Source: Betaproteobacteria bacterium
GTDB lineage: Bacteria; Pseudomonadota; Gammaproteobacteria; Burkholderiales; Ferrovaceae
Direction: 5' to 3'
Length of the DNA: 49,470 nt
Assembly (NCBI GenBank): GCA_018971415.1
Contig: JAGXAW010000009.1
Location: forward strand, 1 to 49,470
The position numbers were made by a program, and so were the translations under genes. The notes under the pieces are model-generated. The model saw nothing but the letters and a program-made list of their open reading frames with translations. It was not told the DNA's origin and ran no database searches. This document shows positions 1-49,470 of this stretch, in pieces (positions within the stretch are counted from its first letter, which is position 1; every line of letters starts with the position of its first letter).

Positions 1-1756
1 CCCCTACTGGTTGATAGACAGTTTGCCCACCCTGCGTTTGAGCAATAGATGTGTCATAGGTAAGGATTTTGTACACATCAAAGCCCAGCATATTGTTTCT
101 ATCTTTCCATGTGGTTCCAACCTGATAGTTCTCAGTTCTTTCAGGGTTGATTGTGCCAGGATTAGTAGGAGGTGAAGTTTGTAACAGTTGTAACTTAGGT
201 GCTAAAAACCCTTCTGAGTAATCGCCATATACAGACCAATTTTGATTAATTAAGTAACGCGTTGAAAGATTTTTGAGAAACCTAGTATAAGTTGCGTTAG
301 AAATATTACCTGGATAATTTCCGTTCAAAACAGGGAAATTAGTGTCTCTGTTAAATGAAGAATATTTGACACCAGGCGTAACTTGCCAATTAGAGTTTAC
401 ATTATATTTGTATTGAAGATAAGGTTGTATGGTCGTAATGGTTTCATTACCAAGTGTATCAGCATAATTTAAAGAGGCATTTGAGTATGAGTTGAAATTA
501 TAATTAAATGCACCATTTTGAGACCAGTCAACTTCAGTTAATGTTTTATCGTTGCTTTGCCTGTCAATCCAAATTCCAGTATCAAGCTCACCTGTTTTAT
601 AATTTTTACTTAAACGTAAAATATCACCCCAAGAACGGTAATTGTTGTTCAAAAGGTTTCCTGTAATATCATTAGGTAATTGAGTGCCATTATTTAATGT
701 TGCGCCACCATTAAGACTATAATAAGGATATTCAGAGTAAGCACCTCCTCCAGGCCCACCATTTAAACCTTGGTGATAATAGGCGTAAGTGTAGGTTTTG
801 TTATCAATATTCCATTCACCGATTCTGCTCTTTATTCCTAAGTATTCAATATCGGTTTGAATATTATCAATGTTATATCCGTAAAAGTTTTGAGTATTAG
901 GATCGTTACTTAGGCCATAATTTAACCCATTCTGAGCTATAGCACCCAAGGTTGCACCATAAGATACGTTTTGATGTACTTTATTGGTGGTGGCAACAAA
1001 TGTGACTGTTGTGTAATCTGATAAAGGTTTATCAAATTTTACAAAAAGATTTTGACGGTTTTGTCCGCTGTTAGTTAAAAAACCATCTGTAGAAAAGTTT
1101 TTGTAGCTAAAGTAAGCTTTAGCATCACCGTATTTTTGTAAATTACCTGTGTCAAACTGAACACCAGCTAATTTCGTATTCCACGTACCAAAGGATCCAA
1201 ATGGGGTAACGCCTGCATTCTGACTGGGATCAACGGTAGACACTGCAACAGTACCACCGAATGTGGCATACCCGATGTTAGATGCATCTCCCGGACCGCG
1301 ATCTACAACTAAACCCTTAATATCTTGGTTCATGAAAAAAGATGTGGAATGGTGAGTAAAATCGTTAGTGTCACCAATCGGTATCCCATCAAAAGTCACA
1401 TTAAACTGACCATCCTGAAAGCCACGGATACTAATATTCTGGGTTTCTTGGCCACCTGCACCATTAGGATCAACACTCATAACACTTGGCGCTATAGAAA
1501 TAATGTCCGTGTAGTTTGCGCCAGGAGCAGCATTTTCTTTTATATAGTGTTCGTTAATAGACGATTGAGGTTGTGTAGCCTCTAGGGAAGCCTGTGTAGG
1601 AGACTCGTAGGATACGGTCGATTTATCATTAGATTGCGCACCACTTTCTGAACCAACCGTACCTAATTCAACGGTATCTGCAGCAAAAGCAATGCTATTA
1701 AGTGCAGATAGGATAAGAACTTATAGGAGTTTTTTCTTAAAAACAAACTGTTTCAT
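1..1756 (-). pseudogene. TonB-dependent outer-membrane receptor, C-terminus beyond window, nonsense codon in signal peptide
   Basis: I translated the minus strand by hand from an ATG at 1756. It gives a signal peptide (MKQFVFKKKLL, stop, then VLILSALNSIAFA), a TonB-box-like stretch (DTVELGTV), a plug domain (NISIRGF, FDGIPIGD, VVDRGPGDA) and a beta-barrel region that stays open to the window edge. The only break is a TAA at codon 12 (1723-1721). The frame is identical before and after it, so this is a substitution rather than an indel. An AAGGAA ribosome site precedes the ATG. The next in-frame start is ATG at 1480 (residue 93), which would give a product without signal peptide or TonB box. 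TonB-dependent receptors import siderophores, vitamins or metals; the substrate here is unknown. It lies last in an exbB-exbD-tonB-receptor order. A sequencing error or suppression of the stop remains possible. Confidence 0.8.
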
Positions 1757-1770
1757 TTATATTTATATTC

Positions 1771-1789
1771 CTTAGTTTAAAAAACTAAG
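1771..1789 (-). promoter_or_regulatory. Inverted repeat between tonB and the receptor gene
   Basis: An 8-bp inverted repeat (CTTAGTTT, 3-nt loop, AAACTAAG) sits in a very AT-rich 112-bp gap, just upstream of the receptor's ribosome site. It has no run of T after it on the minus strand, so it is not a standard terminator. It could be an operator, an mRNA-stability hairpin or chance in AT-rich DNA. Confidence 0.3.
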
Positions 1790-1868
1790 CATAAATAAAA
1801 ATTATTTAAGTTTAATTTAAGATTAATGTAGTTTTTATTAAATAATAGTTTTAATTTTAAATATAATT

Positions 1869-2510
1869 TTAGTTTTTAAACTCTACCCAAATTTGATAGT
1901 TGTTATTTGAGTTAATTTCTTTAGGAGGTGAGGGATAGATTGCGTCGTTCACTGCTTTGATAGCATAACGATCAAACATGCTGGTACCGCTTGAATCTAA
2001 TACGGCTGAATTCCTAGCATGCTGTAATTTATCAAGCGAAAACTGAACACGCACTTTTCCGGAAATGCCCATTTGTTTAGCAGCGATGGGGTAGATAAGA
2101 GCAGCTTGAACTGCTTGGCGTAGCTTTTCTATGTATTCTGCCAATAACTTATCTTTAAGCGATTGACTTATTTGTTGGTTATCAGGTGGAGGAGGTGGGC
2201 TCACGTGTTGAGAAAAGGCATCTGCCACAGATTTTATAGGTACAGGTGGGGTAACAGGTTGTGGTAGTTTGATTTGATGTATAGGGGGCGTAATGACTTT
2301 GCGCACGGGTTTAGGGGGGGTGGGTTTGGGAGGCGTTGGTGTATTCACCTGCTGCAGCGTTAGCGTGACTGTTTGATTTTCAACATGGATAACTGGTTTA
2401 CTAAAAAAGAAGTAGTAAGTCAGTAATGCAGTAAATAAGGCCAGTTCCAGTAATATTGCAAGTGTAAAGGGCTGACTAAATCGAGAGTAATGGCTAACTG
2501 AACGTTGCAT
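1869..2510 (-). CDS. tonB: Energy-transducing protein TonB
   Basis: This 213-residue protein couples the inner-membrane proton-motive force to outer-membrane receptors. It has one N-terminal membrane anchor (about residues 15-36), a Pro/Lys-rich periplasmic spacer (TPPKPTPPKPVRKV and similar, about 55-115) and a C-terminal TonB domain with the typical GxVRVQFSLD and final YQIWVEFKN strands. It starts 2 nt after the exbD stop and belongs to the same transcript as exbB and exbD, so it very likely serves the adjoining receptor and perhaps others. Confidence 0.9.
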   Translation of the reverse strand: MQRSVSHYSRFSQPFTLAILLELALFTALLTYYFFFSKPVIHVENQTVTLTLQQVNTPTPPKPTPPKPVRKVITPPIHQIKLPQPVTPPVPIKSVADAFSQHVSPPPPPDNQQISQSLKDKLLAEYIEKLRQAVQAALIYPIAAKQMGISGKVRVQFSLDKLQHARNSAVLDSSGTSMFDRYAIKAVNDAIYPSPPKEINSNNNYQIWVEFKN

Positions 2511-2512
2511 AA

Positions 2513-2902
2513 TTAGTTTTGTGTTTTGGCAGCAATGGCCACCTGTGTTACGCCAGAGAGTTTAATAGCATCGAGCACCTTCATGACCACCTGTAGATCA
2601 GCTTCCTTGTCTCCAGAAATGGTAACTGCAGTTTTCTCACCCATCTGTTTTAGTTTTTCAGTAAGTTGTGGCAAAGCGATTTGCTGCTGTTCAACCCAAA
2701 TAGAACCATCTTGTTTCAGTTCCACCAATAATTTTGGTGTGGGTAGCGCCTCAGCGGTGCTGCTTGTCGGTAATTTGGTTACTTGCCCAGTTGTTGGAAT
2801 CATTTTAAGCATCAACATGGCAAAAAATACCAATAAAAAAAGCATAATATCGATCATGGGAATAATTTCAATTCGTGCTTTTTTTTCAGTTAAATAACGC
2901 AT
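2513..2902 (-). CDS. exbD: Biopolymer transport protein ExbD
   Basis: At 129 residues this is a usual-length ExbD. A short basic cytoplasmic tail (MRYLTEKKARIEI) leads into the single membrane helix PMIDIMLFLLVFFAMLML, whose Asp is the conserved proton-carrying residue. A periplasmic domain with VTISGDKEADLQVVMKVLDAIKLSGV follows. It forms the ExbB-ExbD proton channel that energises TonB. It lies between exbB and tonB with short gaps on both sides, so the three are co-transcribed. Confidence 0.93.
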   Translation of the reverse strand: MRYLTEKKARIEIIPMIDIMLFLLVFFAMLMLKMIPTTGQVTKLPTSSTAEALPTPKLLVELKQDGSIWVEQQQIALPQLTEKLKQMGEKTAVTISGDKEADLQVVMKVLDAIKLSGVTQVAIAAKTQN

Positions 2903-2913
2903 GTTTAAGATTC

Positions 2914-3561
2914 CTATAGCGCTTTTAAATTATGTTGAATACTGGTGTCACCTTGATTAAGAATGATTATTTTTAAAGTTTCCAACTGGTGAATGACCAG
3001 CCGAACACGGGTATTTAAACCGTTAAAAAAGATCAAACCAATCATTGCTACCACCAGTCCTGAGGCTGTGGCAAGGAGTGCCTCGGCAATACCGGAGGTG
3101 ATTTGTAATGCGCCACTTTGCCCTTGACCAAGAACACTAAAGGCGTTGAACATACCTAGGATAGTACCAAAGAGTCCCAGTAACGGTGCTAAGGTAATCA
3201 CCGTGTCCAGCATCCATAAAGACCGATCCAAATGAGGGACTTCATGCATGAGCGCTTCTTCCAAGACACTGTCCAATGACTCACGGTCTTGCTTAAGATT
3301 AGGGGAGAGCTCATTCACAGCATGTACTAAATTTAAGTGAGGCAATTTAGGGTGTTTTTCTACAAATTGAGTAAAGACTTGTTGATTGAGATTATTTTTG
3401 GTTTTAACCAGTTTGAGTAATTTGTCACCTGCTTCAATCATGTTTGATAGGTATCGTGTTCTCTCAATGATAATGGTTAAAGCCAAGGTGAATAAAATTA
3501 CCATGAGATACAACGTACCACCGGAATCATTGGCTAAATCGAGAAGGTGATCAAAGGACAT
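2914..3561 (-). CDS. exbB: Biopolymer transport protein ExbB (MotA/TolQ/ExbB family)
   Basis: The 215-residue protein has a first membrane helix near residues 15-35 and a paired helix region around ITLAPLLGLFGTILGMFNAF and ALLATASGLVVAMIGLIFFN, the MotA/TolQ/ExbB channel signature. I start it at MSFDHLL because GGAAG lies about 7 nt upstream; the longer in-frame start is a TTG. It is the first gene of exbB-exbD-tonB-receptor. The AT-rich upstream region contains GATAATGCAT, only a weak resemblance to a Fur site. Confidence 0.92.
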   Translation of the reverse strand: MSFDHLLDLANDSGGTLYLMVILFTLALTIIIERTRYLSNMIEAGDKLLKLVKTKNNLNQQVFTQFVEKHPKLPHLNLVHAVNELSPNLKQDRESLDSVLEEALMHEVPHLDRSLWMLDTVITLAPLLGLFGTILGMFNAFSVLGQGQSGALQITSGIAEALLATASGLVVAMIGLIFFNGLNTRVRLVIHQLETLKIIILNQGDTSIQHNLKAL

Positions 3562-3662
3562 ATTTTTCTTCCACAAAAAATATGCATTATCTATAGAATT
3601 TATTACAGTTAGATGACTTTTCTGAGATTTAATGTCAAAAAACAGAAATAAATATTGAGACT

Positions 3663-3677
3663 ACTTTAATTTAAAGT
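3663..3677. other. Small AT-rich palindrome between exbB and purK
   Basis: ACTTTAA-T-TTAAAGT is a perfect 7-bp inverted repeat in the 141-bp gap between the exbB start and the purK end. No T-run follows on the minus strand, so it is not an evident terminator. I see no gene in this gap. It may be an operator for the exbB operon or chance. Confidence 0.2.
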
Positions 3678-3702
3678 GCAGATTCAAAAACTAAAGAGTG
3701 AG

Positions 3703-4830
3703 TTAGCTGGGAATATTGAGAATGTGTTTAATGTCTTCGGCTTTTTTAAGAGCATCATTGGCACTGGGTCCCAATACGGTAATGTGGCCCATCTTTCTTC
3801 CCTTTCTGGGCTCTTTCTTACCATAGAGATGAAGGCTTGCTGTGGGTTCTTCCAGTACTTTTTCCCATTGTGGAGTGCCTTGCTCCCAAATATCCCCAAG
3901 AATATTCAACATAACAGCAGGACTTAAGGCATCACAGGAACCCATGGGTAAATTACATAGGATTCTTAGTTGCTGTTCGAATTGATCCGTGACGCAAGCG
4001 TTAATGGTGAAGTGTCCGCTATTGTGTGGACGAGGCGCCATTTCATTTACCAGTAGCGTATCAATGCCGGTTACAAAAAACTCAACAGCCAACACACCCA
4101 CATAATTAAGTTTGTCTGCAATATCGCAGGCAATTTTTTTGGCACGCTGGGCCAACTCATCGCGGATTCTAGCTGGTGCAATGGTCATGTCCAAAATACC
4201 ATGACGGTGCTTGTTTTCCGCTATTGGCCAAACATGGATCTGACCTTGACGGTTTCTTCCTAACACAACAGAAATTTCAAGACGTAAGGGAATTTGCTCC
4301 TCAACAACAACAGGGAACAGATCGCCTTGGGTGTTGAGTGTGGCTAACAGCTCTTCTTGGTTAGCCACACGCACTTGACCTTTACCATCGTAGCCAAAAC
4401 GAGCTGTTTTGATAATGGCAGGGTAACGAATATCAGCTAATTTTGCTGTCACCTCATGGGCACTGTCTAACACCACAAAGTGTGCCACAGGAAAACCAGA
4501 TCGCTTGAAGAACTGTTTTTCAAAAATACGATTTTGGGCAATGGCGACAGCGGCTGAGGGAGGACTGACAACCACTTTTTCTTCCAACTGACTTAGTAGT
4601 GAAGCTGGAACATTTTCAAATTCAGTGGTCACTGCATCGCAACGCAGTAGTAGCGTTTCCACTACACGCGGATCATCATAGGGAAGACACAGATGTTCAT
4701 TGGCAAAATGCTGTGCGGGGGCTTCTGGGTCAGGATCCACCACAATCACTTCATAACCCATGCGCCTTGCCACGGCACAAAACATTCTGCCAAGCTGTCC
4801 GCCGCCTAACAAACCTAATGTATTACTCAT
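3703..4830 (-). CDS. purK: 5-(carboxyamino)imidazole ribonucleotide synthase PurK
   Basis: The protein converts AIR, ATP and bicarbonate to N5-CAIR in purine synthesis. At 375 residues it has the family length. The N-terminus LGLLGGGQLGRMFCAVARRMGY is the PurK Rossmann signature. The central ATP-grasp fold shows IIKTARFGYDGKGQVRV and EVVVEEQIPLRLEISVV, and the C-terminal part shows VNEMAPRPHNSGHFTINACVTDQFEQ. The start lies 2 nt after the purE stop, giving the standard purE-purK pair at the end of the trxB-arn transcript. Confidence 0.95.
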   Translation of the reverse strand: MSNTLGLLGGGQLGRMFCAVARRMGYEVIVVDPDPEAPAQHFANEHLCLPYDDPRVVETLLLRCDAVTTEFENVPASLLSQLEEKVVVSPPSAAVAIAQNRIFEKQFFKRSGFPVAHFVVLDSAHEVTAKLADIRYPAIIKTARFGYDGKGQVRVANQEELLATLNTQGDLFPVVVEEQIPLRLEISVVLGRNRQGQIHVWPIAENKHRHGILDMTIAPARIRDELAQRAKKIACDIADKLNYVGVLAVEFFVTGIDTLLVNEMAPRPHNSGHFTINACVTDQFEQQLRILCNLPMGSCDALSPAVMLNILGDIWEQGTPQWEKVLEEPTASLHLYGKKEPRKGRKMGHITVLGPSANDALKKAEDIKHILNIPS

Positions 4831-4832
4831 GA

Positions 4833-5342
4833 TTATTGTGGGGGTAGCGTCATGGCCTTGACCAATTCTTCAAGTTGATGACGATATTGATCTAATTGTT
4901 GAGCAAGTTGAGGGGAGCTTTGCGCCAGAATACTCACTGCAAATAAACCTGCGTTAGCAGCACCCGCTTCACCAATGGCAAAAGTTGCCACAGGAATGCC
5001 CTTGGGCATTTGCACAATGGATAAGAGTGAGTCTTGGCCTGCGAGATATTTACTGGGTACAGGAACACCTAAAACAGGTACAGTGGTTTTTGAGGCCAAC
5101 ATGCCTGGTAAATGTGCAGCGCCACCGGCACCTGCTATGATGCACACAAGACCTCGCTCCCGGGCGCTATGCGCGTAATCAAACATCATGTCAGGTGTTC
5201 TATGGGCAGAGACCACTTTGGTTTCAAAAGGCACATTGAATTCTTTTAAAATCAAGGCAGCGTGTTCCATGGTGGACCAGTCTGAGTGACTACCCATCAC
5301 AATGCCAACAACGGCTTTTGCGGGAGTGAGCTCTTGAGACAT
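4833..5342 (-). CDS. purE: N5-CAIR mutase PurE
   Basis: PurE rearranges N5-CAIR to CAIR, the step after PurK. It has 169 residues with the class I motifs [14 protein letters not shown] near the N-terminus, VVSAHRTPD (catalytic His) and [14 protein letters not shown]. Its ATG lies directly after the arnA decarboxylase stop and the stop is 2 nt before purK, so it is translated from the same message as the arn genes upstream. Confidence 0.95.
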
Positions 5343-5344
5343 AA

Positions 5345-6388
5345 CTAGTCAACCAATCCTTTAGCAGCAGCCACTTGACCACGGTAAGAATCAAAAATGA
5401 ACTTCAAAGCATCTTTCATGGACACTGCAGGTTTCCATTCAAGCTCATTACAGGTATTGGTGATTTTAGGGACACGGTTTTGTACATCCTGGTAACCACG
5501 ACCATAATAGGCCTCAGAGGTGGTCTCAATTAACTGAACCTGTTTTGCGCTCTCGCGATATTCTGGGTATTCCATAGCCAGAGTTAACATCATTTGTGCC
5601 AGTTCTTTGACAGAATAGTTGTTAACTGGGTTACCCACGTTATAGATTTTACCGCTGGCGACCCCGTTTTTGTTTTCAATCATTTTCATGAGGGCAGACA
5701 CACCATCATCAATATAGGTGAAAGCCCTTTTTTGAGTTCCACCATCAACGAGTTTAATGTTTTCGCCACGAACAATGTGACCAAAGAACTGGGTAATCAC
5801 GCGTGAGCTGCCTTCTTTGGCTGTATGGATACTGTCCAAACCAGCGCCAATCCAGTTAAAGGGTCTGAACAGCGTAAAGTCTAACCCTTCCTGTGAGCCA
5901 TAGGCCCAGATCACACGATCCATGAGCTGCTTGCTGCATGAATAGATCCAGCGCTGCTTTTCAATGGGACCTAACACGAGGTCGGAATTGTCTGGATCAA
6001 ATTCACTGTCCTTACACATGCCATATACTTCGGAAGTGGAAGGGAAGAGAATACGTTTTTTGTATTTAACGCAACTCCTAACGATCGGTAAATTCGCTTC
6101 AAAGTCGAGTTCAAATACGCGTAAGGGTTGCTGTACGTAGGTGGCCGGTGTGGCAATCGCAACAAGTGGCAAGACCACATCACACTTTTTGATGTGATAT
6201 TCAATCCACTCTTTGTTAATCGTGATGTCGCCTTCAAAGAAGTGAAAACGGGGGTGATCAATTAAATCATTAACACGATCACTTTGCATGTCCATGCCAA
6301 ACACTTCCCAATCAGTGGTGTTGAGGATGCGTTGACTCAAATGGTGACCAATAAACCCGTTTACCCCAAGAATTAATATCTTTTTCAT
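5345..6388 (-). CDS. arnA: UDP-glucuronate decarboxylase, stand-alone C-terminal half of ArnA
   Basis: This 347-residue short-chain dehydrogenase matches the C-terminal domain of ArnA, which oxidises and decarboxylates UDP-glucuronate to UDP-4-keto-pentose for Ara4N synthesis. It has the NAD motif [10 protein letters not shown], catalytic [11 protein letters not shown] (Ser/Glu pair) and YSCSKQ, and the late Arg of [15 protein letters not shown]. In enterobacteria this domain is fused behind the formyltransferase; here the two are separate genes 87 nt apart. I start at the second of two adjacent start codons (GTG ATG). Both halves keep their catalytic residues, so the pathway step is likely functional. 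Confidence 0.88.
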
Positions 6389-6475
6389 CACATTAACCGA
6401 AAATTAAAAAAGACTATTATACCGGTTTTAAGGGGCTTTATTAAAGCTTCACGAATTATTGCTGGTTTAGAATGA

Positions 6476-7363
6476 TTACAAATCCGGACGAACGCCTTGG
6501 GGGAAACGTTTTTTAAATTCCTCAGCGTCAAGGGGCTGTCCATCAAGTTCTAAGGCTAAGAGATACAGATTCTTTCCATCTCCTCCCACGGTTTTCGCAA
6601 TCGCATCGTTGGTGTGGGTTAAGGAAGTGCGAAGAATCGAGAGTTTTTGACCTTGGATAAAAGTAAATGCCCCTGGGTAGGGTGGGGCTACTGCACGAAC
6701 GAGATTGTGTATGGCAAGGCTACTTTGTGCCCAGTTAATTCGTCCATCCTCTGCTTTACGGCCGCCAAAGTAACTGCCTTTTTTCAGGTTTTGTTTTTGA
6801 TGGCGGGCTTTTCCTTTGAGTAAGGCAGGTAGCACTTCATCCAAGGCGCGGATGGCGGCATCACTCACCTTATCAAAGACCTCCTTGGCAGTGTCATCAA
6901 TCTCAATGGGTACTTTCTTTTGCGCGACAATATCCCCTTGATCAGGTTTTTTAGTCATCACATGTAAGCTTGCCCCAGTTTCCTTTTCTCCGTGAATAAT
7001 GGCCCAATTAATCGGCACGCGACCGCGATATTTAGGTAATAAGGAGCCGTGAAGGTTATAAGCGCCACGCTTAGCCAATTTTAAAATCTCTTCACTTAAC
7101 ATGTGGCGATAATAAAAAGAAAAAATAAAGTCAGGTTTAGCCCGTTTTATTTTTTTAATGATCTGTGATTGATTGGGGTTCTCAGGGGTGATGACCTTTA
7201 GGCCTTCTTTCTTGGCTAATTTTTTGACACTCTCAAACCAGATCAGCTCATCGGGATTGTCCTCGTGGGTGAGCACCAGTGAGACTTTTACCTTATGGTT
7301 TAACAGAACTTTAAGCGCGTTAACCCCGATAGTGTGATAGGCAAAAACAACGGCTTTAACCAT
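6476..7363 (-). CDS. arnA: UDP-Ara4N formyltransferase, stand-alone N-terminal half of ArnA
   Basis: The 295-residue protein matches the N-terminal domain of ArnA and the methionyl-tRNA formyltransferase fold. Residues seen include YNLHGSLLPKYRGRVPINW (Asn/His pair of the active site), HVMTKKPDQGDIVAQ (catalytic Asp) and the C-terminal OB-like part with NLVRAVAPPYPGAFTFIQG. It formylates UDP-Ara4N using formyl-tetrahydrofolate. Fmt is the main alternative, but its start (VVFAYHTIGVNALKVLL) and place between arnC and the decarboxylase gene argue for ArnA. Confidence 0.88.
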   Translation of the reverse strand: MVKAVVFAYHTIGVNALKVLLNHKVKVSLVLTHEDNPDELIWFESVKKLAKKEGLKVITPENPNQSQIIKKIKRAKPDFIFSFYYRHMLSEEILKLAKRGAYNLHGSLLPKYRGRVPINWAIIHGEKETGASLHVMTKKPDQGDIVAQKKVPIEIDDTAKEVFDKVSDAAIRALDEVLPALLKGKARHQKQNLKKGSYFGGRKAEDGRINWAQSSLAIHNLVRAVAPPYPGAFTFIQGQKLSILRTSLTHTNDAIAKTVGGDGKNLYLLALELDGQPLDAEEFKKRFPQGVRPDL

Positions 7364-7377
7364 GGCAGAGGTCCTAA

Positions 7378-8331
7378 TTAGGATGAATGATGTGACTCTT
7401 GTGTTTCCAGTATAGCTTGAATTAAGAAACGTGGGCGATCCCGCACTTGCTGATAAATACGGCCAATATATTCACCCAATAAACCAATACCGAATAAGAG
7501 GATACCTATCAGGAAAAAGGTAATTGCAAAAAGGGTAAAGACTCCTTCAGCCTCGGGTCCAATCACCAATCGACGTATTAAAAGATAGATAACAAACAAA
7601 CCTGAGAGCAGCGATAACACCATGCCCATTAGAGAAAACCACTGTAAGGGCACCACAGAAAAACCAGTAATGAGGTCAAAGTTTAAGCGGATTAAACTGT
7701 ATAAAGAATATTTGGATTCACCCGCCGCGCGCTCTTCATGGGCGACTGTGACTTCCGTAGGGTTAGAGGCAAAGGTGTAAGCCAGAGCCGGAATAAAGGT
7801 ATTAATCTCTTTGCAAGATGAAATGGCCGCGATAATTTTTTTATCATAGGCGCGCATCATGCACCCTTGATCAGTCATATGAATACGGGTCATTTTTTCA
7901 CGCAGGCGATTCATGAGGCGTGAGGCAACCCGGCGCCACGTGCTGTCCTGTCTGACGGCACGGATTGTACCGACATAATCATGACCTTGATCAACGGCGG
8001 CTAGCAGTTTACCAATTTCCTCAGGAGGGTTTTGTAGATCGGCATCGAGCGTAATCACTGTTTTGCCACGGCAATATTCAAACCCTGCCATGATCGCCAT
8101 GTGCTGACCATAGTTGCCATTGAGTAAAATCACTCTGGTGACATCGGGACGTAGCTCAAATTGTTGACGCAATAATGCCGGTGAGCGATCACGACTGCCA
8201 TCATTGATAAAAATGATTTCATAGGAACGCTGTAATTGATCTAAGGCCGGATAGAGACGGTCAAAGAGTGCTTGTAAACCCTCTTCCTCATTGTAGACAG
8301 GGATAACCACTGATAGTTGTATGCTGTTCAT
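7378..8331 (-). CDS. arnC: Undecaprenyl-phosphate Ara4FN transferase ArnC
   Basis: This family 2 glycosyltransferase moves Ara4FN from UDP to undecaprenyl phosphate on the cytoplasmic face. The catalytic domain begins QLSVVIPVYNEEEGL and has INDGSRDRS, LDADLQNPPEE and MTDQGCMMRAY. Two C-terminal membrane helices follow (about residues 210-285) and then GEYIGRIYQQVRDRPRF. I start at MNSIQLSVV (8331), 4 nt after the arnB stop; the longer frame overlaps arnB with no homologous sequence. Length is close to the usual 320. Confidence 0.92.
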   Translation of the reverse strand: MNSIQLSVVIPVYNEEEGLQALFDRLYPALDQLQRSYEIIFINDGSRDRSPALLRQQFELRPDVTRVILLNGNYGQHMAIMAGFEYCRGKTVITLDADLQNPPEEIGKLLAAVDQGHDYVGTIRAVRQDSTWRRVASRLMNRLREKMTRIHMTDQGCMMRAYDKKIIAAISSCKEINTFIPALAYTFASNPTEVTVAHEERAAGESKYSLYSLIRLNFDLITGFSVVPLQWFSLMGMVLSLLSGLFVIYLLIRRLVIGPEAEGVFTLFAITFFLIGILLFGIGLLGEYIGRIYQQVRDRPRFLIQAILETQESHHSS

Positions 8332-8335
8332 GGTG

Positions 8336-9472
8336 TTATTTTTTATAGTGATGAAGGAGTTGTAATAATGTATCACAGACATAATCCACTTCATCAAGGC
8401 TTAGGGTTGGGAAGAGTGGCAGAGTGAGCGTGCTGCGCCCAATAGCTTCTGCATGAGGAAAGTCCCCTTCACGAAAACCCCGTTGACGATAAAGTGAAGT
8501 GAGATGAACGGCCTCATAGGAGATACCAGTGCCAATACCATGGCGTTGTAATTCATCCATTAAAGCTTTTCTGTCAATGCTTAACTGATCTAAAGGAAGT
8601 AGGGGAGCGAAGAAGTTCCAACTGTGTCCCTTATCGCCTCTAAAGGGAAGCGTAAGAGAGCTGCCTTGAAGGCGATCAAAATAGCGCTCGACCAAGAGGT
8701 GACGTTTTTCGATAAATTCATCAAGACGGGCAAGTTGCAATAAGCCTAAACGGGCATTGACGTCAGACAAATTAAATTTTCCTCCCAGTACCGTGACATC
8801 ACGAGTCCCATCAGCTAAACGCTTAATGCCATGAAAGCGAAAAGCTTCGCTTACTTTGGCTTCGTCCTCTGAGGCAAACGTTAACGCTCCACCCTCAACG
8901 GTGGTGATGTTTTTATTAGGGTGAAAACTAAAACTGACAATATCCCCAAAACTGCCAATCAATTGATTTTGCCAGCGGCTGCCAATGGCGAGAGCCGCAT
9001 CTTCAATCACCCGAAGATTGTTTTCATGGGCCAATTGATAGAGCGCATCCATGTCCATGGGGTGTCCAGCAAAATGGGTGGGCATCAGCACTTTTGTGCG
9101 CTTGGTTATGGCCGCTTTTGCTTGCTGTAAATCCATATTACGCGTCAGGGGATCCACATCAACAAATACGGGTGTTGCACCTGTTTGCATGATGGCATTG
9201 GCGCAGGAGAAAAAAGTTTGGGCCGGCATAATCACTTCATCCCCTGGCCCCACGCCGATGGTTAACAGTGCCACCTCCAAGGCCGCTGTGGCTGAAGTAA
9301 ATACCCGTGTTGGTCGATCGTTATGCATCACCGACAGGGCTTTTTCAAAGGCCTGTACCTGGGGACCTGTGGTAATCCACAGCGAGCGTAGCGTATCTGC
9401 TACCGCAGAGACCATGTCCTCATCAATAGTGGGACGAGCAAAAGGGATAAAAGGGCGATTAGCTGCGGGCAA
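8336..9472 (-). CDS. arnB: UDP-4-amino-4-deoxy-L-arabinose aminotransferase ArnB
   Basis: ArnB is a PLP enzyme of the DegT/DnrJ/EryC1 family that aminates the UDP-4-keto-pentose made by the ArnA decarboxylase. The Schiff-base Lys is K187 in SFSFHPNKNITTVEGG; EDAALAIGSRW carries the conserved Asp of the cofactor site. The start appears to be TTG at 9472, overlapping the flippase gene by 14 nt with CGGAG about 9 nt upstream. The homologous N-terminus (RPFIPFARPTI) begins right after it, and the next ATG is too late at residue 20. Confidence 0.93.
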   Translation of the reverse strand: MPAANRPFIPFARPTIDEDMVSAVADTLRSLWITTGPQVQAFEKALSVMHNDRPTRVFTSATAALEVALLTIGVGPGDEVIMPAQTFFSCANAIMQTGATPVFVDVDPLTRNMDLQQAKAAITKRTKVLMPTHFAGHPMDMDALYQLAHENNLRVIEDAALAIGSRWQNQLIGSFGDIVSFSFHPNKNITTVEGGALTFASEDEAKVSEAFRFHGIKRLADGTRDVTVLGGKFNLSDVNARLGLLQLARLDEFIEKRHLLVERYFDRLQGSSLTLPFRGDKGHSWNFFAPLLPLDQLSIDRKALMDELQRHGIGTGISYEAVHLTSLYRQRGFREGDFPHAEAIGRSTLTLPLFPTLSLDEVDYVCDTLLQLLHHYKK

Positions 9473-9826
9473 TTAAAAATACTCCGAGAATAATAACGAC
9501 AATTCCTACACTGCGTGTTAAGGATAAACTTTCCCCCAGCCATAGCGCTGCGATCAGTGCATTGACCACATAACCTATGGAGAGCATGGGGTAGGCGATG
9601 GACACGGGTACCCGTGAGAGCGCTAAAATCCATACCACCACACTCACTACATAACAGCTTAAGCCTCCTAAAATATGGATTTCGGTTGCTAAGCGCCAAC
9701 CAATAGGCCAAATGTTATTAAGATTAAAGTCAAAGTGACCAATGGCATTTGTCCCTGCCTTGAGTAAAAGCTGAGCGGTGGCATTAAGTAATACCCCCGT
9801 TAAGATAAGTAAAAAAGAAATGGTAT

Positions 9827-9830
<4 letters not shown>
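9459..9830 (-). CDS. arnE: ArnE/ArnF-like small multidrug-resistance-type flippase subunit
   Basis: The 123-residue, four-helix membrane protein belongs to the EamA/SMR group. Helices are about 5-22, 44-65, 75-95 and 102-121, with SIAYPMLSIGYVVNALIAALWLGE typical of the fold. ArnE and ArnF together flip undecaprenyl-P-Ara4N across the inner membrane. Only one subunit gene is present here, so it may act as a homodimer or have a distant partner. Its ATG overlaps the arnT stop (ATGA) and its end overlaps arnB, which ties it to this pathway. Whether it is ArnE or ArnF cannot be told by eye. Confidence 0.75.
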
Positions 9831-12441
<2,611 letters not shown>

Positions 12442-12498
12442 TTATAACATTGGTAACCCAATATATAATGTCTCTATTAATATAACTAACTGAATAAA

Positions 12499-14847
12499 AT
12501 GGCAAAAACAAAGCCTATTCCTGTTGAATCTAATGCCTTGCCGGCAAAGCTCATGAAACTCATTCGTGAAGCATTATGGGGCTTGATTGTTGTCTGCGCT
12601 CTCTACCTTGCACTCATTTTAATTACCTATCACCGCAGTGATCCAGGCTGGTCAGTATTGGCCTCTGGACAAGAGATTGCTAACGCAGGGGGGAGAGTGG
12701 GCGCCTATTTGTCTGATTTGTTGCTTTATCTCTATGGCTTTTCCGCATCTTGGTTTGTTTTTGGGTTACTGTTGATGGCAAGGCGTGCGTATCATTTTAT
12801 GATGGAAGCACGGGAAGTGCAGTTAGGTATTAAAGACAACTACGAGCACAAGCATTGGTTTTGGGCCAGTATGATTGGCTTTGTTTTTGTTCTCTTTGCC
12901 TCCTCCGCCATCGAAGCCATGCGTTTTGCTGGTATGTCCTTTAGTCTTCCTCTTAATCCCACTGGCGCTGGTTCCTGCAGTGGGGCAGGCGGCATCATTG
13001 GCTGTGAAATTGCCGACATGCTGTCAACTGCCCTAGGCATCAGTGGGGCGCTAATGCTGTTACTTCTTCTCTTTGCTGTGGGCTTGTCATTAACGACGGG
13101 CATGTCATGGATTCGTTTGTCGGAATGGCTTGGTACTAAAATTGAAGAATCAGTACTGGGCGCAATTCAGGCCTTAAGAGCATGGCAGGATCGGCGTGTG
13201 GGCCGAAAAGCTGAGGTGGCAAGAGAAGCCACTGTGGTGGAAGCGCGTCGTCAATTAAAAGAACAGGAGCCATTAATTATTGCTCCTCCTGTTATCCAGA
13301 TTCCTCAATCCACTCGGGCGGTCAAGGAAAAACAAGTATCGCTTTTTCAGGATATGCCTGACTCTGATTTGCCTCCCTTATCTTTATTGGATATGGCAGA
13401 AACCTCAGGGGAGATGATTTCTCAAGAGACCCTTGAATTCACCTCTCGCTTGATAGAGCGTAAGTTGGCTGACTTTAATGTGGAAGTTAGGGTTTTGGCC
13501 GCTTACCCTGGACCCGTTATTACGCGCTATGAAATCGAGCCTGCCGTGGGGGTAAAGGGGTCTCAGATTGTGAACTTGATTAAAGATTTAGGCCGGGCCT
13601 TATCGGTGGGCAATATTCGGGTGGTTGAGACGATTCCAGGCAAAAGCTGTATGGGCCTTGAGATTCCTAATCCTAAACGAGAAACGGTCAGGCTCTCAGA
13701 AATTGTGGGGTCACAAGCCTATGGTGATTTACCCTCACCACTGGCTTTAGCCATGGGGAAAGATATTGCAGGGAACCCGGTGGTCGTCGATTTGGCTAGG
13801 ATGCCACACTTGTTGGTGGCAGGAACCACAGGTTCTGGAAAATCCGTGGCTATCAATGCCATGATTTTAAGTCTCTTGTACAAAGCCACCCCCCAGCAGG
13901 TCCGTTTGATTTTAGTGGATCCTAAAATGCTGGAGCTCTCCGTTTATGATGGTATTCCCCATTTACTGGCTCCTGTGGTGGTGGACATGAAAGAGGCTGC
14001 CCATGCGCTGCAGTGGTGTGTGGCTGAAATGGATAAGCGTTATAAACTGATGTCGGCTTTGGGCGTGAGAAATCTTGCGGGATATAACACCAAAATTGAA
14101 GAAGCTGAAAAAGCCGGTGAATCCATTGGCCACCCCTTTTCCTTAACCCCGGATGAACCTGAGCCCTTAACAGCGCTGCCTAATATTGTGGTGGTGATTG
14201 ATGAGTTAGCCGATCTGATGATGGTGGTGGGAAAAAAAGTGGAAGAGTTAATTGCGCGTATTGCACAAAAAGCACGGGCAGCAGGTATTCACTTGGTGGT
14301 GGCTACCCAGCGTCCATCTGTTGATGTGATTACTGGTTTAATTAAAGCCAACATTCCCACCAGGGTTTCCTTTCAAGTATCAAGCCGTGTTGATTCGCGC
14401 ACGATTTTAGATCAAATGGGTGCAGAGTCTCTGCTCGGCCAAGGGGATATGTTGTATTTACCCACGGGAGCGGGTTACCCGCAGCGGGTTCATGGTGCTT
14501 ATGTGGCAGATCATGAAGTGCATCGGGTTGTGGACTTCCTTAAAAAACAAGGTGAGCCTGATTACATTGAGGGACTCTTAAATGGTGAAGCCAATTTAAG
14601 TGATGCAGAGGGCAGTGCTGTTGGTCTATTTGGCGAGAGTTCAGCAGAAAAGGATCCTTTGTATGATCAAGCGGTGGCCATTGTGTTAGAAACAAGACGG
14701 GCTTCAATATCCTTAGTACAAAGACACTTACGGATTGGGTACAACCGCGCCGCAAGGCTCATTGAAGAAATGGAAAAAGCAGGGTTGGTGTCCACCATGG
14801 CCACCAACGGTAATCGTGAAGTATTGGTCCCAGGAAGAGAGCAGTAA
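12499..14847 (+). CDS. ftsK: DNA translocase FtsK
   Basis: FtsK pumps chromosome ends through the closing septum and activates XerCD recombination at dif. The 782-residue protein has an N-terminal membrane domain with about four helices (residues 23-200), a fairly short charged linker, the motor with Walker A GTTGSGKS (about 443-450), the Walker B region [13 protein letters not shown] and [21 protein letters not shown]-terminal winged-helix gamma domain ([25 protein letters not shown]) reads KOPS sites. The stop overlaps the lolA start by one base (TAATG). Confidence 0.96.
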
Positions 14848-15464
14848 TGAAAAAAAGAGTGATTTTAATGGCCTTACTCGGCCTTGGTTTAGCATCAAGT
14901 GTCTATGCATCTGGTTTGTCGCGGTTGAATGATTTTATTGTTCACACCAAAGAGGGGCGAGCAAGCTTTACGCAAACCAGTATTAATGAAAAGGGACAAG
15001 TTATCGGAAAAGCATCCACGGGTGTTTTTGAGTTCTCTCGCCCGGGCTTATTTCGCTGGGACTATGTACAACCCTACAAGCAAAGTATTATTGGCGATGG
15101 TCAACACCTATGGATATGGGATCCTGATCTTGAGCAGGTCACCAAAAAACCATTGGGTGGCAGTTTAGGGTCAACCCCTGCTGCCTTGTTAGCAGGTGAC
15201 AATACTTTAGAAAAAGGATTTAACTTAACTGAGGCGCCCGTGGATCAGGGGCTTGAGTGGGTAAGCGCCTTACCTAAAACACAAGAGGCGGGTTTTCAGT
15301 CAATAAAAATGGGGTTTGATGACCATTCATTGGTCGTGATGGAGTTGGTGGACAGTTTTAAACACACCGTGATCATTCATTTTGGGACTCTTGATAAATC
15401 CCCGCATTTTAAAGCAGGACATTTTCATTTCACTCCTCCCGCAGGGGCGGATGTGATTCAGTAA
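14847..15464 (+). CDS. lolA: Outer-membrane lipoprotein carrier LolA
   Basis: LolA ferries lipoproteins from LolCDE through the periplasm to LolB. The 205-residue precursor has a signal peptide ([21 protein letters not shown]) followed by LSRLNDFIVHTKEGRASFTQ, then FEFSRPGLFRWDYVQPYKQSIIGDGQHLWIWDPDLEQV, the core of the LolA half-barrel. It is translationally coupled to ftsK, a pairing common in proteobacteria. The tRNA genes follow after about 110 bp. Confidence 0.94.
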   Translation: MKKRVILMALLGLGLASSVYASGLSRLNDFIVHTKEGRASFTQTSINEKGQVIGKASTGVFEFSRPGLFRWDYVQPYKQSIIGDGQHLWIWDPDLEQVTKKPLGGSLGSTPAALLAGDNTLEKGFNLTEAPVDQGLEWVSALPKTQEAGFQSIKMGFDDHSLVVMELVDSFKHTVIIHFGTLDKSPHFKAGHFHFTPPAGADVIQ

Positions 15465-15540
15465 AAAAGACCGCATAGCTTGAAACGCCATATATATGGA
15501 GGTTTTGTGGCTCGATCATATAAAAAAATAGTCGTAAAGA

Positions 15541-15569
15541 TTGATTTTTATTGCGTGACAGACGATAAT
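15541..15569 (+). promoter_or_regulatory. Sigma70-type promoter of the tRNA cluster
   Basis: TTGATT (15541-15546) and GATAAT (15564-15569) are separated by exactly 17 bp. The first base of tRNA-Pro is 8-9 nt after the -10 box, so the transcript would have almost no leader. Confidence 0.6.
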
Positions 15570-15577
15570 AGTTAATT

Positions 15578-15654
15578 CGGGGTGTAGCGTAGCCTGGTAG
15601 CGCGCCTGGTTTGGGACCAGGATGTCGGGAGTTCGAATCTCTCCACCCCGACCA
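15578..15654 (+). tRNA. tRNA-Pro (anticodon TGG)
   Basis: The 77-nt cloverleaf has acceptor arms CGGGGTG and CACCCCG, a D arm with CCTGGTAG, an anticodon arm CCTGG-TTTGGGA-CCAGG reading TGG, a T arm GTTCGAATC and an encoded ACCA end. It is the first of three closely spaced tRNA genes behind a good promoter. Confidence 0.97.
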
Positions 15655-15678
15655 ATTTCTTTTTTGTAAGCCTGATGG

Positions 15679-15755
15679 GTGCCCGTAGCTCAATCGGATA
15701 GAGCACCAGCCTTCTAAGCTGGGGGTTACAGGTTCGATTCCTGTCGGGCACGCCA
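15679..15755 (+). tRNA. tRNA-Arg (anticodon TCT)
   Basis: The 77-nt cloverleaf has acceptor arms GTGCCCG and CGGGCAC, anticodon arm CCAGC-CTTCTAA-GCTGG reading TCT, T loop GTTCGATTC and encoded GCCA. It lies 24 nt after tRNA-Pro in the same transcript. Confidence 0.97.
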
Positions 15756-15766
15756 ATGTTTCTCTG

Positions 15767-15842
15767 GTGGCTGTAGCTCAGTTGGTAGAGTCCCGGATTG
15801 TGATTCCGGTTGTCGTGGGTTCGAGTCCCATCAGCCACCCCA
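15767..15842 (+). tRNA. tRNA-His (anticodon GTG)
   Basis: The 76-nt body has acceptor arms GTGGCTG and CAGCCAC, anticodon arm CCGGA-TTGTGAT-TCCGG reading GTG, T loop GTTCGAGTC and encoded CCA. A G precedes position 1 at 15766, as needed for the extra 5' G of tRNA-His. Accessory DNA with toxin-antitoxin remnants begins directly after it. Confidence 0.96.
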
Positions 15843-15861
15843 TCTATGTTGTCAGTTATTC

Positions 15862-15978
15862 GGCTGTACCCAATGGCTGTAGGCTGTACCCAATTAACGG
15901 GGGATGGGTATTCATTAAACTCTATTAAATATTCCATTCCAACCGCAGTGCGTTAGTACTCTTAGTGGCTGTACCCAA
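15862..15978. repeat. Three copies of a 12-nt direct repeat
   Basis: GGCTGTACCCAA occurs at 15862-15873, 15882-15893 and 15967-15978. The third copy is inside the 3' end of the broken toxin gene, where its complement encodes part of FLGTA. A partial copy (TGGCTGTAG, also the start of tRNA-His) lies between the first two. It may be debris from slippage or recombination, or relics of an integration site. Confidence 0.6.
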
Positions 15979-16286
15979 GAATACAGCTAAACAACGTTCA
16001 ATCTCAATCAGTATATCCGAATCGATGTGACCGAATACTGGTCCTAGTTTATCGCGTTTATCGTCATGACTTTGTCCGCCATCACCTGAGAGAGTTTCTG
16101 TAAACCGTTTTCTGCGCTCGGCTGAACAGTGATACTCAGTAATGGCGCGGCTATAAGCCTATTAGTTATAGGTAGAATCGTTACTATTACGTGCTCGCTG
16201 GATTGGTTGGCTTAAATCACCAGCGCTGGACGCGGCTTGCCGAAATCAACTAGTACAGCGGTAGTGACAAGATTACCTTGTATCAT
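15925..16286 (-). pseudogene. Broken PemK/MazF-type endoribonuclease toxin
   Basis: The minus strand from an ATG at 16286, which overlaps the antitoxin stop as ATGA, reads MIQGNLVTTAVLVDFGKPRPALVI and then TAA at 16214-16212. It goes on in the same frame with EHVIVTILPITNRLIAAPLL, SITVQPSAENGLQKLSQVMA and DKVMT. Near 16060 one base is missing; the frame resumes as KRDKLGPVFGHIDSDILIEI and ERCLAVFLGTATKS, stopping at 15925. These are the family's usual blocks (GDFGKPRPALVI, VTVLPVT, QPSAENGLQ, GRID, RCLAVFLG). Intact members cut mRNA. One nonsense and one frameshift make this copy inactive, while the partner antitoxin stays open. Confidence 0.9.
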
Positions 16287-16507
16287 TCTGCCCAGCCATT
16301 TACGTCTGTTTTGGCTTTATCTATGAATTCCTGAAGATCTGTATCAGCCATATCTGATTCGGCTATAAGACAGGTTTGTCGGCGACATTCCTCTGTAAAA
16401 CCTGGTCTGCGGGTATTTGGTACCCAGATTTGTACCGGCCGAAGTCCTGCGGAGCGCAATGAGTTGCGGTGCTTTTGAACTCGTGAATTAAGGTTTGTGG
16501 TTCCCAT
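16283..16507 (-). CDS. MazE-family (DUF3018-type) antitoxin, intact
   Basis: The 74-residue protein reads MGTTNLNSRVQKHRNSLRSA then GLRPVQIWVPNTRRPGF and ends with ADTDLQEFIDKAKTDVNGWAE, the complete pattern of the short antitoxins found upstream of PemK/MazF toxins. I start at MGTT because GGAGG lies 6 nt upstream; the longer start (MEVL) would place that site inside the gene. The N-terminal basic part probably binds DNA and the acidic end the toxin. It normally neutralises the toxin encoded directly after it, which is broken here, so it persists without its partner. A paired palindrome lies just upstream. Confidence 0.85.
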   Translation of the reverse strand: MGTTNLNSRVQKHRNSLRSAGLRPVQIWVPNTRRPGFTEECRRQTCLIAESDMADTDLQEFIDKAKTDVNGWAE

Positions 16508-16527
16508 GAGAACCTCCAATTAATTAA

Positions 16528-16569
16528 GTTACATGTAACACGGCATACCACTATCTTGTTATATGCAAC
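16528..16569. promoter_or_regulatory. Paired palindromic operator upstream of the MazE-type antitoxin
   Basis: GTTACATGTAAC (16528-16539, a perfect 12-bp palindrome) and GTTATATGCAAC (16558-16569, 10 of 12 matching) are 30 bp apart, close to three helical turns, on the same DNA face. They lie 20-60 bp upstream of the antitoxin ATG, where a self-repressing antitoxin would bind. Function is inferred from position and symmetry only. Confidence 0.55.
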
Positions 16570-16607
16570 TTCAGTCAAAGTATATGAGCACCTTTATCGT
16601 TTGTATT

Positions 16608-16637
16608 TTGTCAGAATTAAATATAAACTTCTGACAA
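16608..16637. promoter_or_regulatory. Inverted repeat overlapping the start codon of the AbiEi-type antitoxin
   Basis: TTGTCAGAA (16608-16616) and TTCTGACAA (16629-16637) are perfect 9-bp inverted arms with a 12-bp AT-rich spacer (TTAAATATAAAC) that could hold a -10 box. The last base is the A of the ATG. AbiEi-type antitoxins are known to repress their own promoters through inverted repeats, so this is a good operator candidate. Confidence 0.55.
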
Positions 16638-17233
16638 TGAGCTATCTTGCTGAAACTATCTTATCTACTGCGCAAGCTCTGCCTGAGGGCGGCTTGCTGT
16701 CGGCCAAAGAGTTCCTGCATTTAGCCTCTAGAGCAGCGGTGGATCAGACTCTCACCCGCTTGGCCCGCGAAGGCAAGTTGATACGCGTTGTACGCGGCGC
16801 TTACGCTTCACCTGTAGTCAGCCGCTTTGGTGCACGCTCCCCCTCAACCGTAGCAGTGGTCAAGGCGATTGAGTCGGCCTGCGGTGAGGTGATCGTTGCC
16901 AACGGAGCCGCCGAAGCCAATGCGCTCGGGTTGACCACTCAGGTGCCCACACGCGAGATATTCCTGACTTCGGGGCGCTCACGCAAATTGCAGCTCGGTA
17001 ATCGAACCGTTGAACTCAAGCATGGCAATCGATGGCAACTCGTTCTGGGAGCGCGTCCGGCCGGCATGGCGATCCGTGCCATTTCCTGGCTGGGGCCTGA
17101 GCAAGCATCTTCAGCACTCAAGTTTCTTTACGCCAAACTGTCACCAGCGGAGTGGGCTGCTATGCGCTCTGTACGAGCCGTTATGCCCAGTTGGATGGCA
17201 CGTGCGGTAAGCGAGGTTAGCGAACATGCTTGA
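16637..17233 (+). CDS. AbiEi-type antitoxin / DUF6088 family transcriptional regulator, intact
   Basis: The 198-residue protein begins MSYLAETILSTAQALPEGG with a winged-helix part (LLSAKEFLHLASRAAVDQTL, then LTRLAREGKLIRVVRGAYASP) and continues with the antitoxin domain (ESACGEVIVANGAAEANAL, TREIFLTSGRSRKLQLGNRT). I start at 16637 rather than the upstream in-frame codon because homology begins here and the operator-like repeat ends here. In the AbiE family this protein represses the operon and counteracts the AbiEii nucleotidyltransferase toxin encoded immediately after. The stop overlaps the remnant toxin start (ATGCTTGA). The gene looks clearly richer in GC than its surroundings, which suggests transfer. 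Confidence 0.82.
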   Translation: MSYLAETILSTAQALPEGGLLSAKEFLHLASRAAVDQTLTRLAREGKLIRVVRGAYASPVVSRFGARSPSTVAVVKAIESACGEVIVANGAAEANALGLTTQVPTREIFLTSGRSRKLQLGNRTVELKHGNRWQLVLGARPAGMAIRAISWLGPEQASSALKFLYAKLSPAEWAAMRSVRAVMPSWMARAVSEVSEHA

Positions 17234-17352
17234 ATCATGGTTTGAGCTCAGTTCTATAGCTGGCGAGGCAGGTGGCGGAACACAAGTCCATGTTCTTTTC
17301 CGAAAAGGATAACAACAGCGACAAGGTCAATTTACACGAAAAATCTTGTCAT
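17226..17352 (+). pseudogene. Deleted AbiEii-type nucleotidyltransferase toxin
   Basis: An ATG overlapping the antitoxin stop opens MLESWFELSSIAGEAGGGTQ and ends at TAA 17310-17312. MLxxWFEL is the usual start of AbiEii toxins. From 17272, one frame over, the DNA reads VAEHKSMFFSEKDNNSDKVN, the pattern near the C-terminus of the same family (VAxHKSMFFxEKD). The nucleotidyltransferase core between them is missing, so a large internal deletion fused the two ends out of frame. Family assignment of both ends is from memory. Confidence 0.8.
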
Positions 17353-17520
17353 TCAGGGCGGGGAGGATGTCAACCAGGATATCGGCCATGATTTTCGGCG
17401 CCAGTATGGTGAGTGGTAACTCATCCGGCTCACGAACGCCTAAGCTATGCCCTCACGCTTGGTAAGATAGGTAAAGCTCTCTACCTCACCAAATCCATTT
17501 TAGGTTTATGATAAATCATC
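17353..17520. other. No gene recognised; probable remnant DNA
   Basis: Between the toxin remnant and the P-type ATPase there is no convincing reading frame. A short plus-strand frame ending at QDIGHDFRRQYGEW looks protein-like, but I cannot assign it. I found no copy of the tRNA-His 3' end that would mark the far boundary of an integrated element. Confidence 0.4.
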
Positions 17521-20019
17521 ATGACCTTTCATAATCTGCAGGGACTCACCCTTGATGAGGTACTCACACGTCAACGCAGTGAGGGTGCCAATGAGCTCAA
17601 TTTCAGCGAAGAGCGACATTTTCTTGTTATTGCTAAAGATATTTTAAAAGATCCCATGTTCTTGTTATTGCTTGGCGCTGGATTGATTTATTTTGTCTTA
17701 GGAGATAAACAAGAAGCCACCGCTTTAATGGGTTTTGTGGTGATTATCGTTGGCGTGACCATTATCCAAGAGAGGCGAACAGAGAAAGCTTTACTTGCCT
17801 TAAGAGATTTAGCGAGTCCAAGAGCTCTTGTTATACGTGAGGGCAACGCTCAACGTATTGCTGGGCGTGAAGTGGTAGTTGATGATGTGGTGGTTCTCTC
17901 TGAGGGAGATAGAATTCCTGCTGATGGTCAAATTATAGAAGCCCATGACCTGTTCGTAGACGAATCCATGTTAACTGGTGAATCGACACCTGTAAGTAAG
18001 TTTAAAGAACAAATCGTTTATGCAGGGACGCTGGTTGTTAAAGGAAAAGCCTTAATCACTGTGACGCATATTGGTCTTCATACAGAGCTTGGTCGTATTA
18101 GTCATTCCTTAAGTGAAATCAAAGAAGAGCCATCCCCCATCCAAAAGGAAGTGAGCCAAATGACACAACGCTTAGCGCTCATGGCGGGAGTGTTGTGTAT
18201 GTTATTGACCTTATCTTATTGGATTATTATCGGTGGCTGGTTAAAGGGACTATTAGCGGGGATTACCCTAGCCATGGCTATTCTTCCACAGGAGTTTCCT
18301 GTGATATTAATTATTTTTTTAACACTGGGAGCAAGACGTATTGCCAAAGAGCGGGTATTAACAAGACGGTTAAACACCATCGAAACCCTTGGCGAGACCA
18401 CGGTGTTATGTGTGGATAAAACGGGGACATTAACCAAAAATCAAATGGTTTTATCCGGTCTTTGTGTGGGTACTGAACTCTATCATGTGCAACAACACAC
18501 TACAGAAACACTGCCTGAAACTTACCATGCGCTGTTAGAGTACGCAGTGCTCGCCAGCGATGTCCATTCACGAGAACCTATGGAGCTCTCCTTTCAACAA
18601 TTTATGAGTCAGCATCTTGGGGAAACCGAACATATTCATACTGATGGATTACTGCTCCACGAATATTCCCTTACACCAGATTTATTGGCCATGACACGTC
18701 TTTGGGACTTGTCAGTAAAGGGTAATCACACGGTTGCGGCTAAGGGAGCACCGGAAGCCATTATTGATTTGTGTCACCTGAACCAACAGGATGCGCAATC
18801 CATTATGCATGCTGTATCTGCCATGGCTGAATTGGGTTGGCGAGTTCTGGGGGTGGCTAAAGCAGAGCAAAAAATAGACCAACAGATTCCCCATCATCAG
18901 CATGATTTTGATTTTACTTGGCTGGGTTTGGTGGGATTTGAAGATCCATTAAGAGAAGGAGTAAGTCAGGCGATTACTCAATGCCATAGAGCAGGTATTC
19001 GGGTGGTGATGATCACGGGGGATCACCCACACACTGCAGCAACACTTGCCCATCAGGCAGGGATTCACCCTACCACGACGCTAACTGGCAAAGAGTTAGA
19101 GCAACTGAGCACAGCTACTTTCACAGAGCGGGTGAGATCAATAAATATATTTGCCCGTGTTTCTCCTCAACAAAAATTAAAAATTGTTGACGCTTTAAAA
19201 GCGCAAGGTGAGGTGGTGGCCATGACCGGTGATGGGGTGAATGACGCGCCTGCATTAAAATCGGCCCATATTGGCATTGCCATGGGCAAAAGGGGCACAG
19301 ATGTTGCTCGCGAATCCGCTTCTCTGGTGTTGCTGGAAGATGACTTTAACGCCATTGTCTCTGCCATCAAGCAGGGGCGAGAAATATTTTTTAATCTGCG
19401 TCAAGCACTTCTTTATATACTTTCTGTACATATCCCAGTGATTGGCTTATCTGTTCTTCCAGTATTTTTTAAGCTACCGAGTATCTTGATGCCCATGCAT
19501 ATTGCATTTCTTGAGTTACTGATTGGTCCTTTGAGTTCTATGGTTTTTGAGGCACATACGGAAGGCGAGAAAATCATGATTCAACCACCAAGGCCTGCCA
19601 CAGAAAAACTGCTGTCAAAGCATCACCTGTTCACGAGTGTGATTTCGGGGATGGTTATAACACTGATTATATTTTTGTTATTTGTCGCTTTGTTAGAGTA
19701 CGGTATCACTGACCGTGAAGCGCGTACCGTAACCTTTTTTCTATTGGTACTTAGTAATCTTGCTTATTTATTGGCTACAGAAAAAGAGCGATGCTTGCAC
19801 TTTTCAAAGAGCCAATTGTTGTGGTCAGTGGTACTTTCCACCCTTGCTATAGTCCTACTATTGATCTGTGTTCCTGATTTGTCTCAGCTCTTTTTGTTTT
19901 CTCGATTGTCCTCACTCTCTCAATTGGTGGTGGGTTTAATGGGCTTGTTATTGTGTGTTTACTATTGGCAAATTAATAAGATAAATGTGAAGTGGCTCAA
20001 CCATACAAAGCAAAAATAA
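17521..20019 (+). CDS. P-type cation-transporting ATPase (P2-like, PEEFP-type subgroup)
   Basis: The 832-residue pump has the full P-type order: N-terminal cation-ATPase domain, two helices, actuator with MLTGES (about residue 152), M3-M4 with ILPQEFPVILIIF (about 254-266), phosphorylation site DKTGTLT (Asp near 299), nucleotide domain with KGAPEAI, hinge MTGDGVNDAPALK (about 567) and a C-terminal helix set. No N-terminal heavy-metal CxxC motif or CPC motif is present, so it is not a copper, zinc or cadmium P1B pump. Related bacterial pumps usually have PEEFP in M4 and LIIDP in M6; here these read PQEFP and LLIGP. The transported ion is unknown; Ca2+, Mg2+ or H+ are options. No clear ribosome site precedes the ATG. 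Confidence 0.85.
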   Translation: MTFHNLQGLTLDEVLTRQRSEGANELNFSEERHFLVIAKDILKDPMFLLLLGAGLIYFVLGDKQEATALMGFVVIIVGVTIIQERRTEKALLALRDLASPRALVIREGNAQRIAGREVVVDDVVVLSEGDRIPADGQIIEAHDLFVDESMLTGESTPVSKFKEQIVYAGTLVVKGKALITVTHIGLHTELGRISHSLSEIKEEPSPIQKEVSQMTQRLALMAGVLCMLLTLSYWIIIGGWLKGLLAGITLAMAILPQEFPVILIIFLTLGARRIAKERVLTRRLNTIETLGETTVLCVDKTGTLTKNQMVLSGLCVGTELYHVQQHTTETLPETYHALLEYAVLASDVHSREPMELSFQQFMSQHLGETEHIHTDGLLLHEYSLTPDLLAMTRLWDLSVKGNHTVAAKGAPEAIIDLCHLNQQDAQSIMHAVSAMAELGWRVLGVAKAEQKIDQQIPHHQHDFDFTWLGLVGFEDPLREGVSQAITQCHRAGIRVVMITGDHPHTAATLAHQAGIHPTTTLTGKELEQLSTATFTERVRSINIFARVSPQQKLKIVDALKAQGEVVAMTGDGVNDAPALKSAHIGIAMGKRGTDVARESASLVLLEDDFNAIVSAIKQGREIFFNLRQALLYILSVHIPVIGLSVLPVFFKLPSILMPMHIAFLELLIGPLSSMVFEAHTEGEKIMIQPPRPATEKLLSKHHLFTSVISGMVITLIIFLLFVALLEYGITDREARTVTFFLLVLSNLAYLLATEKERCLHFSKSQLLWSVVLSTLAIVLLLICVPDLSQLFLFSRLSSLSQLVVGLMGLLLCVYYWQINKINVKWLNHTKQK

Positions 20020-20102
20020 GGTTGTAATATTTTAGGGTTCCTTGCGACTAAAGAGAGTCAATAAGACAATTTTCTTAAAATCACTAAAAAAAGGAATCAA
20101 AG

Positions 20103-20333
20103 ATGAAAAACAAAAAGTTAATTTCCGCCTTAGCAACAGCCTCATTACTTGCTGCAGTCAACAGTGCCTACGCAGGATGCGCGCCTTCTACTGACAAAAA
20201 ATGCAGTGCTAAAGTCAGTAAATGTGCTGGTAAAAACATGAAAGATCACCCTGCCATGAAAAAATGTGCTGCAAAAACCAGCTCTAAGTGTGGGGCGAAA
20301 TCAGCTCCTCAATGTGGCGCTAAAAAAATGTAA
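20103..20333 (+). CDS. Small secreted Cys/Lys-rich peptide
   Basis: The 76-residue precursor has a clean signal peptide (MKNKKLISALATASLLAAVNSAYA). The mature part of about 52 residues has six Cys, many Lys and Ala, and a loosely repeated KCxxK unit (KKCSAK, SKCAGK, KKCAAK, SKCGAK, PQCGAK). AAAGGAATC before the ATG serves as ribosome site. Such low-complexity Cys peptides are reminiscent of periplasmic metal-binding peptides, including the HvfA and bufferin precursors modified by DUF692 enzymes, but no DUF692 gene is seen here. It lies just before a 216-residue protein and an ECF sigma/anti-sigma pair, so stress-induced metal sequestration is a reasonable guess. I do not recognise it as a named family. 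Confidence 0.75.
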   Translation: MKNKKLISALATASLLAAVNSAYAGCAPSTDKKCSAKVSKCAGKNMKDHPAMKKCAAKTSSKCGAKSAPQCGAKKM

Positions 20334-20342
20334 TGGTGAGGC

Positions 20343-20993
20343 ATGATGAGCGCTATTGAAAGGCTGTATCAGGATTTTACTGAAGTAAACCTGCAAGTTA
20401 AACACCGTTTTGGTGGTATTGTTCAAGCATTAATGGGTGCGTCTCAAGCATCCTCAGCAGTGCCTGATGCCAGAAGTGAGGGTGTTCATTACCCTGATAC
20501 TGATTTCCTTGATAGGGCTACTGGCAGTCAATGCTTTATGCATCGCCACGATAGCGCTCGTCGTGACTCTTTACATATTCATTTTTTTTATCGCTGGCAA
20601 CCCAAAAGCCTGGCTTTGGATCACGCCATTACCACCCATTTGGTGGCCCTTGATTTGTCTCTTGAAGGTGAGCCCTTGGGTTGGTTTTTGGTGAATCAGT
20701 GGGTGGTGGGTGATTTTTGGCAGGAGGCTAAAACAACGCTCGATATGGCTAAAAAATGGCGGATGAGTGCACATGACACTCAGTCATCGGACTTTTTGCC
20801 TGATGCGCTGGTTGCTAACTGGTTAAACCTCGTATTGGCGATGGCCGTTAAAACGAGTTTACCTGAGATACTTGAAGAGCGTGATCAACGTATTGATGAG
20901 ATTTTAAGTCATTCCCCAAACAGAAAAATTTTGACGGATAGGCGAATTGAGATAATGGGTTATCGACCCTTTATGATTCCTCAAAGAGGTTAA
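20343..20993 (+). CDS. Conserved protein of unknown function (possibly DUF6969-like)
   Basis: The 216-residue protein has no signal peptide or membrane helix. Its distinctive block is DRATGSQCFMHRHDSARRDS then LHIHFFYRW, with several His that could bind metal. Later parts include GEPLGWFLVNQWVVGDFW and MAKKWRMSAHDTQSSDFLPD, and it ends RRIEIMGYRPFMIPQRG. The TGSQ...H.H...H.HFF pattern recalls DUF6969 proteins, but this is from memory. It begins 10 nt after the Cys-rich peptide gene and is followed 46 nt later by the sigma factor gene, so the group is probably one functional unit. Confidence 0.7.
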   Translation: MMSAIERLYQDFTEVNLQVKHRFGGIVQALMGASQASSAVPDARSEGVHYPDTDFLDRATGSQCFMHRHDSARRDSLHIHFFYRWQPKSLALDHAITTHLVALDLSLEGEPLGWFLVNQWVVGDFWQEAKTTLDMAKKWRMSAHDTQSSDFLPDALVANWLNLVLAMAVKTSLPEILEERDQRIDEILSHSPNRKILTDRRIEIMGYRPFMIPQRG

Positions 20994-21039
20994 CTTTTTT
21001 TAGATACAATGAGGTTTTACGTATTAGGTCAACCTATCT

Positions 21040-21627
21040 ATGACGATCACTGAGGACGCTTTTTTTGACCAACCGCACTTAATTGAGCCCATTCGGCAAA
21101 CCATGATTAAGTTCGCTCAATTGCAGCTTGGCGACAAGCATGCCGCTGAGGATGTGGTTCAAGAGGCGATGCTAGGCGCCTTAAAAAACAAAGCGCAATT
21201 TCAAGGAGAGTCGGCATTTAAGACTTGGATCTTTGCCATTCTTAAAAACAAGATTATTGATCTAATTCGTCAGCGCTCAAAAAGTATTGCTATTAGCGCG
21301 TTTAGTGAGGACGACAACGCCAATTTGGATGAGCTATTTGATCAACAGGGTCATTGGCAGGTTGATGAAAAACCCATGCCATGGGGCAACCCTGAACAAA
21401 CTGCTATGGACAAAGAGTTTTGGCTGGTCTTGGATCTTTGTTTAGAGAACCTCCCTAAAAAACAAGCGCAACTTTTTATGATGAGAGAGTATTTGGGCTT
21501 AGAGGTAAAAGACATCGAAGCCAGTATGGGATTAACGATGACCAATATTAATGTACTACTGTATCGAGCCCGGTTAAGGCTCCGAGAGTGTTTAGAGAAC
21601 AACTGGTTTAAACAAGGAGGGCTTTGA
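21040..21627 (+). CDS. ECF-type RNA polymerase sigma factor
   Basis: The 195-residue protein has region 2 (KFAQLQLGDKHAAEDVVQEA then MLGALKN and FKTWIFAILKNKIIDLIRQR) and region 4 with the helix-turn-helix LPKKQAQLFMMREYLGLEVK then DIEASMGLTMTNINVLLYRA. It lacks regions 1 and 3, so it is an extracytoplasmic-function sigma factor. It probably controls genes for envelope, metal or oxidative stress, the Cys-rich peptide upstream being the nearest candidate. Its stop is 2 nt before the zinc-finger anti-sigma gene, whose ribosome site (AGGAGG) lies in its last codons. Confidence 0.92.
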   Translation: MTITEDAFFDQPHLIEPIRQTMIKFAQLQLGDKHAAEDVVQEAMLGALKNKAQFQGESAFKTWIFAILKNKIIDLIRQRSKSIAISAFSEDDNANLDELFDQQGHWQVDEKPMPWGNPEQTAMDKEFWLVLDLCLENLPKKQAQLFMMREYLGLEVKDIEASMGLTMTNINVLLYRARLRLRECLENNWFKQGGL

Positions 21628-21628
21628 T

Positions 21629-21808
21629 ATGATGAATTGTCGAGAGAGCACAGCACTCTTGTCCGAGTCACAGGATAGGGCCTTGACCTTCAAGGAAAGA
21701 GTTAGCTTACGTTTGCATTTGTTTTTTTGTTCTGGCTGTACGCAATTTAAATTACACCTTCATGATATTCATTATTATTTAGGGAAGTATTTTTCCAATA
21801 AATCCTAG
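21629..21808 (+). CDS. Small zinc-finger anti-sigma factor
   Basis: This 59-residue reading frame starts ATGATG with AGGAGG 8 nt upstream and ends at TAG 21806-21808. It reads MMNCRESTALLSESQDRALT, then FKERVSLRLHLFFCSGC, with the zf-HC2/ZAS pattern Cys4 ... His30-x3-Cys34-x2-Cys37. Such proteins bind and silence the ECF sigma encoded just before them and release it when zinc or the thiols are disturbed. It has no membrane helix, so it should sense a cytoplasmic signal. It ends 3 nt from the convergent LysR gene. Confidence 0.85.
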   Translation: MMNCRESTALLSESQDRALTFKERVSLRLHLFFCSGCTQFKLHLHDIHYYLGKYFSNKS

Positions 21809-21811
21809 CCG

Positions 21812-22693
21812 TTACTCCGTTGAGAGTAACCGGTTAAACATGTCTGAAGGAAAGGCTTTATTTAAACTAATGGCGTAAAAGTTCTCTGAAACATGAGGTA
21901 ATGTGCAGTATTTTTCTAAGGTTTTTTGTTGTAACTCATCTTGAACCACTACCTCGGGTACCACTGCAACTCCCACTTTATCCCTGGCCAATAAACGTAG
22001 CATGGCCATGTCATCCACCTCGCTGTAGCGCTCTGGCCTAAAACCTAAGGATTCGCACAGAACATCAAACTGACTTCGTATGTCACTGCTAATGCCTGGT
22101 AACAGTAAGTGTAGCGATTGGCAATCTTCAGGAAAGTTAAAAGGTTTGCGTTTGCCTCTTGGTGGACCAATTAAGCTAACACTTTGTTTGGCAATTAAAC
22201 GGCAGCGCCAGTGATCTTCATGGTCTGTGGCGACAGCTTTATTGGAGAGAATAAGGTCAAGGTGATGCAGTTTAAGGCGCTCTAGAAGTTCATTTAAGCT
22301 TGCTGATTCTAAGACCAGACGAATATCAGACTCTTTAAAAATAGGGCGAATAAAATTCTCTTGGAAGTTACGTGACAGGTTCGCTACTGCACCGATTCGA
22401 ATGATTTTATTGCCACTTCCAATCCCTTGATTTAAATCATTGAGTAATTGATTACCTAAATTAAAGATCGCTTCAGCGTAGCGCAGTACTTGATAGCCTG
22501 TGTCGGTTAAGCTGAGTTTGCGATTGTTACGTAAAAATAACGGTTGACCAATTTCCTCCTCCAGTTGTTTGATCTGGGCGGAGAGGGCAGATTGGGCGAT
22601 GTGGAGCTTTTCTGCGCACTTGGTGAGATGACCTGTTTTGGCAACCTGCCAGAAGTAATACAGATGATGATAGTTGAGTTGGTTGATTTTCAT
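21812..22693 (-). CDS. LysR-family transcriptional regulator of the DAB operon
   Basis: The 293-residue protein has the LysR helix-turn-helix (YFWQVAKTGHLTKCAEKLHI then AQSALSAQIKQLEEEIGQPL) and a periplasmic-binding-like effector domain. It is divergent from dabB with about 95 bp between the starts, and that gap holds a perfect 19-bp palindrome. The layout is that of a LysR protein sensing a carbon-status signal and activating the neighbouring transporter. The N-terminus (MKINQLNYHHLYYFWQVAKTG) resembles NhaR-type regulators more than CbbR, but function should follow the neighbours. Confidence 0.85.
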   Translation of the reverse strand: MKINQLNYHHLYYFWQVAKTGHLTKCAEKLHIAQSALSAQIKQLEEEIGQPLFLRNNRKLSLTDTGYQVLRYAEAIFNLGNQLLNDLNQGIGSGNKIIRIGAVANLSRNFQENFIRPIFKESDIRLVLESASLNELLERLKLHHLDLILSNKAVATDHEDHWRCRLIAKQSVSLIGPPRGKRKPFNFPEDCQSLHLLLPGISSDIRSQFDVLCESLGFRPERYSEVDDMAMLRLLARDKVGVAVVPEVVVQDELQQKTLEKYCTLPHVSENFYAISLNKAFPSDMFNRLLSTE

Positions 22694-22710
22694 TTGTTCT
22701 ATAAAAACGA

Positions 22711-22729
22711 ATAAAATAATATATTTTAT
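22711..22729. promoter_or_regulatory. Perfect palindrome in the lysR-dabB divergent promoter
   Basis: ATAAAATA-ATA-TATTTTAT is a 19-bp perfect inverted repeat placed 18-36 bp from the lysR ATG and about 60 bp from the dabB ATG. This is the expected position and symmetry of a LysR-type binding site. AT-rich palindromes also arise by chance. Confidence 0.5.
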
Positions 22730-22788
22730 CTATTTTACATATTAATCAGTGCGTGTCAAACTGCCTCAACTGATGAGGAGACTTCACC

Positions 22789-24312
22789 ATGGAGTTAATA
22801 GCGTTACTGTGTTTACATGCCTTGGCACTGATATTGTCCTATAGCCGTGAGGAGGCAATGGTTAAGCGTGCACTGTGGCCGTTGTTAATGGCATTACTGC
22901 TTGATACGCTCTTTTTGTTTAAGGCAGTTGTTCATCAAGAGGCTTCCCTGATTCTCTCTTTTGCCTTAATCACACTGGTGGAGTTTTTAACCCTGGTGGT
23001 CTTCACTTTCGCCTGGGATTATTTAGCGGGAGAGAAGAACCGCACTTATTTTCTGCGCTTAATCTTAAGCGTACTCGCCTCGGTGGTCATTTTATTGTTA
23101 AGCCAATCGCTGATAACGCTGTATTTATCCTGGTGTGTCATTGGTTTACTGGTGAATAAGCTGTTGCTGTTTTACCCTGAACGACCTCACACCCATGCTA
23201 TCGCCCATAAACACTTTTTCAATGAACTGATCGCCAATAGCCTAATGGGTGTAGGTTTTATCATGCTGGCTGTTCACTTTAGTACTCTCTCAATTCCGCA
23301 AATTTCAGGGTATTTGTCTACAGTTACTGATACTTATTCGTCAGTGGCTTTACTCTTCATTGTACTGGCCTTTTTAATTAAAACAGCCCTGATGCCTTTT
23401 CATGGTTGGTTGATTCAAGTGATGGAGGTGCCCACTCCTGTTTCAGCTTTAATGCATGCAGGGATCGTTAATTTGTCTGGCATGGTTTGGCTGAGGTTAT
23501 CTCCGTGGTGGGAACATAGCCCTTACCTAAGAGACTTTGTAGCCCTAGTGGCATTCATGAGCTTACTGCTCTCCAGTATTGTCATGTTAACCCGTGTCTC
23601 TATTAAGGTTCGCCTCGCCTGGTCCACCACAGCGCAGATGAGTTTTCTGTTATTTGAATGTGCTCAAGGATGGTATGAGATGGCTTTTATTCATCTTGTT
23701 GGTCACTCTCTGTATAAGGCACAGGCCTTTTTACTCTCTGGTAACCGTGTCAATGAACAGCCTCTTAAAAAACAGATAAAAGGCATAATGGGGTATGTCT
23801 CCTCTTCCTTCTATTCCCCTTTAATCTCACTATTTATTTCATTCGCACTGTTTGTTCTTTTTAATCAGCTTTTAAATACCCACTTTGGCTTTTATTCCTT
23901 ACCAATCGATCAGATGGTTTTCTTGTCGCTCCTAATCGCCCCAGCGCTGTGGTTAATGCAAAAAGACCAGGTGTTGAGTGTTGGTGTGAGAGTTGTTATG
24001 CAAGGCTTGTTTATTTTGATATTTATGCTGTTACACAGCCTGCTGCATCCTCTTTTTACCCATCAAGTTAATCCAACTAATTTACTCGATTACCTACTGT
24101 TGGCCCTGTTGCTCACCTATATTGTTCATTGGCTGATATTAAGTAAGCAATATTTAGCCCGCTCTTCCACCCTCAACAGCTTAGCCTACGAAGGCTTTTA
24201 TTTAGATGCTCTGTGGACCTACAGTATTCAGCGTCCCCTCAGTCGCTTTATTCAGCAATACAACCATCAACTCTCGACCTTTTTAGGAAAACTTTTACAT
24301 GAAGCCCCATAG
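22789..24312 (+). CDS. dabB: Inorganic-carbon transporter membrane subunit DabB
   Basis: DabB is a NuoL/MrpA-like proton-conducting membrane protein that forms the DAB inorganic-carbon pump with DabA. The 507-residue protein has about 13 helices and the core motif of the family, LIKTALMPFHGWLIQVMEVPTP followed by VSALMHAGIVNLSG and a later LVGHSLYKAQAFLLSG. GAGGAG sits 7 nt before the ATG. No other Nuo or Mrp subunits are nearby, and the gene overlaps dabA by 14 nt, so a role in complex I is unlikely. Confidence 0.93.
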   Translation: MELIALLCLHALALILSYSREEAMVKRALWPLLMALLLDTLFLFKAVVHQEASLILSFALITLVEFLTLVVFTFAWDYLAGEKNRTYFLRLILSVLASVVILLLSQSLITLYLSWCVIGLLVNKLLLFYPERPHTHAIAHKHFFNELIANSLMGVGFIMLAVHFSTLSIPQISGYLSTVTDTYSSVALLFIVLAFLIKTALMPFHGWLIQVMEVPTPVSALMHAGIVNLSGMVWLRLSPWWEHSPYLRDFVALVAFMSLLLSSIVMLTRVSIKVRLAWSTTAQMSFLLFECAQGWYEMAFIHLVGHSLYKAQAFLLSGNRVNEQPLKKQIKGIMGYVSSSFYSPLISLFISFALFVLFNQLLNTHFGFYSLPIDQMVFLSLLIAPALWLMQKDQVLSVGVRVVMQGLFILIFMLLHSLLHPLFTHQVNPTNLLDYLLLALLLTYIVHWLILSKQYLARSSTLNSLAYEGFYLDALWTYSIQRPLSRFIQQYNHQLSTFLGKLLHEAP

Positions 24313-26680
24313 TGAGTCACTGAAGTTAACTGAAGAGACGCTGAGTATTAGCATTAAAGAGTCGCTATCTTGTATCGCCCCTCAATGGTCTTTAACTCAG
24401 CAAATTGCAGTTAATCCTTTTTGGCATAAAACCCATCAATCCTTTAAAGCATGGACTGAAGAATTGTATGGGACCACGGGCCATTTATTAACAGGTGAAC
24501 ATCCCTTAATCAGTCAGCCCATTGACTCCGCTCTGTTAGAGACAGCGCGGGTTCATTACCATCGACTCTATAACAAAGAGGCGCAATTCGTGGCTGAGCC
24601 GAGTCCATCCTCGGTATCCATTAAAAAAACGCTTTACCATTTAATGGATGAGCGAAAATATCAGCAGCATCATTTACATGAGGCGATCCGCCTTCATATC
24701 TCACAGACCACAGCGGCCTTTGCTGATAAACAGCAAAGTCAGTGGCATGATAACTCTTCTAAGAGTTTATTTACTTTTTGGCGTAATCATCTTGATCAGA
24801 GATGGAATCTTGAGTTTCATGCACTACATCAACAAATCACTGAGCGCCTTAAGGCGCTTCCTGAAGAGGTGAATGAGGTCATTCTTGTTGTGGTTAAAGC
24901 GCTTGAATTAAGCCCCAAGCAATGGCAAAACTGGTTTCAGTTAAACCTCTTTACCTTTCCTGGTTGGGCCTCTTGGTGTGCTTACCAGGATCAATATAAA
25001 GGAGAGTCCAGCCATCAATTATTGCTGGATTTATTGGCCATTACCTTAGTTTGGGATTATTTGGTGGATGATGGTGAGCGTCACCCACAATCCGTTTGGT
25101 ATCAATGGCAGTTACAGTGGCAGAGTGTTGATAATCCCACAACACAACGATATTTGGATTTTCATTACAGTCAATTGTATTTTAAGGAGTATGCCTACCA
25201 ACAGTCGTTAATCCGTACCCTAAGCCAGAGCTACCATTCTACAGAGCAAGAGTCTGGACCTCATACTCAACTCATTTTCTGTATTGATGTTCGATCAGAG
25301 CCTATGCGACGGGCCTTGGAGGAAATGGACCCTGGTATACACACCATCGGTTTTGCAGGTTTCTTTGGTTTACCTGTGACATACCATGCCATAGGCGACA
25401 TTGAGGGTATCAACTACTGTCATGGTTTATTGCAACCCATAGCCACCATTAGGCAGAATAAAGCTGTCTCTTCTCGAGCATGGCTAAAGAGAATGCGGGA
25501 GCGCATTAATACCGCAATCAAGGTATATCAAGAGCAAATCAAATCCCATCCTTTCACCTCTTTGTTATGGGTTGAGGGAGTGGGCTTAGGCTACGCTGTG
25601 AGTTTATTAGCCAATCTCTTTAAGCACCCAACCGCTAAGATCCCCTTTAGCTATAAAGAAATAGCTAAAGAATCTCTTCTGAAACAGCTGGTGGCGGATG
25701 AGGAGAGTCAACTCACTGCGCTCAAAAACTTTTTAGTTGCAACAGGACTAAAAGTTATTAATGCACAACAAGTGGTGATTGTGGGTCACGGTGCACAAAG
25801 TGTAAATAATCCTTATTTGCATGCTTTAGATTGTGGCGCCTGTGGTGGACAGTCAGGTGCGCTAAATGCCAAGCTGGTCGCTGAAATGCTGAACACCCCA
25901 GCGTACCGCCAAAAACTCATTCAACAGGGTTTTGTGATTCCTCAGGATACACGCTTTATAGCGGCACATCACAACACTACGGCGCAAGTTATTGAGCTTC
26001 TCTCAGGGGAAGAGGATGAGGCAGGCAAACGACTGCAACAGGTGTTTGATCAAGCCGCCCAATTGCTTAATGGAGGGCAGGGGATAGATGCCTCTCAAAC
26101 ACACAGAGAGAAAACCCATAACTGGGCCCAGGTACGGCCAGAATGGGGGTTAATCAATAATGCTGCAATGATCGTTGCGCCACGCGCACGAACCAGAGGC
26201 TGTGATCTTCAAGCTCGTGTCTTTCTTCATGAGTATGAGGCGAAGCAAGACACCGATCTCTCACAACTGGAGCAAATTCTTTTGGCGCCGATGATTGTGG
26301 CCCATTGGATCAACATGAGTTACTTCACCTCACGAACGTTACCCACCTTATTTGGAAGCGGTAATAAATTACTGCATAACGTGGTGGGTGGTGATGTGGG
26401 TGTGTTTGAAGGAAACAGTGGTGATTTAAGGATTGGTCTTGCCAAACAATCCTTACATGATGGACAGACATGGTTACATGAGGCGCAGCGCCTGACAGTC
26501 ATCATTGATGCGCCACAAAACAATATTGCACATCTGATTCAAAAACATGCTTTATTGCGCTCACTGATTGATGGGGGATGGATTCATCTGTTGAGCTGGC
26601 AGGGTGAGTCTTTTTATCAGTATAAATACGCCTCTTGGATTCCCTTTACCAAGAATGAGACGCACAGGAGAGAGTCATGA
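24299..26680 (+). CDS. dabA: Inorganic-carbon transporter catalytic subunit DabA (DUF2309)
   Basis: DabA is a zinc protein resembling beta-carbonic anhydrases that is thought to hydrate CO2 in one direction when coupled to DabB. The 793-residue protein has the Cys-Asp pair in FCIDVRSEPMRRALE (about residues 327-341), the His in VIVGHGAQSVNNPY and the Cys in ALDCGACGGQSGALNA (about 495-520), the four zinc ligands. It lacks membrane helices. Its ATG overlaps the end of dabB and its stop overlaps the next ATG, so the three genes are translationally coupled. Confidence 0.94.
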   Translation: MKPHSESLKLTEETLSISIKESLSCIAPQWSLTQQIAVNPFWHKTHQSFKAWTEELYGTTGHLLTGEHPLISQPIDSALLETARVHYHRLYNKEAQFVAEPSPSSVSIKKTLYHLMDERKYQQHHLHEAIRLHISQTTAAFADKQQSQWHDNSSKSLFTFWRNHLDQRWNLEFHALHQQITERLKALPEEVNEVILVVVKALELSPKQWQNWFQLNLFTFPGWASWCAYQDQYKGESSHQLLLDLLAITLVWDYLVDDGERHPQSVWYQWQLQWQSVDNPTTQRYLDFHYSQLYFKEYAYQQSLIRTLSQSYHSTEQESGPHTQLIFCIDVRSEPMRRALEEMDPGIHTIGFAGFFGLPVTYHAIGDIEGINYCHGLLQPIATIRQNKAVSSRAWLKRMRERINTAIKVYQEQIKSHPFTSLLWVEGVGLGYAVSLLANLFKHPTAKIPFSYKEIAKESLLKQLVADEESQLTALKNFLVATGLKVINAQQVVIVGHGAQSVNNPYLHALDCGACGGQSGALNAKLVAEMLNTPAYRQKLIQQGFVIPQDTRFIAAHHNTTAQVIELLSGEEDEAGKRLQQVFDQAAQLLNGGQGIDASQTHREKTHNWAQVRPEWGLINNAAMIVAPRARTRGCDLQARVFLHEYEAKQDTDLSQLEQILLAPMIVAHWINMSYFTSRTLPTLFGSGNKLLHNVVGGDVGVFEGNSGDLRIGLAKQSLHDGQTWLHEAQRLTVIIDAPQNNIAHLIQKHALLRSLIDGGWIHLLSWQGESFYQYKYASWIPFTKNETHRRES

Positions 26681-27552
26681 GCCTATTAAAAACCAAAGAG
26701 CCACAAAGTGCTATTCAAGCGATTGACTCAATACTTGAATTAACTGACCGTTATGATGTGTTTTTATTTGATCAGTGGGGTGTTTTACACAACGGCTTAC
26801 AACTCTATCCAAAGGTTAATAGCCTACTGTCCACCTTATCGACGTTAGGTAAAACTATTATTGTATTGAGTAACTCGGGCAAGTCATCCAGCATTAATCA
26901 AGATCGATTAAGGGACATGGGACTCTCTTCTTCACTCACCACTAACTTGGTAACGAGTGGCGACGTGGCGCGCTGGGCGTTCGACTCAGAGCATAAAAAA
27001 GTCACTCGATTTATCAATCAGTCTTTACTCTGGCTCGACTCCTCCGCTGGTGAAGTGGAGGCTATCTATCAACATTTAAGTAAATCTAAAGAGAACACCA
27101 GCGTGGTATTGGCTGGTATAGCTGAAGGGATTACCCATCAACGCTATCTTGATTTACTTGCTTTAATGCAACAGCAAAATATTCCTCTCTTATGTATTAA
27201 CCCAGATATCAACCGCTTTACCCCGCAGGGCATTCTGCCCAGTACTGGTTTTTATGCAAAGACTTATGAAGAGCAGGGTGGGGTAGTGAGTTATATTGGA
27301 AAACCAGATTCCTTGGTTTATGAATATACGCTGTCACACTATCAATTAAAGGACCCTAGCAGAATAGTGATGGTGGGAGACTCCATTCATCATGACGTAC
27401 TCGGGGCATCCAATATGGGCATAGACAGTATTTTACTGCGCAGAGGGATTCATCAAAGCTTGTTTAATAGAATCCCAGAGGAAAAGCTCTTTAGTGATTG
27501 GGTTAAGGAAGGCTTGGCCTTACCCACCTATGTGATGGATGAAATAGCGTAG
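26677..27552 (+). CDS. HAD-superfamily hydrolase (TIGR01459/NagD-like)
   Basis: The 291-residue protein has the HAD nucleophile motif in YDVFLFDQWGVLHNG (about residue 32), motif II in IIVLSNSGKSS, a cap domain and motif IV in RIVMVGDSIHHDVLGASNMG. This is the NagD-type, class IIA HAD pattern, with FDQWGV typical of the TIGR01459 group. The substrate is unknown; sugar phosphates or phosphoglycolate-like compounds are usual for relatives. It overlaps the dabA stop (ATGA), so it is probably co-expressed with the carbon pump, but I know of no established link. Confidence 0.85.
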   Translation: MSLLKTKEPQSAIQAIDSILELTDRYDVFLFDQWGVLHNGLQLYPKVNSLLSTLSTLGKTIIVLSNSGKSSSINQDRLRDMGLSSSLTTNLVTSGDVARWAFDSEHKKVTRFINQSLLWLDSSAGEVEAIYQHLSKSKENTSVVLAGIAEGITHQRYLDLLALMQQQNIPLLCINPDINRFTPQGILPSTGFYAKTYEEQGGVVSYIGKPDSLVYEYTLSHYQLKDPSRIVMVGDSIHHDVLGASNMGIDSILLRRGIHQSLFNRIPEEKLFSDWVKEGLALPTYVMDEIA

Positions 27553-27558
27553 AGTACT

Positions 27559-28986
27559 TTAACTTTGTCGACGCAGCTCTTTACCCCACTGGCGTTGCCC
27601 GGTCATAAAATGAACCCAGCCTAAGCTCGAGCCAAGGTGGCGCAACAACTGAAAGCTAAAGGGTTCAAGAAAAGAGGACATGAGCGCAAAGGCGAAGGCT
27701 GAGGTATGCCGGAGGCCAGTCCAGCGGCGGTATAAAAGAACGGACCAGAGATGGTAAATACTGTCAAAGAGCGCTTTAGTGAGCATGATGGATAAAATGC
27801 CCACAACGAGAGTCAACTGATGGGAAAGTAAATACCACACTAATAGGGCAAAGGCAGACAATCCATAGACGGGTTGGTGAGTATCAAAGGTTTTAATGGG
27901 CATCATGATTAGCCCCAACAGTTTAAATTTGGGGTTACCTATCATGTCACGGTTCCAATGCTGAGTTTGCAGAAACCCCGCAAACCAGCGACGGCGTTGT
28001 TTTAAAAAGGAGCGAAGGCTGGAAGGGGAGCTCGTCAATGCGTGAACTCGTCCCATCACCGCCGTTTGCCAAGGCAGTTGATGCTCAATACTGTAGCGGT
28101 GAAGGCGGTGAATTACTTCATAGTCTTCCACTAAACATTCAGGGTCAAAGCCACCCACACTCACTAAAGCCTCTCGTTTGAATACCGCAAGCGCTCCAGA
28201 TATTAAGAGAAGGCTGTCAACCCGCATCCAGCTGTAGCGAGAAATAAAGTTGCGAATATATTCATAGCGCTGAAAAAACTCCAACACCTTACCTTTTTTG
28301 CTGGGATAACACTGAGGTGTCAGAATCCCCGTGGCAGCTACCACCTTGGCATGATGCTGAAAGTATATTTTTGTTTCTTTAATGGCTTCTGTGTCGAGTC
28401 TGGTATCCGCATCAACGGTCATGATGAGATCCGTATAGAGATGAGGTAGCGTCTGATTCAAGGTGTTGGCTTTTCCTGCATGGGGCAAGCGTAACCAGTA
28501 AATGTTGGGAAACAGGGGTGAGGGCGCACTGATTTGACCTAACTGTGGAATCTCAAGCTGTAAAAAAGCTTTTAGGACCCTTGAGCTGTGATCACTGGAG
28601 CCATCATCTGCTAGAATAATTTTTTGGGCAGGAATACTTTGGTTAATTAAGGATTTCAGTGTTCTCACCAACACCGGCGCCTCGTTAAAGGCAGGCACGA
28701 TAATGCCCAGAGATACGTTTTGAGTGGAGTTAAGTTCAGTGACTTTTTTGTTTTTAAAAAATAAAGGAAAACTCGTTAAGGTGATAAACACAATTAAAAA
28801 GGTGTCATAACCCACGTAGACTATCCCTGCGGACCAGGCGAGTAAGCTATGAAAAGCAAAAGCACGACTTAATAACCCGAGCCAGAGGACAGTCACTCCA
28901 AAAGTAAGAAAATAACTCACTAGAGATGTTGGGCGTGGCAAGACTCTTGGCGAATAGCGATGAAAGGCAATATCGAGTTGATTCAT
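27559..28986 (-). CDS. Membrane glycosyltransferase family 2 (processive type)
   Basis: The protein of about 475 residues has N-terminal helices (near 20-70), a cytoplasmic GT2 domain with SLGIIVPAFNEAPVLVRTL, ADDGSSDHSSRVL, VDADTRLD and CLVEDYEVIHRLH, then QRRRWFAGF, the QxxRW motif of cellulose/chitin/hyaluronan-type synthases, and three or four C-terminal helices. It probably extrudes a polysaccharide. I start at MNQLDIA; the longer frame starts with TTG. No other exopolysaccharide genes adjoin, so the product is unknown. Confidence 0.85.
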   Translation of the reverse strand: MNQLDIAFHRYSPRVLPRPTSLVSYFLTFGVTVLWLGLLSRAFAFHSLLAWSAGIVYVGYDTFLIVFITLTSFPLFFKNKKVTELNSTQNVSLGIIVPAFNEAPVLVRTLKSLINQSIPAQKIILADDGSSDHSSRVLKAFLQLEIPQLGQISAPSPLFPNIYWLRLPHAGKANTLNQTLPHLYTDLIMTVDADTRLDTEAIKETKIYFQHHAKVVAATGILTPQCYPSKKGKVLEFFQRYEYIRNFISRYSWMRVDSLLLISGALAVFKREALVSVGGFDPECLVEDYEVIHRLHRYSIEHQLPWQTAVMGRVHALTSSPSSLRSFLKQRRRWFAGFLQTQHWNRDMIGNPKFKLLGLIMMPIKTFDTHQPVYGLSAFALLVWYLLSHQLTLVVGILSIMLTKALFDSIYHLWSVLLYRRWTGLRHTSAFAFALMSSFLEPFSFQLLRHLGSSLGWVHFMTGQRQWGKELRRQS

Positions 28987-29035
28987 GGGTGGCTTATACA
29001 ATTAATCTGCTCATTAGAAGAGATTAATGCCATTA

Positions 29036-29055
29036 GGTTCCCTCGCAAGGGAACC
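29036..29055. promoter_or_regulatory. Strong small hairpin between the glycosyltransferase and cytochrome b561 genes
   Basis: GGTTCCCT-CGCA-AGGGAACC is a perfect 8-bp stem with a 4-nt loop in the divergent gap. No T-run follows in either direction, so it is not a typical terminator. It may be an operator for one of the two divergent genes or a structure in the 5' leader of the glycosyltransferase. Confidence 0.4.
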
Positions 29056-29111
29056 CTTTAGCGTAATAAAACTCTATATAAGCTGTTGTTTTTAAATAAA
29101 TTGGTTGATCG

Positions 29112-29678
29112 ATGAATCAAGTTACAGAACCTTACACTTTTATTGCTCGCTTACTGCATTGGTTAGTGGCAGCCTTAATCCTGTTTAATGGCCTCTTGGC
29201 CCTCACCGATGAATGGTGGCCCGAGCACTACTTGAGGACAGTGATAGATTTCCATAAATCTGTGGGTATTAGTGTTTTACTTTTGGTATTACTTCGTATT
29301 CTTTGGCGCTTAACCCATACTCCCCCTCCATTACCCCAGCATTTGCAGAGCTGGGAGCTACGCTTAGCGGCTATTGGCCATGTTTTACTTTATGTTTTAA
29401 TTTTATCTGTTCCCTTTTCTGGATGGCTTCATGATTCCGCTTGGAAAGATGCCAGCACTCATCCCATGACACTCTTTGGACTCGTCTCTTGGCCAAGAAT
29501 AGGGTTTATTTTGCATCTTGATCCGCCAACTAAAGAGTATTTACACCATCTTTTTGGGACAGTGCATACGGCATTAAATTACATACTTTATGCTGTATTG
29601 TTGATTCACATCATTGCGGTATACAAACACGAAAGACTCGATAATGTTTCGGTCTTATCACGAATGGGGTTTAAGTAA
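29112..29678 (+). CDS. Cytochrome b561 family membrane protein
   Basis: The 188-residue protein has four membrane helices with His ligands in the usual places: RLLHWLVAALILFNG (helix 1), DFHKSVGISVLLLVLLRILW (helix 2), and late HHLFGTVHTALNYILYAVLLIHIIAVYKH (helix 4). This is the bacterial b561 (CybB/YodB) pattern, which binds two b hemes and passes electrons between quinols and periplasmic partners; some members act as superoxide:quinone oxidoreductases. It starts a probable plus-strand group with DUF2237 and the deacetylase-like gene. Confidence 0.9.
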   Translation: MNQVTEPYTFIARLLHWLVAALILFNGLLALTDEWWPEHYLRTVIDFHKSVGISVLLLVLLRILWRLTHTPPPLPQHLQSWELRLAAIGHVLLYVLILSVPFSGWLHDSAWKDASTHPMTLFGLVSWPRIGFILHLDPPTKEYLHHLFGTVHTALNYILYAVLLIHIIAVYKHERLDNVSVLSRMGFK

Positions 29679-29683
29679 GTCAT

Positions 29684-30049
29684 ATGGAAATTAATGCAAA
29701 GAATGTTTTAGGTGGAGATTTGGTGGCCTGTTCCTATTCTCCTTTAACGGGTTTTTATCGTGATGGTTGCTGTCACACTGGAGAAGAGGATTTGGGAACC
29801 CATACGGTCTGCGCTGTGATGACTCAAGAGTTTTTACAGTTCTCAAAAGAGAGAGGAAATGATTTAAGTACTCCTCGACCTGAGTATCGTTTTAAGGGGT
29901 TAAAGGCTGGAGATAAATGGTGTTTGTGCGCTAAACGCTGGCGTGAGGCCTATGAGTTTGGTATGGCCCCTAATGTGGTCCTTGAAAGCACTCATCAAAA
30001 GACACTGACCATTGTGACTCTTGAGGCCTTAAAAGAGTATGCGTACTAA
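29684..30049 (+). CDS. DUF2237 family protein
   Basis: The 121-residue protein reads NVLGGDLVACSYSPLTGFYR, DGCCHTGEEDLGTHTVCAVM, TQEFLQFSKERGNDLSTPRP and GLKAGDKWCLCAKRWREAYE, the clear DUF2237 pattern with its conserved Cys residues and the GDKWCLCAxRW motif. The function of the family is not established. It lies 5 nt after the cytochrome b561 gene and just before the deacetylase-like gene, so all three are likely co-transcribed. Confidence 0.9.
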   Translation: MEINAKNVLGGDLVACSYSPLTGFYRDGCCHTGEEDLGTHTVCAVMTQEFLQFSKERGNDLSTPRPEYRFKGLKAGDKWCLCAKRWREAYEFGMAPNVVLESTHQKTLTIVTLEALKEYAY

Positions 30050-30055
30050 ATAAAC

Positions 30056-30961
30056 GTGTTAGACGTATACACGAGTCACCATTTTGTTTTGCCGCTCCCC
30101 CCTGGGCATCGCTTTCCCATGGATAAGTATGCTCTGCTCTATGATGCTGTTCGTCAATTGCCCGATATTGTTTTTCATGAGGCTCCTAAAATTGAGTTAG
30201 AGCGCTTACTCGTGGCTCACGATAAAGCCTATATTGATCGAGTGGTAACGGGTCAATTATCCAGTGAAGAGATTAAAGAAATAGGTTTTCCTTGGAGCCC
30301 TCGCATGGTGGAGCGCTCTTTACGATCCGTTGGTGCCACCTATCATGCAGCTCTTTCAGCCATGAATCATGGTATTGCAGCGAGCCTTGCAGGAGGCACT
30401 CACCATGCTCACCGTTCTCGAGGTAGTGGCTTTTGTGTCTTTAACGATATTGCCGTTGCCTCTTTAAATTTATTAGAGGAGTTTACCCACTTAAATATTG
30501 TGGTGGTGGATCTTGATGTGCATCAGGGTGATGGAACTGCTGCGATTTTAAATACCCATCAACAGATATTTACCTTTTCTATGCATGGTGAAAACAACTA
30601 CCCTTTCACTAAAGAAAAGAGTCATTTAGATATCGCTTTACCGGATGGTTGCAATGACAATCACTATCTCAAGCAATTGGAAGAGAGTTTAACGGCTATT
30701 GAACAATTGATTAAGCCTGATTTTGTGTTCTATCTTGCAGGCACTGATCCCCATGAAAACGATCGGTTAGGGCGTTTAAAACTCTCTGAGCAAGGGCTTT
30801 ATCAAAGAGATAAAACAGTTTTTGAATGGGTAAAAAAGCATCAGGCTAATTGTGCGGTGGTGATGGGGGGTGGCTATGGTAATGAGATTAATACCACTGT
30901 GGCGCTTCACACCAACACCATCAGATTAGCACTTCAATATAACAGCCAATCACCTTACTGA
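30056..30961 (+). CDS. Histone deacetylase-like amidohydrolase
   Basis: The 301-residue protein starts with GTG, 6 nt after the DUF2237 stop. It shows the zinc-dependent deacetylase fold: FVLPLPPGHRFPMDKY near the start, the His-His motif in AGGTHHAHRSRGSGFCVFND, the zinc Asp-x-His in VVVDLDVHQGDGTA and the second Asp in YLAGTDPHENDRLG. Bacterial members act on acetylated small amines or unknown substrates rather than histones. The 3' end overlaps the convergent lipoprotein gene by 7 nt. Confidence 0.9.
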   Translation: MLDVYTSHHFVLPLPPGHRFPMDKYALLYDAVRQLPDIVFHEAPKIELERLLVAHDKAYIDRVVTGQLSSEEIKEIGFPWSPRMVERSLRSVGATYHAALSAMNHGIAASLAGGTHHAHRSRGSGFCVFNDIAVASLNLLEEFTHLNIVVVDLDVHQGDGTAAILNTHQQIFTFSMHGENNYPFTKEKSHLDIALPDGCNDNHYLKQLEESLTAIEQLIKPDFVFYLAGTDPHENDRLGRLKLSEQGLYQRDKTVFEWVKKHQANCAVVMGGGYGNEINTTVALHTNTIRLALQYNSQSPY

Positions 30962-31443
30962 GCAGGTTGACCGCTAGGTAAGGTGCCGCTAGAGGATGAA
31001 GCGGGAGGATCTAGGGTATCTTTGGGGGCGACGGTAAGAACAATCACTGAGCTATCGCCTATTAATCCACCGCCATCAGAAATCTCAATAGTAGCGGTAC
31101 GCTCACCTTTGATAAATACCAATAAGCTTGATTTTGACTTGGTGGCAGATACGAGTTGCCATCCCGCACCCGGAAACTGATTTTTAAAGAATACGTAGGT
31201 GTCAGTAAGGCTTTGCTTTGCAATAAGCTCCACATGACCTGCCCAGTTATTACCTCCCCCTAAAATCATTGAGTGATCATTATTGAGTTTTATATTTGGG
31301 GGTAGGGGCATGTCACCAAAAAGCTGGGATTTGACTGGATCAACGGCATCCCCTTGTCCAGAACTAAAACTCGTGGTGGAGTTACTGGCACAGGACACTA
31401 AGAGTATTGATATGGCAAGGCTAAGGAATAGGGTTTTAGTCAT
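30955..31443 (-). CDS. Lipoprotein of unknown function
   Basis: The 162-residue precursor has a lipoprotein signal peptide with lipobox LVSC (MTKTLFLSLAISILLVSC; Cys18). After a Ser-rich stretch come LFGDMPLPPNIKLNNDHSMI and a small compact domain (HVELIAKQSLTDTYVFFKNQ, then FPGAGWQLVSATKSK, LVFIKGERTATIEIS), and a Pro/Ser-rich tail. I do not recognise a function. It lies upstream of the terminator that separates it from the cytochrome genes, which are on the same strand. Confidence 0.75.
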   Translation of the reverse strand: MTKTLFLSLAISILLVSCASNSTTSFSSGQGDAVDPVKSQLFGDMPLPPNIKLNNDHSMILGGGNNWAGHVELIAKQSLTDTYVFFKNQFPGAGWQLVSATKSKSSLLVFIKGERTATIEISDGGGLIGDSSVIVLTVAPKDTLDPPASSSSGTLPSGQPAQ

Positions 31444-31510
31444 CTTTAGCTTAATTTTTATTTAAGATGGGTTTACTTTAACCTAGATTAATATCTTTTA
31501 GCAATAAAAA

Positions 31511-31530
31511 AACCCCGCCTAAGCGGGGTT
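31511..31530. terminator. Rho-independent terminator (usable on both strands)
   Basis: AACCCCGC-CTAA-GCGGGGTT is a perfect 8-bp GC-rich stem flanked by A-run and T-run sequence on either side. It lies 23 nt after the stop of the c4-like cytochrome and ends that minus-strand transcript. Confidence 0.9.
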
Positions 31531-31552
31531 TTGAGTTTGCCTTAAAAATGAA

Positions 31553-32296
31553 CTAGCGAACGGTTTGTAAGTAATTAGCTACAGCCATTTTCTGTTCATC
31601 ACTCAAGCCATGGGCCATCAGTTCCATCACGGCACCGTTATTACCAGCGCGCCATGGTTGACCGTTTTCCTGGGTACCAGGCAGTTCCATTTCGCTTTGA
31701 ATGTCTTTGTGATCATTGACTAGCTCATAATCAGTATTAAAGACATTTAACTGTTTATAGAGATAGTCGGCATGTTGACCAGCTAGACGCGGAATGTTGG
31801 CTGCGCCCTCACCATTTTCTCCATGGCAACCTGAGCATGCAGGGACACCCTGTGAGAGGTTACCTTCTTGCCAGATTTTTTTACCTTCAACAACTAACTT
31901 AGGATCAGCATAGGCTGTGTTAATTGGAGCTGGTTGCTTGGAGTAGTACTCTGCTAACTGATCAATTTGCTTGTCAGTTAAGTTACGTGCAACACCCCAC
32001 ATGAATTGTTGGGCTTTTGGATCTAAACGAGTTTCCTCTTTTAGTTCATGAAGCTCAACTGCAATGTATTCCTTGGTCTGATGTGCAAGATTTGGGAATG
32101 TTGGATTAATGGATTGTCCATTTAATCCATGACAAGTTGAGCAAACTTGCTGAGCGTAGGTTTCACCAGCAACAGCAGGATTATTAAGGTTACGACTTCT
32201 CTCAGCAGAGTGCGTAGGATTGGAACCTAAATCAGCACAGGAGGCTAGAGCCAACGTTATAGCTGAGAGTGAGATGATTTTTGTGATGTTTTTCAT
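31553..32296 (-). CDS. Diheme cytochrome c4-like lipoprotein
   Basis: The 247-residue protein has two c-type heme sites, CSTCH (52-56) and CSGCH (154-158), in two similar halves as in cytochrome c4. A possible axial Met lies in QQFMWGVARNLTD. The N-terminus MKNITKIISLSAITLALASC ends in a lipobox, so it is probably lipid-anchored at Cys20 instead of being soluble. I use the second of two close ATGs because GAGAGG is 7 nt before it and only 1 nt before the first. It follows the Cyc2-like gene by 18 nt, which suggests that it accepts electrons from that outer-membrane cytochrome and passes them to an oxidase or bc1 complex. Confidence 0.87.
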   Translation of the reverse strand: MKNITKIISLSAITLALASCADLGSNPTHSAERSRNLNNPAVAGETYAQQVCSTCHGLNGQSINPTFPNLAHQTKEYIAVELHELKEETRLDPKAQQFMWGVARNLTDKQIDQLAEYYSKQPAPINTAYADPKLVVEGKKIWQEGNLSQGVPACSGCHGENGEGAANIPRLAGQHADYLYKQLNVFNTDYELVNDHKDIQSEMELPGTQENGQPWRAGNNGAVMELMAHGLSDEQKMAVANYLQTVR

Positions 32297-32314
32297 AGTC
32301 ATTCCTCTCTTTTA

Positions 32315-33904
32315 TTAATAAATTATACTTGTATACAACATTGTTGTGTTGAATGCGCTTGGACTTAATCCAGGTGAATTTCCAGTTGTTACTCCATTAA
32401 CATTAGTAGCAGTTAAAGGATTTGTGATTGAATTTCCAGTTGTACCACCCAATCGAGTATAGAAAGTTTTCATTATACCAATACGAACATTTTGGTATGG
32501 TGACCAAAATATACTTGGCATAATTGAATCCCAATCAGGACTTCCATTTGCAGATCCTCCGTAATAAGCACCATTACCTGCGACAATAGAACCGTTTTGA
32601 TATTGTCTAAAACCAGTATTGTCAGCACCACGACCGTAGGCGTAATAATCAGAATTTCCTCTGGCACCATGGAAGAATAACATTGCACCATACTGAGCCT
32701 TATAGATGTAAGTAAGATCTAACCAATACTCATTGAGCATATTAACAGGATTAGCTACTGTAGCACCTAACAAACCAGAACTATTTTCAATTGTTTCATG
32801 CGTAAATCTGGCGTGTGCAGCAAAATAGTGAGGATCAAGAATATATTGATATTGTGCATCGATACCTGTGTCCTGCCAGACAGCTTGAGGGTTGGCTAAG
32901 CTGAAAGCATTATAGTTAACTTGCGCGTTACCATTAATAGCTGTTCCATTGCCATAAGTTTGTCCGTAAGGATCACCTGAGCCATAAAGACCGTGTAACC
33001 CAATGAATAACTCATGAGGACCCCATTCTTTGTTATAACCTAATCTCATATATAGATTGTTATTTAGTGCAGGAGCAGAGTTTGCTGCGGTACTCTCGGT
33101 TAATACAGATAATGGACCGTTAGACACATGTCTATATACAGCTGCTTCAGCGTACCAAGTTTTATCTTTATAAAGGTAGGTACCTAGTCCAACTACATTA
33201 TGTTGGCTAGCTCCTCCCTGAAGAATTGTACTTGGAGCCAAACCGACGAGACCATTAAATCCAGCATTAAAATAACCAATCCAATCTGAGGTCCAGTTTT
33301 CTTGTGTATTCCAAACATCAGACATAGTGATACGGTTATTTAGGTACGCACCAAAAATCCAGTCTCCAGATTTATTCACAATATGATCAGCAACCCTGAC
33401 TTCGCTGTTATCAATCCCTGCAGCCCAACCGAGATTACTCATAGGACCAAATGAAACAGTAGTATTTGGATCATATTTAGCCGCTGTCCATTGGATGAAA
33501 GCACCAACATTATCTGTTAGATGACCACCAGTAAATAAACTAACTGTTTGAGCATCAAATTGTGAGGTTGGGGCATTCCCATTAATTCCGCCTGGTTCAG
33601 TATTTGCATACCACTGTTTGGATGCTTGTAACCAAACTGCAAAGGGCGGACGGTCCAAGTTGGTAGTTAATTCACCAAAGATGTTTTTCGCATCACCTTG
33701 GGTATAACCAGTTAATTTGAAGTAACGACCTAATGCTGTGAGCTGTGGATATTCTCCACCAACGTGACATGCTACGCACTTAAACCCAGTTTGGCGTGCA
33801 AAAATAGGAATAGCGTTGGCATCTAGTGAGGAGAGTAAAACCAAGCCCCCCATGAGCGCCAAAATAGCACCTCGAGCTTTAAATAAAAAGCCAGTAATTT
33901 TCAT
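32315..33904 (-). CDS. Cyc2-like outer-membrane porin-cytochrome c (candidate iron oxidase)
   Basis: The 529-residue precursor has a signal peptide ending near DANA, then IPIFARQTGFKCVACHVGG with a single heme site CVACH at 43-47, then LTALGRYFKLTGYT. The rest (about 75-529) is rich in alternating aromatic/polar strands, Asn, Gly and Tyr, as in a 16-strand porin barrel, and ends in Tyr (MLYTSIIY). One heme at the N-terminus fused to a barrel is the layout of Cyc2, the outer-membrane Fe(II) oxidase of acidophilic and neutrophilic iron oxidisers. AGGGGG is 9 nt before the ATG. Sequence similarity to proven Cyc2 was not tested, so a related porin-cytochrome with other substrate remains possible. 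Confidence 0.78.
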   Translation of the reverse strand: MKITGFLFKARGAILALMGGLVLLSSLDANAIPIFARQTGFKCVACHVGGEYPQLTALGRYFKLTGYTQGDAKNIFGELTTNLDRPPFAVWLQASKQWYANTEPGGINGNAPTSQFDAQTVSLFTGGHLTDNVGAFIQWTAAKYDPNTTVSFGPMSNLGWAAGIDNSEVRVADHIVNKSGDWIFGAYLNNRITMSDVWNTQENWTSDWIGYFNAGFNGLVGLAPSTILQGGASQHNVVGLGTYLYKDKTWYAEAAVYRHVSNGPLSVLTESTAANSAPALNNNLYMRLGYNKEWGPHELFIGLHGLYGSGDPYGQTYGNGTAINGNAQVNYNAFSLANPQAVWQDTGIDAQYQYILDPHYFAAHARFTHETIENSSGLLGATVANPVNMLNEYWLDLTYIYKAQYGAMLFFHGARGNSDYYAYGRGADNTGFRQYQNGSIVAGNGAYYGGSANGSPDWDSIMPSIFWSPYQNVRIGIMKTFYTRLGGTTGNSITNPLTATNVNGVTTGNSPGLSPSAFNTTMLYTSIIY

Positions 33905-34026
33905 TGTGAAAACCCCCTAATAGTTTTAAAAATTTCTCTAATTCCGCCCTTGTTTGCAGACAAGTGTTATGTATTGCTTTTTTATATATAACTTAAACAG
34001 AATTAAAGACTTGATACAACACTCTG

Positions 34027-34054
34027 ATTTTGAATGATTCAAAATTATTGTCAA
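34027..34054 (-). promoter_or_regulatory. Candidate promoter and operator of the Cyc2-like/c4 operon
   Basis: On the minus strand a consensus -35 box TTGACA (34054-34049) is followed by a perfect 19-bp palindrome ATTTTGAA-TCA-TTCAAAAT (34045-34027) in the spacer and -10 region. A protein bound there would block or reshape RNA polymerase binding. The -10 itself is poor (AAAATC), fitting a promoter that needs an activator. The resulting leader would be about 120 nt; I see no small reading frame with a good ribosome site in it. Confidence 0.45.
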
Positions 34055-34101
34055 TAGTTTGTTGCTAAAATGTGACAGGTTTAGAAGTGGCTGTGAAAAA
34101 A

Positions 34102-34129
34102 CGCAACAACCCATAACTAGGTTGTTGCG
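34102..34129 (-). terminator. Rho-independent terminator of the cbb operon
   Basis: CGCAACAACC, an 8-nt loop and GGTTGTTGCG form a perfect 10-bp stem. On the minus strand it is followed directly by TTTTTT. It begins 9 nt after the tkt stop and closes the operon. Confidence 0.92.
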
Positions 34130-34137
34130 TCGCAGCA

Positions 34138-36123
34138 TTACAGAACAGATTTAACGGTTGCAGCTAAATGTTCTGCTGTCAGTTTGAAGTGTTTAAAAAG
34201 TGCGCCAGCGGGAGCGGATTCACCAAAGGTATCAATGCCAAGTACTGCCTTTGTGCCATATTTCCACCACAGGGCAGTTGAGCCCGCTTCAATGGCCACT
34301 CTCGGAATGCCTGGGGGCAATACGCTGTCTTGATAGGCTTTGCTTTGCTGTTCAAAGGCAAAGGTGGAGGGCATTGACACCACACGCACCGGTATACCTT
34401 CTTTCAGTAAATGTTGCTGAGCTTCCACAGCAATCCCCACCTCTGAGCCTGTTGCTAAAATTACCGCTTGAGCCATACCCTCAGACTCTTTCAACACATA
34501 GCCCCCTTTGGCAATATTCACAATCTGCTCTGGGGTACGGGATTGAAAGGGCAGGTTTTGTCGGCTGAAGATTAAACAGGTAGGTCCATGTTGTCTTTCG
34601 ATGGCCTGTGCCCAGGCTACAGCGGTTTCTGTGGTGTCGGCAGGGCGCCATAAATCCATATTGGGAATTAGTCTTAAGCTTGAAACTTGCTCAATAGACT
34701 GATGCGTAGGGCCATCCTCTCCTAAACCAATGGAGTCATGGGTAAAGACAAAGATCGTGCGGATTTTCATGAGCGCTGCCATTCTCAGCGCATTGCGACT
34801 GTAGTCTGAGAAGGTCAGGAAGGTTCCACCATAGGGAATGAACCCGCCATGCAAGGCGATCCCGTTCATAATGGCGCTCATCCCAAACTCTCGAACCCCG
34901 TAACTTAAGTAGTTACCCGCTACGCCTTTTTTAAGGGGTTTTGAACCACTCCAGTTGGTGAGGTTTGAACCGGTTAAATCCGCCGAGCCACCAAAGAGTT
35001 CAGGCAAGGCAGGGCCGTAGGCTTCAAGAGTATTTTGACTGGCTTTGCGAGAAGCAATGCTCTCACCCTTATCGCGGCATTTGGCAATGTATTCCATCAC
35101 CGTTAATTCAAACTCTTTAGGCAGGGTGCCAGACATGCGTCTTGTGAATTCCTGCGCCTCTTGTGGAAAAGCTTTTTGATAGGCGGCAAACTTCTCATCC
35201 CAAGCTTTTTCCATCTCTTTGCCCTTGCTTGAGGCATCCCAAGCGGCATACACATCCTGTGGAATAACAAAAGCTTCATAGGGCCAATTGATTTGCGCCC
35301 GCGAGGCGGTGATTTCATCGCCGCCTAAAGGCGAGCCGTGCACATCGTGCGTTCCTGCCTTGTTGGGGCTACCGTGACCGATATTGGTTTTACAGCAAAT
35401 TAAAGTGGGTTGAGTACTGGTTTTAGCGATCTCAATGGCCTTTGACACAGCCACCACATCATGGCCATCCACATCTCGAATAACTCGCCAGCCATAGGCT
35501 TCAAAACGCTTTGGCGTATCATCCGCAAACCAAGCTTCAACGTGACCATCAATGGAGATACCATTGTCATCCCAAAAGGCGATGAGTTTATGTAAACCCA
35601 AGGTGCCCGCAAGAGCGCAAGCTTCGTGACTAATGCCCTCCATCAAGCAACCATCACCCATGAACACATAGGTGAAGTGATCAACAATGCTATGCCCGGG
35701 TTTATTAAATTGCTCAGCCATCATTCTCTCAGCCAAAGCCATGCCCACCGCATTAGTAATGCCTTGTCCTAAGGGTCCCGTGGTGGTTTCCACACCCGGT
35801 GTCATTCCGTATTCTGGGTGACCTGGGGTTTTACTGTGCAATTGACGGAAGTTTTTAATTTCCTCAATGGGTAAGTCGTAGCCAGTTAAATGGAGCAAAG
35901 CATAAATCAGCATTGAGGCATGACCGTTAGACAAAACAAAACGATCACGGTCAGCCCATAAGGGGTTTTTAGGGTTATGTTTTAAATGCTGTGCCCACAG
36001 GGCAACGGCCATTTCGGCCATACCCATTGGTGCTCCTGGGTGGCCTGAGTTGGCCTTTTGTACGGCATCCATCGCCAGAGCGCGGATGGCATTGGCCATG
36101 GTATTGGTACTCACTTGTGTCAT
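34138..36123 (-). CDS. tkt: Transketolase
   Basis: Transketolase moves two-carbon units in the regenerative part of the Calvin cycle. The 661-residue protein has the usual length, an N-terminal ThDP domain ([20 protein letters not shown], and [18 protein letters not shown] with the metal-binding GDG motif), a central domain with [18 protein letters not shown], and a C-terminal domain with [13 protein letters not shown]. It is the last gene of the minus-strand cbb operon, 31 nt after fba and just before a strong terminator. Confidence 0.96.
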
Positions 36124-36154
36124 GATGGTTTTCCTCTCCCTATTGTGTTTATTC

Positions 36155-37219
36155 TTATTTGACCTGTGGTGTTAATTCGCCCTTAGCATAACGCTCACTC
36201 ATGGTCTCAAGACTAATGGGTTTGATTTTGTCGGCTTGTCCGGCACTACCAAAAGCTTCAAAACGGGCTTTACAAATACCTACTGCAGCTTTTTTGGCAT
36301 CAATCAAGAATTTACGAGGATCAAATTCACCGGGATTTTTAAACAAATGGGCACGGATTGCACCGGTCATAGCTAGGCGAATGTCGGTATCAATATTCAC
36401 TTTACGTACACCATATTTAATTGCTTCAACGATCTCTTCCACTGGAACGCCATAGGTCTCTTTGATATCCCCCCCATTGGCACGGATAACTTCGAGCCAC
36501 TCTTGAGGCACTGAGGAGGAGCCATGCATCACCAAGTGAGTGTTAGGAATGCGGGCATTAATTTCTTTAACACGCCAGATGGCGAGAGTATCACCAGTGG
36601 GGGCTTTAGTGAACTTATAGGCGCCATGACTGGTACCAATGGCAATGGCCAAGGCATCTACTTCGGTTTTACGCACAAAATCAGCAGCCTGTTCAGGGTC
36701 TGTTAACAGCTGATCATGACTTAACTGTTTATCAGAACCGTGACCGTCTTCCTCACCCATCATGCCGGACTCCAGGGAGCCTAAACAGCCCAATTCGCCC
36801 TCCACAGAGACGCCCACGGCATGTGCCATGTCTACCACACGGCGGGTCACATCAACGTTGTATTCAAAGCTGGATGGGGTTTTCATGTCCTCCATCAAGG
36901 AGCCGTCCATCATCACGCTAGAGAAACCTGAACGAATGGAGCGTTGGCACACAGAGGGGCTGGCACCATGATCCTGGTGCATACAAATTGGAATTTCTGG
37001 GTACATTTCCACGGCAGCTTCAATCAGTTTACGTAAAAACGGTTCGCCTGCGTATTTTCTGGCGCCCGCAGAGCCTTGCATAATGACTGGGCTGTTGGTG
37101 GCTTTTGCCGCTTCCATAATAGCCTGAATTTGCTCTAGGTTATTCACGTTAAAAGCGGGTAAGCCGTAGCCATGCTCTGCGGCGTGATCCAGTAGTTGTC
37201 TTAAGGAGATGAGTGCCAT
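36155..37219 (-). CDS. fba: Class II fructose-bisphosphate aldolase
   Basis: The 354-residue metal-dependent aldolase makes fructose- and sedoheptulose-bisphosphates in the Calvin cycle. It shows [16 protein letters not shown], the zinc ligands in [25 protein letters not shown] and [14 protein letters not shown], and [19 protein letters not shown]. The length and the CbbA-like sequence match the operon-encoded class IIB enzymes of autotrophic proteobacteria. It lies between gph and tkt. Confidence 0.95.
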
Positions 37220-37239
37220 GATCTAAATACCTCTCTGAT

Positions 37240-37932
37240 TTAATGTATTGGTAAAAAAGTAAATGTGGTTTTTAATTGTGTGTATAAATCTGTAAATCCG
37301 TTGATGACGCGATCGGGTTTGGCATCACTAATCGGTAAACCATGATTATAGCCATGAGTGAAGGCCCAAATGGAAATTTGTGCAGCACGGGCAGCTTCCA
37401 CATCATTAACAGAATCGCCCACAAAGAGCACTTCATCGCGACTAATCCCTGCCTGATCCAGGGCAAGGAGAAGTGGGTCAGGGTGAGGCTTACCACGCAG
37501 TGCATCGCCTCCTGCCACCACCACATCAAAATAATGGGTAAGTTTTAAATGCTCAAGGAGCTGCAGCGTGAGAGAGCGCTCTTTATTGGTGACAATACCA
37601 AGCTTGATGCCCTCCTGTTTAATCAGGCTTAAAATCGCTTCCATGTCGCAAAAGGGTTCACTGAGTTGGCCGGTCACCAATTGATACTGCTTTAAGAACT
37701 CAGGGTAGAGACGTTTAAATTGCTCACTCTCTTGACTGGATTCTCCCGTGGATCTTGCTAACGCCTTAGAAAACAACCAAGCGGTGCCTTTACCAATCCA
37801 GTTTTGTACCTCTTCACGCTTTAAGGCGGGCAGTCGATCAAAGGCCAGTGCTCGGTTGGTGGCCTCGGTGATCTCTGCTGCCGTATCAATTAAGGTGCCA
37901 TCTAAATCAAATAAAATATATTTAAGCGTCAT
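37240..37932 (-). CDS. gph: Phosphoglycolate phosphatase
   Basis: The 230-residue HAD enzyme has nucleophile motif FDLDGTLIDT (Asp9), a helical cap, motif II IVTNKERS, and motifs III/IV in GKPHPDPLLLALDQAG and VLFVGDSVNDVEAARAA. In cbb operons this gene (also called cbbZ) removes 2-phosphoglycolate made by RuBisCO's oxygenase reaction. It starts 2 nt after the prk stop. This is consistent with RuBisCO working in air without a carboxysome. Confidence 0.9.
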   Translation of the reverse strand: MTLKYILFDLDGTLIDTAAEITEATNRALAFDRLPALKREEVQNWIGKGTAWLFSKALARSTGESSQESEQFKRLYPEFLKQYQLVTGQLSEPFCDMEAILSLIKQEGIKLGIVTNKERSLTLQLLEHLKLTHYFDVVVAGGDALRGKPHPDPLLLALDQAGISRDEVLFVGDSVNDVEAARAAQISIWAFTHGYNHGLPISDAKPDRVINGFTDLYTQLKTTFTFLPIH

Positions 37933-37934
37933 GG

Positions 37935-38810
37935 TTAAAAAGACTTACTTTTAATGTCCATGAGCTTCATGATCATGGGGGTGAAGATCAATTGCATGGC
38001 AAGCCCCATTTTGCCTCCAGGGATAACCAAAGTATTGGGTCTTGTCATCCATGAGTTATCCAGCATGGAGAGGAGATAAGGAAAGTCGATACCCTTTGGG
38101 TTAGCAAAACGAATCACCACCATGCTCTCATCAGGGGAGGGAATATCGTTCGCAATAAAGGGGTTTGAGGTATCCACTGTGGGTACTCGCTGGAAATTCA
38201 CATGGGTTCTTGAGAACTGAGGGCAGATGTGGCTGACATAATCAGGCATACGGCGCAAAATGGTGTCTCTTACCGCCTCTTGTGAATAGCCACGCATTTT
38301 TTGGTCACGGTGCAGTTTTTGAATCCATTCAAGGTTGATGATGGGTACCACACCAACTAAGAGATCAACATGCTGAGCCACGTTGATGTCTTGATCCGCG
38401 TAAGCGCCGTGTAAGCCCTCATAAAACATTAAATCAGAGCCTATCTCCACATCCATCCACGGAGTAAAGGTGCCCGGATCTTGTTTGAAGGGTTCGGCCT
38501 CTCCTGCATCATGCAGGTACTTTCTGATTTTGCCAGAACCACTCTCGCCGTAGGATTTAAAGAGGGTTTCAAGTTCTTTCAATAAATTGGCCTCAGGACC
38601 AAAGTGGCTAAAATTCAGATTGCCTTTTTCTTCCTGAGCCTTCATTTCAGCGCGCATGGACAAACGGTCATAGCGATGGAAAGAATCTCCCTCAACAATC
38701 TGAGCTTTGATTTTTTCGCGTCTAAAAATATGTTTAAAGCTGTTCATCACCGTGGTCGTTCCAGCTCCTGATGAACCCGTTACTGCAATAATTGGATGTT
38801 TACGTGACAT
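37935..38810 (-). CDS. prk: Phosphoribulokinase
   Basis: PRK makes ribulose-1,5-bisphosphate for RuBisCO. From the chosen start MSRKHPIIAVTGSSGAGTTT (P-loop at about 12-20) it has 291 residues, the length of the bacterial class I enzyme. Other landmarks are VEGDSFHRYDR, FSHFGPEANLL, FYEGLHGAYAD and MRGYSQEAVRDTILRRMPDY. CGAGG lies about 6 nt before this ATG; the upstream in-frame codon has no homologous sequence. It lies between fbp and gph. Confidence 0.95.
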   Translation of the reverse strand: MSRKHPIIAVTGSSGAGTTTVMNSFKHIFRREKIKAQIVEGDSFHRYDRLSMRAEMKAQEEKGNLNFSHFGPEANLLKELETLFKSYGESGSGKIRKYLHDAGEAEPFKQDPGTFTPWMDVEIGSDLMFYEGLHGAYADQDINVAQHVDLLVGVVPIINLEWIQKLHRDQKMRGYSQEAVRDTILRRMPDYVSHICPQFSRTHVNFQRVPTVDTSNPFIANDIPSPDESMVVIRFANPKGIDFPYLLSMLDNSWMTRPNTLVIPGGKMGLAMQLIFTPMIMKLMDIKSKSF

Positions 38811-38837
38811 GTTAACCTCGCTCAATATGATGTATTT

Positions 38838-39905
38838 TTATGGACGGTATAGGCCGCGCTCATTAAACAGAGGCGACTCAAAGGGTTGGTCAGTACCCGC
38901 ATCGTACTGTGCGTGATAATGCACCACTCGATCCACTTCATGGCGTGAGCCTAGAATAACAGGCACGCGTTGGTGTATGGTGTCTGGTTGAATATCGAGA
39001 ATTCTCTCTCGACCCGTTGATGCAGCACCACCTGCTTGTTCCACAATAAAGCCCATTGGATTGGCCTCATACATCAAACGTAGACGGCCGGGTTTACTCA
39101 CATCTTTGGTGTCGCGAGGATACATAAAGATACCGCCACGCATCATAATGCGATGCACTTCAGCCACCATTGAGGCAATCCAGCGCATATTAAAATCACG
39201 CTCTCTGGGTCCTGTTTTACCCGCTTTACATTCATTGATGTAGCGCGTCACTGGGGGTTCCCAGAAACGCTCGTTTGAGGTGTTAATGGCAAACTCGTTG
39301 GTTTCTTCAGGTATCCTCATATTGGGGTGGGTGAGTATAAAGTTCCCCACTTCGCGGTCCAGGGTAAAACCATGGGTGCCATTGCCCACTGTAATCACCA
39401 TCAAGGTGGCAGGACCATAGACGGAGTAGCCTGCGGCCACTTGTTTTACACCGGGTTGCAAATAATCCTTGAGAACAGGTTCTCCCTTTTCTGGCGCCTT
39501 AAGGATCGAGAAAATGGATCCCACGGAGACGTTACTGTCGATATTGGATGACCCGTCTAAGGGATCAAAGATGGCTAAAAAAGGGCCCCGAGTGTGGGGA
39601 GGTTTAATCGGAAAAGGATCATCCATTTCCTCAGAGGCCACGCCTGCCACCAGTCCCCCCAGTTCAAAGGTATTAACAAAAGCGGTGTTAGATAAGACAT
39701 CCAAAGGTTTTTGTGTTTCTCCTTGAACGTTGATGGTGTCAAGCGTGCCCGTTGCCCCGCCAAGAGCGCCTTTGGCACTTAAGGCGGAAATGGCTTTCAC
39801 AGCGGCTGCCACATCAACCAGTAAGGCGGCTAAGGCTGCGCCGTCAGGAGTACCGCTGACGTTTTCAATAAGGAACTTCGATAAGGTTGTTCTTCCCAGA
39901 TGCAT
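38838..39905 (-). CDS. fbp: Class I fructose-1,6-bisphosphatase
   Basis: The 355-residue enzyme dephosphorylates fructose-1,6-bisphosphate, and often sedoheptulose-1,7-bisphosphate, in the Calvin cycle. It shows [20 protein letters not shown] with the metal-binding DPLDGSSN motif, [12 protein letters not shown], and [21 protein letters not shown] start at [12 protein letters not shown] because GGAGG lies about 8 nt upstream; the longer reading (MIAAFLHW) contains that site and lacks homology. Confidence 0.95.
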
Positions 39906-39984
39906 AATATTGCCTCCCCAATGTAAAAATGCTGCAATCAATCATTTATAGTTATTATTGTTTTTTTCTTATTATTGTAATACG

Positions 39985-42315
39985 TCAGCGTGTCAGTGAC
40001 GCATACAGTAAAGGTAATTTTTCAGGTAAACGTTCCACCCGATCCACTACCATATAATTTTTAATGCCAAATATTCTGGACACATACTGGTCAGCCCGTG
40101 GATCAAGGGTCATACAAAAGGTTTGGATCCCTTGACGCCCCAAGCTTTCCACGGCTTTTTTAGTATCTTGTCGTAAATACTGTGGATCACGAATATCAAT
40201 ATCAGCGGGTTCACCATCGGTGATCAGTAAAATGAGTTTTTTGTTGGCTCGTACCTGTGCCATGTGTTGCCCAGCGTGTCGTAGGGCAGCGCCCATGCGT
40301 GTGGAGAGTTGTCCTGACATACCTGAGAGCTTGGCTTTAGCGCGGTCATTGTACTCTTGATCAAAGTCCTTAAAACGATAATAGCTCACCTCATGACGCC
40401 CATCTGAACAAAAGCCATGAATAGCAAAGGGGTCGCCCACTTTATTGATGGCGTCAGCAAGTAATGCTGCCGCTTCACGGGTTAAATCCAAAATGGTTTT
40501 TTCACCAAGACTCACTTTCCCGTTGGTGGACTCGGATAAATCAAGTAATACCAAGACGGCGATATCTCTTACTTTTCTCACTGAGCGCATCATTATTCGT
40601 GGATCAGGCTGTTGATCCATTCTGATCTCAATCAAGCTATCAATCGCTCGGTTTAGATCAAGCTCATCGCCATCTTCGAGTTTTCGTAAACGCGTCACGC
40701 CCTGCGGCTGAAGCGCATCTAAAAGATACTTCATGCGTGAGATCAGGCGTTTATGCTCTGAGGTAATAGCATTAATTTTTTCTGGATCATCGCTTTTACT
40801 GTGTTTTTCAAAGACGGTGCTCCAGGAGGGGCGCTCGAGTTGAATATGGTAATCCCACTCACTGTAATGAAAGGGGTCAGATTGAGGTGGGATGCCTTCG
40901 CTGTCATTAAAGGAAACCCCCATGTCCTCATAGGGAAAGAGCTCCGTGGGTAAAACCCAGATTTCCTGTGCATCATCGCCCGCCGTCTCCACATCCACTT
41001 CGTTGGCCATTTCCATGACGTTGACATATTTTCTGACCTGTTTGACAGACTCATATCCCGCCTGGTTAGCACGTTCAAAGTCAAAGCCTTCAAAGTGCCA
41101 GAAGTAACGGTTGTCATCTCGGTAGACAATGTTGGCTTGATCTTGACGGGGATGAAAGGCAATCTTTTTTTCCAGCCAGCGATGAGCGAGAGTGACCCCG
41201 ATATCCCAGGACAGTTGATTGTCCTCAAGGCGGTGCTGTTGTTGTTGGGCAAAGAGGAGCTTTCCCTCCATGACCCAAGGATCATTATCAACATAGCTCT
41301 CATCAAGAAGGGACCGCGCAAGGCGAGAGAAATAGTCGCTGGCAGTATACTCATCCTCTGGCGTAGCACGATGTAAGCTCGCCCACAGTTTTTTCACACC
41401 AGGAAAGCGCTTGATGGTGAGGCTTTCTACTCTGGCGTCCTCAATTAAACCAATTAAGGCCATTTGTAAGGGATTAAGTGCTTCAGCAGAGATGGGTGTT
41501 TTTGTTTCCACCATATGCGCCGCACAGTGCAGTGCACAGGCGCGGTAGAGTTCAAGGGCGCTTAAGCCCTCAACATCATCTAAAGCGTCTGGCAAATGCA
41601 GTAAATAATCCTCAATAAAGGGTTGGCTTCCTTCACGAGAATCGATGTCTCCTGCAGTGGGGCGCATAAAAAAATCTCTGCCCCAGAGTGCGCGTAAATA
41701 CATATTTAAGCGACGTTGAACATCCACCAGAAGGACGCCTTTTCTCTCCTGCTGTAACACAGCTAAGGATTCGCGACTCTTTAAAGAAAAATAACTCAGT
41801 TGTTCTTCAAACTGTGTTTTGTAAGCAGAGGCGCCCCATTGGGCCCAGCGTCTTAAGCCACCTAAGGTTAATTGCTCAAAGAGTTTCTCAAGGTTTTCCA
41901 GCATCGGCCGAATACCCCGCGGCACCGTTGCTGAAAGCTGTTGCAGAAAGTGGAGGTACTGCATAAAAAGCTCAGCATCATTAAGGCGTTTGGCTGCAAC
42001 AGGACTCGTTGCTAAAACCCGTTCCACCACCGAGGCTGAGGTTTTGGATGAAAGCGTGAGAGCGCAGTGAATGAGATTTTCAAGCACCTCTTCACCAATT
42101 TCTTTGCTGATCAAGGGCACGCATTCGAGCCATGCAACAATCACTTCATCACCGCGTTTTAAATGGTGAAGAGAGAGAGCCCCTTGTAGGTAAAGCATAA
42201 GACCCGGGTTTGAGAGTGATCGGCAGGCCTCATGCCAGTGTTCATGAATCAGTGTTTGTACCCGCTCAGGCAGTTGAGCGATGATAGATTGCTGTTCGCC
42301 TTGAGCGGAGGTCAT
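39985..42315 (-). CDS. cbbO: RuBisCO activase subunit CbbO (von Willebrand A domain)
   Basis: CbbO is the adaptor of the CbbQO activase, which removes inhibitory sugar phosphates from form I RuBisCO. The 776-residue protein has a long N-terminal part that binds CbbQ and a C-terminal vWA domain with the MIDAS motif in LVLLDLSESTNG (about residue 590), a later Thr-loop and LILLITDGEPADI. The gene follows cbbQ by 6 nt. In the known complex, CbbO recognises RuBisCO through the MIDAS metal site while the CbbQ hexamer provides ATP-driven force. Confidence 0.94.
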   Translation of the reverse strand: MTSAQGEQQSIIAQLPERVQTLIHEHWHEACRSLSNPGLMLYLQGALSLHHLKRGDEVIVAWLECVPLISKEIGEEVLENLIHCALTLSSKTSASVVERVLATSPVAAKRLNDAELFMQYLHFLQQLSATVPRGIRPMLENLEKLFEQLTLGGLRRWAQWGASAYKTQFEEQLSYFSLKSRESLAVLQQERKGVLLVDVQRRLNMYLRALWGRDFFMRPTAGDIDSREGSQPFIEDYLLHLPDALDDVEGLSALELYRACALHCAAHMVETKTPISAEALNPLQMALIGLIEDARVESLTIKRFPGVKKLWASLHRATPEDEYTASDYFSRLARSLLDESYVDNDPWVMEGKLLFAQQQQHRLEDNQLSWDIGVTLAHRWLEKKIAFHPRQDQANIVYRDDNRYFWHFEGFDFERANQAGYESVKQVRKYVNVMEMANEVDVETAGDDAQEIWVLPTELFPYEDMGVSFNDSEGIPPQSDPFHYSEWDYHIQLERPSWSTVFEKHSKSDDPEKINAITSEHKRLISRMKYLLDALQPQGVTRLRKLEDGDELDLNRAIDSLIEIRMDQQPDPRIMMRSVRKVRDIAVLVLLDLSESTNGKVSLGEKTILDLTREAAALLADAINKVGDPFAIHGFCSDGRHEVSYYRFKDFDQEYNDRAKAKLSGMSGQLSTRMGAALRHAGQHMAQVRANKKLILLITDGEPADIDIRDPQYLRQDTKKAVESLGRQGIQTFCMTLDPRADQYVSRIFGIKNYMVVDRVERLPEKLPLLYASLTR

Positions 42316-42321
42316 TATGGA

Positions 42322-43125
42322 TTAAAAGAATGTGGTCACGGCCGCATCAAGCGCATCACGCATATCAGGGTCATCGGTAATGGGGCGAACCAAAGCCACA
42401 CGACAGGCGCTTTGTGGGGCCACCCCCTTCGCAATTAAGTTGCCAGCATACACGAGCATTCTGGTGGAAATCCCTTCATCTAAGCCATGGCCTTTTAAGT
42501 TTCTCGCCCGCTCAGCAATAGATACCAATTTGTCAGCGATATCACTTGAGACGCCACTTTCATGGGCCACAATATCGCATTCAATTGCATGTTCTGGATA
42601 ATTAAAATCCAGGGCACCAAAGCGTTGTTTAGTGGATTGTTTAAGATCCTTCATCAGGCTTTGATAACCAGGATTGTAGGAAATCACCAATTGAAAGTCA
42701 GGATGGGCTTGCAGGAGTTCGCCTTTTTTTTCTAAAGGTAAGACTCGGCGGTTGTCGGTTAAGGGGTGAATGACGACGGTGGTATCTTGCCGCGCTTCTA
42801 CCACTTCATCTAAATAACAAATAGCACCTAGGCGAGCAGCCAGGGCAAGAGGTCCATCTTGCCAGCGTGTGCCATCACGGTCTAACAGAAAACGGCCTAC
42901 CAAGTCAGAGGCGGTCATGTCTTCGTTACAGGCCACCGTAATTAATGGCCGATTAAGTTTAAAGGCCATGTACTCAACAAAACGAGTTTTACCGCAACCG
43001 GTTGGCCCCTTCAGCATCATGGGCATACGCACAGAATAAGCGGCTTCAAATAACGCCACCTCATCCGCAACAGAGCGATAAAAGGGCTCTTTGCGGATGC
43101 GGTATTGATCAAGTTGATCAGTCAT
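42322..43125 (-). CDS. cbbQ: RuBisCO activase AAA+ subunit CbbQ
   Basis: The 267-residue MoxR-type AAA+ protein has Walker A GPTGCGKT (40-47), Walker [11 protein letters not shown] (Asp106-Glu107), the conserved NPGYQ of sensor 1 and a C-terminal lid with [15 protein letters not shown]. With CbbO it remodels inhibited RuBisCO using ATP. It lies directly after cbbS, the order typical of the form IAq group. Confidence 0.96.
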
Positions 43126-43136
43126 GGCGGTAAGCC

Positions 43137-43493
43137 TTAAACAGTTTTGCCGCGAAAGACAACCATGGCTGCGCCTTGGGACTGCTTATCATTGTCATAA
43201 CCCACTAATCTCACGTGATTATGAGGATTGGCTTTGTGGCAAGCCTCTGCCTCTGCCAAGATGGCATCAACATCGGTTTCACCAAACATGGGTAGCTTCC
43301 ACATATACCAGTAAGTGTCCATCAAGTGTTCAGGCTCTGTGTGTTCAAGGGCGGGGTTCCACCCTTTTTTAACGATGTATTCAACCTGTTGACGAATTTG
43401 TGCTTGGGTGAGGGCAGGTAAGTAGGAAAAAGTTTCAAACTTACGGCTAGCTGGGTCACTTAAACGGCTTTTATAATCGAGCATTTCTGACAT
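43137..43493 (-). CDS. cbbS: Form I RuBisCO small subunit
   Basis: The 118-residue subunit caps the L8S8 RuBisCO. It reads [20 protein letters not shown] then [20 protein letters not shown], with [12 protein letters not shown] and [15 protein letters not shown]. This is the long N-terminus of the IAq type (non-carboxysomal). AAGGAG is 8 nt before the ATG at 43493; the upstream TTG in frame is not needed. It follows cbbL after 23 nt. Confidence 0.96.
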
Positions 43494-43516
43494 AATCAAT
43501 TCTCCTTAGCGGTATC

Positions 43517-44938
43517 TTATTTATGGGCAACGTCTAATTTATCGACGGTATCAAATTCAAATTTGATTTCCTTCCAGGTTTCCATTGCAATACGCAATTC
43601 TGGAGAATGTTTGGCCGCCTCAGTGAGAACGGTTTTGCCTTCTTTTTCGATGGCAACTCCACGGTTACGCGCTTCAACGCAGGCCTCTAATGCCACGCGG
43701 TTGGCTGCCGCACCAGCAGCATTACCCCATGGGTGACCTAAGGTACCACCACCGAATTGAAGTACTGAGTCGTCACCGAAAATATTCACCAAAGCTGGCA
43801 TGTGCCACACGTGAATCCCTCCGGAGGCGACCGGCATAATGCCCGGCATCGCGCCCCAGTCTTGGTCAAAGAAGATACCTCGTGAGCGATCTTCTTTGAT
43901 ATAACTCTCGCGCATTAAATCAATCCAGCCTAAGGTGGCTGCACGATCACCTTCAAGTTTACCCACCACTGTTCCTGAGTGCAGGTGGTCCCCCCCTGAC
44001 AAACGCAGGATTTTGGTTAACACTCTAAAGTGAATACCATGGTGTGGGTTACGGTCTAAAACAGCGTGCATGGCGCGGTGAATGTGTAGCAATACACCGT
44101 TATCACGGCACCAGTTAGCAAGGCCAGTGTTGGCACAAAAACCGCCGGTGATGTAATCATGCATAATAATCGGAGCGCCAATCTCTTTAGCGTATTCAGC
44201 CCGTTTGTACATTTCCTCAGGCGTCGGGGCAGTCACATTTAAATAGTGACCTTTGCGCTCACCGGTTTCACGTTCTGATTTATGAATGGCTTCCATGACA
44301 AAGTCAAAGCGTTGACGCCAGCGCATAAAAGGTTGGCTATTGACGTTTTCATCATCTTTGGTGAAATCCAGACCGCCGCGTAAACATTCATAGACAGCGC
44401 GGCCATAGTTTTTAGCGGACAAACCGAGTTTGGGTTTGATGGTACAGCCCAACAGTGGGCGACCATATTTATTCATTACATCCCGTTCAACTTGAATACC
44501 ATGAGGTGGACCACCGCAAGTCATGACGTAGGCGATAGGAAAGCGAACATCCTCTAAACGCAGTGCGCGAATGGCTTTAAAGCCAAATACATTACCCACT
44601 AATGAAGTAAACACGTTAACCACCGAGCCCTCTTCAAAGAGGTCAATGGGGTAGGCAATAAAAGCATAGAAACAGGTGTCATCACCTGGGACATCTTCAA
44701 TGTGATAGGCGCGACCTTTATAGTGATCAAGGTCGGTTAATAAATCGGTCCACACCGTGGTCCAGGTACCCGTGGAGGACTCAGCAGCCACAGCTGCGGC
44801 GGCTTCTTCACGGTCAACTCCTGCTTGGGGGGTGATTTTAAAACAGGCTAAGATATCTGTGTCTTTAACAGCATAGTTAGGTTCCCAATAGGTACTGCGG
44901 TATTCTTTTACGCCGGCGCTATACTTTTTCCCTGCCAT
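43517..44938 (-). CDS. cbbL: Form I RuBisCO large subunit
   Basis: The 473-residue protein is the CO2-fixing subunit. Active-site landmarks are [20 protein letters not shown] (catalytic Lys), [20 protein letters not shown] (the carbamylated Lys with its Asp-Glu), [21 protein letters not shown] and [13 protein letters not shown] start at [13 protein letters not shown] with GGAGAG 5-6 nt upstream; this gives the exact usual length of form IA enzymes. It heads the minus-strand operon cbbL-S-Q-O-fbp-prk-gph-fba-tkt. No cso carboxysome genes are present. Confidence 0.98.
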
Positions 44939-45073
44939 GGTCTCTCTCCTCAATGGTGATTCAAATAAAGATGTGTCGCCTACATATGTTTTTTTTATCT
45001 GTAGGTTTTAAGATGTTATGGAAATAACAATAGCGAGAAAAAACTATAAGGTAAAGTAAGACTTTTTGATGTT

Positions 45074-45106
45074 AAGTATCAGTTTTACTTACTAAAAGCT
45101 ATACTT
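45074..45106. promoter_or_regulatory. Candidate CbbR-type operator upstream of cbbL
   Basis: An imperfect 33-bp palindrome has arms AAGTATCAGTTTT and AAAAGCTATACTT (about 10 of 13 positions pair) around a 7-nt centre. It lies about 140-170 bp upstream of the cbbL ATG, the range where CbbR, a LysR protein, binds in other autotrophs. It contains T-N11-A spaced bases. No cbbR gene adjoins the operon in this window. Confidence 0.45.
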
Positions 45107-45127
45107 AGTGGTGATGAACTCATTCTA

Positions 45128-45159
45128 TTCACCTTGCCGCGGGATTTGCAATAGGTGAA
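45128..45159. other. Hairpin upstream of the cbb operon, downstream of smpB
   Basis: TTCACCT and AGGTGAA form a 7-bp stem that continues with TGC/GCA past a 2-nt bulge, with a GC-rich 10-nt loop. No T-run follows on the minus strand. It could be an smpB 3' end structure or a second regulatory palindrome for cbbL. Confidence 0.3.
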
Positions 45160-45169
45160 AGTGTACAAA

Positions 45170-45186
45170 AGAGGGGGTAGTCCTCT
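45170..45186 (-). terminator. Weak terminator-like hairpin after smpB
   Basis: On the minus strand AGAGG-ACTACCC-CCTCT is followed by TTTTG. The 5-bp stem is short. It begins about 10 nt after the smpB stop, so it may end that transcript and insulate the cbb promoter. Confidence 0.4.
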
Positions 45187-45196
45187 CAAACAACCC

Positions 45197-45640
45197 TTAG
45201 CTTTGCTTGAGAAGGCGTTGTTTTTCTCTTTCCCAGTCCTTTTGTTTCTCCGCCTCACGCTTATCGTACTGTTTTTTACCCTTGGCAAGGCCAATTTCCA
45301 GCTTGATTCTTCCCTTGGCGTAATGCATGTTAATGGGCACCAAGGTGTAGCCTGCGCGCTCCACTTGACCGATTAACTTGGCGATTTGATTGCTGTGAAG
45401 GAGCAGTTTTCGGGTGCGTGTGGGATCTGGTTTGATGTGCGTTGAGGCGGTGCTCAAGGGACTAATGTGAGCGCCCAAGAGCCATAATTCCCCGTTGAGT
45501 ACGGTGATGTAGGCCTCTTTAATTTGCGCACGACCCTCACGAATGGCTTTGACCTCCCAGCCCTCAAGAACCATTCCCGCCTCCAAGCGGTCTTCGATAA
45601 AGTAGTCGTGAAACGCTTTACGGTTGTCGATAATACTCAT
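45197..45640 (-). CDS. smpB: SsrA-binding protein SmpB
   Basis: SmpB delivers tmRNA to stalled ribosomes. The 147-residue protein has the OB-fold core [20 protein letters not shown] then [33 protein letters not shown] and a basic C-terminal tail ([20 protein letters not shown]). It is divergent from ratA-rnfH, the standard proteobacterial smpB-ratA-rnfH neighbourhood. No tmRNA gene was recognised in the window. Confidence 0.95.
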
Positions 45641-45692
45641 TTACAGGTATCTTATAACGTTTAATTAATCATTTTAACGCAATTGGACGCTT

Positions 45693-46142
45693 ATGACGCG
45701 AGTAGAAAAAAGTGTATTGGTGATGTATTCCGCACACTCCATGTGGCAATTGGTGGAGGATATCCCAAGCTATGCGGAATTTTTACCCTGGTGCAGTCAT
45801 ACCGAAATTCATGAGCGCGAGGGGCAGCACACCAAGGCCACCATCTTTATTAATTTTCATGGGCTCAAACAACAGTTCACCACGCAAAACACCTCAACCC
45901 CTGGTGAGCGTGTGTTAATGGAATTAGTGGAGGGGCCCTTTAAGCATTTGCGTGGCGAGTTTATTTTTAAATCCTTAAGAGAGGACGCCTGCAAAATTGA
46001 ATTTGTGTTGGAGTGGACTTTTTCTAGCGCTCTTTTAGAGAGAGTGGTGGGTCCTGTTTTTCAGCACATTGCAAATAGTATGGTTGATGCCTTTGTCGCT
46101 CGCGCTGATGAACTAAATCGCCGAGGCATTGATGGATATTAA
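45693..46142 (+). CDS. ratA: RatA/Coq10-type START-domain protein
   Basis: The 149-residue protein belongs to the polyketide cyclase/SRPBCC group: MTRVEKSVLVMYSAHSMWQL then VEDIPSYAEFLPWCSHTEIH, GLKQQFTTQNT and GPVFQHIANSMVDAFVARAD. Members were named RatA (a toxin acting on 70S ribosome assembly) and are related to the ubiquinone-binding Coq10. It lies opposite smpB and overlaps rnfH, as in many proteobacteria. Which of the two roles applies is not decided by sequence. Confidence 0.88.
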   Translation: MTRVEKSVLVMYSAHSMWQLVEDIPSYAEFLPWCSHTEIHEREGQHTKATIFINFHGLKQQFTTQNTSTPGERVLMELVEGPFKHLRGEFIFKSLREDACKIEFVLEWTFSSALLERVVGPVFQHIANSMVDAFVARADELNRRGIDGY

Positions 46143-46392
46143 GGTGGTCTATGCCTTGCGTGAGCGGCAATGGCTAATTGCACTGAACGTGGCAAGTACC
46201 ACCACCTTGGGCGAAGCCGTTCAGTTAAGTGGTTTATTAGAGCAGGTCCCAGAGAGCGAGCGCTTAAAGCTGACCTTTGGTATTAATGGAAAAGTAAAAC
46301 CAACAGGGACGCTTCTTCGTCCTGGCGACAGGGTGGAAATGTATCGTCCACGGCTTGTTAACCCTAAGGAGCAACGCCGTCAACGCATTTAA
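46132..46392 (+). CDS. rnfH: RnfH/RatB family protein (UPF0125)
   Basis: The 86-residue ubiquitin-fold protein reads MDIKVVYALRERQWLIALNV then ASTTTLGEAVQLSGLL and KPTGTLLRPGDRVEMYRPRL ending in VNPKEQRRQRI, the typical RnfH pattern. I start at the ATG at 46132, within the last codons of ratA. The family's function is unclear; the name comes from linkage to rnf genes in some species, and its constant partner is ratA. Confidence 0.9.
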   Translation: MDIKVVYALRERQWLIALNVASTTTLGEAVQLSGLLEQVPESERLKLTFGINGKVKPTGTLLRPGDRVEMYRPRLVNPKEQRRQRI

Positions 46393-46450
46393 GTGTGCGC
46401 GTAACCCAGTGTTTTTTTTCTGCAAAAGACCAATAAAAGTATAAATTTTC

Positions 46451-47964
<1,514 letters not shown>

Positions 47965-47970
47965 TTGTGT

Positions 47971-49470
47971 ATGTCTCGACAAAAAATTCTGATTATTGAT
48001 TTTGGTGCACAGTATGTGCAGCTCATTGCAAGACGCGTTCGTGAAGCAGGGGTATATTGCGAATTACACCCCTATGATGTCAGTGAAGAGTTCATTCGTG
48101 AATTTAATCCACAAGGCATTATTCTCTCAGGCGGCCCTGCCTCTGTGACCGAATCTACACCACCTAGCGCCCCTCAAGTTGTTTTTGAGTTAGGGGTTCC
48201 GGTTCTGGGTATTTGCTATGGGATGCAAACCATGGCGCAGCAACTAGGTGGGCGTGTAGAAAACGCTTTGCACCGAGAATTTGGTTACGCAGAAGTCAGA
48301 GCCAGAGGACATTCTCAGTTATTTAAAGACATTCAAGATCGGACTAATGACGAAGGTCATGGTTTACTTGAAGTGTGGATGAGTCATGGTGATAAGGTTA
48401 CTCAGTTGCCACCCGGTTTTAAGGTGATTTGTGATAACGCTGCAACGCCTATCGCCGGCATGGCGGACGAAGTAAGACGGTTTTATGCCGTGCAGTTTCA
48501 CCCTGAAGTCACCCATACCAGAAAAGGAAGAGCAATCCTTGAGCGTTTTGTGCATCAGATCTGTGGTTGTGACAGCTCTTGGACCATGCCAGATTATGTC
48601 AGCGTTGCAATCGAGCATATTCGCCAAACGGTGGGGCAAGATGAAGTATTGCTTGGGCTTTCAGGTGGGGTCGACTCCTCAGTGGCCGCAGCCTTAATTC
48701 ATCAAGCCATTGGTCAACAGCTGACCTGTGTATTTGTTGACCATGGTTTATTGCGCTACCAGGAAGCAGAGCAGGTCATGGCAACTTTTGCGCAACATTT
48801 GGGTGTCAAAGTTATTCACGTAAACGCGAAAGACCGATTCTTTAAAGAGCTTCAAGGTATCACTGATCCAGAGCAAAAACGTAAAATTATTGGGCGATTG
48901 TTTGTTGAAGTGTTTCAAGAAGAGTCGGCCAAGTTACAGCAAGTTAAATGGTTAGCGCAAGGCACCATTTATCCTGATGTGATTGAATCTGCAGGCGCGA
49001 AAAGTGGTAAAGCCCATGCCATTAAATCTCATCACAACGTTGGTGGTTTACCAGATACGCTGCATTTAAAACTTCTTGAACCACTGCGAGAATTGTTTAA
49101 GGATGAAGTTCGCGCGCTAGGTGTTGCCTTAGGCCTTCCACAAGAAATGGTCTATCGTCACCCTTTCCCTGGCCCTGGGTTGGGAGTGAGAATTTTAGGT
49201 GAGGTTAAATCAGAGTTTGTTGATTTACTGCAACGCGCCGATGCAATCTTTATTGATGAACTAAGACAGGCCGGTTGGTATGATGAAGTGTCACAAGCCT
49301 TTGCTGTATTTTTACCAGTTAAATCGGTAGGCGTCATGGGAGACGGCAGAACCTATGAATATGTGGTCGCTTTACGCGCCGTTGTCACCAGTGATTTTAT
49401 GACCGCACATTGGGCTGAATTACCCTATGATTTATTAGGTAGAGTATCTAATAGAGTTATCAATGAAGTG
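47971..49470 (+). CDS. guaA: GMP synthase (glutamine-hydrolysing), cut by window end
   Basis: GuaA aminates XMP to GMP. The frame starts ATGTCTCGACAAAAAATTCTG 6 nt after guaB and stays open to the window edge (500 codons). It has the amidotransferase Cys in [12 protein letters not shown], the His in [11 protein letters not shown], the ATP pyrophosphatase P-loop [14 protein letters not shown] and [15 protein letters not shown]. The last residues seen, [10 protein letters not shown], are about 20-25 residues from the usual C-terminus. Confidence 0.96.

Follow-up and report, generated by a model that had tools for sequence, protein, structure and literature searches.

Upon copper stress, as the discovery of bufferins reportedly revealed, bacteria export Cys peptides that enzymes have modified. 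Metallothioneins and copper storage proteins are small and Cys-rich and could sequester metal. GigA and GigB of the Gig system are an MNIO and its partner. In the case of bufferins (Buf1/DUF2282, Buf2, Buf_EGKCG/oxazolin; captophorins; MNIO-modified RiPPs), the gene for a Sec-exported Cys peptide comes first and that for a cytosolic partner next. Excerpts of one study describe Caulobacter SigF as governing DUF2282-DUF692-DUF2063 operons via GTAACC-N16-CGAA (PMC3511200), while sections of another report occasional fusions of bufferins with cytochrome c and FGE-sulfatase domains (PMC12452194). In Cupriavidus metallidurans, the copper-induced gigPABT-rpoQ-rsqA cluster, as presented in part of PMC10304878, includes a small putative periplasmic Cys peptide beside an ECF/anti-sigma pair.

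A Cys-peptide cassette with DUF6969 instead of an MNIO

We analyzed a stretch of 49,470 nucleotides of a betaproteobacterial assembly (the window; genome G000). Open reading frames, Pfam and NCBIfam confirmed the four genes in a row of the original prediction, including the short zinc anti-sigma gene (Table 1). The 216-residue protein, to which a role not yet described had been ascribed, proved to belong to DUF6969, a family of unknown function (106.6 bits versus a cut-off of 27, model positions 33-199 of 201). The sigma factor contains Sigma70_r2 and r4_2 domains and scored 236 bits with TIGR02943 (cut-off 162). Its neighbour scored 30.5 bits with zf-HC2 (cut-off 22.2) and 70.1 bits with the antisigmaE model (cut-off 50); being short and, by eye, devoid of a long hydrophobic segment, it has the properties of ZAS-type soluble anti-sigma factors. 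The order of the four genes is kept in two sister species, G002 and G003, in which the P-type ATPase gene is also syntenic; this gene is absent from the corresponding region of G001. Its membership of the cassette is uncertain because the putative promoter sits 3' of it.

Table 1. Features of the cassette and its upstream neighbour in the window.
Feature	Positions	Strand	Basis or remark
P-type cation ATPase	17521..20019	+	Pfam/NCBIfam; directly 5' of cassette
Putative ECF promoter TGTAAT-N16-CGACTA	20023..20050	+	52 nt 5' of peptide start
Sec-type Cys/Lys-repeat peptide, 76 aa	20103..20333	+	ORF; signal peptide judged by eye
DUF6969 protein (PF22308), 216 aa	20343..20993	+	Pfam; no signal peptide seen
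ECF sigma factor, TIGR02943 type	21040..21627	+	Pfam Sigma70_r2, r4_2; NCBIfam
zf-HC2 anti-sigma factor, 59 aa, soluble	21629..21808	+	PF13490; NF052368 antisigmaE

Cleavage of the peptide after ...SAYA, a site placed by eye, would leave a mature part of 52 residues with 6 Cys and 13 Lys, and the repeats are KCSAK, KCAGK, KCAAK, KCGAK and QCGAK. No Pfam or NCBIfam family matched the peptide at E<=1, so that it bears no DUF2282 signature. Among 31 relatives searched (window genome counted), it was present in three, those of the genus that also have DUF6969; the orthologues, in G002 and G003 only, are 77% identical. In the sister species G001, DUF6969 and the peptide have decayed jointly: the former is broken and the latter lost, with a remnant recognizable by eye, and the ECF and anti-sigma genes are intact.

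As in bufferin operons, a Sec-type Cys peptide gene is followed by that of a cytosolic partner, and a promoter of the GTAA-N16-CGA type, through which excerpts of PMC3511200 place such operons under ECF control by Caulobacter SigF, is predicted in front of it. The bufferin-like layout proposed beforehand, with ECF control of a Cys peptide, held up computationally. The cassette differs in having DUF6969 and no MNIO, DUF2063 or DUF2282, and in that its anti-sigma is a soluble zf-HC2 protein and not NrsF. The predicted lack of DUF692 (MNIO) and DUF2063 extends to the whole genome: MNIO (PF05114) and DUF2063 (PF09836) each gave 0 matches in G000 (93% complete) and in G003 (98% complete). MNIO genes are present in G001 and G002 at loci other than the cassette, each adjoined by the single DUF2063 gene of its genome. 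The copper/gold-induced Gig system resembles the cassette in its ECF/anti-sigma pair adjoining a small Cys peptide, whereas its DoxX-related GigT, its predicted membrane-bound anti-sigma and counterparts of GigA/GigB do not occur in the window cassette. Unlike metallothioneins and copper storage proteins, the window peptide is predicted to be exported, is Lys-rich with single, regularly spaced Cys, has no Pfam match and is accompanied by a dedicated-looking cytosolic partner.

Cys-repeat peptides accompany DUF6969 across genomes

The pairing of Cys-repeat peptides with DUF6969 is widespread. A regular-expression detector, written after examples had been looked at, found a Sec-like Cys-repeat ORF within 1.5 kb of DUF6969 in 32 of 42 sampled loci (the window and two sister loci included), versus 4 of 100 control windows drawn from 20 stretches of 19 DUF6969 genomes. 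The co-occurrence in other genomes on which the original prediction turned was thus recovered. A strict detector gave 23/42 loci and 2/100 control windows. The nearest Cys-repeat ORF was on the DUF6969 strand in all 32 cases and upstream in 30 of them. Ten sampled loci were negative with the regular-expression detector. NPC repeats lie at the locus edge in L018 and L145, 1.6 kb off on the other strand in L021, and on other contigs in L026 and L146; EGCC repeats were seen by eye in L031, and no Cys repeats were found at L019, L022, L024 and L029. In one genome, G444, NPC repeats occurred without a DUF6969 match.

In a set of 80 DUF6969 loci from named genomes, the same detector revealed a Cys-repeat ORF at 57 and none at 23 (an earlier, looser count of 60/80 included frame artefacts). 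The nearest ORF was upstream on the opposite strand at 12 of these 57 loci and downstream on the opposite strand at one, which argues against one fixed operon plan. The association was also apparent at the level of genomes. An NPC-x3-NPC pattern searched in DNA occurred in 19 of 399 genomes of the order sample, 16 of which are DUF6969-positive (Fisher p 5e-20, kinship ignored); in the phylum sample, the association reached p 2e-7, again ignoring kinship. Of the 398 phylum genomes, five had the stricter NPCAAKNPC, and every one of these is among the 20 with DUF6969. DUF6969 matches span 14 of the 159 genera of the order sample, and five of its 24 DUF6969-positive genomes belong to one genus (g25).

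A putative promoter and an ECF clade shared with bufferins

The 1.52-Mb assembly has no site of this pattern other than the putative promoter in the window; a 400 kb control had none, and shuffling the mononucleotides of the window gave a mean of 0.018. The same motif and spacer precede the orthologous peptide gene in G002 and G003 and the Buf1 bufferin operons in G001 and G002. Across 15 whole genomes, the enrichment was weak, with 20 sites versus 16 for the reversed pattern, and it is therefore the position relative to genes that carries the promoter argument; within the genus of the window the counts were 10 and 1. In the DUF6969 sets, 13 of 23 distinct sites stand before Cys-repeat ORFs, and the pattern also precedes thioredoxin-like genes. 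In the sister species, the promoter is common to Buf1 operons, an ArsS gene and genes for ArsM-like methyltransferases; a literature search for a link between ArsS and a sigma factor returned no paper. A tree of ECF factors contains a clade of 22 rows (support 100/99) in which DUF6969-linked and MNIO-linked members are mixed. The link to bufferins is thus regulatory, through promoter and ECF clade.

Conserved residues and structure of DUF6969

The H.H...H.HFF block noticed originally is present in the protein (HRHDSARRDSLHIHFF). An alignment of 22 diverse sequences including that of the window (A1, compiled without L018, a fragment, and without L024 and L035, which are near-duplicates) showed P51, H67, H69, H78, H80, H99, F115, N118, V121, R180 and D181 to be invariant. 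The window copy, which shares 21-28% identity with the 19 members from other genera in this alignment, is a clear member of PF22308 on a divergent branch, with HRH...HIHFF instead of HAH...HGHFH. By eye, L160 joins the two branches.

The AlphaFold model of the window protein had a pLDDT of 82. Foldseek searches of the PDB with two DUF6969 models gave no match at E<=0.001, an outcome that does not argue for a new fold, and the best VIA-align results (Z 2.9, rmsd 3.3, 69 aligned; Z 3.0, rmsd 5.4, 81 aligned) do not amount to a shared fold. A BFVD search with one model returned nothing usable, and a sequence search for solved relatives gave a single chance match (E 0.5). Comparison by hhalign of 38 DUF6969 with 8 MNIO (PF05114) sequences revealed no profile similarity (probability 0.1% over 15 columns) and thus gave no indication of membership of the MNIO superfamily. 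No paper in the library that we searched mentions DUF6969 by name.

Proposed function and alternatives

The computed evidence comprises co-occurrence, gene order, a shared promoter and ECF clade, the absence of MNIO matches and joint decay. We consider it an even call that the locus is a metal/thiol-stress cassette akin to those of bufferins, with DUF6969 acting on the Cys-repeat precursor. That the promoter is common to Buf1 operons, ArsS and ArsM-like genes strengthens the case for a metal/thiol response. The order precursor-DUF6969 suggests that DUF6969 acts on the precursor, presumably by modifying it; the idea that the peptide stays unmodified was not borne out, as this tight order suggests the opposite. 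DUF6969 is probably a cytosolic metalloenzyme, whose conserved His set most likely holds the metal. In the mechanism that we propose, a metal(loid) or thiol stress would cause the soluble zinc-finger anti-sigma to free the ECF factor, which would start the operon at TGTAAT-N16-CGACTA and yield the Sec-targeted precursor together with DUF6969. By analogy with MNIO enzymes and bufferins, DUF6969 would modify the precursor cysteines before export, and the mature periplasmic peptide may capture metal or reactive species. More tentatively, and with slightly less than an even chance, DUF6969 could be the founding non-MNIO family of metal-dependent peptide-modifying enzymes, its fold unsolved. As substrates it would have Cys-repeat proteins of the NPC, KC and CGAK types that are exported by Sec, some of them fused around c-type cytochromes, and these would form a new class of ribosomal metallophores, spread over the Pseudomonadota and belonging with bufferins to one ECF regulon. 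If so, a second, independently built solution to stress of the copper type would lie behind the same ECF switch, the peptides being possibly a second family of metal handlers that has been overlooked, and the widespread secreted proteins with Cys repeats, some with a cytochrome at their core, would gain a likely common purpose.

A chaperone or metal loader would account equally for the co-occurrence, gene order and promoter. DUF6969 would then be no enzyme: it would bind the Cys-rich precursor in the cytosol and keep its thiols reduced or load metal, and the peptide would be exported without modification to act as a metal/thiol sink in the periplasm, much as the original prediction had in mind. 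Thioredoxin-like and DsbD-type genes near DUF6969 (11 of the 80 loci each) are consistent with such a role, and the promoter before thioredoxin-like genes suggests thiol-redox upkeep. We nevertheless hold this explanation to be unlikely, though worth serious consideration, since the invariant His, Asp, Asn, Arg and Trp set would seem to resemble a catalytic or metal site and not a binding groove; the fold searches favour neither view.

A cytochrome c domain is present in several DUF6969 partners from other loci, so that DUF6969 could serve something other than Cys modification. SoxA/TsdA-type cytochrome (PF21342) or Cytochrome_P460 domains in such partners would fit a sulfur/haem module, in which secreted thiosulfate/sulfane-sulfur or cytochrome proteins would mature with the help of DUF6969 and the Cys repeats would bear sulfur, not metal. 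YeeE-type membrane genes and a secreted rhodanese also stand beside DUF6969 in L034-L036, L155 and L158, most with an ArsR-like gene; domain scans support the rhodanese of L034 (PF00581) and a Sulf_transp protein in L111 (PF04143), the other assignments being made by eye. This explanation appears improbable: the window peptide and many others have neither CxxCH nor a cytochrome domain, the window cassette has no YeeE or rhodanese gene, and the shared promoter indicates bufferins and ArsS, not sulfur oxidation. Cys-repeat/cytochrome proteins and FGE-like neighbours at DUF6969 loci echo the occasional fusions reported for bufferins.

The KC motifs are like the Lys-Cys repeats of MNIO substrates (as given in excerpts of PMC12668002), and the cassette might represent a bufferin operon in decay, without modification or altogether dead since the loss of its MNIO. 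This is very improbable and largely refuted: DUF6969 is intact and without similarity to MNIO, G002 holds both a complete Buf1-MNIO-DUF2063-DoxX operon and the cassette, and MNIO matches are missing from nine of 20 DUF6969 genomes, with six of these nine having a Cys-repeat ORF beside DUF6969. That peptide and DUF6969 are unrelated chance neighbours, as the roughly one quarter of loci negative with the detector might suggest, has a negligible probability in view of both Fisher tests (kinship ignored), the same-strand position in 32/32 sampled loci and the spread over 14 genera.

Occurrence on mobile elements

A phage or defence origin was rejected: PADLOC gave no match, no phage record had the protein at E<=1e-5, and PHROG matches were at chance level. 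DUF6969 proteins are carried by 168 plasmid records, and two regions were examined. No Cys-repeat ORF was found within 6 kb of DUF6969 in A. lipoferum 4B (L119). On pSymA of S. meliloti, a Cys-repeat ORF (PCAAGAPCSAAAPCA) precedes the DUF6969 match by about 260 nt in the same orientation.

The cassette and its surroundings

The original prediction of four consecutive genes at 20103-21808 proved correct, all four lying on the + strand at these positions. The mature peptide has 52 residues, with 6 Cys and 13 Lys (cleavage after SAYA, placed by eye).

Features of the cassette and its surroundings
Feature	Position	Strand	Family or remark
Cys/Lys peptide	20103-20333	+	no family at E ≤ 1 (Pfam, NCBIfam)
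216-aa protein, DUF6969	20343-20993	+	Pfam PF22308, E 1.7e-30
ECF sigma	21040-21627	+	Pfam Sigma70_r2/r4_2; NCBIfam TIGR02943
59-aa zinc-finger protein	21629-21808	+	Pfam zf-HC2; NCBIfam antisigmaE
P-type ATPase	17521-20019		upstream of cassette
LysR gene	21812-22693		convergent; closes the unit
Proton_antipo_M protein, then DabA	22789-26680		adjoins LysR gene; PF10070, 636 bits; DAB-type inorganic carbon pump
RuBisCO	43517-44953		same genome as DabA unit
DUF6088/AbiEi-antitoxin-like protein	16556-17233		PF19570, E 3e-22

A Cys-repeat gene accompanies DUF6969

DUF6969 was detected in 20 of 398 genomes of a phylum sample and in 24 of 399 of an order sample. Co-occurrence of the two genes in other genomes, which the original prediction left to be checked, was borne out: a Sec-like Cys-repeat ORF lay within 1.5 kb of DUF6969 at 32/42 loci (relatives, phylum and order samples), as against 4 of 100 control windows of 3.6 kb drawn from 19 of the same genomes. 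A stricter detector gave 23/42 and 2/100. The nearest ORF was on the DUF6969 strand in all 32 positive loci, upstream in 30 and downstream in 2; the upstream position matches the precursor-then-partner order of bufferin operons. At loci from named genomes (the best 80 of 521 confirmed DUF6969 relatives), 57/80 had such an ORF within 2.5 kb, compared with 3 of 60 control windows of 5.6 kb. The nearest ORF in these 57 (best 80 of 521) preceded DUF6969 on its own strand in 44; in the rest it was on the opposite strand, upstream in 12 and downstream in 1, and the opposite-strand cases are largely alphaproteobacterial, going by record titles.

When the detector and an NPC pattern were combined, all 24 DUF6969 genomes of the order sample carried a Cys-repeat gene; in 23 it shared a contig with DUF6969, about 2.5 kb or less away, and in G528 it was on contigs other than that of DUF6969. 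Matches to NPC-x3-NPC, with Ala or Gly as the first x, came from 19/399 order-sample genomes, 16 of them DUF6969-positive (Fisher 4.6e-20); the remaining genomes were G444, with three sites, and G473 and G733, with a single site apiece. The stricter NPCAAKNPC pattern occurred in 5/398 phylum-sample genomes, all five DUF6969-positive (Fisher 1.9e-7). The pairing is conserved, and almost certainly real. In G444 (99% complete), NPCAAKNPC repeats at G444:C7:31213-31347 were found with no DUF6969 match in the genome, and represent either an orphan Cys-repeat gene or one with an unrecognised partner. In the literature searched, which includes only a minority of subscription papers, we found no mention of DUF6969 or PF22308 and nothing relevant to the NPC/KC motif strings; within that scope the pairing is undescribed.

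Distribution in the genus

Among 31 relatives, counting the window genome (G000), the peptide was present in three (G000, G002, G003), DUF6969 in five (these and G018, G029) and MNIO in 18. The original prediction had remarked that MNIO is missing beside the cassette; a search of the whole of G000 gave no match, nor did G003 (98% complete). Since the G000 assembly is 93% complete, true absence there is only likely. DUF2063, also to be looked for, was matched among the four genus members in G001 and G002 only, where a complete Buf1 (DUF2282-like)-MNIO-DUF2063-DoxX operon (DUF2282 and DoxX by eye) occupies another locus. By this distribution, G000 and G003 have the cassette alone, G002 both systems and G001 the bufferin operon alone. 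In the G001 region the ATPase is absent, the peptide search gave no match and no more than a remnant of the peptide's start is readable by eye; DUF6969 is in broken pieces, the ECF and zinc-finger genes being still intact. This joint decay ties the peptide to DUF6969.

Putative promoter and probable ECF control

The sequence TGTAAT-N16-CGACTA precedes the peptide in G000, G002 and G003, and G001 and G002 have it before their Buf1 operons as well; the G001 remnant carries TGTAAG. The relaxed pattern TGTAA[TGC]-N16-CGACTA gave one site in the window and none in a 400 kb control; 12 MNIO loci held 9, and the 80 DUF6969 loci (best 80 of 521) held 20, where mononucleotide shuffling left a mean of 0.1. 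At 13/23 distinct sites of the DUF6969 sets, a Cys-repeat ORF on the strand of the site began no more than 700 nt away (random positions, 77/2000). By eye, the other ten precede bufferin-type (DUF2282-like or MNIO) ORFs (3), thioredoxin-like genes (3), a zinc-finger gene, an ArsM-like gene and two unrelated genes (L052, L059).

In G000 the only site is the one at the peptide. Further sites precede ArsM-like methyltransferase genes in G001 and G002 (L203, which scored under the curated cut-offs when scanned, and L207, assigned by likeness), ArsS in G002 (TIGR04167, 455 bits, cut-off 300) and a phosphorylase-like gene in G001, the last perhaps by chance. Because the promoter also precedes ArsM-like and radical-SAM ArsS genes, the sites at L203, L207 and L209 (G001, G002) suggest that arsenic or thiol metabolism belongs to the same regulon. 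Across 15 genomes the pattern gave 20 matches versus 16 for a reversed control (10 versus 1 in the genus alone); taken alone, whole-genome counts are weak.

In 7/31 relatives the ECF and MNIO genes are no more than 1.6 kb apart, and a 22-row ECF clade (support 100/99) unites DUF6969-linked and MNIO-linked members. We consider ECF control highly probable. According to PMC3511200, Caulobacter SigF takes part in the response to heavy metals, binds GTAACC-N16-CGAA and drives DUF2282-DUF692-DUF2063 operons. It is mainly the resemblance of this motif and these targets to those of the window-type promoter that makes a metal or thiol stress role likely, by analogy.

DUF6969 and a proposed mechanism

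Eleven residues (P51, H67, H69, H78, H80, H99, F115, N118, V121, R180, D181) are invariant in 22 diverse DUF6969 members; in a 67-sequence set H49, D54, D57, Q63, R84, W120 and W160 are also invariant, D181 and V121 nearly so. The His set suggests a putative metal site. Models of the window protein (pLDDT 82, pTM 0.83) and of L041 (pLDDT 93, pTM 0.90) have five consecutive strands holding or adjoining the HxH pairs, plus helices. They matched no PDB structure at E ≤ 0.001, and DUF6969 had no similarity to MNIO profiles. As no signal peptide was seen, DUF6969 is predicted to be cytosolic.

The conserved pair, gene order, shared promoter and ECF clade are the computed part of our model; we infer every step of the mechanism. 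Stress would free the ECF factor from its zinc-finger partner, the precursor would be co-produced with DUF6969, which would act on it in the cytosol, and the exported peptide would buffer metal or electrophiles. The operon may feed back on its own ECF, since the regulator genes sit inside it. That DUF6969 modifies the peptide is a tentative proposal, slightly nearer doubt than belief. The pairing would work like a bufferin operon, yet it lacks the enzyme by which such operons are defined. Related systems are the bufferin landscape (PMC12452194), Lys-Cys and Cys-Lys precursor groups (PMC12668002) and gigPABT with rpoQ-rsqA (PMC10304878).

Peptide types and locus neighbours

NPCAAK repeats are the common type among DUF6969 partners; NPCGPKK, KCAPKC, CGAKCGAK and EGCCAAEGC also occur. 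Window-like KC or CGAK types were found at L038, L151, L156 and L160. The last (G536) connects the main family with the branch of the window; it combines an ECF gene, a KC peptide, a cytochrome with KC repeats and a DUF6969 whose motifs (HRH...HIHFF) resemble the window's. In longer partners, Cys repeats wrap around a cytochrome, of SoxA/TsdA type (PF21342) at L041, L081 and L061, or Cytochrome_P460 at L107 (above cut-off) and L116 (below). These last two and other alphaproteobacterial loci have long NPC-repeat proteins, often upstream of DUF6969 on the opposite strand.

Neighbours within 4 kb (best 80 of 521 loci; names from scans of single members or reading by eye) were Sulf_transp-like membrane proteins (16), zinc-finger anti-sigma (15), ECF (13), thioredoxin-like, DsbD-like and FGE-sulfatase-like proteins (11 each), DUF2282-like (8) and MNIO-like (7). 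When proteins of the window itself served as queries, a looser search of these loci (best 80 of 521) gave ECF relatives at 18, zinc fingers at 17 and both at 12. At L022:2385-3254 a secreted FGE-sulfatase-domain (PF03781) protein adjoins DUF6969, and look-alikes occur in 11/80 loci (best 80 of 521), a parallel to the Buf1/cytochrome/FGE fusions that PMC12452194 describes for bufferins. At L034-L036, L155 and L158, an NPCGP-type peptide and DUF6969 lie between membrane genes of YeeE type and a gene for a secreted rhodanese (domain confirmed by scan at L034), with an ArsR-like regulator at several; here the pair stands in another setting, one with a sulfur flavour. On the symbiotic plasmid pSymA of S. 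meliloti 1021 (L120), a short Cys-repeat ORF (PCAAGAPCSAAAPCA) lies near 5743, about 260 nt upstream of DUF6969; since this laboratory organism is well studied, the locus is a possible test bed.
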